From assembly GCF_001462205.1 (NCBI RefSeq), contig NZ_LKIR01000008.1, forward strand, positions 55,266 through 107,620: a stretch of 52,355 nt of DNA. Direction: 5' to 3'. The position numbers were made by a program, and so were the translations under genes. Positions within the stretch are counted from its first letter, which is position 1. Each line of letters starts with the position of its first letter. Below the pieces are notes generated by a model. It worked only from the letters and a program-made list of their open reading frames with translations. It did no database searches and had not been told where the DNA came from. Positions 1 through 52,355 of this stretch are shown piece by piece. Source of the stretch: Haloparvum sedimenti. GTDB lineage: Archaea > Halobacteriota > Halobacteria > Halobacteriales > Haloferacaceae.

Positions 1-1
1 C

Positions 2-718
<717 letters not shown>

Positions 719-793
719 GCCGAGAAACGCCTTCTCGGGCGGCAGTTCTCGTTTTCTCGACCCGTCACGCGAGGCAGCTTCCGACAGCACAGG

Positions 794-800
794 GGTTAAG
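794..800 (+). promoter_or_regulatory. TATA element for the TrmB-like gene
   Basis: GGTTAAG lies 25-31 nt before the ATG at 825, the spacing expected for a leaderless haloarchaeal transcript. A GTGT-GGTT-ACAC inverted repeat sits just before the ATG and could be an operator, but that is speculative. Confidence 0.45.
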
Positions 801-824
801 ACGAGCGTGTCCGTGTGGTTACAC

Positions 825-1967
825 ATGGACATCGCGGAGGTGCGCCGCACGCTGGAGGACGCCGGGCTCTCACAGTACCAGGCGGACGCGTACGTGAGCC
901 TGCTGGAGCTCGGCTCCGCGTCGGCCACGGAGCTGGCGGACGCCAGCGGGGTCCCGAGCGCACGGATCTACGACGTGTTGCGGGACCTCGAGGAGCGGGG
1001 ATACGTCGAGACGTACGAGGGCGACGCGTTGCGGGCCCGCGCTCGCGATCCGCGGAAGGCCCTCGACGACCTGCGTGACCGCGCCGACAGGCTCGTTTCG
1101 GCGGCCGAGGAGGCGGAGTCCCGCTGGGAGGCGCCCGCGCCGGACCGGCACCGCGTCGACATCGTCAAGCGGTTCGAGACGGTGACGGACCGAGCGGTGG
1201 AGGCCGTCGCGAACGCCGAAAACGAGGTCGCGCTCGCGGTGAGTCCGGCGGAGTTCGACCGCTTCCGCGACGCTCTCGCGACGGCCTACGAGAACGGCGC
1301 CGTGGTCAAAGTGACGCTGGTCGCCGAGGACGCCGAGGACCTCCCCGTAGCGTCGGCGTTCGAGGGCGTGGCGACCGAGGTGCGGCACCGACCGCTCCCG
1401 GCACCGTTCCTCGCGCTGGTCGACCGCACGGTGACCTGTTTCGCCCCGCATCGGGATTCGCTCAACGAGTACGGCGTTCTCGTGGACGATTTCTCGCTCA
1501 CGTACGTCTTCCACTGGTACTTCAGCACCTGTCTGTGGGAGGTGTGGGACGAGGTGTACGACGAACGCGCCGGGCGGCTCGCGGCCGACTACGTCGACAT
1601 CAGGCGGTTCCTCCGCGAGGTGGAGCCGGTCGTGTGCGCCGGCGGCCACGTCGAGGTCCGCGTCCGTGGCACGGACCGCGCGAACGGCGAGCCGGTCACG
1701 GTCGACGGCGTCGTGACCGAGTTCGTCTACGCGGGAGAGTCCCGGAGTGCGAGCGAGGAACGCGACGACGGGCCCGATCAACCTGCCGGCCCGGTACCGC
1801 TCTCACAGCTGGCCGGCCGCGTGACCGCGTACGTCGACGACGGCGACCGCGAGTGGTCCGTCGGCGGCTGGGGCGCCAACATCGAGGATATCGAGCTGAC
1901 GCGGATCTCCGTCACCGCGGTCGAGCGTCCGGACGGCGAGCGCATCGAGGAGGCCAACCTGGCGTGA
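825..1967 (+). CDS. TrmB-family sugar-responsive transcriptional regulator
   Basis: About 380 aa. The N-terminal winged helix (roughly residues 5-75: LSQYQADAYVSLLELG, ATELADASGVPSARIYDVLRDLEERGYV) is the TrmB DNA-binding domain. A helical linker follows to about residue 110, and then a TrmB C-terminal sugar-binding-type domain that runs to the end. In archaea such proteins switch glycolytic, gluconeogenic or sugar-transport genes in response to bound sugar. The target here is not shown. The family and length fit full-length TrmB. The ATG at 825 is preferred over the upstream GTG at 807 because a TATA box sits at leaderless distance from it. The downstream neighbour is the HalX response regulator, and guaB is upstream. 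No sugar transporter is adjacent, so a local target is not obvious. Confidence 0.88.
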   Translation: MDIAEVRRTLEDAGLSQYQADAYVSLLELGSASATELADASGVPSARIYDVLRDLEERGYVETYEGDALRARARDPRKALDDLRDRADRLVSAAEEAESRWEAPAPDRHRVDIVKRFETVTDRAVEAVANAENEVALAVSPAEFDRFRDALATAYENGAVVKVTLVAEDAEDLPVASAFEGVATEVRHRPLPAPFLALVDRTVTCFAPHRDSLNEYGVLVDDFSLTYVFHWYFSTCLWEVWDEVYDERAGRLAADYVDIRRFLREVEPVVCAGGHVEVRVRGTDRANGEPVTVDGVVTEFVYAGESRSASEERDDGPDQPAGPVPLSQLAGRVTAYVDDGDREWSVGGWGANIEDIELTRISVTAVERPDGERIEEANLA

Positions 1968-2058
1968 CCGATCTCCGACCCCGGCGACACAAGGGACATT
2001 TTGATATAGCGGGGCGTGCGATGAATCGTGTGAGCGGACGTTGCAGGACCGAGGACCA

Positions 2059-2682
2059 ATGAGCGATGAACCCCCACTCGTGCTCGTCGTCGAGGACGAA
2101 CCCGACCTGGCAGACCTCTATGCAGCGTGGCTCGGCAGCGACTACCGGGTTCGAACCGCCTACGGCGGCCGAGAGGCGCTGGACCAGCTCGACGACGAGG
2201 TGGACGTAGTCCTTCTGGACCGGCGGATGCCGGGGCTGTCCGGCGACGAGGTGCTCGTCACCGTCCGCGACCGCGACATCGACTGCCGCGTCGCGATGGT
2301 GACCGCGGTCGAGCCCGACTTCGACATCGTCGCGATGGGCTTCGACGACTACCTCGTCAAGCCGGTGACGAAGGAGACCCTCCGGGAGACCGTCGACGAC
2401 CTGCTGGAACGAAGCCAGTACGACGCCGGCGTCCAGGAGCTGTTCGCGCTCAGCTCCAAGAAGGCCCTGCTGGAGACCGAGAAAGGACAGAGCGCGCTCG
2501 CGGACAGCGACGAATACCAGGAGCTCTCCGACCGGATCGTGGAGCTGCAGTCGGAACTCGACACGGCCGTGAGCTCCCTCGAGGAACACGAGGACTTCGA
2601 GCGGATGTTCAGGGAGTTCGAGGACGGCGAGGCGCCCGACGAGGACGACACCGCGGATGACACCGTGGATACGGACGAGTAG
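2059..2682 (+). CDS. Response regulator with receiver and HalX domains
   Basis: 207 aa. Residues 1-115 are a complete receiver domain: acidic pocket E12-D13, phospho-acceptor D54 in LLDRRMP, T82 and K101 in VKP. Residues about 125-190 form the helical HalX domain, found with receivers in haloarchaea and of unknown function. The tail is very acidic. No DNA-binding domain is visible, so output is probably through protein contact. The start at 2059 follows a GAGGACC stretch (weak ribosome site), and a TATA-like ATTTTGATATAG near 1998-2009 lies 50-60 nt before it. The gene converges on the LOV-containing histidine kinase, with 63 bp between the stops, so that kinase is a plausible partner. Pairing is inferred from position only. 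Confidence 0.92.
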   Translation: MSDEPPLVLVVEDEPDLADLYAAWLGSDYRVRTAYGGREALDQLDDEVDVVLLDRRMPGLSGDEVLVTVRDRDIDCRVAMVTAVEPDFDIVAMGFDDYLVKPVTKETLRETVDDLLERSQYDAGVQELFALSSKKALLETEKGQSALADSDEYQELSDRIVELQSELDTAVSSLEEHEDFERMFREFEDGEAPDEDDTADDTVDTDE

Positions 2683-2745
2683 GTTCCGCAGCGACCGTCG
2701 GACGGGCGACGAATCCGGACGTACCCCTCCGGTGCCGAGTGACCG

Positions 2746-4533
2746 CTACCGTGGTTCGGCGACTCCCGTGAATTCGAACCTGGCACCGCCGGTGGAGCCC
2801 TCTTCGATCGAGACCTCCCACCCGTGAGCCAGTGCGATCTGTTTGATGCTCACCATCCCGAATCCGGTTCCGTCCTCCTTCGTCGTGAATCCGGGCTTGA
2901 AGACATCTTGACGCTCCCGTTTGGAGATTCCGGGCCCGTCGTCCTCGTAGTAGAAGCCGTCGGGAAGCGTTCCGACTCGCATCGCCGTCCCCGTCCCGGT
3001 GTGCTCGACCGTATTTTTCACGAGATTGTCGGCGAGCCGGATCAGCGCGTCGCTATCGGCCAGGATCGGCTTCGAGTCGACGACCGCCAGCGATTCCGGT
3101 TCCGTTTCGAAGGTGTCCCACGACCGGAACGCGTCCCCGAGTTCGACCGGCGCCACGTCGCTCACCAGATCCCCTCGCTGCATCACGGTCGCGAGGTCGT
3201 CGACGAGCTCTTCCAGCCGTTCCGCGGCGGCCGCCGCGTCGTCCAATCGGCTCGTGTCGTCGAGTTCCTTCGCGAGTTCGATGTTTCCCTGAATGATGTT
3301 GAGCGGCGTTTTCAGGTCGTGTGAAAGAACGTTTCCGAACTCGCTTATCCAGCCGAGTTGCGATTCGATCTCGGACGTGTGCGCCCGTCGCTCGGTTATC
3401 TCGCGCTGGAACCCGATGAAGTTCGTGACCTCCCCGTCTTCGTTCTCGATCGGCGAGATGTCGAGGAGGTTCCAGAACGGGTCCCCGTCCGCGTCGTAGT
3501 TGAGGATGTCCAGCGAGATCGGGTCGCCGGCGTCGACAGCCGCCCGTATCTCGTCGACGGCCTTGGGATCGGTGTCTTCTCCCTGTAAGAACCGGCAGTT
3601 CCGGCCCAGTACGTCCGCTTCGTCGTAGCCGGTCAGCTTTTCGAACCCGTCGTTGAGATAGACGATCGGGTTGTCCTCTCGCGTCGCGTCGGTGATGACG
3701 ATCCCGAGCGTCGCTGCGTCGAGCGCTCGGTTCTTCAACGCGAGTTCGGCTTCGAGTTCGTCCCACCGGTCGATCTCCTGTACGATGCACACGTGACCGC
3801 CGTTGTCCATCTGCGTGAGAACGAGCCGCTCCGGGACCGGCTCGCCCTGCTTCGTGACTCCGGTCGACGCGCCGCGCCACGTTCCCTCGGTTTCGAGTTC
3901 GGGAAGGATCTCGTCGTGGAACCGCTCGGCTTCCTCCGGCGGGTACAGTACGTCCCAATGCTCTCCGATCAGTTCGGCACGGTCTCGGTTATAGACGGCC
4001 GCGTACGCCTCATTCATGTACTGGTAGACGCCGTCGTCGTCGATGATCCCGATCCCCTCTTCGGCGGATTCGATCGCCAAGAACCCGCGTCGAACCTGGG
4101 CTTCGGCCCAGTACTTCTCCACGAGGTTCTCGATCTTGTTCGCGAGGACGGGATACTCCTCGGTGCCGCCCTTCTGGAGGTACTCGTCGACGCCCGCCGT
4201 GATCGCCCGGCTCGCGATCTCCTCGCTGCCCTTGCCGGTGAAGAGCACGAACGGAAGGTCGACCCCCTCGTTGCGAAGCCTGTTGAGAAGTTCCAGCCCA
4301 TCCAGCTTCGGCATGTCGAAGTCGCTCACGATGCAGTCGTATTCGTCTTCCTCGAGGGTCGCGAGCGTCGCTTCCGGGTCACAGATCGTCGTCGTCTCGA
4401 TCCCGTCGATCTCCCGCTCCAGAAACGCCGCGGACATGTCCACGAACGATTCGTCGTCGTCGACGAGAAGCACCGACATGTCTCGATGCCCCGCATCGAA
4501 TGGAGGGATTTCACTCAATGGAGCCGTCGTCAT
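2746..4533 (-). CDS. Hybrid sensor histidine kinase: receiver-PAS-LOV-HisKA-HATPase
   Basis: 595 aa, no membrane segment, so cytosolic. Order: receiver (about 19-140, phospho-acceptor D71 in SDFDMP), PAS (about 148-260), a second PAS that matches a LOV photoreceptor domain (about 264-382), HisKA with the H-box LSHDLKTPLN (H405), and HATPase with N-box NLVKNTVEH, G1 DDGPGI and G2 GTGFGM. The LOV domain has GRNCRFLQ with C313, then R330, NY (N345), FWN (N355) and FIGFQ (Q376), the residues that hold flavin and form the photo-adduct in known LOV proteins. A blue-light-sensing kinase is therefore likely. A TATA element about 24-33 nt upstream supports the first ATG, although M19 is possible. By eye, third positions are less GC-rich than in neighbours, hinting at transfer. 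It faces the HalX regulator and diverges from doxX. Confidence 0.93.
   Translation of the reverse strand: MTTAPLSEIPPFDAGHRDMSVLLVDDDESFVDMSAAFLEREIDGIETTTICDPEATLATLEEDEYDCIVSDFDMPKLDGLELLNRLRNEGVDLPFVLFTGKGSEEIASRAITAGVDEYLQKGGTEEYPVLANKIENLVEKYWAEAQVRRGFLAIESAEEGIGIIDDDGVYQYMNEAYAAVYNRDRAELIGEHWDVLYPPEEAERFHDEILPELETEGTWRGASTGVTKQGEPVPERLVLTQMDNGGHVCIVQEIDRWDELEAELALKNRALDAATLGIVITDATREDNPIVYLNDGFEKLTGYDEADVLGRNCRFLQGEDTDPKAVDEIRAAVDAGDPISLDILNYDADGDPFWNLLDISPIENEDGEVTNFIGFQREITERRAHTSEIESQLGWISEFGNVLSHDLKTPLNIIQGNIELAKELDDTSRLDDAAAAAERLEELVDDLATVMQRGDLVSDVAPVELGDAFRSWDTFETEPESLAVVDSKPILADSDALIRLADNLVKNTVEHTGTGTAMRVGTLPDGFYYEDDGPGISKRERQDVFKPGFTTKEDGTGFGMVSIKQIALAHGWEVSIEEGSTGGARFEFTGVAEPR
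3388..3744 (-). other. LOV (flavin-binding PAS) domain within the histidine kinase
   Basis: This sub-gene region encodes residues about 264-382 of the kinase. The codon for the photoactive Cys (C313) is at 3595-3597. All seven polar or adduct-forming positions usually used to recognise a LOV domain are present: N312, C313, R314, Q317, N345, N355 and Q376. The second arginine that contacts the FMN phosphate also has a candidate, R330. Flavin binding itself is inferred. Confidence 0.85.
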
Positions 4534-4556
4534 ATCGTGGGTATGCTGTCACGACA

Positions 4557-4566
4557 CAATAAATGG
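4557..4566 (-). promoter_or_regulatory. TATA element for the LOV histidine kinase
   Basis: On the minus strand CCATTTATTG lies 24-33 nt before the ATG whose first base is 4533, consistent with leaderless transcription and with use of the first methionine. Confidence 0.5.
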
Positions 4567-4713
4567 AGTTCATCGACAATTCCTGCACGACGAACGGTGA
4601 GAAATGTGCGGCGAGTTCGCCAACTGTGCGGTGGAATCGCTACTGAACGTCACCGGTTCGTCGCCGCTCCTGACCTGTGTCAGTGCGAACACTTTATGGG
4701 GATTCTGTGCGTA

Positions 4714-4722
4714 ATTTTAAAT
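4714..4722 (+). promoter_or_regulatory. TATA element for doxX
   Basis: ATTTTAAAT stands out in a GC-rich context 27-35 nt before the ATG at 4749. The 215-bp stretch 4534-4748 holds this and the divergent kinase promoter; no gene is seen in it. Confidence 0.55.
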
Positions 4723-4748
4723 GTTACCCTGTCGAAGCTGGATCACGT

Positions 4749-5303
4749 ATGTCATCCACCGAAGTCGAGCTACGAAGCACGATCGGCGGGTTCACCGCAA
4801 CCGGCAAACTGCACACTCTGAGCGTCTGGTTCATCCTCGCGCTGCGACTGATGATGGGGATCGCCTTCTTCCAGAGCGGGTTCGGGAAGGTGCTCTCGGG
4901 GAGTTTCGACGCCGCGGGCTACCTCCAGAACGCGCCGCCGAGCAACGGGAGCCCGGTCGCGGACCTGTTCGTGGCGATGGGGAGCAACGCCGCGTTCGTC
5001 GACTTCGTTAACATCGCGGTCCCGTGGGGAGAGGTCCTGATCGGACTCGGACTCCTCTTCGGCGCGCTCACCCGACTGGCGGCCTTCTGGGGCGCGTTCA
5101 TGATGCTGCTGTTCTACCTCGGCAACTGGGACATCTCCCACGGCTACATCAACGGCGACTTCGCGTACATGCTGGTGTTCCTCTCGGTCGCGGCGTTCGG
5201 CGCCGGCCGGATCCTCGGCCTCGACGCCTACATCGAGGCGTACGAGATCGACGGCCAACCGCTCGTCGAGCGGTACCCCTGGGCGCGGTACTTCCTCGGC
5301 TGA
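4749..5303 (+). CDS. DoxX family membrane protein
   Basis: 184 aa. Four hydrophobic segments can be seen: about 25-45 (SVWFILALRLMMGIAFFQSG), 78-102, 106-128 and 136-155. The first, with its RxxMGxxFFxSGxGK pattern, is the DoxX/SURF4-type signature. The family sits in membranes and is linked to respiratory quinol oxidases, thiosulfate oxidation or redox stress, but the activity of most members is unknown. The ATG at 4749 is chosen over one at 4677 because the TATA element lies between them at leaderless distance from 4749. It converges on msrA with a purine-rich 46-bp gap, a neighbourhood that fits oxidative defence, though only loosely. Confidence 0.87.
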   Translation: MSSTEVELRSTIGGFTATGKLHTLSVWFILALRLMMGIAFFQSGFGKVLSGSFDAAGYLQNAPPSNGSPVADLFVAMGSNAAFVDFVNIAVPWGEVLIGLGLLFGALTRLAAFWGAFMMLLFYLGNWDISHGYINGDFAYMLVFLSVAAFGAGRILGLDAYIEAYEIDGQPLVERYPWARYFLG

Positions 5304-5349
5304 GAGGAGAGAATAGGGGAGAGACAGCCGGGTTCGCGGTCGTTCGCGG

Positions 5350-5901
5350 TCACTCCGCGGTCGCCGCGTCGGCGCCGTCCGCGACCAGTTTCCGAACCTT
5401 CTCGATCTTCGGGTCCGCGTGGAAGGTGCAGTAGGCGTCGCCGGGGTTCTTCTCGTAGTAGTTCTGGTGTTTCTCCTCGGCCTCGTAGAAGGTCTCGAGC
5501 GGCTCGATCTCCGTGACGATCTCGTCGTCGTAGACGTCCTCCGCCTCCAGCCCGCGGACGTACTCCGCGGCCGCGCGCGCCTGTTCCTCGTCGTGCGTGA
5601 GGATTATCGACCGGTACTGGCTCCCCACGTCGGGCCCCTGTCGGTTGAGCTGCGTCGGGTCGTGGACGGTGAAGAACACCTTCAGCACGTCGGCGTAGGA
5701 GAGTTCCTCCGGGTCGTACTCGACCTGCACGACCTCGGCGTGGCCCGTCTCGCCGGTACAGACTGCCCGGTAGGTCGGGTCCTCGACGTGTCCGCCCGCG
5801 TAACCTGAGGTGACCGACTCGACGCCGGGGACCTCCTCGAAAGCCGCCTCGACGCACCAGAAGCACCCGCCGCCGAGCGTCGCGGTTTCTGTCTCGCTCA
5901 T
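5350..5901 (-). CDS. msrA: Peptide-methionine (S)-S-oxide reductase
   Basis: 183 aa, the usual MsrA length. It reduces the S epimer of methionine sulfoxide in proteins and free methionine, repairing oxidative damage in the cytosol. The GGCFWCVE active-site motif (nucleophile C13) is at the N terminus. GYAGGHVEDPTYRAVCTGETGHAEVV and the NRQGPDVGSQYRS segment complete the family signature (given here as separate short blocks of one domain). Translation from the ATG at 5901 puts the catalytic Cys at the expected position, and longer upstream forms add only low-complexity sequence. It converges on doxX and diverges from ribH. Confidence 0.96.
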   Translation of the reverse strand: MSETETATLGGGCFWCVEAAFEEVPGVESVTSGYAGGHVEDPTYRAVCTGETGHAEVVQVEYDPEELSYADVLKVFFTVHDPTQLNRQGPDVGSQYRSIILTHDEEQARAAAEYVRGLEAEDVYDDEIVTEIEPLETFYEAEEKHQNYYEKNPGDAYCTFHADPKIEKVRKLVADGADAATAE

Positions 5902-6038
5902 GCGCGAAGGTAGGTGCTCCCGGCGTATAGACGCGTCGGCGTCGGCGAGGTGGCCGGTGAGCGGCCACCGACCGCGGTCGGTCTGCAACATCGCGCGCGA
6001 ACGGTAGACATTAGGCCGCGCCGGGGTATCCCCGGAGT

Positions 6039-6443
6039 ATGGTTACGCTGGGACTGGTCGTGGCGCAGTTCAACGACTCCGTGACGGGACCGATGGCCGA
6101 GGCGGCCCGCGAGGCGGCCGACGCCCGCGACGCCGAGATCGCCGCGGAGGTGCCCGTGCCGGGGGCGTACGACGCGCCGCTCGCCGCGGACCGGCTGGCC
6201 CGCCGCGAGGATGTCGACGCCATCGCGGTCGTCGGCGCCATCGTCACGGGCGACACCGACCATGACCGCGTGATCGCGGAGGCGACGGCGGAAGCGCTCA
6301 CAGAGGTGAGCCTCGACCGCGACACCCCCGTCACGTTCGGCGTGAGCGGGCCGGGGATGTCCGGCGCGGAGGCCCGCGAGCGCACGGACAAGGGCGCAGC
6401 GGCCGTCGACGCCGCACTCGACCTGGCGGAGGAACTCCCATGA
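6039..6443 (+). CDS. ribH: 6,7-dimethyl-8-ribityllumazine synthase
   Basis: 134 aa, typical of the short archaeal lumazine synthases. It condenses 5-amino-6-ribitylamino-uracil with 3,4-dihydroxy-2-butanone 4-phosphate, the penultimate step to riboflavin. Visible family blocks are VVAQFNDSVT (substrate loop), VPVPGAYDAP, VVGAIVTGDTDHD (the catalytic His region) and VTFGVSG. The stop overlaps the start of the aminotransferase by four bases (ATGA), so the two genes are very probably co-translated. Riboflavin supply is of interest because of the predicted flavin-binding kinase 1.5 kb away, but no regulatory link can be seen. Confidence 0.95.
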   Translation: MVTLGLVVAQFNDSVTGPMAEAAREAADARDAEIAAEVPVPGAYDAPLAADRLARREDVDAIAVVGAIVTGDTDHDRVIAEATAEALTEVSLDRDTPVTFGVSGPGMSGAEARERTDKGAAAVDAALDLAEELP

Positions 6444-7588
6444 GCTACGACTTTTCAGACCGCATCCAGCGAGTCGAACCGAGCGCGACGCTTGCCATCT
6501 CCAACCTCGCCGCCGAGAAGGAGGCCGAGGGCGCGGACGTGGTCGACCTGTCGGTCGGCGCGCCCGACTTCCCGACCCCCGAGAACGTCACCGAGGCGGG
6601 CAAGGCGGCGATGGACGCCGGCCACACCGGCTACACGTCGACGAACGGCGTCCCCGGTCTCAAGGAAGCGATCGCCGACAAGCTCCGCGACGGCGGCGTC
6701 GACGCCGAGGCGGACGAGGTGATCGTCACCCCCGGTGCCAAGCAGGCGCTCTACGAGATCGTCCAGACGCTCGTCGACGAGGGCGACGAGGTCGTCCTGC
6801 TGGACCCCGCGTGGGTCTCCTACGAGGCGCAGGTCAAGCTCGCGGGCGGGAGCCTCAACCGCGTCGACCTGGCACCGCACGACTTCCAGCTGGAGCCCGC
6901 CCTCGACGACCTGGCGGCCGCGGTCTCCGACGACACCGAGCTGCTGATCGTCAACTCGCCGTCGAACCCCACGGGCGCGGTCTACACCGACGCCGCGCTG
7001 GAGGGCGTCCGCGACCTCGCGGTCGAACACGACGTGGCAGTCATCTCCGACGAGATCTACGAGCGCATCAGCTACGGCGTGGAGCCGACCTCGCTGGCGT
7101 CGCTCGACGGGATGGCCGACCGCACGGTCACGGTCAACGGCTTCTCGAAGGCCTACTCGATGACGGGCTGGCGGCTCGGCTACCTCCACGCGACCGAGGA
7201 GTTCGTGAGCGAGGCGGGCAAGCTCCACTCCCACTCCGTCTCCTGTGCGACGAACTTCGTCCAGCGCGCCGGGATCGAGGCGCTGGAGAACACCGAGGAG
7301 GCGGTCGCGGAGATGCGCGAGGCGTTCCGGGGCCGGCGGGACCTCCTGATCGACCTGTTCGAGGAGCACGGCGTCGACGTGGCGGTCCCCGACGGCGCGT
7401 TCTACATGATGCTCCCCGTCGACGCGGACGACGAGGCGTGGTGTGAGGCAGCCATCGAGCGGGCGAACGTCGCGACGGTTCCCGGCAGCGCGTTCAACGC
7501 GCCCGGCTACGCCCGCATCTCCTACGCCGCGAGCGAGGACCGCCTGCGCGAGGCGGTTGAGCGGCTGGTCGACGCGGACCTGATCTAG
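6440..7588 (+). CDS. Pyridoxal-phosphate aminotransferase, class I (aspartate-type)
   Basis: 382 aa, fold-type I aminotransferase. It has the glycine-rich PGAKQAL cofactor loop, the NSPSNPTGAVY segment that contacts the cofactor ring, SDEIYE, and the Schiff-base lysine K237 in GFSKAYSMTGWR. The C-terminal substrate-binding Arg is in GYARISYA. Class I subgroup enzymes with this pattern transaminate aspartate or aromatic and branched amino acids, so substrate is not fixed by sequence. It is translationally coupled to ribH by an ATGA overlap. A paralogue lies at 48024-49154. The gene-free repeat region begins right after the stop. Confidence 0.94.
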   Translation: MSYDFSDRIQRVEPSATLAISNLAAEKEAEGADVVDLSVGAPDFPTPENVTEAGKAAMDAGHTGYTSTNGVPGLKEAIADKLRDGGVDAEADEVIVTPGAKQALYEIVQTLVDEGDEVVLLDPAWVSYEAQVKLAGGSLNRVDLAPHDFQLEPALDDLAAAVSDDTELLIVNSPSNPTGAVYTDAALEGVRDLAVEHDVAVISDEIYERISYGVEPTSLASLDGMADRTVTVNGFSKAYSMTGWRLGYLHATEEFVSEAGKLHSHSVSCATNFVQRAGIEALENTEEAVAEMREAFRGRRDLLIDLFEEHGVDVAVPDGAFYMMLPVDADDEAWCEAAIERANVATVPGSAFNAPGYARISYAASEDRLREAVERLVDADLI

Positions 7589-7678
7589 GTCTCGGGCGGC
7601 TATCTGTACGGTTTCTCGGGTTCTTGGGGCTGTGGTGGTGTTTCTGTCTCGGTCGCGGATCTTGCTGCTTGGAACGTC

Positions 7679-7694
7679 GCGATCCGGGGATCGC
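7679..7694 (+). terminator. Short perfect hairpin downstream of the aminotransferase
   Basis: GCGATCC-GG-GGATCGC forms a seven-base-pair stem with a two-base loop about 90 nt after the aminotransferase stop. It may end transcription or be incidental; there is no T-tract. Confidence 0.3.
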
Positions 7695-7733
7695 TATTCG
7701 GCACTTTCCGTTACTGATCCGGATCTGCTGTGA

Positions 7734-7779
7734 ATCCTGCTGATCGGGACAGCAACACCCAGAAAGCCCCAGTCGGCTC
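7734..7779 (-). repeat. End module of repeat copy 1, first unit
   Basis: 46 bp, identical to 7815-7860. It is the mirror of the module at 45099-45143 on the plus strand, which differs at only a few positions. Confidence 0.9.
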
Positions 7780-7814
7780 TCCCTGCTGCTGTTCTAGTTT
7801 TGACTGGGTTGCAG

Positions 7815-7860
7815 ATCCTGCTGATCGGGACAGCAACACCCAGAAAGCCCCAGTCGGCTC
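7815..7860 (-). repeat. End module of repeat copy 1, second unit
   Basis: 46 bp, an exact direct duplicate of 7734-7779. This unit is the one joined to the core block, so the other is the extra copy. Confidence 0.9.
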
Positions 7861-8167
7861 GACCGGCCGCGCCTCGCTGCGCTCCTCGCTCCCCGCACAG
7901 CTCGCTGCGGTGCTTACGTCGTCGGGGCCGGATCGAGCCGACTGCCCCTTTCAGTCCCACCCACAGCCCCGCCCCACTCCGCACCGCGACCGCCCTGCAC
8001 CGCAGCCTCACACCTCCCCAGCCTCGGCGGCGGCGCGGCTGCGAAACCGCACAGCAGGCGGCCGCGCCGCCGCCTCCCTCGCGCGCGTTCCTCGCGCGCG
8101 CCGACCGCATTAGCACCAGGATTCGGTGGGAACACAACGGCACCGCGTCCGCACCGCCACGGGGAAA

Positions 8168-8596
8168 TCAGGAGTCGTCCGGTCCCGTCACGGCCTCGTG
8201 TGCGTTTTCGACCATCTCGCGGAGCCTTTCGAGCGTGGTCTCGTGTGCGAGGTGCGACGGACAGTCGCAGTCCGACGCGCCGAAGCCGGGGACCGGCCCC
8301 TCGTTCAGGCGCTCTGCGACCGCGCACTCCGCGTCCGCGCCGGGCGAGGTGACGACCTCGCGGAGGGTCGCGTCGGGGTGCCCGATCAGGTAGTCGACGT
8401 GCCAGTGGCGCGCGTCGGACTCGCCGCGCGCGAGGCGTCGGTGTCTGTCCACGCGGGCGAAGCCGCCGCTACCGAGCGCGCTGCCGGTGTAGGCGTACGC
8501 GCCCGCGGGGAACGCGTGGTCGCCAAGCGCGCCGACCCCGATCCGGGTCGCCTCGGGAAGCGTGATCAGCAGGGTGTACGTGCCGCCCTCGTCCAT
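8168..8596 (-). CDS. DUF123 / GIY-YIG-like nuclease-fold protein
   Basis: 142 aa. The N-terminal YTLLITLPEATRIGVGALG and GAYAYTGSALGSG strands match DUF123, a distant GIY-YIG-fold family. Then come RHWHVDYLI and a Cys/His-rich C-terminal part (AECAVAERL, DCDCPSHL). The family is common in archaea and has been seen fused to endonuclease-III-like domains, but catalytic activity is unproven. The ATG at 8596 gives a start directly before the family's first strand; upstream extension is low-complexity. It diverges from nop5, with 126 bp between the starts, and ends next to the gene-free repeat. Confidence 0.85.
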   Translation of the reverse strand: MDEGGTYTLLITLPEATRIGVGALGDHAFPAGAYAYTGSALGSGGFARVDRHRRLARGESDARHWHVDYLIGHPDATLREVVTSPGADAECAVAERLNEGPVPGFGASDCDCPSHLAHETTLERLREMVENAHEAVTGPDDS

Positions 8597-8722
8597 GTTC
8601 GGTCCGTCGGCTCGCGCGCCGAAAGACCCGTCGGGACGGCACGGCTCGGTAGGGCGCCCCCGGCCGCCTCGGCGCGGTCGGGGACCGACAGGTTCCTGTC
8701 GCCGGCCCCACGAAGGGGGACC

Positions 8723-9586
8723 ATGAACGACGGATGGTTCGCCGGCCTCGACCCCGGCGACGGCGACGCCGCGGCCCGGCGGATCCGGGAGGGGTCCGCG
8801 CCGGAACCGGCCGACTGGCCCGGACTGGCGGTTGAGTCCGGTTTCGCCGACGACGAGGCGGACTACTACGACCGGCTCCGCGAGGCGACGCTGGCGGCGA
8901 CCCGCGCCGCGGTGACGGAGCGCGAGCGCGCCGACGACCAGCAGCTCGTCCACGCGGTGCGCGCGATGGACGACTGCGAGCGCACCGCCAACGAGCTCGC
9001 GGAGCGCGCCGCCGAGTGGGCGGGGGCGCTGTTCGACGAGGCCGGCAGCGGCGTCGACGGCGCCCGCGCCGTGGCCGAGCGCGACCCCGACACCGCCGCG
9101 GAGCGCCGCGCCGTCTCGCTGGCCGAGCGCGTCGTCGACCTGGCCGACGAGACCGAGGAGCTTGAGCGGTTCATCGAGGAGACCGCGCCGGCGGTCGCGC
9201 CGAACCTCGCCGAGATGGCCGGACCGGTCCTCGCGTCGCGACTGATGGCCCTCGCGGGCGGCCTCAAGCCCCTCGCGCGGAAGCCCTCGGGGACGGTGCA
9301 AGTGCTCGGCGCCGAGGACGCGCTGTTCGCGCACCTCGCCGGGCGCGCCCCCTCGCCGAAGCACGGCATCATCTACACGCACGACTACGTCCGCGGGACG
9401 CGGCCGGAGGACCGCGGCTCCGCCGCGCGGGCGTTCGCCGGCAAGCTCGCCATCGCGGCCCGGATCGACCACTACTCGGGCGACTACCGGCCGGACCTCC
9501 ACGAGGAGCTCCGCGAGCGCATGGCGGCTATCCGCGCCAGGGCAGATGACGGGACCGAGAACGCCGAGGGAGGCGACGATGAGTGA
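8723..9586 (+). CDS. Nop5/Nop56/Nop58 family protein of the C/D box sRNP
   Basis: 287 aa. Nop5 bridges fibrillarin and L7Ae on C/D guide RNAs for 2'-O-methylation of rRNA and tRNA. The N-terminal part is a shortened fibrillarin-binding domain. A helical coiled-coil region follows (about 85-160), and then the NOP domain with NLAEMAGPVLASRLMALAGG, KPSGTVQVLGAE and SPKHGIIYTHDYV, the RNA-binding segment. The ATG at 8723 is the first in frame after a short GGGGGACC leader. The gene overlaps the fibrillarin start by eight bases, the usual archaeal nop5-flpA arrangement, which keeps the two partners in step. Confidence 0.95.
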   Translation: MNDGWFAGLDPGDGDAAARRIREGSAPEPADWPGLAVESGFADDEADYYDRLREATLAATRAAVTERERADDQQLVHAVRAMDDCERTANELAERAAEWAGALFDEAGSGVDGARAVAERDPDTAAERRAVSLAERVVDLADETEELERFIEETAPAVAPNLAEMAGPVLASRLMALAGGLKPLARKPSGTVQVLGAEDALFAHLAGRAPSPKHGIIYTHDYVRGTRPEDRGSAARAFAGKLAIAARIDHYSGDYRPDLHEELRERMAAIRARADDGTENAEGGDDE

Positions 9587-10238
9587 GGAATCGGGCGACG
9601 GCGCGCTTCCCGCGGGCGTCGAGCGGCGGACGTTCGACGGCGAGCGCCGACTGGCCACGCGCGGGAAGCCGGTGTACGGCGAGCCGACCGACGGCGCGTG
9701 GCGCGCGTGGGACGCCGGGCGGTCCAAGCTCGGCGCGATGATCGCCTCGGGGATGGACGTGGGACTCTCCGGCGGCGAGACGGTGCTGTACCTCGGCGCG
9801 GCGTCGGGGACGACCGTCAGCCACGTCGCCGACTTCGCGGGGCCGACGTACGCGGTGGAGTTCGCGCCGCGTCCGGTCCGGGACCTGCTGGACGCAGCCG
9901 CGGACCGCGACCGGCTGTTCCCGCTGCTGAAGGACGCTCGCAAGCCCGACACCTACGCGCACGTCGTCGAGTCGGACGTGGACGCCGTCGTGCAGGACGT
10001 TGCGACGCGCGGACAGGCCGACGTGGCGGTGCGGAACGCCCAGTTCCTGGCGGACGACGGCCGCCTCCTGCTCGCAGTGAAGGCCCGCAGCGAGGACGTG
10101 ACCGCCGACCCGGCGGACGTGTTCGAGGACGTGCTCGGGACCCTCACGGACGCCTACGAGGTGCTGGAGACGGCGCGACTGGAGCCGTACCACGAGGACC
10201 ACCTCGGCGTGGTCGCGACGCCGGACCGGAGCGAGTAG
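9579..10238 (+). CDS. flpA: Fibrillarin-like rRNA/tRNA 2'-O-methyltransferase
   Basis: 219 aa. This is the SAM-dependent catalytic subunit of the C/D box sRNP. The N-terminal part has YGEPTDGAWRAWDAGRSKLGA, the fibrillarin-specific segment. The Rossmann core has VLYLGAASGTTVSHVAD (SAM loop), YAVEFAPR, LLKDARKPDTY, VVQDVA and LLLAVKARS carrying the catalytic Lys. C-terminal EPYHEDHLGVVA is also typical. The start at 9579 sits inside the nop5 stop region, indicating coupled translation. Its full length and motifs are normal. Confidence 0.96.
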   Translation: MSEESGDGALPAGVERRTFDGERRLATRGKPVYGEPTDGAWRAWDAGRSKLGAMIASGMDVGLSGGETVLYLGAASGTTVSHVADFAGPTYAVEFAPRPVRDLLDAAADRDRLFPLLKDARKPDTYAHVVESDVDAVVQDVATRGQADVAVRNAQFLADDGRLLLAVKARSEDVTADPADVFEDVLGTLTDAYEVLETARLEPYHEDHLGVVATPDRSE

Positions 10239-10323
10239 GCGACCGCTCGATCCGTTCGCGCGATCCGGTCACCGATCCGATCACCCGATCCGGCCACCGA
10301 TCCGACCGTCCGCGGTACCCGGA

Positions 10324-10330
10324 TTTTTAA
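10324..10330 (+). promoter_or_regulatory. TATA element for the small membrane protein at 10355
   Basis: TTTTTAA is 25-31 nt before the ATG, so the transcript should be leaderless. Before it, three imperfect GATCCG-rich repeats fill the flpA-to-gene gap (10245-10310). Confidence 0.5.
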
Positions 10331-10354
10331 CCCCCGGGAGCATTTCTCGACGCG

Positions 10355-10669
10355 ATGGACGCTCGCCTCCTCGCGTGCGCCGCGCTGTTTTGCGTCGGCA
10401 TCGTCGCGGACATGGCGACGACGTACGTCGCGCTCACCGCGGGCCCGTACGTCGAGGCGTCGCCGGTCGGCCGCCGGCTCATCACTCGGTTCGGACTCGT
10501 CCCCGGCATGCTGCTCACGAAGGTGGTCGGGATGGCGGTCGTGGCGGTGCCGGTCGCGGCCGCCCGCTTCGACCGCCGGACGGCGCTCGCGGTCATGCTG
10601 GCGGGCGTCGGCCTGCTGTCGCTGGGGGCCGCCGGTCACAACCTCCTCGTGCTCGCAGGCGTGCTCTGA
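10355..10669 (+). CDS. Small membrane protein, DUF5658-like
   Basis: 104 aa with three hydrophobic segments (about 3-25, 48-68 and 76-100). The first contains GIVADMATTYVAL, which resembles the short haloarchaeal DUF5658-type membrane proteins; that assignment is from memory of the family and is moderate. No catalytic motif is visible. It has its own leaderless promoter and converges on the MFS gene, with nine bases between the stops. Confidence 0.75.
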   Translation: MDARLLACAALFCVGIVADMATTYVALTAGPYVEASPVGRRLITRFGLVPGMLLTKVVGMAVVAVPVAAARFDRRTALAVMLAGVGLLSLGAAGHNLLVLAGVL

Positions 10670-10677
10670 CGACGCCG

Positions 10678-11979
10678 TCACGACTCCGAGGGAGCCGGAT
10701 CGGTCGGATCCTCCCGCACCGCGGCCGCCCTGCTCGCCTGCCACCAGAAGGCGGTCGTCGCGAACGCGATAAAGCCCGCCGCGACGAGGAACCCGACCTC
10801 CGTCGAGAACACGTCCATGATGGACCCGACCGCGACGGGACCCGCGACCTGCCCGACTTTCCACGAGATGGAGCGCAGCGACATGGCGCTCGCGACCGAG
10901 TCGTACGCCTCGCCCTCCTCAACGAACAGCGCCATGCTCGCGGGCAGCCGGATGGAGTCGGCGACGCCCAGCAGCGAGTAGGCGGCGAACAGCGCGAAGA
11001 AGGCCCCGCCGAGGGTCTGGGTGTCTCCCAGGTAGGAGACAGTGACGGGGGCAAGCGTCCCCTCCGCGAGCGCGGCGAGCGGCACCATCGCCGTGCCGAC
11101 GCCGTACAGCAGCGCACCGAGCGCGACGAAGCGGTGCTTCCCGCCGAAGCGGTCGGTGAGGTCGCCGACGTACCCCTGCGTGAGCGCCTTCGTCAGCTTT
11201 CCGCCCGCCATGATCCAGCCGATGGCGAACGCGGAGATGCCGAACTCGGTGCGCGCGTAGATGGGGAGGAAGATGATCACCGCCATCTTCCCCACGCTGA
11301 AGGTGAACCGGAAGGTGACGAGCGAGCGAAGCAGGGGGAGCCCGATCAGCGAGCGGAACGTCTCGATCCCGCCCGACTCCTCGGGGTCCTTCCGGCCGCC
11401 GGGATTGTCGCGCAGGAACGCGAACACGAGTGCGAACGCCGCCAGCGTGACGACTGTCAGGACGACGTAGGTGGTCGTGAAGTCGTACGCGTACAGCAGG
11501 TAGCCGCCGACCAGGTCGCCCGCCAGCGAGGAGAAGGAGGCGAACTGGTTGTAGGAGCCGAGCCAGCGCCCGCGCTCGCCGTCGGGGCTGATCTCGCCGA
11601 TGATCGTCGCGCCGGTGATCCAGAGCACGCTCGCGCCGAGCCCCTGGACCATCCGGATCAGGATGACGTGGACCGGGTTCGACACCGCGATGAACCCGAG
11701 GAAGACGACGACGTTGATCAGGAAGCCCGCCAGCAGGTAGCGCTTCGCGTTCCCCGTATCGACCTTCCGCCCGAGCGGGAGGACGATGACCAGTTGAACG
11801 AGCGCGAACGCGGTGCCGAACAGCCCCTCGACGAACCCCGTGGTACCGAACAGATCGGCGTACAGCGCCAGCGCGATCAGGATGGTCGAGTACGCCTGAC
11901 TGCGCGCGAACGCCGTGCCCGCCAGCGCCGCGAACTCCTTGTCCTTCAGGAGCGCGACCGAGTTGCCGATCCGTGCCAC
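10678..11979 (-). CDS. Major facilitator superfamily transporter
   Basis: 433 aa with about 12 membrane helices in two halves joined by a charged loop (around residues 190-210, DNPGGRKDPEESGG). The loop between helices 2 and 3 reads GRKVDTGNAKR, and the matching loop in the second half reads GDLTDRFGGKHR, both MFS signatures. The substrate cannot be read from the sequence; drug or sugar efflux are both possible. The start is a GTG at 11979, preceded on the minus strand by GGGGAATCC. This start leaves about a 20-residue cytosolic N terminus. Confidence 0.88.
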   Translation of the reverse strand: MARIGNSVALLKDKEFAALAGTAFARSQAYSTILIALALYADLFGTTGFVEGLFGTAFALVQLVIVLPLGRKVDTGNAKRYLLAGFLINVVVFLGFIAVSNPVHVILIRMVQGLGASVLWITGATIIGEISPDGERGRWLGSYNQFASFSSLAGDLVGGYLLYAYDFTTTYVVLTVVTLAAFALVFAFLRDNPGGRKDPEESGGIETFRSLIGLPLLRSLVTFRFTFSVGKMAVIIFLPIYARTEFGISAFAIGWIMAGGKLTKALTQGYVGDLTDRFGGKHRFVALGALLYGVGTAMVPLAALAEGTLAPVTVSYLGDTQTLGGAFFALFAAYSLLGVADSIRLPASMALFVEEGEAYDSVASAMSLRSISWKVGQVAGPVAVGSIMDVFSTEVGFLVAAGFIAFATTAFWWQASRAAAVREDPTDPAPSES

Positions 11980-12087
11980 GGAGGATTCCCCTTTCGGTTC
12001 GAAACGCCACGCCGGTGCCGCAAAAGGCTCTCGAATCCGGCCGCGGCCGCCGGGTGATCCTGCCGTCCGCGCACGGCGGGCGGCCGC

Positions 12088-12912
12088 TCAGAGCTCGATA
12101 CGCTCGACCAGCACGTCCTCGGCGTCGTCCTTCGTGTTGACCGCGACGATCCGGACCTGTTCTTCCAGCGTCGACCGCTCCAGCTTGCTCTTCAACAGCG
12201 AGTCGACCTGGTAGACGCCGGCGGCGTTGTTCATCCGGATCTCCACCTCGACGGGCTTGGTCTCGCCGGCGTGGAGCGTCACGCGCTCGATGGCCTGCGA
12301 GGAGATGGTGTTGATCCCGCGGCCGCCCTTCTCGTAGGGGATCCGCGACCGGCCGCGCTCCATGTCGAGCCCGTCCGCGATGCGGATGACCCCTGCCTCC
12401 TTCGTCAGCGGTTCCTCCTCGGTGTGGTGACAGAGGATGGCGTGTAACACCTCCGCTTTCACGCGCACCGTCTCGGACGTGTCGTAGAACTGCGGGAGGA
12501 ACCGGTCGAGCAGGTCCGCGGCCAGCGGGATGGAGTAGTAGGAGTGGTCGTCTCGGTGGACGACGTGACCGATGTCGTGTAGCGTCGCGGCGAGCGCGAC
12601 GATCACCGCCTCGTCGGCCTCCTCGAGCCCCTGGTCGGCGGCACCGTTGAACGCCACGCCGCCGCGCTTCAACAGGTCGTACAGCCGTAGCGCGCGGTTC
12701 CGAACGATCTCGATGTGTTTCGCCCCGTGGTCGTTGTATCCCTTCCGCGTGACGGCGTTGACGTTCTGCGCCTTCAGGTACGTATTGATCTCGGGGTCCT
12801 CGTGTATCGCGGCCAGCACCTCGTTCAGGCGCTCGTCCGGATACGCGTGCTCCGCGTCCGGGTCGTACTTCCCTCGCTTGCTGCCGTTGGGCAGTTCGTC
12901 GGCGTCGCTCAT
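12088..12912 (-). CDS. HD-domain metal-dependent phosphohydrolase
   Basis: 274 aa. The metal-binding residues of an HD domain are visible: GAKHIEIVRNRA (first His), AATLHDIGHVVHRDDHS (the HD pair and following His residues) and IRIADGLDMERGR (last Asp). The C-terminal part (about 205-274) is a small beta-rich domain. Similar archaeal proteins are conserved but their substrate is unknown; nucleotides or cyclic nucleotides are typical of the superfamily. The start at 12912 has a TATA element (CCATTTTTACGC on the minus strand, around 12937-12948) at leaderless distance. The peroxiredoxin gene lies 73 bp upstream on the same strand. Confidence 0.9.
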   Translation of the reverse strand: MSDADELPNGSKRGKYDPDAEHAYPDERLNEVLAAIHEDPEINTYLKAQNVNAVTRKGYNDHGAKHIEIVRNRALRLYDLLKRGGVAFNGAADQGLEEADEAVIVALAATLHDIGHVVHRDDHSYYSIPLAADLLDRFLPQFYDTSETVRVKAEVLHAILCHHTEEEPLTKEAGVIRIADGLDMERGRSRIPYEKGGRGINTISSQAIERVTLHAGETKPVEVEIRMNNAAGVYQVDSLLKSKLERSTLEEQVRIVAVNTKDDAEDVLVERIEL

Positions 12913-12985
12913 TCCGTTCTATCGACGCACCGGAGGCGTAAAAATGGCTGCAGCGCTGTCAGCCGGGTCGCCCCCGACCGGCGAC

Positions 12986-13477
12986 TCAGGCGGCGTCCAC
13001 GGTCGCGGACGCGACCGCTTCCTCGACCGTCTCGTAGGGAGGTTCCTGTCCCGGGTCGTCCGCGAGCCAGCGGTACTGCACCTCCTCTTCGGGGCCGACG
13101 ACGAAGACGGACCGGCGCGCGACGGTCTCGACGCCGGTGCCCTCGAAGGAGTCGTCGGCCACGTCGTAGGCCGCGACCGCGTCGTGGTCCGGGTCCCCCA
13201 CGAGGCCGAAGGGGAGGGCCTCCTGTGCACGGAACTCCCGGAGCGCGAACGGCAGGTCGGTGCTGACGCCGAACACCGTCGCGTCGAGTTCCTCGAACCG
13301 GCTTAGGCGGTCCCGGAACGTGCACAGCTCCGCCGTGCAGGTGCCGGTGAACGCCGCCGGAAAGAACGCGAGCACCACGACGCCGTCGCCGAGATGGTCG
13401 GCCAGATCGAACGGTGCCACCTCGTCGGTCGCGATCGATGCCTCGAAAACGGGGGCGTCGTCGCCTACGTCGACCAT
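12986..13477 (-). CDS. Peroxiredoxin (AhpC/TSA, BCP-like)
   Basis: 163 aa, thioredoxin fold. It has the peroxidatic motif FFPAAFTGTCTAELC with C47 and a second Cys, C52, five residues later, an arrangement typical of atypical two-Cys BCP-type enzymes. It should reduce hydrogen peroxide and organic peroxides in the cytosol using thioredoxin-like donors. FGVSTDLPFALREF and the ARRSVFVVG strand complete the fold. The start at 13477 gives the standard N-terminal VGDDAPVFEA. Confidence 0.93.
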   Translation of the reverse strand: MVDVGDDAPVFEASIATDEVAPFDLADHLGDGVVVLAFFPAAFTGTCTAELCTFRDRLSRFEELDATVFGVSTDLPFALREFRAQEALPFGLVGDPDHDAVAAYDVADDSFEGTGVETVARRSVFVVGPEEEVQYRWLADDPGQEPPYETVEEAVASATVDAA

Positions 13478-13669
13478 ACGGGCGGGCCGGTCGCCACCGG
13501 GTTAGCGGTTCCGACTGCGGCGAGGGACGACCCGTTCGCCGTCACCGGCCGCGGCCGACGGCGCGACCGACGACGCGTCCGAGGCGGGTAGCGCGACCGC
13601 TCTGGGTCGTGAGAAAACTCGAGAAGGGAGCCGCGACCGGTCGTCAGAGAACTGTCCGAGCCGCCGGGG

Positions 13670-14647
13670 TTACGGCATCGCGATCTCCTCTTCGGCCTCG
13701 AGGAGCTCGTGGTAGCGGTTGCGGATGGTGACCTCGCTGATGTTCGCGACCTCGCTCACCTCGCTCTGGGTGACCTTCTCGTTGGTCAAAAGCGAGGCGG
13801 CGTACACCGCGGCCGCCGCGAGGCCGACCGGCGATTTGCCGGAGTGGACGCCCTGCTCCTTCGCGGTCGAGAGGAGCTGTCGGGCGCGGCGCTCGGCCTC
13901 CTCCGAGAGGTCGAGGTCGGAGGCGAACCGGGGGACGTAGCTCTCGGGGTCGGCCGGCTTGATCTCCAGTTTGAGCTCGCGGACGATGTAGCGGTAGGTC
14001 CGCGCGATCTCGTCCTTCTCCACGCGGGAGACGTTCGCGATCTCGTCGAGGCTTCGCGGGGTCCCGGCCTGCCGCGCGGCCGCGTACAGCGAGGAGGTGG
14101 AGACGCCCTCGATAGACCGCCCGGGGAGGAGGTCCTCGTCGAGCGCGCGGCGGTAGATGACGGAGGCGGTCTCGCGGACGTTGTCCGGGAGGCCGAGCGC
14201 GGAGGCCATCCGGTCGATCTCGCCGAGCGCCTGCTTCAGGTTGCGCTCCTTCGAGTCGCGGGTGCGGAACCGCTCATTCCACGTGCGCAGGCGCTGCATC
14301 TTCTCGCGCTGGCGGCTCGACAGGGAGTTGCCGTAGGCGTCCTTGTCCTGCCAGCCGATGTTCGTCGAGAGCCCCTTGTCGTGCATCATGTTCGTCGTCG
14401 GGGCGCCGACGCGCGACTTCTCGTCCTTCTCGGAGGCGTCGAACGCGCGCCACTCCGGCCCGCGGTCGATCTCGCCCTCCTCGACGACGAGCCCGCAGTC
14501 CGCACAGACGGTCTCGCCGTGCTCCGTGTCCGTGGCGAGCTGGCCGCCACACTCAGGACAGACGAGCCGCTCCTCCTCGTCGTCGGTCGTTTCCTGCTCG
14601 GTTTCGTCGGCGTGCTCGCCAGCGTACGTTCGGACGTTGTCGCTCAT
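13670..14647 (-). CDS. tfb: Transcription initiation factor IIB
   Basis: 325 aa. TFB binds the TBP-TATA complex and the BRE and recruits RNA polymerase. After an acidic N-terminal tail, the zinc ribbon has C30, C33, C48 and C51. The B-finger region follows (GPEWRAFDASEKDEKSRVG), and then two cyclin-like repeats (about 125-215 and 220-315), the second carrying the C-terminal helix-turn-helix (TQSEVSEVANISEVTIRNRYHEL) that reads BRE. All parts are intact, so this is a functional general factor. Haloarchaea usually hold several TFBs, and which one this is cannot be told here. A TATA element lies about 70 nt upstream. Confidence 0.97.
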   Translation of the reverse strand: MSDNVRTYAGEHADETEQETTDDEEERLVCPECGGQLATDTEHGETVCADCGLVVEEGEIDRGPEWRAFDASEKDEKSRVGAPTTNMMHDKGLSTNIGWQDKDAYGNSLSSRQREKMQRLRTWNERFRTRDSKERNLKQALGEIDRMASALGLPDNVRETASVIYRRALDEDLLPGRSIEGVSTSSLYAAARQAGTPRSLDEIANVSRVEKDEIARTYRYIVRELKLEIKPADPESYVPRFASDLDLSEEAERRARQLLSTAKEQGVHSGKSPVGLAAAAVYAASLLTNEKVTQSEVSEVANISEVTIRNRYHELLEAEEEIAMP

Positions 14648-14715
14648 TGTGTATGGGATGGGGACCGACAGATGGGTCTGGGTTCCGTGTTCCTCGCTCC
14701 AACAAAAGGTTCGAA

Positions 14716-14727
14716 GATACTTAAACC
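14716..14727 (-). promoter_or_regulatory. TATA element for tfb
   Basis: Minus-strand GGTTTAAGTATC lies about 70-80 nt before the tfb ATG, implying a 5' leader of roughly 45-50 nt, which is unusual beside the leaderless genes around it. The gap 14648-14927 also holds the promoter of the divergent M24 peptidase and no gene. Confidence 0.5.
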
Positions 14728-14842
14728 TGCTGGCGATTTCCGATCTGCAGGAGCGAGAAAAATGGCAGACTGCGCCGGGTTGATGAGGGACCGTGAAAGA
14801 TCCGCGGCGAACTCGGTGTGAAGGTCATCTCACCCCGGACGA

Positions 14843-14850
14843 ATATTTAA
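14843..14850 (+). promoter_or_regulatory. Candidate TATA element for the M24 peptidase
   Basis: ATATTTAA is the best TATA match but is about 80 nt before the ATG at 14928. A weaker GCTTTTTGT at 14899-14907 is at leaderless distance. Either could serve. Confidence 0.4.
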
Positions 14851-14927
14851 CAGTTGCGTCGGGGCTGCCGCCGGCCCGAGGTTCCGGGAGGCGAACCGCT
14901 TTTTGTCCGGCCCGCGGACGCGTGGGC

Positions 14928-16109
14928 ATGGACCCCGACCTCACGCGGCTCGACGACTACCTCGACGGCGTCGGCGCGGACGGCTACCTGATCGACGCCG
15001 ACCAGGACGACTCGAACCAGCTCTACCTCTCCGGGTTCACCGGGCCGGACCCGTTTCTCACCCTCTATGCGGACGGCGAGACGCACCTGCTCGTCTCCGG
15101 GCTGGAGTACGGCCGCGCGCGGGATGAGGCGCGCGCCGACACCGTCGAGCGACACGCCGACTACGGCTTCGAGTACGGCGGCCGCGACGAGCGGCTCGAC
15201 ATGTACGCCGACTTCGTCGCCGACAAGGGCGTCGAGGCCGCGGTGATGCCCGAGCGCGGCCCGGTCGGGACCGCAGACGGCCTCCGGGACCGCGGGCTCG
15301 ACGTGTGCGTCGACGCCGAGGACGTGCTCACGGAGATCCGAGCCACGAAGACCGACGCGGAGGTCGAGCACGTCCGCGAGGCCCAGCGCGCCAACGAGGC
15401 CGCGATGGCCGCCGCCGAGGACCTGATCGCCGCCGCGGACGTGGCCGGGGAGGGCGACGAGGCCGAGGCGGGCGTCCTGCTGTTCGAGGGCGAACCGCTG
15501 ACGAGCGAGCGCGTGAAAGAGGAGATCGAGGTGACGCTGCTGCGACACGGCTGCTCGCTCGACCAGACCATCGTCGCGGGCGGCGCGCAGGCCGCGGACC
15601 CCCACAACCGCGGCTCCGGGCCCCTCCGGGCGAACGAGGCGATCATCCTCGACATCTTCCCCCGGAGCAAGTCGTCGCACTACAACGCCGACATGACGCG
15701 GACCTTCTCGAAGGGCGAGCCGAGCGAGACGGTCCGCGAGTGGTTCGAGCTGACCGAGCGCGCCCTCGAGGCCGCCCTCGACGCGGTGGAGCCGGGCGCG
15801 ACCGGCGAGGAGGTCCACGCCGCCGCCTGCGAGGTGTACGAGGACGCCGGCGAGCCGACGTTCCGCACGGACCCGGAGACGGAGACCGGCTTCATCCACT
15901 CGACTGGACACGGCATCGGCCTCGACGTCCACGAGCGTCCCCGGCTCGCAAGCGGCGGCGAGGAGCTCCGGCCCGGCCACGTGATCACGGTCGAGCCGGG
16001 CCTCTACGACCCCGAGGTGGGCGGCGTCCGCATCGAGGATCTCGTCGTCGTCACCGAGGACGGCTACGAGAACCTCACCGACTACCCGGTCGAGCTGGTC
16101 GTCGAGTAA
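14928..16109 (+). CDS. M24-family metallopeptidase (Xaa-Pro aminopeptidase-like)
   Basis: 393 aa. The N-terminal creatinase-like domain spans about residues 1-130 and the pita-bread catalytic domain about 140-393. The five metal ligands can be seen in ILDIFPR (Asp), NADMTRTF (Asp), HSTGHGIGLDVHE (His), VEPGLY (Glu) and RIEDLVVV (Glu). These enzymes remove N-terminal residues ahead of proline or cleave dipeptides; exact specificity is open. The segment IFPRSKSSHYNAD is slightly longer than in the paralogue at 45212. An MFS gene follows after 86 bp on the same strand. Confidence 0.92.
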   Translation: MDPDLTRLDDYLDGVGADGYLIDADQDDSNQLYLSGFTGPDPFLTLYADGETHLLVSGLEYGRARDEARADTVERHADYGFEYGGRDERLDMYADFVADKGVEAAVMPERGPVGTADGLRDRGLDVCVDAEDVLTEIRATKTDAEVEHVREAQRANEAAMAAAEDLIAAADVAGEGDEAEAGVLLFEGEPLTSERVKEEIEVTLLRHGCSLDQTIVAGGAQAADPHNRGSGPLRANEAIILDIFPRSKSSHYNADMTRTFSKGEPSETVREWFELTERALEAALDAVEPGATGEEVHAAACEVYEDAGEPTFRTDPETETGFIHSTGHGIGLDVHERPRLASGGEELRPGHVITVEPGLYDPEVGGVRIEDLVVVTEDGYENLTDYPVELVVE

Positions 16110-16195
16110 GCGCTCTTCATCCCCTCGGACCGAGAACGCATCGCACGCCGTGCCGCGACCGCAAGCCGCTTTTCCCGACGCCGCGAAGCGGGGTC

Positions 16196-17380
16196 GTGCG
16201 CTGGCGCTATGCCGACACCGCCCTGACGCTCTGCACCCTCGCGTTCTTCGCGACGATGGTCGCCAGACTGGCGATCAGCCCGGTCGTTCCCCTCATCACC
16301 GCGGATTTCGGCGTGACGAACGGAACGATCGGGCTCGCGCTGTCGGGCATGTGGGCCGCCTACGCGCTCGCGCAGTTCCCCTCGGGAGTGCTCGGCGACC
16401 GGCTCGGCGAGCGAACGGTGATCCTGATCGCGGTCGGCGCGACCGCGGTGGCGAGCGTGCTGCTGGCCGCCTCCCCCTCCGTCGTCGCCTTCTTCGCGTT
16501 CACGGTCGTGCTCGGCGGCGGGGCCGGCCTCCACTACTCGGTGGCGACGACGTTCCTCGCCCGGCAGTTCGACGACATCGGTCGCGCCATCGGGTTCCAC
16601 GTCGCGGGCGGGCCGCTTGCCGGACTGATCGCGCCGCCGGTCGCGGCGCTGATCGGCGCGCGGTACGGCTGGCGCGTCGCGCTGCTGTCGGGCGCCGTCG
16701 TCGCCGTGCCGGTGTTTTTGCTGTTCGCGTGGCGGATCCGCCCCACGCCGGCGGCGCGCCCGGACCAGCCCGTCCGCGAGCGGTTCGCGCTCGACCCCCT
16801 GGTCGAACTGCTCTCACGCCCCTCCATCGGGTACACGACCGCCTTGGCGACGATGGGCGCCTTCTCGTGGCAGGCGACCGCGTCGTTCCTCTACACGTTC
16901 CTGCTGGTGGCGGGGGAGTTGGACCCCGGGACCGCCGGCCTGCTGTTCTCGCTGTACTTCGTCGTCCACGGGGTCACGCAGCCGCTGATGGGGACGCTCT
17001 CGGACCGGCTCGACCGCGACGCGGCGGCGATGGTGACGATGAGCGCCGGCGTCCTCGGCTACGGCGGGCTGGTGCTGGCGACGACGGTCGGCGCCTCGAC
17101 GCTCGCGCTCGCCGGCGCGACGACGTTGGTCGGCCTGGCGATGTCGTGGGGCGCGCCGGTCCAGTCCCGGTTCATGGACAACCTCGGCGCGGCCGAGCGC
17201 GGAGCCGGGTTCGGTCTCGTCCGGACCGTCTACATGGTGATGGGCGCCAGCGGGAGCGTCGTCGTCGGCGCGCTCTCCGATTCGGCCGGTTGGGGGGTCG
17301 CGTTCGGGCTGCTGACGGGCGTGATGGCGCTCGGACTGACCGTACTCGCCGCGAACCGGATCCTCGGCGCCGATCTGTGA
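16196..17380 (+). CDS. Major facilitator superfamily transporter
   Basis: 394 aa from the GTG at 16196, with about 12 membrane helices. The loop GVLGDRLGERTV after helix 2 and GTLSDRLDRDAAA in the second half are the MFS signature loops. The reading frame is open far upstream, but that extension is antisense-like GC-rich sequence overlapping the M24 gene, so a start near the first helix (YADTALTLCTLAFFATMVARL, shown in part) is taken. The exact start is uncertain. The C-terminal half ends normally. The substrate is unknown. Confidence 0.85.
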   Translation: MRWRYADTALTLCTLAFFATMVARLAISPVVPLITADFGVTNGTIGLALSGMWAAYALAQFPSGVLGDRLGERTVILIAVGATAVASVLLAASPSVVAFFAFTVVLGGGAGLHYSVATTFLARQFDDIGRAIGFHVAGGPLAGLIAPPVAALIGARYGWRVALLSGAVVAVPVFLLFAWRIRPTPAARPDQPVRERFALDPLVELLSRPSIGYTTALATMGAFSWQATASFLYTFLLVAGELDPGTAGLLFSLYFVVHGVTQPLMGTLSDRLDRDAAAMVTMSAGVLGYGGLVLATTVGASTLALAGATTLVGLAMSWGAPVQSRFMDNLGAAERGAGFGLVRTVYMVMGASGSVVVGALSDSAGWGVAFGLLTGVMALGLTVLAANRILGADL

Positions 17381-17452
17381 CCGCGGAGGTTCAGAAATAG
17401 ACGCGGCAGTCGGTCTCGGTGGGCCTAAGTGCGCGTGGCGCCGAATGCGACC

Positions 17453-18097
17453 ATGCGAACCTCCCGACGGGTCTTTCTGTCGAGCGCGGCCGCTGCGGGC
17501 GCGACCGGCGTCGCCGGCTGTCTCGGCGGCGGCTCCGACGACGGTCCCTCCGAGTACGACTGCGACACCGCCGAACCGGAACCGGTCGCCGAGCTCCCGC
17601 AGCCGGTCGCCGGCGACCCGGATGCGGACGTGGTGGTGGCCGCCTTCGAGGACTTCGGCTGCCCCCACTGCGCGACGTGGGTGCTGGAGGAGTACCCGAC
17701 CATCGAGTCGGAGTACGTCGATCCGGGCGAGATCCGGTTCGAGCACTGGGACTTCCCGATCCCGGTCACCGACTGGTCGACGCCGGTCGCCAACGCCGGC
17801 CGCGGCGTGCAGGAGCGCGCCGGCGACGAGGCGTTCTTCGCGTTCGCCAAGCGGGCCTACGAACTGCAGGACGAGCACTCCCTCGACGCCGTCGGCACCG
17901 CGGCCGAGGCGGCCGACGCCGACCCGTGCGCGGCCATCGCCGACGCCGAGCACGAGCCGTACGAGGCGGTCATCTCCGGAAATCGCTCGGAGGGTGAGGA
18001 GCGCGGCGTGGGCGGGACGCCGACGGTGTTCGTCAACGGCGAGAGCGTCGAGCCGACCGCCGACGCCGTTTCCGAGGCGATCGAGAACGCGCTGTAA
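17453..18097 (+). CDS. DsbA-like thiol-disulfide oxidoreductase, Tat-exported lipoprotein
   Basis: 214 aa. The N terminus has a twin-arginine signal (SRRVFLSS, R5-R6) followed by a hydrophobic stretch and a lipobox ending GVAGC, with C23 the predicted lipidated residue. The protein is therefore likely anchored outside the cell membrane. A thioredoxin fold follows with the active site FGCPHC (C70, C73) and the cis-proline loop GGTPTVFVNG. It should oxidise or isomerise disulfides in exported proteins. Start 17453 places the RR signal at the N terminus; an upstream ATG at 17429 is less fitting. It is separated from an MFS gene by nine bases, so the two are probably one transcript. Confidence 0.9.
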   Translation: MRTSRRVFLSSAAAAGATGVAGCLGGGSDDGPSEYDCDTAEPEPVAELPQPVAGDPDADVVVAAFEDFGCPHCATWVLEEYPTIESEYVDPGEIRFEHWDFPIPVTDWSTPVANAGRGVQERAGDEAFFAFAKRAYELQDEHSLDAVGTAAEAADADPCAAIADAEHEPYEAVISGNRSEGEERGVGGTPTVFVNGESVEPTADAVSEAIENAL

Positions 18098-18106
18098 GCC
18101 GATCCC

Positions 18107-19348
18107 ATGAGCGACGTGGCGCATCGGAGCGACCGCCGCCGCCTCGCGGTCGTCGTCTGGGCCGTCCTCGTCTCGCAGGTGTTCCTCTATCCCGGAGTCC
18201 CGACGCTCGTGGACGCGCTGGGCGCGCCGAGCGCCGGCATCGACGCCGGCATGTGGTTCCTCGTCGCCGAGTTCGCGGCGTTCGTGGCGTTCGCCGGCGT
18301 CTGGGGCGCGATGAGCGACGCCACCGGCCGGCGCGTGGCGCTCGTCGTGGTCGGGGCCGTCGGCGGCGGCCTGACCTACCTCGCGGTACCCCTCTTGCCC
18401 GGCCTCGGCGTCGGCTTCGGCGGCGTGCTCCTCATGCGCGTCGTCGGCGGGGCGTTCACCATCGGCGCCTTCTCGCTCGGCATCACGATGCTGATGGACC
18501 TCCGCGGCGGCCACGGTCGGAACATGGGCGCGGCCGGCATCGCCATCGGCTTCGGCGCGGCGGTCGGCTCCGTCGTCGGCGGTCGGCTCGCGGACGCCGA
18601 CCCGTTCTACCCGCTCTACGCCGGCGGCGCGGTCCTGCTGGGCGCGGCGCTTCTGGCGTCGACCGTGTCTGACCGGACGGAAGCGACGACCGCGGGTGCG
18701 GGCGGAGCGGCGGCGCCGACCGACGACGACCGGCCCGGATTCCGGGAGATCGCCCGGCGGATGCGCGCGATGCCCGGCCTGCTGGTCCCCTTCGCGTTCG
18801 GCTTCATCGACCGGTTGACGGCCGGATTCTTCGCGCTCGTCGGCGTCTACTACTTCCAGGACCCGGCGGTGTTCGGCCTCTCGGCGTTCGGCGCGGGGCT
18901 CACGCTCGCGCTGTTCTTCCTCCCGTTCGCGCTGCTGCAGTACCCGATGGGTGTGCTCTCGGACCGGATCGGCCGCTTCTACCCGGTCGTCGCCGGGTCG
19001 CTCGCGTACGGCGCGGTCATCGCGGGCGTCGGCCTGGCGCCGACCTACCCGGTCGCCGCGCTGTTGATGGTGCTCGTCGGGGTCTGCGGCGCGCTCGTGG
19101 CGCCCGCAACGATGGCGCTCGTGACCGACATCGTGGCGCCGAGCGAGCGAGGGGCGGCGATGGGGCTGTTCAACGTGTTCGGGTCGCTCGGGTTCCTCAC
19201 CGGATTTCTCGTCGGCGGCACCGTCACCGAGGGGTTCGACTACCTGACGGCGTTCCTGGTCGTCGGCGGGCTCGAACTCGCCATCGCGGTCCTGCTGTTC
19301 CCCGCGGTGCGGGTCATCACCGCGGAGACGGGGCCCGGACCCTCGTAG
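18107..19348 (+). CDS. Major facilitator superfamily transporter
   Basis: 413 aa, about 12 membrane helices. Signature loops are GAMSDATGRRVA in the first half and GVLSDRIGRFYP in the second. A central acidic loop (around residues 185-215) separates the halves. The likely co-transcription with the DsbA-like lipoprotein nine bases upstream is the only clue to role; the substrate is unknown. It converges on a rhodanese gene after 34 bp. Confidence 0.88.
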   Translation: MSDVAHRSDRRRLAVVVWAVLVSQVFLYPGVPTLVDALGAPSAGIDAGMWFLVAEFAAFVAFAGVWGAMSDATGRRVALVVVGAVGGGLTYLAVPLLPGLGVGFGGVLLMRVVGGAFTIGAFSLGITMLMDLRGGHGRNMGAAGIAIGFGAAVGSVVGGRLADADPFYPLYAGGAVLLGAALLASTVSDRTEATTAGAGGAAAPTDDDRPGFREIARRMRAMPGLLVPFAFGFIDRLTAGFFALVGVYYFQDPAVFGLSAFGAGLTLALFFLPFALLQYPMGVLSDRIGRFYPVVAGSLAYGAVIAGVGLAPTYPVAALLMVLVGVCGALVAPATMALVTDIVAPSERGAAMGLFNVFGSLGFLTGFLVGGTVTEGFDYLTAFLVVGGLELAIAVLLFPAVRVITAETGPGPS

Positions 19349-19382
19349 CGACCGTCGGTCGGCCGATCGGCCGGGCGGCCGC

Positions 19383-20201
19383 TCACTCGTCCTCGCCGGT
19401 CCCGCCGCGCGGGGCCGGACCGGTCACCAGCTCGCCGTCCCTGGCGCGCCACTCCGTGAGGCTCCCCTCGTAGATCCCCACGTCGCGGAACCCCAGCCAC
19501 CGCAACACGACGTAGGTGTGGCTCAGCCGGCGGGCGGTGTTGCAGTAGAGGATCACGGGGTGGTCCGGGGTGACTCCCCGGTCCGCGAACAGTTCCCGCA
19601 GCGTCTCGCGGTCCTTCACGCCGCGCGTCCCGGGGTCGACCGCCTCGGTCCAGTCGAACCGCACGGCGCCGGGCAGGTGACCTGCCTCGTACTCCTCGCG
19701 GTCGCGGGTGTCCACGAGCACGCCGTCGCCAGCGACCGCGGCGCGCACGCGCTCGGCGTCGACCAGGGGAGAGTCGCGGCCCGTCACGCGCTCCGGCACC
19801 ACCGCGACCGGATCCGGCGAGACGCCCTCGTCGCTGACCTCGTGCTCGCGCTTCCACGAGCTGAAGTCGCCGTTCAGCAGGCGCACGTCCTCGTAGCCGT
19901 ACACGAGGGCGGTGACCAGAAACCGGGCGGCGAAGACGCCGTTCGTGTCGTCGTACGCGACGAGGGTCCGGTCCCGGGACAGGCCGGCCTCCCCCAGCAG
20001 GTCGGCGAACGCCTCGGCGCCGGGGAGGTGGCCGGCGTCGGCGTCGCCGTCGCTCCGGAACGCGTCGAAGGGGACGTTCACCGCGCCGGGGACGTGGCCG
20101 AGCGCGTCGTACTCCCAGGCGTCGCGCACGTCGACGACGCGAACGTCGGGGTCGTCGAGCCGCCCCGCGAGCCACGACGCGTCGACGATGATCTCGTCCA
20201 T
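19383..20201 (-). CDS. Thiosulfate/3-mercaptopyruvate sulfurtransferase (tandem rhodanese)
   Basis: 272 aa with two rhodanese domains. The N-terminal domain (about 5-125) has VVDVRDAWEYDALGHVPGA but has lost the catalytic Cys (LVAYDDTNG). The C-terminal domain (about 150-265) has the active loop ILYCNTARR, with Cys and the following Arg residues. This inactive-plus-active layout is standard for the family, which moves sulfane sulfur from thiosulfate or mercaptopyruvate to cyanide or thiols. The start at 20201 is chosen because the upstream open frame overlaps the divergent gene. It diverges from a second rhodanese, with 188 bp between the starts. Confidence 0.93.
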   Translation of the reverse strand: MDEIIVDASWLAGRLDDPDVRVVDVRDAWEYDALGHVPGAVNVPFDAFRSDGDADAGHLPGAEAFADLLGEAGLSRDRTLVAYDDTNGVFAARFLVTALVYGYEDVRLLNGDFSSWKREHEVSDEGVSPDPVAVVPERVTGRDSPLVDAERVRAAVAGDGVLVDTRDREEYEAGHLPGAVRFDWTEAVDPGTRGVKDRETLRELFADRGVTPDHPVILYCNTARRLSHTYVVLRWLGFRDVGIYEGSLTEWRARDGELVTGPAPRGGTGEDE

Positions 20202-20389
20202 GCCGGTGCCACGGCCGCGAGGGGTTAGACTCCTCGGCTCCCGACACGGCCTGCCGCGGTCGAGGACGCCGCGTCCGAGACCACCGACCGCTCCGACGAT
20301 CTGGCAAAAACCTCCGATTGATCGGACGAGAGGCGGCTTTCTCCTGCACAGGGTACACTTTACCCAACGCGACCCGTACATCGACGCGT

Positions 20390-21253
20390 ATGGTCGACGA
20401 TTCATACGCGAACGACGTGCTCGTGTCCGCCGACTGGGTCGAGGCGCGTCTCGACGAGTTCGAGAGCGACGACCCCGCCCTGCGACTGGTGGAGGTCGAC
20501 GTGGACACCGAGTCCTACGACGAGGCCCACGCGCCCGGCGCGGTCGGGTTCAACTGGGAGACCCAGCTCCAGGACCAGACGCAGCGCGACATCCTCGAGA
20601 AGGACGACTTCGAGGAGCTGCTCGGCTCCCACGGCATCTCCGAGGAGTCGACGGTCGTGCTGTACGGCGACAACGCCAACTGGTTCGCGGCGTACGCCTA
20701 CTGGCAGTTCAAGTACTACGGCCACGACGACGTGCGCCTGCTGGACGGCGGCCGCGAGTACTGGGTCGAGAACGACTACCCGACGACCGACGAGGCGCCC
20801 GAGTTCTCCGCGGTCGAGTACGACGCCGCCGGCCCCCACGAGAGCATCCGCGCGTACCGCGACGACGTGGAGAAGGCGATCCGACGCGGCGTGCCGCTCG
20901 TCGACGTGCGCTCGCCCGAGGAGTACCGCGGCGAGGTGCTCGCCCCGCCGGGACTCAACGAGACCGCCCAGCGCGGCGGCCACATCCCCGGCGCGAAGAA
21001 CATCTCGTGGGCGGACGTGACCGACGACGACGGCCTGTTCAAGGGCCGCGACGAGCTCGCGGAGCTGTACGCCGCGGAGGGCATCGAGGGCGAGGAGACC
21101 ACCGTCGCCTACTGCCGCATCGGCGAGCGCTCCTCGGTCGCGTGGTTCGCGCTCCACGAACTGCTCGGTTACGACGCCGTCAACTACGACGGTTCCTGGA
21201 CCGAGTGGGGCAACCTCGTCGACGCGCCCATCGAGACGGGCGACGGCGCGTAA
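20390..21253 (+). CDS. Thiosulfate/3-mercaptopyruvate sulfurtransferase (tandem rhodanese)
   Basis: 287 aa, two rhodanese domains. The N-terminal domain lacks the Cys (VVLYGDNANWFAAY). The C-terminal domain carries it in TVAYCRIGERSS, with the loop beginning CRIGER as in thiosulfate sulfurtransferases. The insertion LAPPGLNETAQRGGHIPGAKN is typical of SseA-like longer forms. The preceding TACACTTTACCC region (about 20353-20364) offers a TATA-like signal at leaderless distance from the ATG at 20390. It is a divergent neighbour of another rhodanese, with distinct active-site loop residues, so the two may prefer different sulfur donors. Confidence 0.93.
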   Translation: MVDDSYANDVLVSADWVEARLDEFESDDPALRLVEVDVDTESYDEAHAPGAVGFNWETQLQDQTQRDILEKDDFEELLGSHGISEESTVVLYGDNANWFAAYAYWQFKYYGHDDVRLLDGGREYWVENDYPTTDEAPEFSAVEYDAAGPHESIRAYRDDVEKAIRRGVPLVDVRSPEEYRGEVLAPPGLNETAQRGGHIPGAKNISWADVTDDDGLFKGRDELAELYAAEGIEGEETTVAYCRIGERSSVAWFALHELLGYDAVNYDGSWTEWGNLVDAPIETGDGA

Positions 21254-21374
21254 GCGGGTCGCTCTGACCGTCGGCCCTGCCGATCCCCCGGCATTTCCGC
21301 GGTCCCATCGGTCGTTCCCGCCACCTTCTGGCGCCCCCGCCGGACTTAGGAGCGACCGCGCCGTGAGTCCATTT

Positions 21375-22028
21375 ATGAACGCTGACGCGCTGCTCGAAGG
21401 AGTTCGCGAGGCGACCGCGACGGAGCTGTCCAGACTCGGCTCCTCGAAGGCGCTGTACGCCGACACCGGGGGAGACCTCGACGCCGAGACGGTGTTCCGC
21501 GCCGCCGAGACCGCCGAGCGCGCCGCCGCGGAGACGTTCGAGGCGTGGGCCGACGCGGAGGCGAACGAGACGGCCGCGGCCGCATACCGTGAGACCGCGG
21601 CGGAGGAGCGCGAGCACGCCGAGCGCGTCCGCGAGGAGCTCGACGGGGACGCGGCCGGAGAGGCTGCCGGCGCGTCCGACGAGGAGGGGGTACCCGCACT
21701 GGCGGCCCACCTCCGCGGCCTCGACGACACGGTCGCACGCGCCGGGGGATTCCTCGGTCGCGTGCTGGTCGCGGACGAGTCGAAGTCGCAGTACGTCGGC
21801 TACTTCGTGGGCGACGCGGACCCGCAGAGCGCCGCCGTCTTCCGCGATCTCCGCGGCGACCTCGAAGGACAACGCGAACGCGCGCTCGACCTGCTGGACG
21901 CGGTCTGCGAGACCGAGGCGGACTGGGAGCGCGCCGAGGCCGCCGCGGTCGAGGCCGTCGAAGCGGCCTACGAGGCCCACGTCGAGGCGCTCGAGTCGCT
22001 CGGCGTGGACCCGAAGCCGGTCTGTTGA
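21375..22028 (+). CDS. Ferritin-like/rubrerythrin-family protein
   Basis: 217 aa, almost entirely helical and rich in Ala and Glu. The N-terminal part has the haloarchaeal SRLGSSKALYA segment. Then come two helices with carboxylate/His positions in the ferritin-like pattern (AAETFEAWAD and EEREHAERV), suggesting a di-iron site. The C-terminal half is a second pair of helices. No rubredoxin-type CxxC is present. Haloarchaeal relatives are annotated variously as rubrerythrin-like or, doubtfully, as antitermination factors, so function is uncertain. The ATG at 21375 is preferred to the GTG at 21363 because a TATA-like ACTTAGG lies 25-31 nt before it. A tandem repeat begins five bases after the stop. 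Confidence 0.72.
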   Translation: MNADALLEGVREATATELSRLGSSKALYADTGGDLDAETVFRAAETAERAAAETFEAWADAEANETAAAAYRETAAEEREHAERVREELDGDAAGEAAGASDEEGVPALAAHLRGLDDTVARAGGFLGRVLVADESKSQYVGYFVGDADPQSAAVFRDLRGDLEGQRERALDLLDAVCETEADWERAEAAAVEAVEAAYEAHVEALESLGVDPKPVC

Positions 22029-22032
22029 GCGC

Positions 22033-22136
22033 GGAACGGGAGCCGCCCCGTCGCAATCGGAACAGAAATTTCTCCACAGCGACCGGAACAGAAATCGCCC
22101 CGCAGCAACCGGAACAGAAATCGCGCCGTAGTCTCA
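22033..22136 (+). repeat. Four-copy 26-bp tandem repeat
   Basis: Units start at 22033, 22059, 22085 and 22111. The last three begin GGAACAGAAAT, and the first is a degenerate GGAACGGGAG version. Units 2 and 3 differ mostly in the middle. The array fills the gap between the ferritin-like gene and the DUF357 gene and ends about 50 nt before the latter's ATG. Confidence 0.88.
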
Positions 22137-22185
22137 CGCCGCGGCGACCGCGGCGCTTTTTCCCTCCGCCGCCGCACGAACGGGC

Positions 22186-22470
22186 ATGAGCGCCGACCTG
22201 GAAGAGAAGACGGACCGCTACGAGCGGATGTTGGCCGACGCGCTCGACGCCGCCGAGCCGCGTCCCCCTGCCGACACGCACCTCGGGCGGGCGGCCGCGG
22301 ACTGCGCGGAGATGGCCGAGTCCTACCTCGCGGACGGCCGGCATTTCCGCGAGGCCGACGACCCCGTGAACGCGCTGGCGTCGTACTCGTACGGCTACGG
22401 CTGGCTCGACGCCGGCGTCCGGATGGGGCTGTTCGAGGTGCCCGAGGACACCGAGCTGTTCACGACCTGA
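22186..22470 (+). CDS. DUF357 family protein
   Basis: 94 aa, all helical, with the family's C-terminal pattern of ALASYSYGYGWLDAGVRMG. DUF357 is a small archaeal family of unknown function whose fold is a helical hairpin repeat. No catalytic residues can be named. The start at 22186 follows a GGGC leader, and CTTTTTCCC at 22155-22163 may be the TATA region. A tandem repeat occupies the upstream gap and may affect expression. It converges on the DUF2062 gene. Confidence 0.85.
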   Translation: MSADLEEKTDRYERMLADALDAAEPRPPADTHLGRAAADCAEMAESYLADGRHFREADDPVNALASYSYGYGWLDAGVRMGLFEVPEDTELFTT

Positions 22471-22500
22471 TCAGGAACCGCCAGACGTTCGACCCCGCCG

Positions 22501-23040
22501 TTACTCCTCTGCGGCGTCCTCGTCGCCCTCGACGATCCCCTCGACGCTCTCGACGATGGCGAGGTCCGCGGCGCGGAACGCCTTCACGACGCGGTGGCAG
22601 ACGAAGTAGCTCGGCACCGCGGCGACGACCGCGAGGATGACGTTGCCGACCACCAGCCGGATCACCACGTCGTTGGCCGCCGAGAGGGTCGGCGCGGTCG
22701 GCGTCGCTCCCTCGACCGGCCCGAGCAGGACGGTGCCGAGGGTGAAGCTCGCGCCGTAGACGCCCCACTTCACCGCGGGGTTGAACACCAGCACCGAGGC
22801 GAACAGCGCGATCTTCGAGACGCGCTCGAAGAGCCACGCGATGAGGAAGAACAGGAGCACGCCCGTCCCGAGCGTCGGCAACATCGTGATGAAGACGCCG
22901 AGCGCGAAGCTCCGCGAGACCTCAACCGAAGAGTACTCGTCCGCGAAGGCGCGTCGGAGCTCCGTCCGGATCCGCTCGGCCCATCGATCGAGCCGGCGCC
23001 GGAGCTGCGCCCACCAGCGAGCGAGACGCGCCCGAATCAT
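22501..23040 (-). CDS. DUF2062 membrane protein
   Basis: 179 aa. A basic amphipathic N terminus (residues 1-30, many Arg) precedes three or four hydrophobic segments (about 45-72, 78-100 and 128-150). The blocks SVEVSRSFALGVFITMLPTLG and FNPAVKWGVYGAS (in part) match DUF2062, an integral membrane family sometimes fused to glycosyltransferases. The role is unknown. The acidic tail is typical of halophiles. It is located between DUF357 and cysS, with cysS 82 bp away on the same strand. Confidence 0.86.
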   Translation of the reverse strand: MIRARLARWWAQLRRRLDRWAERIRTELRRAFADEYSSVEVSRSFALGVFITMLPTLGTGVLLFFLIAWLFERVSKIALFASVLVFNPAVKWGVYGASFTLGTVLLGPVEGATPTAPTLSAANDVVIRLVVGNVILAVVAAVPSYFVCHRVVKAFRAADLAIVESVEGIVEGDEDAAEE

Positions 23041-23122
23041 TGTCGTCCGATAGCCCGGCTCACCTCAAGTAGCTGTCGACGCCGACAGTTCGTCCGGCCG
23101 GGAGGAGACGGGACGCGCCCCG

Positions 23123-24652
23123 CTACTCGAAGCGGTACGTCGGTCCCTCGGAGGAGTCCTCGACGGTCACGCCGACCGCCTCCAGCGCGTCCCGGAGCTC
23201 GTCCGCGCGCTCGTACTCGCCCGCCTCTCGGGCCGATTCGCGAAGGTCGAGTACCAGCTCGACCAGCTCCTCGGCCAGTTCGACCTCGCCGCCAGCCTCG
23301 GCGCCGGCCGCGCCGAACTGCAGCCCGAGCACGTCGCCGCCGAGTTTCTCGAACGCCTCGACGGCCTCGCGAAGGCCGCGGTAGTCGTAGCCGGAGAGGG
23401 CGTCCGCGTCGTCCGCCCCCTCCGCCTCGTCGGCCGTCTCCACCGCGTCGACGTGTCTGTTCACGGCGTCGGTCAGGTCCAGAAGCGCCGCGGTCGCCTC
23501 CCGGAGGTTGAGGTCGTCGTCCATGGCCCGCTCGAACTCCTCGCGGGTCGCAGCGACCGCCTCGCGGAGGTCCTCGTCGGTCACCTTCGCGCGGGCGTCG
23601 ACCGAGTCGACCGCCGCGACCGCGCGGTCGTAGGTGCGCGAGAGCCGGTCCCAGCGCTCCTCGGCCTCCGCGACCGTCTCGTCGGTCAGCGCCTGCTCGG
23701 ACCGGTAGGCGGCGCCCGCGTAGAAGGTGCGGAGGACATTGACGCCGAGTTCCTCCAGCGCGTCCGGGACGGTCCAGAAGTTACCGATCGAGGAGGACAT
23801 CTTCTCCCCCTCCATCGAGAGCAGGCCGCAGTGGAGCCAGTAGCGCGCGAACGTCTCGCCCGAGGCGGCCTCCGACTGCGCGATCTCGTTCTCGTGGTGG
23901 GGGAAGACGAGGTCGCGGCCGCCCATGTGGATGTCCAGCGTCTCACCGAGGTGCGTGGTCGACATCGCCGAGCACTCGACGTGCCAGCCCGGCCGCCCCT
24001 CGCCCCACGGGGAGTCCCACGTCTGTCCCTTCGGCGTCTCCGCGCCGTGGTCGTGTTTGGCGTGTTCGCGGACGGCGGTCTCGCTCACGCCGTCCGCCTT
24101 CCAGAGCGCGAAGTCCGCCGGGTTGCGCTTCTCGGAGCGCTCGTCCGGCTCGCCCTGCGCTTCCAGCTCCTCGACGTCCTGGTTGGAGAGCTTGCCGTAC
24201 TCCGGGAACTCGGTCACGTCGAAGTAGACGGAGCCGTTCGACTCGTAGGCGTAGCCGGCCTCCACCAGCCGCTCGACCAGTTCCACGATCTCCGGGACGT
24301 GCTCGGAGACGCGCGGGTACACCTCCGCGCGGAGGAGGTTGAGTCCGCGCATCGACTCGAACACCTCCGCGGTGAACGTCTCGGCCACGTCCGCCTCGCC
24401 GGTCCACGCCTCGCGCTCGCCGACGCGGGCGGTGATCTTCTCGTTCACGTCGGTGACGTTCTCGACGTGGCGCACGTCGTAGCCCCGGTAGGCGAGCCAG
24501 CGGTGCAGCACGTCCGCGTGGAACCACAGCCGGGCGTGGCCCAGGTGCGGGTCGTCCGAGACCGTCAGCCCACAGACGTACAGCAGAACCTCGTCGTCGG
24601 CCGAAAACTCCTCGCGGTCGCCCGTCAGGGTGTTGGTCACGGACAGGGTCAT
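23123..24652 (-). CDS. cysS: Cysteinyl-tRNA synthetase
   Basis: 509 aa class Ia synthetase that charges tRNA-Cys. The HIGH-type motif is DDPHLGHAR (near residue 35), preceded by the zinc Cys in YVCGLTV. Further zinc ligands are in HVECSAM and FPHHENE, and KMSSS occurs in EGEKMSSSIGN. The C-terminal helical anticodon-binding part runs from about residue 345 to the end, with an acidic insertion (EADEAEGADDAD-like, near 405-415). The start at 24652 gives MTLSVTNTLTGDREEF, standard for the family; the longer upstream frame is not conserved in kind. ilvA lies 71 bp upstream on the same strand. Confidence 0.97.
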   Translation of the reverse strand: MTLSVTNTLTGDREEFSADDEVLLYVCGLTVSDDPHLGHARLWFHADVLHRWLAYRGYDVRHVENVTDVNEKITARVGEREAWTGEADVAETFTAEVFESMRGLNLLRAEVYPRVSEHVPEIVELVERLVEAGYAYESNGSVYFDVTEFPEYGKLSNQDVEELEAQGEPDERSEKRNPADFALWKADGVSETAVREHAKHDHGAETPKGQTWDSPWGEGRPGWHVECSAMSTTHLGETLDIHMGGRDLVFPHHENEIAQSEAASGETFARYWLHCGLLSMEGEKMSSSIGNFWTVPDALEELGVNVLRTFYAGAAYRSEQALTDETVAEAEERWDRLSRTYDRAVAAVDSVDARAKVTDEDLREAVAATREEFERAMDDDLNLREATAALLDLTDAVNRHVDAVETADEAEGADDADALSGYDYRGLREAVEAFEKLGGDVLGLQFGAAGAEAGGEVELAEELVELVLDLRESAREAGEYERADELRDALEAVGVTVEDSSEGPTYRFE

Positions 24653-24723
24653 CGCCGGAGCGTACCCGCCCGCGAACTTTGAAAGCGTCGGATCGCGGGG
24701 GCGGAGGCGGGACTCGCCCTGCG

Positions 24724-26004
24724 CTACCGGACGCTCTCCTCCTCCGCCGTCGTGTGGCGCACGTCGAACCCCTCGCTCCGAAGCGCCGCGAGCACGCGTT
24801 CGGTGTGGGCGGGGCCGTTCGTCTCCACCTCGAAGACGAGGTCGGCGTCGCCGACCGGGAGGTCCGGACGGCTCCGCTCGTGACGCACCGTCCTGATGTT
24901 GGCGCGTTCGGCCCCGATGACCGTCGATATCTCGCCCATCTTCCCCGGCCCTTCGTCGATCCGGACGGTGACCTCCGCGAGCTGGCGGCGGTCGACCAGC
25001 GCGTGGGTCAACACCTCCTGCAGCGACGTGATGTCGATGTTCCCGCCGCACAGCACCGGGACGACCGTCTCTCCCTCCACGTCGAGGGCGTCCGACAGCA
25101 GCGCCGCGACGCTCACGGCGCCCGCGCCCTCGACCATCTGCTTGGCGCGTTCGAGCAGCAGCAGGATCGCGGCGGCCACGTCGTCGTCGGACACCTCGAC
25201 CACCTCGTCGACGTGTTCTCGAATGAGGCCGAGCGTCAGTTCGCTCACGCCGCCGGTCGCGATGCCGTCCGCTATCGTGTCCGGCTCCGCGAGGGAGACC
25301 GGCTCGCCCTTCTCCAGACTCGCCGCGACGGTCGAGGCGCCCTCCGTCTGGACGCCGACCACGCGCACGTCGGGGTTCCGAGCCTTCACCGCGGTCGCGA
25401 TGCCGCCGATCAGCCCGCCGCCGCCGATGGGCGCGATGACGGTGTCGGCGTCCGGCACCTGCTCGAGGATCTCCAGCCCGAGCGTCCCCTGTCCGGCGAC
25501 GATGTCGGGGTCGTCGAAGGCGTGGATGAACCGCACCGCCGGGTCGTCAGCGAGCGTCCGCGCGTGACTCATCGCGGCCGGGAACGCGCTCCCGTGGAGG
25601 ACGACCTCGGCGCCGTAGCCGCGCGTGGCCTCGATCTTCGTCCCCGGCGCGGACTCGGGCATGACGATGGTCGCGTCGATGCCGGCCTCCCGCGCCGCGA
25701 TGGCGACCCCCTGCGCGTGGTTGCCCGCGCTCGCGGCGACGACGCGTTCGACCGGCGGCTCCGCCGCACCGTCGGTTTCGCCGTCTTCGGTGCTCCGCCC
25801 GTCGACCAGCCGCGAGACGGCGTTGTACGCCCCGCGCGTCTTGAACGACCCCGTGCGCTGGAGGTGTTCCATCTTCAGGACGACCTCGGCGCCGCACCGC
25901 TCGCTCAGCGACCGGCTCCGCTCCGTCGACGTGCGCTGGACGATCTCCGCATCCGCCGCCCGCTCGGCTGCGCGTTCGATGTCGGCAATTGTCACGCCGG
26001 GCAT
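24724..26004 (-). CDS. ilvA: Threonine ammonia-lyase (threonine dehydratase) with ACT domain
   Basis: 426 aa. The PLP-dependent domain (about 1-325) has the cofactor lysine K55 in TGSFKTRGA, ASAGNHAQGVA, and the phosphate-binding glycine loop PIGGGGLIGG. A C-terminal ACT domain (about 345-415, TVRIDEGPGKMGEIS) is likely to give regulation by an amino acid such as isoleucine. It deaminates threonine to 2-oxobutanoate, the first step to isoleucine. There is a short acidic insertion near residue 75-85 (GRSTEDGETDG). Start 26004 (MPGVTIADIE) is preferred to 26031. Confidence 0.94.
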   Translation of the reverse strand: MPGVTIADIERAAERAADAEIVQRTSTERSRSLSERCGAEVVLKMEHLQRTGSFKTRGAYNAVSRLVDGRSTEDGETDGAAEPPVERVVAASAGNHAQGVAIAAREAGIDATIVMPESAPGTKIEATRGYGAEVVLHGSAFPAAMSHARTLADDPAVRFIHAFDDPDIVAGQGTLGLEILEQVPDADTVIAPIGGGGLIGGIATAVKARNPDVRVVGVQTEGASTVAASLEKGEPVSLAEPDTIADGIATGGVSELTLGLIREHVDEVVEVSDDDVAAAILLLLERAKQMVEGAGAVSVAALLSDALDVEGETVVPVLCGGNIDITSLQEVLTHALVDRRQLAEVTVRIDEGPGKMGEISTVIGAERANIRTVRHERSRPDLPVGDADLVFEVETNGPAHTERVLAALRSEGFDVRHTTAEEESVR

Positions 26005-26095
26005 GGTCCCCGACTCTCCGGCGGCGCTCAAAAGGTTGCGGATCGCGGCGCGGACCGGTTACCCGCCGCGGTGCGGACCGTTCGCTTCGCCGGGT

Positions 26096-26338
26096 CTACT
26101 GGTTTCCCTTTTCGCGGACGTTCCCCTCTCTCGACTCGATCCCCCGGTAGATCCAGATCGCGACCACGTACACCGCGAGGAACAGCAGGTAGCCGGTGAC
26201 GATCCCCACGAGGCGACCGCGGTCGAGCCCGTCGGGCAGCGTCGCGTCCAAGACGATCAGTCCGACGACGAAGACAACGAAGCTGAACGCCCCCGAGAGG
26301 AGGTAGACGCCCAGGTCGGACGAGAGCAGACGCTTCAC
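26096..26338 (-). CDS. Small two-helix membrane protein
   Basis: 80 aa from a GTG at 26338. A strong GGAGGT ribosome-binding site sits six bases before this GTG, which decides the start over an ATG at 26362. Two hydrophobic helices (about 10-32 and 43-62) flank a short polar loop with LPDGLDRGR. The tail is basic. It resembles small haloarchaeal membrane proteins of unknown role; no known domain was recognised. It lies between ilvA and the zinc-finger gene, all on the minus strand. Confidence 0.72.
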   Translation of the reverse strand: MKRLLSSDLGVYLLSGAFSFVVFVVGLIVLDATLPDGLDRGRLVGIVTGYLLFLAVYVVAIWIYRGIESREGNVREKGNQ

Positions 26339-26412
26339 GACGCCACCTCCGGGGGCTCGCACAATAAACGTCCCGGAGACGGCGGTCGCGTCGGCGCTCC
26401 TCGCGGGGATCG

Positions 26413-27351
26413 CTACTCCTCGCCGAGCAGGGCGTCGAACGCCGCCTCGTCGACGCTCGCTCGACGGACGTGGTCGGAGTCGGTTAGGTCGAAGACCGCC
26501 TCCGGTTCGAGGTCGGCCGCCTCGGCCAGGTCGGCCACGCGGTCCGGGTCGAACGCCTCCGCCTCGTGTGGGTCGACTCCCGCCCGGGCGAGCGCGCGCC
26601 GAACCGTCCCGTCGTCACGGAGCGAGCGCCGCGTCCCCGTCGACCGGTCGACGCTCCCGAGGTCGCCCTCTAGTTCCGCCTCCTCCTCGACGCGGTCGAT
26701 GATCGCGGCCCGCACGTCGCTTCGGACGCTGCTCGCACGGCTCGACAGCACCGAGAAGGCCACGAACAGGTCGACCAGGTCCTCGGTCCCGAGGCCGTCG
26801 AGCGACTCGACCCCCTCGGCACGCCCCTCGGCGACCGCGGCCGCGCGGAACGCCGGTTCGGGGTCGAACGGGTGGTCCGGTTCGCCCCCGCCGACGGCGT
26901 CGGTCCCATCTTCCGCTCCGGGCGCCGGCGGGAACGCCGCGGCGTTCGGGTACTCGAGCCGGCGCATGTCGTGGTCGTCGTCGCGCTTGCCGCTCACGTG
27001 TGCCGCGACCGATTTCGGCGGGCCGGCGTACGAGCACCCCTCGACCGGACAGCGCACGCGGTCGGGGGTCGATCCGGACGCGGAGCCGTCCGCCTCGTCC
27101 TCGTCGGCGTCGTCTTCCCCCTCATCGGCGTCGTGTTCAACCCCGTCGGGCGCGTCGACGACGCCCGACGGCCCGCTCCGCGCCTCGGTCTCGCCCGATC
27201 GGACCGCTGACAGAAACGCCCCCGGTCCGGCGTAGGGGAGCCGGTCCCAGTCGTGTGCGTCGTCGTCCGTGCCGTTGACGTGTGCGGCCACGAGCGAGGG
27301 AACGTCGGAGAACCCGCACTCCTCGACCGGACAGTCGGCTCCGTTCGCCAT
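26413..27351 (-). CDS. Haloarchaeal protein with two C2H2-type zinc-finger modules
   Basis: 312 aa. Two copies of the pattern C-x4-C-x11-H-x8-H are present at residues 7-33 and 101-127, each starting CPVE and followed by a shared DxxRLxYxxxxAF tail. They are joined by a very acidic linker (about 72-90). The C-terminal half (165-312) is helical, with a segment (about 265-300) resembling small helix-hairpin DNA-binding repeats (RALARAGVDPHEAEAFDP), and no enzymatic motif. Spacing is longer than in classical eukaryotic fingers. The likely role is nucleic-acid or protein binding; no family name can be given with confidence. Confidence 0.8.
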   Translation of the reverse strand: MANGADCPVEECGFSDVPSLVAAHVNGTDDDAHDWDRLPYAGPGAFLSAVRSGETEARSGPSGVVDAPDGVEHDADEGEDDADEDEADGSASGSTPDRVRCPVEGCSYAGPPKSVAAHVSGKRDDDHDMRRLEYPNAAAFPPAPGAEDGTDAVGGGEPDHPFDPEPAFRAAAVAEGRAEGVESLDGLGTEDLVDLFVAFSVLSSRASSVRSDVRAAIIDRVEEEAELEGDLGSVDRSTGTRRSLRDDGTVRRALARAGVDPHEAEAFDPDRVADLAEAADLEPEAVFDLTDSDHVRRASVDEAAFDALLGEE

Positions 27352-27470
27352 GCCCGGCCGTACGTCGGCATCCGGTTTGAGGGTTCGGGCGTCGTCGGAT
27401 AGCCGCCGGGCGGCGGCCGGGTGGCCGCCGGTCGGGGGTCCGCGAGTCGACCGCCGGGCAACCGGGCAAC

Positions 27471-27477
27471 GGTTAAC
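27471..27477 (+). promoter_or_regulatory. TATA element for the aspartoacylase-family gene
   Basis: GGTTAAC lies 24-30 nt before the ATG at 27501, within the 149-bp gap between divergent genes. Confidence 0.45.
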
Positions 27478-27500
27478 CGGATGCCGGTGGTCTCACGGGT

Positions 27501-28589
27501 ATGAGCGACGACGGCGGCGAACGAAGGGGCGGGAGCGGCGGTCCGCGAGGACCGGACGGAGGCGACGGCCCCGAACCATTCCGGTTCGACCGGGACATCG
27601 ACCCGGGGGAGAAGCGGCACCTCAGGTACGAGGTGTCCGAGACGTACCTCGGCGACCCCGTCGAGATCCCCGTGACGGTCGTCAACGGCGAACGCGGCGG
27701 TCCGACGGTGTTCATGACCGCGGCGATCCACGGCGACGAACTCAACGGCGTGAAGGTGCTCCAAGAGGTCGCGGCGCAGTACGACCCCGCGGCGATCCAC
27801 GGCACGCTCGTGTTGATCCACGTGGCGAACGTGCCGGGGTACCTCGCACAGCAGCGGTATCTCCCGATCTACGACCAGGACCTCAACCGGTCGTTCCCGG
27901 GACGCGCGCGGTCGAACACGGCCGAGCGGATGGCCAACGAGATATTTTCCCGATTCATCTCGCAGTGCGACTACGGCCTCGACTTCCACACCTCGACGCG
28001 CAACCGGACGACGATGTACCACGTGCGCGCCGACATGGGGAACCCGGAAGTGGAACGCATCGCGCGGGCGTTCGGCGCGAACCTCGTGCTCTCCGGCGAG
28101 TCGGACCCGGGGAGCCTGCGGGGGGCCGCGACCGCGAACGGGATCCCGACGATCACCGTCGAGATGGGGAAGGCACACCGGTTCCAGCTCCCCCTGATCG
28201 AGCGCGCGCTCGACGGCGTCGAGTCAGTGCTCGCGGAGGTGAACGTGCTCCCGGACGAGCCGGTAGCGTGGCCCGGCTGGTTCAAGACGATCGACGCGGC
28301 CGCCGACAAGACGTGGGTGCGCGCGGACGCCGGCGGGCTCGTGGAGATGGAGTACGAACACCCTCTCGTCTACGAGGGCGACGCGATCTGTACCGTCTCG
28401 GACCACTTCTCGACACGGGAGAAGACGGTCCGCGCCCCGTTCACCGGCCTGCTGGTCGGCGTGTTACAGAACCCGGTCGCCGCGCCGGGGCATCCCCTCT
28501 GCCACCTCGTGAGCGTCGACGACGACACCCTCGCGGAGATCGAACGCGAGATCGAGGATGGGGAGTTCTCGGAACTGCCGTGGGCTTGA
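27501..28589 (+). CDS. Succinylglutamate desuccinylase/aspartoacylase (M14) family protein
   Basis: 362 aa. Zinc ligands of the M14-type fold appear in AAIHGDELNG (His and Glu) and DYGLDFHTSTRN (His). The substrate-site residues follow in QDLNRSFPG, and the C-terminal beta domain (about 275-345) ends GVLQNPVAAPGHPLCHLV. A disordered Gly/Asp N terminus (1-25) precedes the domain. Members hydrolyse N-acyl amino acids or related amides, but this deacylase-like group has no assigned substrate. It converges on an SDR gene with 12 bases between stops. Confidence 0.87.
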   Translation: MSDDGGERRGGSGGPRGPDGGDGPEPFRFDRDIDPGEKRHLRYEVSETYLGDPVEIPVTVVNGERGGPTVFMTAAIHGDELNGVKVLQEVAAQYDPAAIHGTLVLIHVANVPGYLAQQRYLPIYDQDLNRSFPGRARSNTAERMANEIFSRFISQCDYGLDFHTSTRNRTTMYHVRADMGNPEVERIARAFGANLVLSGESDPGSLRGAATANGIPTITVEMGKAHRFQLPLIERALDGVESVLAEVNVLPDEPVAWPGWFKTIDAAADKTWVRADAGGLVEMEYEHPLVYEGDAICTVSDHFSTREKTVRAPFTGLLVGVLQNPVAAPGHPLCHLVSVDDDTLAEIEREIEDGEFSELPWA

Positions 28590-28601
28590 GTCGGGAGAGA
28601 A

Positions 28602-29591
28602 TCAGCGTGCTTCGGGAAGGTCGTACGCCACGCCGGTCCACGCCTCGGACCGCTCCCACAGCTCCGTCGCGGCCTCGCGGTCGAGCGAGAGCTCGTTCGA
28701 CTCGGTGACCTCGGGCGCGCCGCGCATGCCGAACAGGCCGCCCGGACCGACGAACTCGCCGCCGGACAGGTCGGGCGCGGTCGCCGCGTAGACGGTGGGG
28801 AGCGCGCCGGCGGCGGCGGGCTGGGCGAACAGCGCGTTGGCGGCCCGCATCGCCAGCCGCTTCACGCGGGACCCGTCCGCCTCGGGTCCGCGGGCTTGGA
28901 GGTTCGTGTCCGCGTAGCCGGGGTGACAGGCGAAGCTTCGGACGGACGCGCCCGCGGTCGCGAGTCGGCGGTCGAGCTCGTAGGCGAAAAACAGGTTCGC
29001 GAGCTTGCTTCGGCCGTACGCGGTCCAGCGGTCGTAGTCGTTCGCCACACCGTCGCCACCCTCGACCGCGTCGAAGTCCGTGTCGCCGCGCTCGTGGAGA
29101 GCGCTGGAGACCGTGACGACGCGGCTCGGACCTCGCGCGTCTGCCGCCGATCCGGGGACGCCCGCCCCCGCGCGAAGGCCCTCCAGTAGTCGCCCCGTCA
29201 GCGCGAAGTGGCCGACGTGGTTCACCCCGACTTGGTACTCGAAGCCGTCTGCCGTCTCCTCGTAGGGGATCGCCATCACGCCCGCGTTGTTCACGAGTAG
29301 GTCGAGGCCGTCGTACGCCTCGTTGACGACGGTCGCGAACGAGGCGACTGAGTCGAGGTCCGCGAGATCCAGCTCGCGCACGTCCAGCGTGCCGGACGGC
29401 GTCGCGTCGCGGATCGACGAGACCGCGTCCGCGCCGCGGCTCACGCTCCGACAGCCCATCACCACCGTCGCGCCGTGGTCCGCGAGGGTCCGGGTCGCCT
29501 CGTAGCCGATGCCGCTGTTCGCACCGGTCACGACCGCGGTGACGCCGTCGAGGTCGGGCACGTCCGTCTCGTTCCAGCCGCTGCCGAACAT
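28602..29591 (-). CDS. Short-chain dehydrogenase/reductase, retinol-dehydrogenase-like
   Basis: 329 aa. Rossmann fold with TGANSGIGYEATR (cofactor loop), GCRSVSRG (an Arg after the second strand, favouring NADP), LVNNAGVMAIP, VSSALHERGDTDF with the catalytic Ser, and YGRSKLANLFFAYEL with the catalytic Tyr and Lys. This pattern matches the RDH/WWOX-like group. The substrate is unknown. The start is at the ATG complement 29589-29591 (MFGSGWNE). It diverges from the thiolase-like gene, with 105 bp between starts. Confidence 0.92.
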   Translation of the reverse strand: MFGSGWNETDVPDLDGVTAVVTGANSGIGYEATRTLADHGATVVMGCRSVSRGADAVSSIRDATPSGTLDVRELDLADLDSVASFATVVNEAYDGLDLLVNNAGVMAIPYEETADGFEYQVGVNHVGHFALTGRLLEGLRAGAGVPGSAADARGPSRVVTVSSALHERGDTDFDAVEGGDGVANDYDRWTAYGRSKLANLFFAYELDRRLATAGASVRSFACHPGYADTNLQARGPEADGSRVKRLAMRAANALFAQPAAAGALPTVYAATAPDLSGGEFVGPGGLFGMRGAPEVTESNELSLDREAATELWERSEAWTGVAYDLPEAR

Positions 29592-29665
29592 GCCCGGCGT
29601 TCGGCCCCGAGCAGTATCGGTCTGTCGCCGCCGACACGGGCGTCGGCTCCTCGCCGGAAGGGTAC

Positions 29666-29673
29666 GCTTTAGG
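29666..29673 (+). promoter_or_regulatory. TATA element for the thiolase-like/DUF35 pair
   Basis: GCTTTAGG lies 24-31 nt before the ATG at 29697. Confidence 0.45.
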
Positions 29674-29696
29674 CGACCGCCTCGGAACGCCGGGAC

Positions 29697-30857
29697 ATGG
29701 AACGAGTAGCGATCATCGGCGCGTCGATGACGCGCTTCGGCGAGCGGGACGGCTGGGTCCGCGACCTCCTCGCGGAGGCGGGGGAAGCCTGCCTGCGGGA
29801 CGCGGGCGTCGCCGGCTCCGACCTCGACCACCTCTACGTCTCGAACATGGCGAGCGGCGAGTTCGAGGGCCAGACCGGGGTCCCGAACGCGCTCGCACAC
29901 GATCTGAACGCGATGCCGGCGTACACCGCCCGGATCGACCAGACCTCCTCGTCGGGCGGCGCCGGCGTCTACGCCGCGTGGCAGTCGGTCGCCTCCGGCG
30001 CGTCCGACCTGACGATGCTCGTCGGCGGCGAGAAGATGACCCACCGGACGACCGCCGAGGCGACCGACGTGATCGCCTCGCTGACGCACCCGGCGGAGTA
30101 CAAACACGGCGTCACGCTCCCCTCCTTCGCGGGCATGACCGCGCGGCTCTACCTCGACACCTACGACGCCCCGCGCGAGAGCCTCGGGAAGGTCGCGGTG
30201 AAGAACCACAGGAACGGCGTGGACAACCCCCACGCGCAGTTCCGGAAGGAGGTCGACCTCGAGACGGTGCTGGAGTCGCCGATCGTGGCCGACCCCCTCC
30301 GACTCTACGACTTCTGTCCGATCACGGACGGCTCCGCGGCGCTCCTCTTCTGTCCGGCGGACGTGGCCGAGGAGTACGTCCCGAAAGACGACTACGTGAC
30401 GATCGAGGGGATCGGGGGCGCGACGGACACCCACGTCGTCCACGAGCGCGCGGACCCGACGACGATGGGCGGCGTCGCCGACTCCTCGGACGACGCCTAC
30501 GAGATGGCCGGCCTCGGTCCGGACGACGTGGACGTGGCGGAACTGCACGACATGTTCACAATCCTGGAGTTCCTCCAGAGCGAGGACCTCGGCTTCTTCG
30601 AGAAGGGGAAGGGGTGGAAGGCGGTCGAGGAGGGCGTCACCGACCGCGACGGCGACCTCCCGATCAACACCTCCGGCGGCCTGAAGTCGAAGGGTCACCC
30701 CCTCGGCGCCTCGGGCGTCGCGCAGGTGTACGAGATATTCGCCCAGCTCACCGGGCAGGCGGGCGACAGACAGGTCGAGGCCGACGTGGGGCTGGCGTGT
30801 AACGTGGGCGGGTTCGGCAACTGCGTCACCACCGCGGTGATGGAGGGGCACCGATGA
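29697..30857 (+). CDS. Thiolase-superfamily protein lacking the nucleophilic cysteine
   Basis: 386 aa, full-length thiolase fold. The C-terminal catalytic parts are kept: ELHDMFT, GGLKSKGHPLGASG (catalytic His) and ACNVGGFGN with a Cys at the second active-site position. The N-terminal nucleophile, normally Cys in C-A-S-G, is replaced: the segment reads DQTSSSGGAG, so the aligned residue is S84 (codon TCC at 29946). Ordinary acetyl transfer through a Cys thioester is therefore unlikely. It may use Ser, or act like the SCP2-thiolase-like proteins that bind CoA substrates. It overlaps the DUF35 gene by four bases (ATGA), the typical archaeal thiolase/DUF35 pairing. Confidence 0.9.
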   Translation: MERVAIIGASMTRFGERDGWVRDLLAEAGEACLRDAGVAGSDLDHLYVSNMASGEFEGQTGVPNALAHDLNAMPAYTARIDQTSSSGGAGVYAAWQSVASGASDLTMLVGGEKMTHRTTAEATDVIASLTHPAEYKHGVTLPSFAGMTARLYLDTYDAPRESLGKVAVKNHRNGVDNPHAQFRKEVDLETVLESPIVADPLRLYDFCPITDGSAALLFCPADVAEEYVPKDDYVTIEGIGGATDTHVVHERADPTTMGGVADSSDDAYEMAGLGPDDVDVAELHDMFTILEFLQSEDLGFFEKGKGWKAVEEGVTDRDGDLPINTSGGLKSKGHPLGASGVAQVYEIFAQLTGQAGDRQVEADVGLACNVGGFGNCVTTAVMEGHR

Positions 30858-31243
30858 GCGACGACCCCGTCTTCGAGGCCGCCGAGTACGCCAGCGGCGC
30901 GGTGTCGTACCCGCCGCATCCGGTCGGGCCCGAGGGTACCGAGCGCGTCGGGACCGTGGACCTCTCGGACCGCGAGGCGACCGTGATCACGTGGACGGAG
31001 TCGACCGCAACACCGCCGGGCGTCCGCCAGCCGAACACGCTCGCCATCGTCGAGTTCGAGATGGGCGACGACTACGACGGCCCGCCGGTGCGCGCGCTCG
31101 GCCAGGTCGTCGAGGGCGAAGGCGTGGAGATCGGCGATGCGGTCACCCCGACCTACGCGGAAGAACTGCGCGAACCGGGCGCCGGCATCCGCGAGCCGGC
31201 GAGTCAGGACTGGGACGGTTTCCGGTTCGAGCCGGTCGAGTAG
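30854..31243 (+). CDS. DUF35 OB-fold protein, zinc ribbon residues absent
   Basis: 129 aa. The central and C-terminal part reads as the DUF35 OB-fold (GTVDLSDREATVITWTES, NTLAIVEFEMGDD, VEIGDAVTPTY). These proteins normally start with a Cys4 rubredoxin-like zinc ribbon that lies against a thiolase and helps shape the CoA site. This one contains no Cys at all, so the metal site is lost. It is translationally coupled to the thiolase-like gene and probably forms a complex with it. Confidence 0.83.
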   Translation: MSDDPVFEAAEYASGAVSYPPHPVGPEGTERVGTVDLSDREATVITWTESTATPPGVRQPNTLAIVEFEMGDDYDGPPVRALGQVVEGEGVEIGDAVTPTYAEELREPGAGIREPASQDWDGFRFEPVE

Positions 31244-31249
31244 CGCGGG

Positions 31250-32272
31250 TCAGGCGCCCGGGTCCGCGTCGTCAGCATCGCCGTTTCTGTCACCCTCATC
31301 AGCATCGCCGTTTCTGTCACCCTCGTCAGCATCGCCGTTTCTGTCACCCTCGTCAGCATCGCCGTTTCTGTCACCCTCGTCAGCATCGCCGTTTCTGTCA
31401 CCTCCGTCCGCCCCGCCGACCGTCCCGTCCTCGCGGTCCCTCTTCCGGCGGTCGAGTTCGTCCTTTATCGACTCCAGTTCGGACTCGACATCGACCGCCG
31501 GTCTGTCGTCCGCCTCAGCGTCCTCGGCCGCGTCCTCACTTTCGTTCCTCTCGTCGCCTGCCTCGTCGGGGTCGCGGACGTCGATGGTCACCGGGCCGGT
31601 GTCGCGGAGACCACCGCTTCCGCCGCGGTCATCCTCGGGTCCGCGTCCGCTCCCCCGCTCTCGTTCCTCCCGAACCCGCGCCTCGATCTCGGCGGAGAGG
31701 TCGCGGGCGTCGTCCAAGATCGTCCGTGAAGCCTCGTCCTCCGGCAAGTCCGTCTCCTCGAGCGCGCGCCGCAGTTCGGCGAGCGACCGCGCCAACCCGC
31801 GTTCGGCCTCCGAGCGCACGTCCGCGAGCCCCTCGCGCGTCGCGTCCGTGGCCGCTCGTCCGAGCACGCCGCCGGTCGAGCGCGCGTCGTCCCCCGACTC
31901 GCGGAGGTCGCGTTCGGGGTCGACCAGTCTGAGCGTCGCCCGAAGCAGTTCCAGCGACTTGATCGTCGCCTCAAGGGTCGCGATCAGCGTCGGGATGGTG
32001 TACTGTTCGGTGAACCGCAGGAGCTCGGAGAGCCGAGGCGGACGCGGTATCCCCGGCGGCCTCGGGGGGCGTGGGAGGGGGCTTGTGGTGGGCGGGCCGC
32101 GTCGGTCGTGGTCACGTCGTGGCTCCCCCTCCACATCGCGGAGTTCCGCCCGGAGGTCGCGGAGCGTCGCCTCCAACTCGTCGAGGCGCGCCGCCAACTC
32201 CGCCTCCGTGGGCTGTCGGTCGGAATCGTCGCCGGCGTCCTGCGGACCGTCGGCGTCGTCGCGGGGGCTCAT
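31250..32272 (-). CDS. Acidic coiled-coil haloarchaeal protein with C-terminal nonapeptide repeats
   Basis: 340 aa. The N-terminal part has a coiled-coil (about 20-50, ELAARLDELEATLRDLRAEL), a Pro/Arg-rich link and a conserved helical core (about 80-200; LSELLRFTEQYTIPTLIA). The C-terminal third is disordered and acidic and ends in five tandem copies of a nine-residue unit GDRNGDADE, encoded by a 27-bp repeat. Such repeats can change copy number easily. No known function was recognised; similar haloarchaeal proteins exist as DUF families. Start 32272 (MSPRDDADG) is preferred to the upstream ATG at 32341. Confidence 0.78.
   Translation of the reverse strand: MSPRDDADGPQDAGDDSDRQPTEAELAARLDELEATLRDLRAELRDVEGEPRRDHDRRGPPTTSPLPRPPRPPGIPRPPRLSELLRFTEQYTIPTLIATLEATIKSLELLRATLRLVDPERDLRESGDDARSTGGVLGRAATDATREGLADVRSEAERGLARSLAELRRALEETDLPEDEASRTILDDARDLSAEIEARVREERERGSGRGPEDDRGGSGGLRDTGPVTIDVRDPDEAGDERNESEDAAEDAEADDRPAVDVESELESIKDELDRRKRDREDGTVGGADGGDRNGDADEGDRNGDADEGDRNGDADEGDRNGDADEGDRNGDADDADPGA
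31271..31402 (-). repeat. 27-bp minisatellite within the acidic coiled-coil gene
   Basis: Five units start at 31271, 31298, 31325, 31352 and 31379, nearly identical in DNA as well as protein, apart from a single base change in the second. The period is a multiple of three, so gain or loss keeps the reading frame. Confidence 0.93.
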
Positions 32273-32493
32273 GACCTGACGGTTGGAACGCCGGGGTGAA
32301 AGCCCTCCCGGCGATTCGCCTCGACGGCGCCACCCGGACACCTAAATACGGAAGCGCGCCACCCGGCGCGTGGTCTGAGAACGGCCCGCGTCGGTCACGG
32401 CGGGAGCGCGGCGCGCCGACGCGACGACCAGGACACGCGCCGCCTGTTCGCCATCCGTACCGCCAGCCGCGGCTCCGCGTACCGTCCGCGGCC

Positions 32494-33492
32494 CTACAGC
32501 TCCAGCCCGCGGATCGCCACGCCCTCGCCGTCCTCGACGCGGCCGATCACGCGGCCGTCCGTCGCCTCTGCGAGCGCCGCGGCCGCCTCGGGGTCCGACG
32601 CCGCCACGAACCCCGTGCCCATGTTGAACGTCCGGTGCATCTCCTCGTCGGAGACGTTCCCCTCGGACTGGACGAACTCGAAGATCGGCTGCGCGTCGAA
32701 GGGGTCGTCGACGACGTATCGGTGGTCGCCGAGCCGTTCGAGGTTCGTCCAGCCGCCGCCGGTGACGTGTGCGGCGCCGCGGACGCCGTGATCGCGCATC
32801 GGGGTCAGGAGGTCCGTGTAGATGCGCGTCGGCTCCAGCAGCGCCTCGCCCAGCGTGTCGTAGCCGTCGAAGGGACACGGATCGTCGTAGTCGTGGTCGC
32901 GCGTCACGGCTTCGCGGGCGAGCGTGAGGCCGTTCGAGTGGACGCCCGAGGAGCGCCAGCCGACGAGCGCGTCGCCCGGCTCCGCCGCGCCGTCGAAGAC
33001 GCCGTCCTTCGCGGCCAGCCCCGCGCAGGCGCCGGCCAGATCCAGGCCCTTGATCACGTCGGGCATCACGGCGGTCTCGCCGCCGACGAGTTCCACGTCC
33101 GCGAGCTCCGCCGCGCGGTCGAGCCCCTCGCCGACCTGCTCCGCGAACGCCTCATCCGGCTCCTCGACCGCGAGGTAGTCGACGAACGCCACCGGGCGCA
33201 CGCCCGCGGCGACGAGGTCGTTGACGTTCATCGCCATGCAGTCGATCCCGACCGTCGAGTAGTCGCCCAGCGCCTCCGCGACCAGCAGCTTGGTCCCGAC
33301 GCCGTCGGTCGCCAGCGCGAGGTAGCGGTCGCCGATGTCCAGCAGGCCGGCGTAGTCGCTGCCGTCTCCGTCTCCGGCACCGACCGCGCCCACGAGCGCG
33401 GCCGTCGCGGCCTCGCTCGCCTCGATGTCGACGCCCGACTCCGCGTACGTGAGCCCCTCCTCTTCTTCGGTCTCCCCGTCGCCTTCGCTCAT
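32494..33492 (-). CDS. purM: Phosphoribosylformylglycinamidine cyclo-ligase (AIR synthetase)
   Basis: 332 aa. It converts FGAM to AIR with ATP in purine biosynthesis. Visible blocks are LTYAESGVDI at the N terminus, LATDGVGTKLLVAE, GIDCMAMNVNDLVAAGVRP, VGGETAVMPD, the central WRSSGVHSNGLTLAR and AAHVTGGGWTNLERLG, and the C-terminal FNMGTGFV. The length is normal with a short acidic N-terminal extension. A TATA-like GCTTTAGTC on the minus strand (33515-33523) is at leaderless distance. No other purine gene is adjacent; guaB is 32 kb away. Confidence 0.97.
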   Translation of the reverse strand: MSEGDGETEEEEGLTYAESGVDIEASEAATAALVGAVGAGDGDGSDYAGLLDIGDRYLALATDGVGTKLLVAEALGDYSTVGIDCMAMNVNDLVAAGVRPVAFVDYLAVEEPDEAFAEQVGEGLDRAAELADVELVGGETAVMPDVIKGLDLAGACAGLAAKDGVFDGAAEPGDALVGWRSSGVHSNGLTLAREAVTRDHDYDDPCPFDGYDTLGEALLEPTRIYTDLLTPMRDHGVRGAAHVTGGGWTNLERLGDHRYVVDDPFDAQPIFEFVQSEGNVSDEEMHRTFNMGTGFVAASDPEAAAALAEATDGRVIGRVEDGEGVAIRGLEL

Positions 33493-33610
33493 GCCCGTGA
33501 GGCTGCCGCCGTGCGACTAAAGCGCGTCGGTATCAGCACGAATATCTACAGGTCTACGCCTAGACGAGGACAGAAAAGGCACGTTCTTGGATCGGGACGG
33601 CTACTCCGCC

Positions 33611-34273
33611 TCAGAGCGCGTACGCCGCACCGCCGGCCATCAGGAACCCGACGGTCGCGGCCGCGGAGACGGCGAAGGAGACCGCCCACACCGGCTTGCT
33701 CCACCCGACCACGGTCTTCCCGTCGAGCGGCCCGTAGGGGATCAGGTTGAACGCCGCGAGGAACAGGTTGATCGCGACGCCGCGGGCGCCGATCAGCGCA
33801 AGCAGCGGCGACGAGACCGCCAGTCCCGCCGCGAACGCCGGCAGGAAGACGACGCCGAGCGCGACGTTGACCGCGGGCCCCGCCAGCGCGATGTGGCCGT
33901 GCTCCTCGGCGGTGAGCCGACCGCGGTGGTGGACCGCACCCGGGGCCGCGAAGATGAAGCCGATCATCGCGGACATCACGGCCAGGAACAGCATCCCGCG
34001 GTCGGCGCGGAACTCCGCTATCTGCCCGTAGCGGACCGCAACGACCTTGTGTGCCACCTCGTGGAGCAGGAACGCGACGCCCGCGGTGAGCAGGCTGACG
34101 ACGAGCAGCAGGACGCCGGTCGGCGACAGCAGGCCCGTGACGGCCGCGACGCCGCCGCCCTCGAAGAACACGGCGAAGGCGACGCCGAGCGCGAGCCACG
34201 CGATCAGCAGGTCGCGGAGTTCGGTCTCGCTGAACCGGAGTCCGGCGACCTCGAGCCCGGATCGGGTGCTCAT
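33611..34273 (-). CDS. Site-2-protease-like zinc metalloprotease (M50)
   Basis: 220 aa, about six membrane helices. The zinc motif HEVAHK (H71, E72, H75) lies at the end of a helix. The third ligand is in NLIPYGPLDGK (Asp near 191), matching the S2P pattern. The A-G-P-x-x-N stretch (ALAGPAVNVALG) is also typical of the M50 core. Such enzymes cut membrane-embedded substrates, releasing tethered regulators. The start overlaps the TraB stop by four bases, so both are co-translated. Its likely substrate is discussed under findings: a membrane-tethered HTH gene diverges from this pair. Confidence 0.93.
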   Translation of the reverse strand: MSTRSGLEVAGLRFSETELRDLLIAWLALGVAFAVFFEGGGVAAVTGLLSPTGVLLLVVSLLTAGVAFLLHEVAHKVVAVRYGQIAEFRADRGMLFLAVMSAMIGFIFAAPGAVHHRGRLTAEEHGHIALAGPAVNVALGVVFLPAFAAGLAVSSPLLALIGARGVAINLFLAAFNLIPYGPLDGKTVVGWSKPVWAVSFAVSAAATVGFLMAGGAAYAL

Positions 34274-36024
34274 CCCGCGACCACGCTCCAGATCAGGTCC
34301 GCGCTGTTTCTGGCCCCCTCGACCATCAGCCGCGAGACGGCCCCGACGCCGCCCAGCTCCGCGCCGAACAAGGGCAGGACGTAGACGGCGAACAGGAAGC
34401 TCGCCACCATGCTCCCGACGTTCGTCATCGCCACGACCATGATCAGCCGGAACAGCGGCACGTCGAACATCTCCGAGAGGATCTCGGTGACGGGCCGCGT
34501 CTCGTCGCTGAGCAGGTCGTTGAGCGTCCCGATGTCGCCGACGTTGACCCGGAGGTGACGCAGCTCAACCCAGCCCGCGAACCAGCCGGGCGCGAGCAGC
34601 GGGTTGATCGAGGTCATCCACGCGACGGCGCCGCCGACGCCGGCGGAGAGCCAGCGCGCGCCGGCGAGTTTCGCACAGCCGAACGCGAAGACGGCGTTGA
34701 TCAGGAACCACGCGCCGAACAGCCGGAGCAGGAAGCCGTCCTGCACGCCCGCCATCGCCAGGAGGACGAAGAACGTCACGAACGCGATGCCGATGGCGTA
34801 GCCGAGCGCCTTCCCCCACGGGAAGCCGCGGCCGGTCTCTTCACCCACCAGGTCGTCCATCGGTGGGAGACTCGCCGGGTCCGCGAGGTAGCCCTCGATC
34901 CCCTGCCGGTGGCCCGCGCCGACGACCGCAAGCACGTCGAACCCCTGTTCGCGGAGCGCCACGAGGCGGTGGGCGATGAAGGCGTCCCGCTCGTCGATCA
35001 GCGCCTCCGCGCCGCCGGGCGAGAACTGCCGGAACTCCTCCATCATCATCGTCACCACGTCGGTGTCGGTGAGGTCGGACATCTCCAGCTCCTCGATGCC
35101 CCCCGCGTCGGTCGGCTCCGGCCCGGTGCCCACAAGTCCGATCAGGCCGGCCGCGAGCAGGCCGATGGTGAGCCCGCCGGCGAGCCCCAGTCCGAGGCTC
35201 CCGACGATACGGATCGCGAAATCGCCGATATACGCCGCGACGAGGGGATCGAGGGCGCCCGAGAGGGCGACGACGCCCCCGGTCGCGAGGCCCGCCCCGA
35301 CCCCGGCGTAGAGGCGGGCGTCCGGTTCGAGCGCGACTCCGCCGGCCTTCTCGACGACGACTCCCACGAGCACGCCCGCGGCGACTCCCGCCGTGACGCT
35401 GGTCAGCAGGGCGTCGGTGACGCCGAGGTAGCCGCCGAACAGGCCGATGGCGGGGCCGAGAGCGATACCCACGAACAGCCCGGCCATCACGCCGACGATC
35501 CGGGGGTCGGTGACCCCGAAGGCGAGCCCCCCGATCATGCGGAGCTTCTCGGGAATCGTCATCCGAGCCCAGAAGCGCTGGATCGTGGTCTGGATGTCGC
35601 GGTCGACGAGCGCCACGTCGATGCCGAGCGATTCCGCGGTGTCGACCGCGGCCAGCATGTCCGCGCCCGGCTCGATGTCGAACCGCTCACCGAGCTGTGC
35701 CTGCACGTACGAGAGCATCCAGTAGGCGAGGAACTGGAAGACGGTGTTCCCGCGGAGCAGGTCGCTCGCGTCGAGGTCCTCCGGCGTCTCGCCCTGCATC
35801 TGTCTGTACCGCCCCTCGTCGAGTTCGACGGCGACCACGTCGGGGCGCTCCCGCTCGATGGCCTCCTCGACCTCGGTCACGGAGTCGGCGGAGACGTGTG
35901 CCGTGCCGACGACGGTGACGGAGCCGTCCCCGTCGCGCGCGGCGGCCGCGTTCGCGGAGGCGGCGTCCGTGGTCGGACCGGGGGGCGGACCGTCCGCGCC
36001 CGGGTCGTCCGGCGTCTCGGTCAT
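34270..36024 (-). CDS. TraB/PrgY-family membrane protein
   Basis: 584 aa. After a disordered N terminus, the TraB domain (about 35-200) has VVGTAHVS (G40-H43) and VVAVELDEGRY. A second GxxH in VVGAGHRQGIEGYL (around residue 370) completes the pattern of conserved motifs seen in the TraB/Tiki/GumN superfamily, some members of which are metal-dependent proteases. Between and after these lie many hydrophobic helices (about 170-320 and 400-580), so it is a polytopic membrane protein. It is first in a two-gene unit with the M50 protease and diverges from the HTH regulator, with 154 bp between starts. Confidence 0.9.
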   Translation of the reverse strand: MTETPDDPGADGPPPGPTTDAASANAAAARDGDGSVTVVGTAHVSADSVTEVEEAIERERPDVVAVELDEGRYRQMQGETPEDLDASDLLRGNTVFQFLAYWMLSYVQAQLGERFDIEPGADMLAAVDTAESLGIDVALVDRDIQTTIQRFWARMTIPEKLRMIGGLAFGVTDPRIVGVMAGLFVGIALGPAIGLFGGYLGVTDALLTSVTAGVAAGVLVGVVVEKAGGVALEPDARLYAGVGAGLATGGVVALSGALDPLVAAYIGDFAIRIVGSLGLGLAGGLTIGLLAAGLIGLVGTGPEPTDAGGIEELEMSDLTDTDVVTMMMEEFRQFSPGGAEALIDERDAFIAHRLVALREQGFDVLAVVGAGHRQGIEGYLADPASLPPMDDLVGEETGRGFPWGKALGYAIGIAFVTFFVLLAMAGVQDGFLLRLFGAWFLINAVFAFGCAKLAGARWLSAGVGGAVAWMTSINPLLAPGWFAGWVELRHLRVNVGDIGTLNDLLSDETRPVTEILSEMFDVPLFRLIMVVAMTNVGSMVASFLFAVYVLPLFGAELGGVGAVSRLMVEGARNSADLIWSVVAG

Positions 36025-36178
36025 TGGCGTCCGCTACTGCTCCCCCGCGTATAGGGGTTGTGAGTCGGACGCGAACCGGTGACACGGTCGGGAGCGGGCG
36101 GTCGGGCGGCCGACCGCTCCGAAATCTCCCCCTCATCCGTCCAACAGATTTGTTACGGTGCACGACCGAGAGTCGGTT

Positions 36179-36943
36179 ATGTCCCGGCTGTTGCCCTCCC
36201 CGCCGGACCTCTCGCTCGGCGACCGCGACCCCCGCGTCGTGGGCGTCGAGGACGAGGACGCCGACGAGCTCATCGCCGCCCTCTCCTCCGAGACCGCCCG
36301 GAACGCGCTGACCGCCCTCCACGACCAGCCCGCGACCACCTCCGAGCTGGCCGACGAGCTGGACACCTCGCTCCAGAACGTCCAGTACCACCTCGGCAAC
36401 CTCCGCGAAGCCGACCTCGTGGAGGTCGTCGACACCGTCTACTCCGAGAAGGGCCGCGAGATGAGCGTCTACGCCCCGGCCGACGAACCCCTGGTCCTTT
36501 TCGCGGGGCGCTCGACGGATTCCGGCGGCCTCAAGACCGCTCTCAAGCGCCTGCTCGGCGGCTACGGTATCCTCGGACTCGCGGCGCTCGCCGCCCAGTC
36601 GGTGCTCTCCGTGACGGTCCCCCGCGGCGAGGCCGGCGCCGACGGCTACGACGTTCGGTCGACGGACGGCGGCGCGGAGTCGGCCGACGCCGGATCGGGG
36701 GGAGACGACGCGGGGATCTCCGCCGAGGAGACGCCCGCCATGACCGAGGAGGCCTCGACCGCGGGCGACGGCGGCACGTTCGAGGTGGTGTTCGACGGGA
36801 GCGCGGCCGAGCGGGCGGAGCTGGCCGCCGAACACGCCGTCTCCCTGCTTGAACCGGGCATCGTCTTCTTCCTCGGGGCCGCGCTCGTGTTCACGCTCGC
36901 GTGGGCCTACTGGTACCGCCGGGACCTGCCACGGGCGCCGTAG
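36179..36943 (+). CDS. Membrane-tethered winged-helix transcriptional regulator
   Basis: 254 aa. An ArsR-like winged helix (about 30-105: LSSETARNALTALHDQPATT, SELADELDTSLQNVQYHLGNLREADLV in two blocks) is followed by a basic segment and a membrane helix (about 125-146). Next comes an acidic 80-residue loop likely outside the cell, and a second membrane helix (about 229-248) ending WAYWYRRDL. The N-terminal DNA-binding part is therefore anchored to the membrane. ATG 36179 is preferred over 36158. ACAGATTTGTTACGG (36143-36157) may hold the promoter. It diverges from the TraB/M50 protease pair. Confidence 0.88.
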   Translation: MSRLLPSPPDLSLGDRDPRVVGVEDEDADELIAALSSETARNALTALHDQPATTSELADELDTSLQNVQYHLGNLREADLVEVVDTVYSEKGREMSVYAPADEPLVLFAGRSTDSGGLKTALKRLLGGYGILGLAALAAQSVLSVTVPRGEAGADGYDVRSTDGGAESADAGSGGDDAGISAEETPAMTEEASTAGDGGTFEVVFDGSAAERAELAAEHAVSLLEPGIVFFLGAALVFTLAWAYWYRRDLPRAP

Positions 36944-36993
36944 GCGGGGCGCGTCGCTCCGTGCACGAACCATGAGCAAAGCGGTGTGACGCG

Positions 36994-37001
36994 TAACTAT
37001 A
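36994..37001 (+). promoter_or_regulatory. TATA element for the DUF151 gene
   Basis: TAACTATA lies 26-33 nt before the ATG at 37027. Confidence 0.5.
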
Positions 37002-37026
37002 CCCGTCTGCGGTCACAGAATAGGGT

Positions 37027-37545
37027 ATGAACCACGACGCGGAGGTCGTCGCCATCGGCGCCGGCGAGAGTGCGGAGGGTGACAGCGTTCCGGCGGTCGT
37101 CCTCGCCGTCCGCGAGGAGGTCCTCCCCATCTTCGTCACGCCGAGTCAGGCCCACTCGATCGGCATGGTGCTCCGCGGGGAACCGTTCGACCGGCCGCTG
37201 ACCCACGACCTGTTGACGGAGGTGTTGACGGAGTTCGGCGGCGCGGTCGACCGGGTTCGGATCGACGACCTCTCCGAGGGGACGTTCTTCGCGAAGGTCG
37301 ACGTGGAGCGCTACGACGACGGGCGCGCCGAGCGGTTCGTCTTCGACGCGCGCCCCTCGGATGCGCTGGCGCTCGCAGTCCGGAGCGAGTGCGAGATCGT
37401 CGTCAGCGACGAAGTCGTCGACGAGGCGGGGCGTCCCCCCGAGGCGATCGGGTTCGACGTTGAGGACGAACTCGACGGCTTCGGCGGCGACGAGGATGAC
37501 GATCCCGCGTTCGGGAACGACCCCGACGACCCCTTCGGTCGCTGA
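37027..37545 (+). CDS. Bifunctional nuclease family protein (DUF151)
   Basis: 172 aa. The DUF151 domain covers about residues 5-135 with VPAVVLAVREEVLPIFVTPSQA, IGMVLRGE, RPLTHDLL and the signature ARPSDALALAVRSECEI (given as separate blocks). The family includes plant and Mycobacterium proteins with reported DNase/RNase activity, but most are untested. The acidic tail (140-172) is a halophile feature. It has its own leaderless promoter and is followed by the thioesterase gene on the same strand after 50 bp. Confidence 0.9.
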   Translation: MNHDAEVVAIGAGESAEGDSVPAVVLAVREEVLPIFVTPSQAHSIGMVLRGEPFDRPLTHDLLTEVLTEFGGAVDRVRIDDLSEGTFFAKVDVERYDDGRAERFVFDARPSDALALAVRSECEIVVSDEVVDEAGRPPEAIGFDVEDELDGFGGDEDDDPAFGNDPDDPFGR

Positions 37546-37595
37546 GCGCCGCGGCGATCGCCCACATTCTTGCCCCGGCCGCGCCGAGGACGCCC

Positions 37596-38078
37596 ATGGC
37601 CGACTCCGCGACGCTGTCCGACTCACACACGGAGATGACGGAGCTGCTGTTGCCGAACGACACGAACAACCTCGGGCGGGCGCTGGGGGGCGCCGTGCTT
37701 CACTGGATGGACATCTGCGGCGCGATCGCCGGAATGCGCTTCGCGAGCCGCCAGGTGGTCACCGCATCGATGGACCACGTCGACTTCATCACGCCCATCG
37801 AGATGGGCGAGGTCGCCGTCGTGGAGGGGTACGTCTTCAACACCGGACACACCAGCCTCGACGTGAAAGTCGACGTTCGCGCGGAGAACCCGCGGACCGG
37901 CGACGAGCGGCGCACGACCACCTCCTACTTCACCTTCGTCGCGCTCGACGAGCGAGGCGAGCCGGCCTCGGTTCCGGAACTGGAGTGTCCCACGGCCGCC
38001 GAGGAGGCGCTCCGCGAGGAGGCGGTCGAGGGGCGTCGCGAGCAGCTGGAGGAGGTCGTCGCCCGCTACGACCTCTGA
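37596..38078 (+). CDS. Acyl-CoA thioesterase, hotdog fold
   Basis: 160 aa single hotdog domain of the cytosolic acyl-CoA hydrolase (YciA/BACH-like) group. Family blocks are LLPNDTNNLGRALGGAVLHWMD (in part), RQVVTASMDHVDFITPIE, and VKVDVRAENPRTGDERRTTT. It hydrolyses acyl-CoA to free acid and CoA; chain-length preference is not readable. The dimer-forming helix GGAVLHWMDICGAIAG is intact. It lies 58 bp before the aldolase gene on the same strand. Confidence 0.92.
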   Translation: MADSATLSDSHTEMTELLLPNDTNNLGRALGGAVLHWMDICGAIAGMRFASRQVVTASMDHVDFITPIEMGEVAVVEGYVFNTGHTSLDVKVDVRAENPRTGDERRTTTSYFTFVALDERGEPASVPELECPTAAEEALREEAVEGRREQLEEVVARYDL

Positions 38079-38136
38079 GAGCCGCGTCATTCACCGCAAC
38101 ACAAACGGTTAGGGCGCCGGTACCGGATCGAAGGGC

Positions 38137-39069
38137 ATGGAGCTCACCGACCGACTGCGCGGCGTCACCCCGCCGCTCGTCACTCCCTTCTCGAACGGTG
38201 CGGTCGACCACGACGCGCTGACCGCGCTCGTCGAGCACGCGGTCGCTGGCGGCGTCGCCGGCCTCTTCCCGAACGGCACCACCGGCGAGTTTGCCAGTCT
38301 CACGGACGCGGAGCGGGCCGCAGTCGTCGAGACGACGGCCGCGGCCGCGCCGGCGGACGTTCCGGTGCTGGCCGGCGTGGCCGACACCGCGGTCGCGGAC
38401 GTGCTCGCACACGCCGACCGGGCGGCCGACGCGGGTGCGGACGCGGTCGTCGTCACGCCGCCGTACTTCCACGGGCCGAACGGCGGGCCCGAGGCGAGCC
38501 GGGGGGACGGCCTCCGGTCGTTCTTCGAAACCGTGGCCGACGAGGCGCCGCTGCCGGTGTTCCTCTACGACATTCCCTCCTGTACCGGGACGACGATTCC
38601 GGCCGCGACCGCGCTCGCGCTCGCGGAACACCCGAACGTCGTCGGGCTGAAGGACTCCTCGGGCGACTTCGGGAGCTTCTGTCGGCTGGTTCGCGAAGCG
38701 CCCAACGACTTCCTGGTGTTGCAGGGGTTCGACAACCTGCTGTACCCCTCGCTGCGGGTCGGCGCTGATGGGGGCGTCCACGCGCTCTCGAACGCGGTCC
38801 CGGAAGCGTTCGTAGACCTCTACGCGGCCGCGACCGCCTCGGAGGCGGTTTCGGAGAACGCGGGCGGAGACACGGCCGTCGCTCTCCACGAGGCTGTCGG
38901 CACGCTGTTCGACGCCTGCCTCGACGGGGGCTTTGCGCCCGCGACGAAGGCCGCCCTCGTCGATCGTGGCGTCCTCGAGGACGACGCGGTCCGGCCGCCG
39001 CTATCGACGCTCGACGCCGACGGGAAAAATGCGGTCGCCACGGCGCTGTCGGCGATCGATGGCGTCTGA
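38137..39069 (+). CDS. DapA/KdgA-family class I aldolase
   Basis: 310 aa TIM barrel. PNGTTGEFASLT is the family's substrate loop, FLYDIPSCTG has the conserved Tyr, and VVGLKDSSGD carries the Schiff-base lysine K172. Members include dihydrodipicolinate synthase and 2-keto-3-deoxy-sugar-acid aldolases. No lysine-pathway gene is adjacent, so a 2-keto-3-deoxygluconate-type aldolase is as likely as DapA. This gene converges on a Bat-type regulator, with a stable hairpin between the stops. Confidence 0.9.
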   Translation: MELTDRLRGVTPPLVTPFSNGAVDHDALTALVEHAVAGGVAGLFPNGTTGEFASLTDAERAAVVETTAAAAPADVPVLAGVADTAVADVLAHADRAADAGADAVVVTPPYFHGPNGGPEASRGDGLRSFFETVADEAPLPVFLYDIPSCTGTTIPAATALALAEHPNVVGLKDSSGDFGSFCRLVREAPNDFLVLQGFDNLLYPSLRVGADGGVHALSNAVPEAFVDLYAAATASEAVSENAGGDTAVALHEAVGTLFDACLDGGFAPATKAALVDRGVLEDDAVRPPLSTLDADGKNAVATALSAIDGV

Positions 39070-39086
39070 GAGCCGGAACGGTCCGT

Positions 39087-39109
39087 GGACACCGACGGCA
39101 CCGGTGTCC
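39087..39109. terminator. Hairpin between convergent genes
   Basis: GGACACCG and CGGTGTCC form a perfect eight-base-pair stem with a seven-base loop, 18 nt after the aldolase stop and 73 nt after the end of the Bat gene on the other strand. It probably ends one or both transcripts. Confidence 0.5.
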
Positions 39110-39181
39110 GGCGCGGAGGAGGGTGCCTCTGATGACCGCCCTCGGAAGCAGAGTAGAAGGGACCACGAATAAGAGACAGCC

Positions 39182-41272
39182 CTATGATGTTTGGGTTCCG
39201 TCGCTCTTCAGGTAGGCAGCGACGAGTTTTCGTTGTGCGTGTCGGAGGTGCTCGTGAAACGTCGGCGCGGTGATGTCGAGTAAGTCGGCCACCTCTTCGG
39301 CGGTCGACACGCGGGGCCACTCGAAGAAGCCGGCGTGATGGGAGGTCTCGACAGCTTCCCGCTGGCGGGCGGTCAGCGACTCGTCGAGCCCCTCCCGGAA
39401 CCGCAGTCCCGAGACGCCAACCGGTTCGCCCTCCCGTTGGGCTCGGAGGGAAACCCGGCCGTCGTACGTCTCGTCGATCCGGTCGATGAGGCCGCGGGCA
39501 CTCGTCCCGGTCGGCAGGGCCACGGTCGCCGATCCGCGACCGGACTCGGCGGTTCCACCCGTGAGCGTGCCGCCGTAGTCGGCGACGACGGCCGCCAGCG
39601 AGCGCTCGTCGAGGCGGACCCGCACAACGCTCTCGTCGTCCCGCTCCACCACCGGCGTAACCGCGAGGTCCACTTCGGCGGCGTGGGACCGGAGGTCTTC
39701 GACGCGGCCGGTGGGAATTCGGAGGAACTCGACGAGTCCGTCGTCTCCCTTGACGACACCGTCCAGCCGTACGGTGTCGTCGATCGCCGCTGAGGCGTCC
39801 ACGTACGTCGCTCCCGGGGCCTCGAGCGCGAGTTCGACTTCGGTGACTGCGTCGGTGAGTAGCGCGTGACGCCGCTCCGCGGCGCTGATCGCGTACCCGA
39901 TCGTTTCGCCGAGCTCGCGGAGCACCTCGCGCTCGCGCTCGTCGAACGCATCCGGACGCGGCGCGTACACACAGAGCACGCCGTAGGTTCGACCGCGGTA
40001 CGTGATCGGGACCCCCGCGGCTGAGTGGTGACCGTGTTCGACGGCTTCGGCAGGCCGCGGCGCGTTCTCCGCGTCGGCGGTCATTCGATCGACGACCTTC
40101 ACCTCGCCGTCGCGCATGGCCGCCGCGGCGGTCGCCCACTCCGAGGGGGCCTCGGCGCGCTCCGCGAGGTACTCCCCTCCCTCGCCCGCGTGCGAGCGCG
40201 GGACGACGCCGTTCCCGCCGCGATCGAACTCGCCGATCCAGACGAACCGGTACGGCTCGGCGTCGGCCAGTCGCTCGCAGACCGCGGTCTCGATGCCCTC
40301 GCGCGTCTCGGTCCGGACGAGCGCCTCGTTCACCTCGCGGATCACCGCGTTGATGTGGTTAAGCGTCTCGAGGCGGTCGGCCTGCCGTTCCAGCACGCGC
40401 TCGCGACGGCGCCGCTCGGTGATGTCCCGGCCGATCCCGGCGATCACGGTTCGGTCGTCGTCCGTCTCCAGGGCCGCCCCGGTGAACTCGTAGGGAATCC
40501 GCTTGCCGTCTGCGGTCAGTAGGTCGGCCGTGGCCTGCGTCCTCCCGGTCTCGACCGTCCGGTCGACCGCCGCCTCGATGCGGTCACGGTCCGTCGGTGC
40601 GATGAACGCTGTCGGTGCCATCGTGGCGATCTCGTCCGGGTCGTAGCCCGTCACCTCGACCAGTCTGGCGTTCCACGACAGCAATGTGCCGTCCGGGTCG
40701 TAGACGTAGAGCAGGTCCGGTAGTCGGTCGACCGCCGCCGGAAGGAACTCGTCGAACGCGGTCGACGCGCCGTTCTCGAACGCCGCCGTCGATCCCTCGA
40801 CCCGCGGCACAGCGTCCGTATCCGACTCTCCCGTGTCGGAACCAGGTGCGTCGGCGAGGGCGTCGAACGCGGAAGCGACCTCGTCCGCCGCGTTGCGGAG
40901 AGGGGTTGCGGGCGCGTCTCCGGTCACGTCCGTCGTTCCGCCGGTCGGAAGCCGGACCGCGTGCGTCGCGCCGGCCGTCAGCGTCGCGCCCACCTCGCCC
41001 GGGTCCTCGTGGAGCGCGACGACCGGGAGGTCGGGGGCGCGGTCGCGAACCGCACGCACGCCCGCCGTGCCCGCCGCGGGCGCCACGAGCACGCCGGCCA
41101 TCTCGGTCGGCGCGCCCTCGGTCACAGCGCCCAACAGTTCCGGGCGTTCGGGGCCTTCACTCGGGCCGCTCACCGACTCGAGACGGTACCCGTGTCGTGT
41201 CCGAAGAACCTCGTGAATCAGCCGGGTACGCTCGCCCGTGCCCACGGCGAGCAGCGTCTGCCGCGTGTCCAT
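39182..41272 (-). CDS. Bacterio-opsin-activator-type regulator with PAS, GAF and HTH
   Basis: 696 aa. Order: a receiver-like N-terminal region (about 1-115) without a clear phospho-acceptor Asp; a PAS domain (about 165-290, ending GRDITERRR); a GAF domain (about 300-455); the bacterio-opsin activator middle domain (about 470-625); and a C-terminal HTH_10 (about 630-690; LTARQREAVETSHHAGFFEWPR, in part, then TAEEVADLLDITAPTFHEHLR). Bat-type proteins respond to oxygen or light and activate target promoters in haloarchaea. The target is unknown here. The start lies at the ATG complement 41270-41272. Confidence 0.92.
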   Translation of the reverse strand: MDTRQTLLAVGTGERTRLIHEVLRTRHGYRLESVSGPSEGPERPELLGAVTEGAPTEMAGVLVAPAAGTAGVRAVRDRAPDLPVVALHEDPGEVGATLTAGATHAVRLPTGGTTDVTGDAPATPLRNAADEVASAFDALADAPGSDTGESDTDAVPRVEGSTAAFENGASTAFDEFLPAAVDRLPDLLYVYDPDGTLLSWNARLVEVTGYDPDEIATMAPTAFIAPTDRDRIEAAVDRTVETGRTQATADLLTADGKRIPYEFTGAALETDDDRTVIAGIGRDITERRRRERVLERQADRLETLNHINAVIREVNEALVRTETREGIETAVCERLADAEPYRFVWIGEFDRGGNGVVPRSHAGEGGEYLAERAEAPSEWATAAAAMRDGEVKVVDRMTADAENAPRPAEAVEHGHHSAAGVPITYRGRTYGVLCVYAPRPDAFDEREREVLRELGETIGYAISAAERRHALLTDAVTEVELALEAPGATYVDASAAIDDTVRLDGVVKGDDGLVEFLRIPTGRVEDLRSHAAEVDLAVTPVVERDDESVVRVRLDERSLAAVVADYGGTLTGGTAESGRGSATVALPTGTSARGLIDRIDETYDGRVSLRAQREGEPVGVSGLRFREGLDESLTARQREAVETSHHAGFFEWPRVSTAEEVADLLDITAPTFHEHLRHAQRKLVAAYLKSDGTQTS

Positions 41273-41352
41273 CGCTCGCTAGGTATTCGCCCAACGACAT
41301 AACAGTCGCTGGTCCGCGTCGGCGAGGCAGCGCAAAAATGAGGACCCGAGGG

Positions 41353-42411
41353 TCAGCCCACCAGCTCGTCGACGTTCGCGTGGTCCGCCAGCAAGTCGGC
41401 CATCGTCTCCACGGTGTGTTCGTCCCGTGTGCGGCCTCCCCGGACGATCGACTCCACACGCCCGATGGTCGTCGCGGTGTCGGCGTTGACCGCGAGGACG
41501 GGGACCCCCGCCTCCGCGGCCTTACCGAGCACCGCACCCGAGGGGCGCTGACCGCCGGTGAGCACCAGACACCGGACGCCGGAGGCGTCGAGCGCCGCGG
41601 TCTGCACGTCCGCGCGGTCCCCGCCGGTGATCACGGCGGCGTCGCGGGCGCGTCGGAAGTGGCGCAGCGCCTCCTCGCCGCTCATCGCGCCGACGAGGAA
41701 GCGCTCGACGAAGCCGTCGGTCGGGGCGTCGGTGAGCACCTCGGCGCCGAGCTCGTCCGCGAGGTCGCCGACCGTCACGCCGGCCAGTTCGCGGACGCGG
41801 GGGAGGACGCCCAGCACGGGGACGCCCCGTCCCTCGAGGAACGGGACGGCGTCCGCCTCCAGCCCGTCGAAGGCGGCGTCGGCGACGCGGTTGAAGACGA
41901 CGCCCGCGAGCCGGTCGCCCAGCGCGTCCGCCGCCGCCAGCACCTCGTCGAGGTCCCCCGGCTCGTCGTAGTCGGTCACGAGCACGACGCGCGCGTCGAG
42001 CAGTTCGGCCACGTCGGCGTCGGTGAGGTCGACGACGCCGCCGGTCGTCCACCGACCGCCGCCCTCGACGAACATCGCGTCCGCGTCGGCCGCGAGGGCG
42101 TCGAACGACTCGCGGACGCGGTCGCGGAGCGCGTCGGGGTCCTCGGTACCCCGTACCGCGCCCTCCACGAACGTCGGGGAGTAGACGACCGGCTCCATCT
42201 CGTGGACCTCGGCGTCGAGGCCGAGCACCTCTCGCGCGAGCATCGGGTCGCGGTCAAGCGTCTTGCCGACGCTCGACTGGAGGCGGGTGCCCTTCGGTTT
42301 CATGTAGCCGACCGTCGCGCCGCGGTCGCGCGCCAGCCGAGCGAGCGCGAGCGTGATGGCCGTCTTGCCGGTGCCGTCGCCGGTCGAGGTGACGAGGGTC
42401 GTGTCAGTCAT
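41353..42411 (-). CDS. DRTGG/AAA_26 protein (Pta N-terminal-like)
   Basis: 352 aa. The N-terminal P-loop domain (STGDGTGKTAITLALA; VGYMKPKG) resembles dethiobiotin-synthetase/CobQ-type ATPases found at the N terminus of long phosphotransacetylases. The C-terminal part (about 205-330) resembles the DRTGG domain, with VGAMSGEEALRHFRR, AVITGGDRADVQ and LVLTGGQRPSGAV. The catalytic Pta domain is absent. It overlaps the end of acdA by eight bases, so it is probably made with it. A regulatory role toward acetyl-CoA metabolism is inferred from that context. Confidence 0.88.
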   Translation of the reverse strand: MTDTTLVTSTGDGTGKTAITLALARLARDRGATVGYMKPKGTRLQSSVGKTLDRDPMLAREVLGLDAEVHEMEPVVYSPTFVEGAVRGTEDPDALRDRVRESFDALAADADAMFVEGGGRWTTGGVVDLTDADVAELLDARVVLVTDYDEPGDLDEVLAAADALGDRLAGVVFNRVADAAFDGLEADAVPFLEGRGVPVLGVLPRVRELAGVTVGDLADELGAEVLTDAPTDGFVERFLVGAMSGEEALRHFRRARDAAVITGGDRADVQTAALDASGVRCLVLTGGQRPSGAVLGKAAEAGVPVLAVNADTATTIGRVESIVRGGRTRDEHTVETMADLLADHANVDELVG

Positions 42412-44617
42412 TGTCGGGGAGTTCCGCGGGGTCGACGGTAAGTCTAACGTCGACGGCGGCGACACCGCGGTCGCCGCCAGCCGGTTTCGCCGCTCCGCCA
42501 GCACCGCTGTCGATCGATTCGCCCTCGGCGGCGTCGGCGCTCGCGCTGCCGGCCGCGTCGCCGTCCGCGTCCGCCGCGGGGAGCGCCACGAGGGGGTTCA
42601 CGTCCAGTTCAACGATCGCCGGGAAGTCGGTGACGAGCTGGGAGAGGCGGCCGATCGTCTCCACGACGCCGTCGACGTCCACCGGCTCGCGGCCGCGAGC
42701 GCCGCGCAACAGGGGCGCCGACTGCACCTCCTCGGTCATCGTTCGGGCCTCGTGGTCGGAGACCGGCGCGACACGGAAGGTGGTGTCCTCCATCACCTCC
42801 ACGAAGATGCCGCCGAGGCCGAACATCAGCAGGGGGCCGAACTGCGGGTCGCGGTTCATGCCGACGATGGTCTCGACGCCGTCCTCGAGGTCGACCATCT
42901 CCTGGACCTGCACGCCGAGGATGGTCGCGTCCGGCTGATAGTTCCGGGCGCGGGTGATCAGCGTCTCGTAGGTGTCCGCGGCGTCGCGGGCGCTCACGCC
43001 GACCTCCACGCCGCCGATGTCGGACTTGTGGAGGATGTCCGGCGAGACGATCTTCATGACCGCGTCGCCGCTGATTCCCTCCGCGACCGTCTCCGCGTCC
43101 TCGGGGGAGTCGACGATCTCTCCGTCGGGCGTCGGGATTCCGTACGCGTCCAGCAGGTCCATCGCCTCGACGCCGAGACGGTTGTCGTCCCGCTCGCGGA
43201 CGCGCTGGAGGACCGAGAGCGCGCGCTCGCGGTCCACGTCGTAGGTCGTCGGCTCGGCGTACTCGCGCTCGCTGATCTTCCGGTAGCGGACGAGCGCGTC
43301 GAGGCTCCGGACCGCTCTCGCGGGGTCGAAGTAGCACGGCACGCCGACCTCCTGCAGGCGGCGCTTCGGCTCGCGGGTGCGGTCGCCGCCCATCAGGCAG
43401 GCCGCGACGGGGACCGCGGCGTCGGCCTGTATCTCCGCGAGGCTCTCGGCGAGGTCCTCGAAGGAGAGCACCGCGGTCGGCGCGGACAGCACCAGCGCAG
43501 CGCCGACGTTCTCGTCGTCGAGGACGATCTCGATCGCCTCGCGGAAGCGGTCGAGGTCAGCGTCGCCGATCACGTCGACCGGGTTGTGGACGTTCGCCTC
43601 CTCGGGCATCGCTTCGCGGAGGCGCTCGGTCGTCTCCGCGGAGAAGGAGGCCATCTCCAACTCGGCGTCCCCGACCGCGTCCGTCGCCATCACGCCGGGC
43701 CCGCCGGCGTTGGTGATCACGGCGACGCGGTCGGTCTCGGGCAGGGGCTGGCTGCCGAGGATCCCCGCGGCGTCGAACAGTTCCTCGGTCGACTCCGCGC
43801 GGAGGACGCCCGCCTGGTCGAGGCCGGCCTCGTAGGCCTTCTCCGAGCCCGCGAGCGTCCCGGTGTGCGAGGAGGCCGCCTGCGCGCCCGCGCTCGTCCG
43901 CCCGGACTTGACGAGCACGATGGGGGTGTCGGCGGTCGCCTCGCGGGCGGCGTCGATGAACGCGCGGCCGTCCTCGATCCCCTCGAGGTAGCCGATGATC
44001 ACGTCCGTCTCCTCGTCGTCGCCCCAGTGCTCGACGAAGTCGGTCTCGTCGAGGACCGCCTTGTTGCCCAGCGAGACCACGTCCTTGAAGCCGATCCCCT
44101 GGTCGTTGGCCCAGTCCAGCACCGCGGTGATGAACGCGCCCGACTGGCTCATGAAGGAGAGTCCGCCGGGGAGGGCGTTCTCCGGTCCGAAGGTGGCGTT
44201 CATTCCCGACGGCGTGGACATGACCCCCAGCGAGTTCGGCCCGACGACGTTGAGGTCGTACTCGTCGGCCAACTCCGCGAGTCGGCTCTCGCGGGCGGCT
44301 CCCTCGCCGCCGGTCTCGCCGAAGCCGGCGGTGATGACGACGACGTTCCGGACGCCGGCCTCGCCGCAGGCCTCCACCGCGTCGAGGACGATCGTCGGCG
44401 GGACGACGACCACGGCCAGGTCCGCGTCGGCGTCGGCCACCTCGGGCACGCACGGTTCGCCCAGCACCGCGTCGTAGTTCGGGTTGACCGGGACCGTCTC
44501 GCCGTCGAAGTCGGCGAGCAGGTTCTCGGTGATCGCGCGACCGATCGACCCCTCGCGGGGGGTCGCGCCCACCACCGCCACCCGGTCGGGCGTGAACAGG
44601 TCTGTGAGCGTTCCCAT
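42404..44617 (-). CDS. acdA: Acetate-CoA ligase (ADP-forming), fused alpha and beta subunits
   Basis: 737 aa. It converts acetyl-CoA, ADP and phosphate to acetate, CoA and ATP, the usual haloarchaeal route to acetate. Order: CoA-binding Rossmann domain (VAVVGATPREGSIGR), the succinyl-CoA-ligase-like domain (NVVGPNSLG, FMSQSGAF), the phospho-His H251 in SSHTGTLAG, then the ATP-grasp beta part (about 500-700; VMKIVSPDILHKSDIGGV with a second conserved His, and FGLGGIFVEV). The C-terminal acidic low-complexity tail (about 690-720) is unusual. A strong palindromic TATA box lies at leaderless distance. It overlaps the downstream DRTGG gene by eight bases. Confidence 0.96.
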   Translation of the reverse strand: MGTLTDLFTPDRVAVVGATPREGSIGRAITENLLADFDGETVPVNPNYDAVLGEPCVPEVADADADLAVVVVPPTIVLDAVEACGEAGVRNVVVITAGFGETGGEGAARESRLAELADEYDLNVVGPNSLGVMSTPSGMNATFGPENALPGGLSFMSQSGAFITAVLDWANDQGIGFKDVVSLGNKAVLDETDFVEHWGDDEETDVIIGYLEGIEDGRAFIDAAREATADTPIVLVKSGRTSAGAQAASSHTGTLAGSEKAYEAGLDQAGVLRAESTEELFDAAGILGSQPLPETDRVAVITNAGGPGVMATDAVGDAELEMASFSAETTERLREAMPEEANVHNPVDVIGDADLDRFREAIEIVLDDENVGAALVLSAPTAVLSFEDLAESLAEIQADAAVPVAACLMGGDRTREPKRRLQEVGVPCYFDPARAVRSLDALVRYRKISEREYAEPTTYDVDRERALSVLQRVRERDDNRLGVEAMDLLDAYGIPTPDGEIVDSPEDAETVAEGISGDAVMKIVSPDILHKSDIGGVEVGVSARDAADTYETLITRARNYQPDATILGVQVQEMVDLEDGVETIVGMNRDPQFGPLLMFGLGGIFVEVMEDTTFRVAPVSDHEARTMTEEVQSAPLLRGARGREPVDVDGVVETIGRLSQLVTDFPAIVELDVNPLVALPAADADGDAAGSASADAAEGESIDSGAGGAAKPAGGDRGVAAVDVRLTVDPAELPDND

Positions 44618-44639
44618 CGGTCGACGTTCGTCGGGCGGC

Positions 44640-44648
44640 GGTTTAAAC
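44640..44648 (-). promoter_or_regulatory. TATA element for acdA
   Basis: GGTTTAAAC lies 23-31 nt upstream of the acdA ATG, so a leaderless transcript is expected. It is one of the clearest TATA boxes in the window. Confidence 0.6.
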
Positions 44649-44804
44649 CCGGTGTCACGGCGATCTATGGCGTATTCTTCCACGATCGATCAGGCTGCAC
44701 TCACGGCGGGAGTTCCGCCCGATCCGCGAAAAACGTTCACCCGCCGGCGGTGCGGTCGCGGTGCTGTGCTGTCGGCGCGCGCCGCGGCGACCGCGAAGCG
44801 CGTC

Positions 44805-45143
44805 GCCGCGACCGCGCGAGGGAGGTCGCGGGGCGGCCGCCTGCGGTGCGGTTTCGCGGCCGGCCCGCGGCCGAGGTTGGGGAGGTCAGAGGCTGCTGTG
44901 CGGTCGCGGTGCGGGGTGGGACTGAAAGGGGCAGCCGGCTCGATCCGGCCCCGGCACCGTAAGCACCGCAGCGAGCTGTGCGGGGAGCGAGGAGCGCAGC
45001 GTGTGCCGCGTTCCCGCGAGGAACGAGCGGGAGCCCGTGAGTCGCGGCCCGGCAGCCCGCTACTGCAGGCAGCCCGGACCGTCTCACGACGGCCGGTCGA
45101 GCCGGCTGGGGCTTTCTGGGCGTTACTGTCCAGATCAGCAGGA
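44805..45143 (+). repeat. GC-rich dispersed non-coding repeat, copy 2
   Basis: The gap 44618-45211 holds the acdA promoter and this element and no convincing gene. Order on the plus strand: GC-rich head (44805-44915), an 86-bp core (44916-45001), an extra stretch of about 90 bp not seen in copy 1 (45002-45090), then the end module (45099-45143). A degenerate echo of the module end (CCAGATCAG) follows near 45159-45167. It is inverted relative to copy 1 at 7734-8105. It lies between the divergent-looking acdA promoter and the end of the second M24 gene. Confidence 0.85.
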
Positions 45144-45211
45144 ACAGCGGAGACAGATCCAGATCAGTAGTAGCGAGGGTTGTCTCGACCGTCCAACCGC
45201 ATCCATCGCGA

Positions 45212-46375
45212 TCAGCAGTGCCAGTCGCGGTCGGTGTCGTTCAAACGCTCGCACCCGTCCTCGGTCACGACGACCAGGTCCTCGATGCGGACGCCAAACT
45301 CGTCGGGCAGGTAGATCCCGGGCTCGACGGAGAGCACCATCCCGGGCTCCAACTCGCGCTCGTTGCCGGCCACCGCGTACGGTTCCTCGTGAACGTCGAG
45401 GCCGACGCCGTGGCCGGTCCGGTGAAAGAACGCGTCGCCGTAGCCCGCCGCCTCGATCACCGCGCGGGCGGCCGCGTCGACCGCCTCGGCGGGGACGCCC
45501 GGACCGACGGCCTCGACGCCGGCCTGCTGGGCCTCGCGAACGACCTCGTGGACCTCGCGGTATCTCGCCGGGGGCTCGCCGTCGAAGACGAGCGTCCGGG
45601 TCTGGTCGGAGGGGTAGCCGTCGACGCGCGTGCCGAAGTCGAGGACGACCGGCTCGCCGGCGCGGATCTCGCGGTCGCCGTGGCCGTGGTGCGGCTTGGC
45701 GCCGTTCGGTCCCGAGCCGACGATCGTCTCGAAGGAGGTGCCGCTCCCGCCCCGCTCGGTGAGCCGGTCCTCGATGAACGCCGAAAGCTCCGCCTCCGTC
45801 ATCCCGACCGCGTCCGGGCCGAGGTCCCGAAGGTCGCCGACGACGGCGTCCGCGACCGCGGCCGCGCGGCGCATGGCGTCCAGCTCGGCCGCGTCCTTCC
45901 GGACCCGCAGCTCCGAGAGCACCTCGCTGGCGAGGCCGAACGACGCCGCGGGCGCCGCCGCGCGGAGGTCCTGCGTGAACGTCGCCCACATCGTGTCGTC
46001 GACGAGCAGGTGGCCGCCGCGCACGGCCCGGTCCGCGAGCAGGTCGCGGACGCCCGCGACCGGATCCTCGCCGTCGCTCCACGTCCGGACCTCCGCGACG
46101 GCGGTCTCCTCACGCAGTTGCGTCTCGTAGAGGGCCGGGGCGAAAAACGCCGGGTCGCCGTCCGCAGGGACCACGAACAGCAGGTGGCGCTCGTCCGGCG
46201 ACTCCGCAAAGCCGGTGAGGTACTGGAGGTTCCGGCTCGGGAACAGCACCAGCGCGTCGCCCGCGCCCGCCCGAAGCGCGCGCTGCGCGTCCTCGATGCG
46301 CCGGCGTCGGAGTGCCGCCTCGGTCTCGCCGTCCGCGTCCGTCTCGGTCCCGTCGTCCGCGTCCGTCTCGTTCAT
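45212..46375 (-). CDS. M24-family metallopeptidase (Xaa-Pro dipeptidase-like)
   Basis: 387 aa. The N terminus is an acidic Asp/Glu/Thr stretch from a short DNA repeat. The creatinase-like domain spans about 30-160, and the catalytic domain 165-387. Metal ligands appear in VLDFGTR (Asp), PSDQTRTL (Asp), HRTGHGVGLDVHEEP (His), VEPGIY (Glu) and RIEDLVVV (Glu). It is the paralogue of 14928-16109 but closer to bacterial PepQ/PepP sequences in its GSGPNGAKPHHGHGDRE loop. The start at 46375 is preferred to the upstream 46474. Confidence 0.91.
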   Translation of the reverse strand: MNETDADDGTETDADGETEAALRRRRIEDAQRALRAGAGDALVLFPSRNLQYLTGFAESPDERHLLFVVPADGDPAFFAPALYETQLREETAVAEVRTWSDGEDPVAGVRDLLADRAVRGGHLLVDDTMWATFTQDLRAAAPAASFGLASEVLSELRVRKDAAELDAMRRAAAVADAVVGDLRDLGPDAVGMTEAELSAFIEDRLTERGGSGTSFETIVGSGPNGAKPHHGHGDREIRAGEPVVLDFGTRVDGYPSDQTRTLVFDGEPPARYREVHEVVREAQQAGVEAVGPGVPAEAVDAAARAVIEAAGYGDAFFHRTGHGVGLDVHEEPYAVAGNERELEPGMVLSVEPGIYLPDEFGVRIEDLVVVTEDGCERLNDTDRDWHC

Positions 46376-46540
46376 ACGTCGTCGCTGTGGCGGCCGGCGC
46401 TTATCTCCGACGGTGCCGGGCGATCGCTCCGACGATGCCGGGGGTGAGGAATTCGGTCGGTTTCGAACCACCATCGAACCCCTGTTTCACGGCCGGTAGG
46501 CGGCAATTACCCAAGTAGGAGTCGTGCGTCACCGACACCT

Positions 46541-46756
46541 ATGAGCACCGACGCGCCGGCGTTCGACTGTCTCGCCTGCGGAACGCGCGCTAGCACGGAC
46601 CGGATCGACTACGACGCGCTCGGCTACGCGGTCTGTCCCGTCTGCAGTCGCTCGACCGCGCCGGCCTCGGCACCGATGTGGACGCCGTCAAGCGGCGAGC
46701 GTGACGCGGAGCTCCCGGCCGCCGACGGCGCCTTCGAGTGGGGCGATACACGCTGA
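46541..46756 (+). CDS. Small zinc-ribbon protein
   Basis: 71 aa. Two CxxC pairs (C10/C13 in DCLACG and C32/C35 in VCPVCS) should bind one zinc. The rest is acidic and disordered with a conserved-looking end FEWGDTR. It is one of the small zinc-finger proteins common in haloarchaea; partner and function are unknown. The upstream gap 46376-46540 has no other gene. The next small gene follows after 74 bp. Confidence 0.75.
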   Translation: MSTDAPAFDCLACGTRASTDRIDYDALGYAVCPVCSRSTAPASAPMWTPSSGERDAELPAADGAFEWGDTR

Positions 46757-46800
46757 GCGGACCACCGGTGCCGTCGGCGCCTCCGGTGGGGACCGCGCCC

Positions 46801-46807
46801 TTTTACT
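46801..46807 (+). promoter_or_regulatory. TATA element for the 77-aa gene
   Basis: TTTTACT lies 24-30 nt before the ATG at 46831, giving a leaderless transcript. Confidence 0.45.
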
Positions 46808-46830
46808 CGCCGGCGGGCTGACCGCCGGAC

Positions 46831-47064
46831 ATGGACTGGGGCGTCAGCCGCGACCGGGACGGCGTGACCGAGTGGGAACGAGGCGACGGACTCGCGACGG
46901 TGCGGGTCCGCGAGAAGGGCGGCGGAACCGGATTCGTCGTCCGGATCGACGTGCTCGAACAGGCGGCCGACGGCCCCGATTACCGCCGGGAGTCGGTCGC
47001 GGACGAGGACCGCGCGGAGGCCCTCGCCGCCGAGTGGCGCGAGGCGTTCGCCGAGCCAGCGTGA
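46831..47064 (+). CDS. Small haloarchaeal protein of unknown function
   Basis: 77 aa. It looks like a single alpha/beta unit: three strands (VTEWERG, LATVRVREK, GFVVRIDVLEQ) then a helix (DRAEALAAEWREAFAEP). It is acidic, with no Cys and no membrane segment. The own TATA element and halophile-like composition support a real gene. No family was recognised. It converges on the CBS-ParB gene. Confidence 0.7.
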   Translation: MDWGVSRDRDGVTEWERGDGLATVRVREKGGGTGFVVRIDVLEQAADGPDYRRESVADEDRAEALAAEWREAFAEPA

Positions 47065-47117
47065 CCGGCGGCGCTGTCGAAGCCCTCGCCGGTGTGAGCG
47101 CCCGAGTCGACCGCGAA

Positions 47118-47900
47118 CTACTGCAGCCGCTCCGTCCGCTCCACGAGCGGGTGCCGCGCGTAGTCGACGACCTCCACGTCCGAGAGCTCGTCGAGGCCCT
47201 CCTTCTCGGCGGTTCTGGCCATTCCCAGGTCGACCGGCTCGTCGAGGACGATGACGTACGCGTCCATTTCCTCGATATCCAGCTCCGCGGCCGCCATCAC
47301 GCGATGGTGGCCGTCCGCGAGGTAGAGCGTGCCGCCGTTGTCGATGACGACTAGCGGCTCCGCGAGTCCGCGCTCGAGCTCGTACTGCCGTCCCTCCAGC
47401 TCGTCGGCGTAGACGCGTCCCTGCGTCGGCGTGAGCGCGGACAGGCGGACGGTCCGCCGGTTCTGGTCGAGGGAGACGTCGTGGATCTGCTCGAGCGTCC
47501 GCATCAACTTGCCGACCTTCCCCGGCGTCGCGCGCTCGATCTGCGACCGGATCACGTCCGTGTTCGAGATGATCCCCACGAGGTTGCCCGCATCGTCGAC
47601 GACCGGGAGCTTCTGGATGCCCGAGCGCAGGATGACGCGCGCCGCGTCCGTCACCGCCATCGCCGGATGCGCGACCACGAGGTCGTCGCTCATCACGGTG
47701 AAGATCTGCGCGTCGGCGTCGGCCAACAGCAGGTCGCGGGCGCTGACGAACCCCTCGACCTGCCGCCCCTCCGTGACGGGGAAGCCGTTGTGGCCGTCGC
47801 TGTCGACGATCCGCTCGGAGACCGTGGCGACGGTGTCGTCCGGCGCGACCGTCTGCACGTCCCGCGTCATGTACTCGCTGACGGTCGGCTTGCCGCTCAT
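47118..47900 (-). CDS. CBS-pair protein fused to a ParB-like domain
   Basis: 260 aa. Two CBS motifs (about 1-125: VSEYMTRDVQTVAPDDTVA, HNGFPVTEGRQVEGFVSARD, then KLPVVDDAGNLVGIISNTDV, in parts) form an adenosyl-nucleotide-sensing module. The C-terminal domain (about 140-260) has VRLSALTPTQGRVY and TLYLADGHHRVMAAAEL, whose GHHR motif matches the ParB/sulfiredoxin-like fold. This suggests nucleotide binding or hydrolysis switched by ligand binding to the CBS pair. No parA partner or HTH is present, so it is not a partition protein. The start at 47900 gives the family N terminus. Confidence 0.9.
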   Translation of the reverse strand: MSGKPTVSEYMTRDVQTVAPDDTVATVSERIVDSDGHNGFPVTEGRQVEGFVSARDLLLADADAQIFTVMSDDLVVAHPAMAVTDAARVILRSGIQKLPVVDDAGNLVGIISNTDVIRSQIERATPGKVGKLMRTLEQIHDVSLDQNRRTVRLSALTPTQGRVYADELEGRQYELERGLAEPLVVIDNGGTLYLADGHHRVMAAAELDIEEMDAYVIVLDEPVDLGMARTAEKEGLDELSDVEVVDYARHPLVERTERLQ

Positions 47901-48023
47901 ACGCGAGCCGTACGCCGCGGCCGCGTAAAAAGGGCGTCGTCGGCGACACGGTCGCTCGGCGGACCGCGCCGGCCGCGGCCGCACGTGGCAAGAACTATCT
48001 CGCCGGCCGCCCGTCTCTCTTCC

Positions 48024-49154
48024 ATGCCGAAGTTCTCCGACCGCGTCGAGCGGATCTCGATCAGCGGGATCCGCGAGGTGTTCGAGGCAGCCGGCGAGGA
48101 CGCGATCAACCTCGGGCTGGGCCAGCCCGACTTCCCGACCCCCGACCACGCGCGCGAGGCCGCCGTCGAGGCGATCCGCGCCGGGGAGACGGACGCCTAC
48201 ACGGGTAATAAGGGAATCCTCCCGCTCCGAGAGGCCATCGCCGCCAAACACGAGCGCGACCAGGGGATCGACATCGACCCCGACGACGTGATCGCCACCG
48301 CCGGGGGGAGCGAGGCGCTCCACATCGCGCTGGAGGCGCACGCCGACCCCGGCGACGAGGTGATCATCCCCGACCCCGGCTTCGTCTCCTACGACGCGCT
48401 GACGAAGCTGACCGGCGCCGAGCCGGTTCCGGTCCCGCTCCGCGACGACCTCACGCTCGACCCCGCAGACGTCGAGGAGGCCATCACCGACGACACCGCC
48501 GCGTTCGTCGTCAACTCACCCGGAAACCCGACCGGCGCGGTGTCGCCCCCCGAGGACATCAGGGAGTTCGCGCGCATCGCCCGCGAGCACGACATCCTCT
48601 GTGTCTCCGACGAGGTGTACGAGTACACCGTCTTCGACGGCGAACACCGCTCGCCCGCGGAGTTCGACGACGGCGGCAACACCGTGATCGTCAACTCCTC
48701 CTCGAAGCTCTACTCGATGACCGGCTGGCGGCTCGGCTGGGTGACGGGGACCTCCGAGCGCGTCGAGCGCATGCTCCGCGTCCACCAGTACGTGCAGGCC
48801 TGTGCCTCCGCGCCCGCACAGTACGCCGCGGAGGCGGCGCTGACCGGCGACCAGTCCATCGTCGCGGAGATGACCGAGTCGTTCGAGCGCCGGCGGGACC
48901 TGCTCGTCTCCGGGCTGGAAGCGGTCGGGATCCACGTCCCCACGCCGCGCGGAGCCTTCTACGCCATGCCGGAGGTTCCCGAGGGGTTCGTCGACGAGTG
49001 CATCGACCGCGGCGTCGTCATCGTTCCCGGCGAGGCGTTCGGCGAGGCCGGCGAGGGGTACGCGCGCATCTCCTACGCGACCGACGAGGAGGAGCTCCGC
49101 GAGGCCATCGCGATCATGCAGGACGCCTACGAGGCCGTCACCGCACAGGCGTAG
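48024..49154 (+). CDS. Pyridoxal-phosphate aminotransferase, class I (aspartate-type)
   Basis: 376 aa fold-type I aminotransferase with GLGQPDFPTP at the N terminus, AGGSEALHIAL (cofactor loop), NSPGNPTGAV, SDEVYEYTVFD and the Schiff-base lysine K228 in SSSKLYSMTGWR. GYARISYATDEEEL ends the substrate-binding Arg region. It is more like the short archaeal aspartate/alanine-type enzymes than the 6440 paralogue. It has its own upstream region (diverging from the CBS-ParB gene) and converges on the PAC2 gene with nine bases between stops. Confidence 0.94.
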   Translation: MPKFSDRVERISISGIREVFEAAGEDAINLGLGQPDFPTPDHAREAAVEAIRAGETDAYTGNKGILPLREAIAAKHERDQGIDIDPDDVIATAGGSEALHIALEAHADPGDEVIIPDPGFVSYDALTKLTGAEPVPVPLRDDLTLDPADVEEAITDDTAAFVVNSPGNPTGAVSPPEDIREFARIAREHDILCVSDEVYEYTVFDGEHRSPAEFDDGGNTVIVNSSSKLYSMTGWRLGWVTGTSERVERMLRVHQYVQACASAPAQYAAEAALTGDQSIVAEMTESFERRRDLLVSGLEAVGIHVPTPRGAFYAMPEVPEGFVDECIDRGVVIVPGEAFGEAGEGYARISYATDEEELREAIAIMQDAYEAVTAQA

Positions 49155-49163
49155 CGCGCCCGC

Positions 49164-49904
49164 CTACTGGAACATCCCCCGTGTCGACACCTGCTGGCCC
49201 TCCTCGGCCGCCTGCTGAAGCTGCTGCATCAGCGCCTCGCGTTGCTCGACGATCTCCTCGGCCTCCTCGACCAGCCGGTCGGTGTCGATCGACGCGCCCG
49301 CGATCGGCTCGATCCCCGCGTCGATCAGCTTCTGAGCCCCCTGCGGGTCGGGGAACCGCGGGTCCGACTGCACGAGCAGCCCCACGGCGTCCACGTCGCG
49401 CTCCTTCGCCTCCTGAAGGAACGCCCCGCCCGGCCCCTGCACCATGCCCGTCTGTGCCGGCGGCGGAACCTCCGCGTCGTCCAGGAGCGCCCCGGCCTCG
49501 CCGGTAGCGATGCCGTGTACGTCGGGTACCTCGCCCGGCTCGCGTTCCTCAGCGACGCCCGCGAGGTAGATCGGCGTCGCGTCGTTCTCGACGACCCAGT
49601 CGGTGAACGCCTCCACCAGTACGTCGGCCTGCACCGCCTCGATGGGGACCGCACTCTGTAACACGACGAGATCCGCCTCGGGCGCCGCGAACAGCCGCAT
49701 CGGCGACTTCACCGCGCGCTCGTCGTTCTCGAACACCGCCACCGGCGGAAGCCCCTCGTTGGTTATCTCGCCGTACTCGACCATGTCCAGTTCGTCCACC
49801 ACGTGGTCGGCGGCGATCTTGCCCACCAGGCCGACGCCCGGCAGCCCCTCGACGAGCGTCGGCGACTCCAGTTCCACGTCGTCGCGCGTCCGGATCTCGA
49901 CCAT
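49164..49904 (-). CDS. Proteasome assembly chaperone (PAC2) family protein
   Basis: 246 aa. PAC2 blocks are LVEGLPGVGLVGKIAADHVV at the N terminus, ADLVVLQSAVP, and GMVQGPGGAFLQEAKERDVDAVGLL (in part) at the active-like loop. A helical Gln-rich tail (about 215-240, EIVEQREALMQQLQQAAEEG) is a coiled coil. Archaeal PbaB-like proteins of this family help assemble proteasome-related particles or act as an ATP-independent chaperone. The start is at 49904 (MVEIRTRD). The CoA-binding gene is 91 bp upstream on the same strand. Confidence 0.9.
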   Translation of the reverse strand: MVEIRTRDDVELESPTLVEGLPGVGLVGKIAADHVVDELDMVEYGEITNEGLPPVAVFENDERAVKSPMRLFAAPEADLVVLQSAVPIEAVQADVLVEAFTDWVVENDATPIYLAGVAEEREPGEVPDVHGIATGEAGALLDDAEVPPPAQTGMVQGPGGAFLQEAKERDVDAVGLLVQSDPRFPDPQGAQKLIDAGIEPIAGASIDTDRLVEEAEEIVEQREALMQQLQQAAEEGQQVSTRGMFQ

Positions 49905-49995
49905 GCCCGGAGCCACGAACGCTGGCGAGAAAGACGTTCGGGCCGGCAGCCGGTCCGCCGTCGCGTTCGGAGACCCCTCCGTCTCTCGTCCCGTA

Positions 49996-50442
49996 TCAGT
50001 CCCCGAGTCGCCCGTGTTCCACCTTCAGACACCGGTCCTGGACGACGGCGATTCCCTCGGCCGCCGCGCGCGCGGCCGCCTTGTCGTCGACGATGTCCAG
50101 TTGGAGCCAGAGCCCGTCAACGTCACCCGCAGCGTCCCGTCGCGCGAGGGCGTCGTCGACGATTCCCGACACCTCCTCGCTCGGCCGGAACACGTCGACA
50201 ACGTCGATGTAGACGTCCTCCGGTACGTCACTCACGCGGTCGTACGCCGTTTCCCCCAGTACCTCCTCGGCGTGGGGGTTCACCGGCACGATCCGGTAAC
50301 CCTGCTCCTGGAGATACTTCGGCACGTCGTGAGCCGCTTTTCCCGGGATCGTCGAACAGCCGACGACCGCGATAGTGTCCGCCCGCAGCAGTTTGCGGAT
50401 CGTGTCGTCGGCCACGTCCGTCGGGTCGTCGCTGGTACTCAT
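49996..50442 (-). CDS. CoA-binding domain protein (YccU-like)
   Basis: 148 aa single Rossmann domain. DTIAVVGCSTIPGKAAHDVPKYL (in part) is the CoA-binding loop, then YRIVPVNPHAEEVLG, VDVVDVFRPSEEV, LWLQLDIVDD and a Cys in VQDRCLKVEHGRL. The single-domain form is common in bacteria and archaea and has no catalytic partner. A TATA-like stretch near 50463-50472 on the minus strand lies at leaderless distance from the start at 50442. Confidence 0.92.
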   Translation of the reverse strand: MSTSDDPTDVADDTIRKLLRADTIAVVGCSTIPGKAAHDVPKYLQEQGYRIVPVNPHAEEVLGETAYDRVSDVPEDVYIDVVDVFRPSEEVSGIVDDALARRDAAGDVDGLWLQLDIVDDKAAARAAAEGIAVVQDRCLKVEHGRLGD

Positions 50443-50499
50443 GGCTTGGAGTTCGGCGCACGTGGACAAAAAGGTGCTCCGCGCGCCGTCCGGCGCCGA

Positions 50500-51111
50500 T
50501 CAGGACTGCGCCAGCCGGATCGTCGGTTCCCCGTCCTCCTGGGTCTCGACGATGCCGTCGAACAGCTGCTTGAGCGTGTTCATCGTCTGGTCATCGTGGG
50601 CGGTCGAGTCGATACAGAACAGCCCCAGCCCGTCGACGCTCTGGATGCGGCCGGTGAACACGTGCAGGAACCGGAACACGGTCTGGAGGTCCGCGTACAT
50701 CAACAGCGTCGACAGCGAGTGAACCATGATGCGGTTGCGCTCGATCCCCTGATTGCGGTAGAACGCCTCGAGGAACTCCGAGAGCTTGATCCCGATCCCG
50801 GTCATGTCGACCGGCGAGGAGGCGTACTTGATGCGGTCGTCGTCGCGGACGTCGCTGACCCCCTGCTGGCGCGTGACGCAGTCGACGACCGCGACGGGCT
50901 TGCCCTCGTAGCTCACGCGCTTGGCGTAATCCTTGAGGATCCGGTCGGCGGAGTCCTTCGTGGTCACGACGATGGCGGCGTCCCCGCCCTCGGTTCCCTC
51001 GGCGAGCAGGTCGAGCGCGAGGCTGCGCTTGCCAGTCAGCGGAGGACCGGTCAGGAGCAGGTTCGTCCCCGGTTCGACCTCCGCGTCGAGGCGCGGACGG
51101 AGGTCATACAT
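50500..51111 (-). CDS. RAD55/KaiC-like RecA-superfamily ATPase
   Basis: 203 aa, one RecA-like domain. Walker A is TGPPLTGKR (22-29), then AIVVTTKDSADRIL, and a Walker B-like strand GLGLFCIDS. NRIMVHSLSTLLMYADLQTV follows the KaiC-type pattern. No HhH or DNA-repair motif is attached. Haloarchaea carry several of these short proteins, often near signalling or gas-vesicle/chemotaxis genes, and their function is unknown. The start at 51111 is the first in-frame ATG. The 138-bp upstream gap (51112-51249) contains an AT-rich stretch TAATATTCTTTTT and no gene. Confidence 0.87.
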   Translation of the reverse strand: MYDLRPRLDAEVEPGTNLLLTGPPLTGKRSLALDLLAEGTEGGDAAIVVTTKDSADRILKDYAKRVSYEGKPVAVVDCVTRQQGVSDVRDDDRIKYASSPVDMTGIGIKLSEFLEAFYRNQGIERNRIMVHSLSTLLMYADLQTVFRFLHVFTGRIQSVDGLGLFCIDSTAHDDQTMNTLKQLFDGIVETQEDGEPTIRLAQS

Positions 51112-51249
51112 GTAGGGGCCTCACCGTCGGACCCGCGGCCTGTCGAGGCACGGTCGAAGGACGCACCATCCTACCGGGAGTCATCAACTGGTGTGAACAT
51201 GCTCTGTGCGGATAATATTCTTTTTGATCGCCCTATCCGAGACCCGCGG

Positions 51250-52092
51250 TTACAGCAGTACGACGACCCGCCCGGCGATAAACCCAACGACCGCGATCAG
51301 CATGCCCGCCTTCAAGTGTCTCTGTGCCACCTCCGGTGCCGAGAACGACCGTGCGGTCGCACGGAGCATCACCGCGTCCGCGGGCACGACGAACGCCAGA
51401 TAGACCGGCCCGAACGTTCCGTTCACGAAGGGGATGGCGCTCGCGACGACCGCGACCGCCATCGCGACCGCCCCCGCCCACAGCGCCCGTCGCTCGCCGA
51501 TCGCGATCGGGAGCGTGTTGAGCCCCTCCTCGCGGTCGCCGGCCACGTCCTCGACGTCCTTGACGATCTCCCGGGTGAGCGTGGCGATCCCCGCCAGCAC
51601 GAACAGCACCCACGCGCCGAGCGGCGCGCCGACCGCGGCCCCGCCGAACAGAAACGTCGACCCGGTGAGGAAGCCGACGACGAGGTTGCCGACCCCCGGC
51701 AGCCCCTTGAACAGCTTCGTGTACGCCAACAGCAACAGGAGGTTGAACACCGCGATCGCGATCGCCGTGACCGGGAGGACCGCAGTCGTCGCGACCGCAC
51801 CCGCAAACAGCGCGCCGGAGAACCACAGCGCCTCCCGCGCCGACACCGCACCTCGCGGAATCGGTCTGTCCGGTCGGTTCACCGCGTCGATCTCCCGGTC
51901 GAAGTAGTCGTTGACCGCGTTGCCCGCCCCCGTCGCGAAGGCCGTCGCGAGCACCGCGGCCGCGACCGCCCCCGCGTCCGCGACCGTCGCCCCCGCGACG
52001 AACGCCCCCGTGAACGTGAGCACGCCCGCCGCGACCGCGTTCCCCGGCCGGGTCAGCTCGAGCAACCCCCGAGCCCGACTTCGCCACGACAT
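51250..52092 (-). CDS. Digeranylgeranylglyceryl phosphate synthase (UbiA family)
   Basis: 280 aa, about eight to nine membrane helices. Both Asp-rich prenyl-diphosphate motifs are present: NAVNDYFDREIDAVNRP (N61, D62, D65, D69) and REIVKDVEDVAGDREEG. This is the second ether-bond step of archaeal membrane lipid synthesis, attaching a second geranylgeranyl chain. The halophilic short family length fits. It has a TATA element at leaderless distance (52116-52124 on the minus strand). It diverges from the tRNA-Arg gene. Confidence 0.94.
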   Translation of the reverse strand: MSWRSRARGLLELTRPGNAVAAGVLTFTGAFVAGATVADAGAVAAAVLATAFATGAGNAVNDYFDREIDAVNRPDRPIPRGAVSAREALWFSGALFAGAVATTAVLPVTAIAIAVFNLLLLLAYTKLFKGLPGVGNLVVGFLTGSTFLFGGAAVGAPLGAWVLFVLAGIATLTREIVKDVEDVAGDREEGLNTLPIAIGERRALWAGAVAMAVAVVASAIPFVNGTFGPVYLAFVVPADAVMLRATARSFSAPEVAQRHLKAGMLIAVVGFIAGRVVVLL

Positions 52093-52115
52093 GCACGCCC
52101 ATGTCCGGCCCCGCG

Positions 52116-52124
52116 AGTTAAAGG
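52116..52124 (-). promoter_or_regulatory. TATA element for the lipid prenyltransferase
   Basis: Minus-strand CCTTTAACT lies 24-32 nt before the ATG whose first base is 52092. Confidence 0.5.
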
Positions 52125-52161
52125 GCGCGGACTCACGACCCCCGATGGCGGAGATCGCGGG

Positions 52162-52170
52162 AGTTAAAAG
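52162..52170 (+). promoter_or_regulatory. TATA element for tRNA-Arg
   Basis: AGTTAAAAG lies 26-34 nt before the first base of the tRNA. The short region between divergent start sites (52093-52195) holds both promoters. Confidence 0.5.
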
Positions 52171-52195
52171 GTCGTACGGAGTAGGGACGCGCGTC

Positions 52196-52270
52196 GGGCG
52201 CTTAGCTCAGCCTGGACAGAGTACTTGGCTTCGGACCAAGCTGCCGCGGGTTCAAATCCTGCAGCGCCCA
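52196..52270 (+). tRNA. tRNA-Arg, anticodon UCG
   Basis: 75 nt cloverleaf, no intron. Acceptor GGGCGCT pairs with AGCGCCC, then A as the discriminator base. The D-arm is GCTC/GAGT. The anticodon stem CTTGG/CCAAG encloses CTTCGGA, so the anticodon is UCG (reads CGA and perhaps CGG). The T-arm GCGGG/CCTGC has one G-T pair around TTCAAAT. CCA is not encoded. The last 85 bases after it hold no gene; a TTAAAT stretch at 52293-52298 may be the next gene's promoter. Confidence 0.96.
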
Positions 52271-52355
52271 TTCTCTCACGGCCCGATCCGGATTAAATCC
52301 TGATCGTGCCGTATCGCTCCCGAGAAACCGGATATCGGAAGATTCCGGGATTTCC

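Follow-up and report, generated by a model that had tools for sequence, protein, structure and literature searches.

The window analysed here, a stretch of 52,355 nucleotides from Haloparvum sedimenti, encodes a histidine kinase that is very probably a soluble blue-light receptor with a predicted flavin-binding LOV domain, belonging to the REC-PAS-LOV-HK type that is widespread among haloarchaea. An earlier note on this DNA had proposed a blue-light LOV receptor kinase at this position. The canonical LOV domain within a complete haloarchaeal histidine kinase was borne out, but the rarity, odd domain order, HalX partnership and riboflavin link that the note attached to it were not. If the LOV domain is photoactive, the kinase would be a clean test case for the control of genes by light in haloarchaea through a non-rhodopsin route.

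Domain organisation of the kinase

The kinase is encoded by a minus-strand open reading frame that runs from an ATG start at 4533 to 2746. Its features, in window coordinates, are as follows:

2746..4533, minus strand: REC-PAS-LOV-HisKA-HATPase_c histidine kinase, 595 aa (Pfam domains)
4168..4473, minus strand: N-terminal receiver (REC), residues 21-122, with D25-D27, phospho-acceptor D71, T99 and K121 (Pfam)
3772..4071, minus strand: first PAS domain, non-LOV, residues 155-254 (Pfam)
3388..3744, minus strand: LOV domain, residues 264-382 (profile, PDB sequence and fold matches, residues)
3583..3606, minus strand: LOV core GRNCRFLQ, residues 310-317, with the codon of the adduct cysteine C313 at 3595-3597
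3193..3345, minus strand: HisKA dimerisation and phospho-acceptor domain, residues 397-447, with H405 (Pfam)
2767..3057, minus strand: HATPase_c, residues 493-589, with N-box DNLVKN, G1 box DDGPGIS and G2 box GTGFGM

Pfam places the receiver and a PAS domain before the LOV domain and the kinase after it, which is the layout of an archaeal REC/PAS-LOV-HK protein; the LOV region itself is recognised as PAS_9 (residues 277-381). The phospho-acceptor H405 and the N, G1 and G2 boxes are all intact, as expected of a HisKA sensor kinase. Because the highest hydropathy over 19 residues is only 0.92, no transmembrane helix is expected and the kinase is probably soluble. The stretch 3388-3744, in which the LOV domain had been recognised earlier, is in frame with residues 264-382, and the minus strand had been implied by the description of the neighbouring HalX gene as converging on it.

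Identity of the LOV domain

The domain at residues 264-382 is a real LOV domain. The core GRNCRFLQ with its adduct cysteine conforms to the LOV pattern GXNCRFLQ, and the flavin-contact and core residues C313, R314, Q317, N345, N355 and Q376 are all present, with N345, N355 and Q376 supplying the Asn, Asn and Gln expected on the G-, H- and I-beta strands for flavin contact. The core and the four residues C313, N345, N355 and Q376 lie exactly where the earlier note had put them. Its argument that such a set would hardly arise by chance also holds, as the residues go far beyond chance and are backed by profile and fold matches.

A search with LOV profiles had been suggested as a check, and a placement among non-LOV PAS families was not seen. 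The NCBIfam models for YtvA and for LOV kinases scored 159 and 140 bits on the LOV stretch, whereas the generic PAS and NifL models reached approximately 86 and 84 bits, so that the LOV-specific profiles exceed generic PAS by about 53-72 bits. Both LOV scores lie below the full-length equivalog cut-offs, since the remaining parts of those proteins do not match; the alignment to the LOV-kinase model covers the LOV part and a little beyond. In a sequence search against the PDB, the top 60 matches were without exception LOV domains, or variants and fusions engineered from them, the best being YtvA (E 5.7e-35).

Structure prediction, the other computational check suggested, points the same way. 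An AlphaFold2 model of the LOV domain, built from seven haloarchaeal homologs, had a core pLDDT of about 85-91 and a predicted order of strands and helices as in LOV proteins. When this model was searched with Foldseek, the top 50 fold matches in the PDB were all LOV domains (E 1e-14), including YtvA, Meiothermus LOV and Brucella LOV-HK. The predicted fold is thus that of a LOV-type PAS domain with a J-alpha helix, this C-terminal helix being a low-confidence part of the model. The model of the full-length kinase was too poor for use (pLDDT 58.5).

Distribution and comparison with known LOV proteins

LOV proteins had been described as rare in archaea, and the placement of REC and PAS before LOV as uncommon. 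Neither claim survives comparison with the genomes and the literature. A DNA pattern for GxNCRFxQ located the LOV core motif in 312 of 392 Halobacteria genomes, while the reversed pattern used as a control found almost none. Losi 2014 catalogued 167 LOV proteins from 82 archaeal species, in which LOV is combined with RR, PAS or GAF units and with kinases or HTH domains (PMC4844311), and REC, PAS or GAF units ahead of LOV with a C-terminal kinase are an already described archaeal form (Losi 2014, PMC4844311; Valle 2025, PMC12202551). The window kinase shares this combination of RR and PAS units with LOV and a two-component kinase, and it adds to a kind of haloarchaeal LOV kinase that is already described. 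Of 171 genomes from the family of the source organism, 83 contain a strong match to the whole kinase (E <= 1e-100, a threshold at which the LOV domain is not always intact), and the genome of the window itself holds a second canonical LOV kinase (L091:8439-10358).

Two other domains in the same genome have departed from the canonical site. A LOV-like kinase on the minus strand of L132 (C49:1-2600) carries Pro at the position of the adduct cysteine (GRNPRILQ) and retains the N, N and Q residues; its LOV-like domain is 53% identical to that of the window and resembles the Pro variants from Lake Diamante. Valle 2025 describes such Pro-for-Cys variants (PMC12202551). In L125, a domain has lost the site (GRDRGILW).

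The nearest biochemical precedent is ALovD-1, from a Halonotius kinase of Lake Diamante, which is likewise an internal PAS domain of a kinase and for which flavin binding and a photocycle at high salt have been shown (PMC12202551). For this LOV domain, taken from a multi-PAS haloarchaeal kinase, Valle 2025 recorded photocycling at 446/390 nm with salt concentrations of up to 3 M (PMC12202551). ALovD-1 occupies the middle position among three PAS domains, and its LOV motif contains Tyr, whereas the window protein is a REC-PAS-LOV-HK with the canonical GRNCRFLQ. With its NYDADG turn and FWN-L sequence, the window LOV domain fits neither group A (FWN-R) nor group B (FWN-Q) of Valle 2025 (PMC12202551). 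No solved structure is closer in sequence than the LOV domain of Bacillus subtilis YtvA (PDB 2MWG, 2PR5), which also ranks among the nearest folds, with 44-49% identity in structural alignments, although YtvA has a C-terminal STAS domain in place of a kinase. The Brucella abortus LOV-HK (PDB 6PH4, 6PPS), also a blue-light histidine kinase, is a strong fold match for the LOV domain; there LOV comes first, followed by PAS and the kinase, whereas in the window kinase REC and PAS come first and LOV is joined directly to the HisKA helix.

The neighbouring HalX response regulator

As the earlier note had described, a response regulator gene converges on the kinase gene; 63 bp separate the two:

2059..2682, plus strand: REC-HalX response regulator, with its HalX domain at about 2407-2610; no other HalX protein was found in the genome

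The output of HalX regulators is indeed undescribed in the literature found (PMC5847659), and the two genes had been proposed to form a new light-signal route. The neighbourhoods of their homologs speak against this pairing. Of 168 family genomes, 164 have a strong REC-HalX ortholog, and none of the 146 high-quality ones lacks it. Within 1.5-kb flanks, the orthologs mostly adjoin guaB (IMPDH), a TrmB gene or both, as in the window, and in none of these flanks was a LOV kinase seen beside them; wider views of 15 genomes agree. Conversely, a profile built from 30 orthologs found HalX near the kinase in the window only, among 32 neighbourhoods that include 27 other genomes, though diverged HalX domains could be missed by it. 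No neighbour of the kinase gene is conserved across genera. The adjacency is therefore not evidence of a dedicated pair, the kinase/REC-HalX neighbourhood is not a conserved one, and pairing by synteny was rejected. In the window itself, guaB, a TrmB-family regulator and REC-HalX (26-2682) form a conserved haloarchaeal neighbourhood.

The inventory of receivers in the genome, which is about 98% complete, bears on where the phosphate might go. There are 10 receiver proteins, six of them fused to kinases (the window kinase included). The remainder comprise two proteins of REC-PAS (L130:1536-2522) and REC-PAS-GAF-PAS (L126:1638-3323) form without a recognised output, one Bat-type HTH_10 factor (L125:1504-4377) and the one REC-HalX, which leaves only the last two with a recognisable non-kinase output domain. 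By elimination, REC-HalX is a fair candidate acceptor. It is nonetheless very unlikely to be the exclusive partner of the LOV kinase in a specific light-to-HalX pathway. Convergent adjacency, the status of REC-HalX as the sole HalX protein found and the scarcity of receivers with a recognisable output would all suit such a pathway, but the regulator is near-universal whereas strong matches to the kinase occur in about half of the family, its orthologs keep company with guaB and TrmB, no HalX was found near the kinase homologs of the 27 other genomes, and about 16 HisKA kinases in the genome make sharing likelier than exclusivity.

Alternatively, REC-HalX could serve as a common hub phosphorylated by many kinases, including the LOV kinase, so that light would be one input of many. 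We consider this unlikely in absolute terms, yet more likely than a private partnership. A single HalX protein, facing some 16 HisKA kinases in a genome where just two receivers have a recognisable output, would fit a hub, as would the presence of REC-HalX irrespective of that of the LOV kinase. On the other hand, the kinase-fused receivers, including D71 of the window kinase itself, could take the phosphate instead, and in a genome about 98% complete diverged receivers or HalX domains may have been missed. The short receiver list means that the target of the kinase should be findable by a small phosphotransfer screen.

Loss of the kinase and decay of the flavin site in relatives

Over the REC-PAS-LOV part (approximately residues 1-390), identity stays at 63-78% in proteins whose C-termini differ. 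The homologs in L072 and L073 have an extra PAS domain before the kinase (720-760 aa), and in L076 and L031 the LOV slot is occupied by a different, non-LOV PAS domain according to pairwise BLAST. Kinase-less REC-PAS-LOV proteins were found in L004 (384 aa) and in eight Haloferax-type genomes (391-444 aa), so labelled because L006 (Haloferax sp. Q22) shares sequence features and gene neighbourhood with L026/L097. In a maximum-likelihood tree, the Haloferax-type kinase-less copies form one clade (100/100), and the window protein groups with those of Halobellus clavatus, Halobacterium sp. KA-4 and Halorubrum laminariae (98/94). In L004:6001-7992, a TrmB-family HTH gene directly follows the kinase-less gene on the same strand, and the flavin residues are intact; the two genes are possibly a light-sensor/transcription-factor unit.

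All flavin residues are kept in two of the eight Haloferax-type kinase-less copies. In the other six they are not, with various combinations of C313 to Y, R314 to G, Q317 to Y, S or H, N345 to T, S or I, N355 to A and Q376 to H or Y. These decayed copies (L025, L026, L027, L029, L032 and L082) mostly lie near an intact LOV kinase. Relatives that carry the kinase retain the flavin residues in nearly every case. Seven key sites, namely the six flavin-contact or core residues and N312, are 94% kept across the other homologs, compared with 52% for the rest of the LOV domain; in the six decayed copies this is inverted, with 48% of the key sites kept and 79% of the rest. Changes affected 6/6 flavin columns as against 3/15 other invariant columns (Fisher p 0.0015, in a test that treats columns as independent and on related copies from one clade that were selected for their decay). 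The invariant residues of REC and PAS1 are unchanged in these copies. In six of the eight Haloferax-type neighbourhoods, the DNA examined also encodes a longer LOV protein whose core motif is intact (in two of these proteins the core motif alone was confirmed), and in five of the six the short copy is one of those that decayed.

From these sequences we infer that the LOV site, once detached from the kinase, may have lost its purpose, which suggests that the photochemistry is maintained for kinase control. The loss of the flavin site in kinase-less copies would in this way support light control of the kinase where the two are joined. There are counter-examples on both sides: the kinase-bearing homologs in L087 (all six residues replaced) and L083 (Q to H), and the kinase-less proteins in L004, L077 and L080, whose sites are intact. 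As the kinase is kept in L087 and L083 while LOV chemistry is lost, photochemistry is not strictly required of REC-PAS-LOV-HK kinases. The association of kinase loss with flavin-site decay in Haloferax-type REC-PAS-LOV orthologs appears to be new, and the series provides a natural experiment on what maintains LOV chemistry.

Proposed mechanism and a redox alternative

The most likely mechanism follows that of LOV kinases already characterised. The LOV domain would hold FMN, or another flavin, non-covalently. Blue light would be expected to produce a Cys313-flavin C4a adduct with protonation of N5, upon which Q376 on the I-beta strand may switch its hydrogen bond. The J-alpha helix, which starts near residue 380, would then relay the change to the HisKA helix and so alter autophosphorylation at H405. 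The N-terminal receiver, through D71, and the first PAS domain probably supply a second input. The kinase is an orphan whose downstream partner is not set by gene position, and the neighbouring REC-HalX is one candidate acceptor among several.

There are LOV-like domains that bind flavin yet sense redox or form no adduct. The window domain might accordingly bind flavin but serve chiefly to sense redox state or oxygen, or it might be an ordinary ligand-binding PAS, with no physiological role in light sensing. PAS flavoproteins such as NifL are established redox sensors, and the genome itself has the non-photochemical GRNPRILQ and GRDRGILW versions alongside the canonical one. We nevertheless regard such a role as improbable, given that the photochemical cysteine is kept in the examined kinase-bearing homologs that have a LOV domain, with the sole exception of L087, and that the YtvA-family LOV model outscores that of NifL by about 75 bits.

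The reading of the protein as a blue-light receptor kinase can be extended to a broader proposal, in which blue light acts through the kinase to send phosphate to the conserved REC-HalX as a hub for many kinases, and in which Haloferax-type genomes have kept a kinase-less REC-PAS-LOV whose photochemistry was lost near an intact LOV kinase. We put this forward as a speculative scheme that is, taken as a whole, rather improbable. Were it true, the uncharacterised HalX output domain would gain a switchable light input; if the LOV domain is photoactive, HalX output could be made light-switchable.

Other features of the window

The riboflavin synthesis gene ribH lies at 6039-6443, 1.5 kb from the start of the kinase gene, as the earlier note had stated. 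The functional link read into this proximity was rejected, as ribH is a housekeeping gene and did not turn up close to the kinase in relatives. Genes for DoxX and MsrA lie between the two. The DoxX-family gene (4746-5303) adjoins the LOV kinase gene here and in L074, L075 and L084, three genomes of another genus; its orientation differs, and a DoxX-kinase operon was therefore rejected.

Further along, at 7734-7870, the window contains a 56-nt intergenic repeat in duplicate; the copies are 93% alike, are spaced by 81 and include ACAGCAACACCCAGAAAGCCCC. Repeats of this type occur at 119 places in the genome (up to two mismatches allowed; none with the control), often arranged in tandem every 75-81 bp, and constitute a dispersed family of short tandem repeats.
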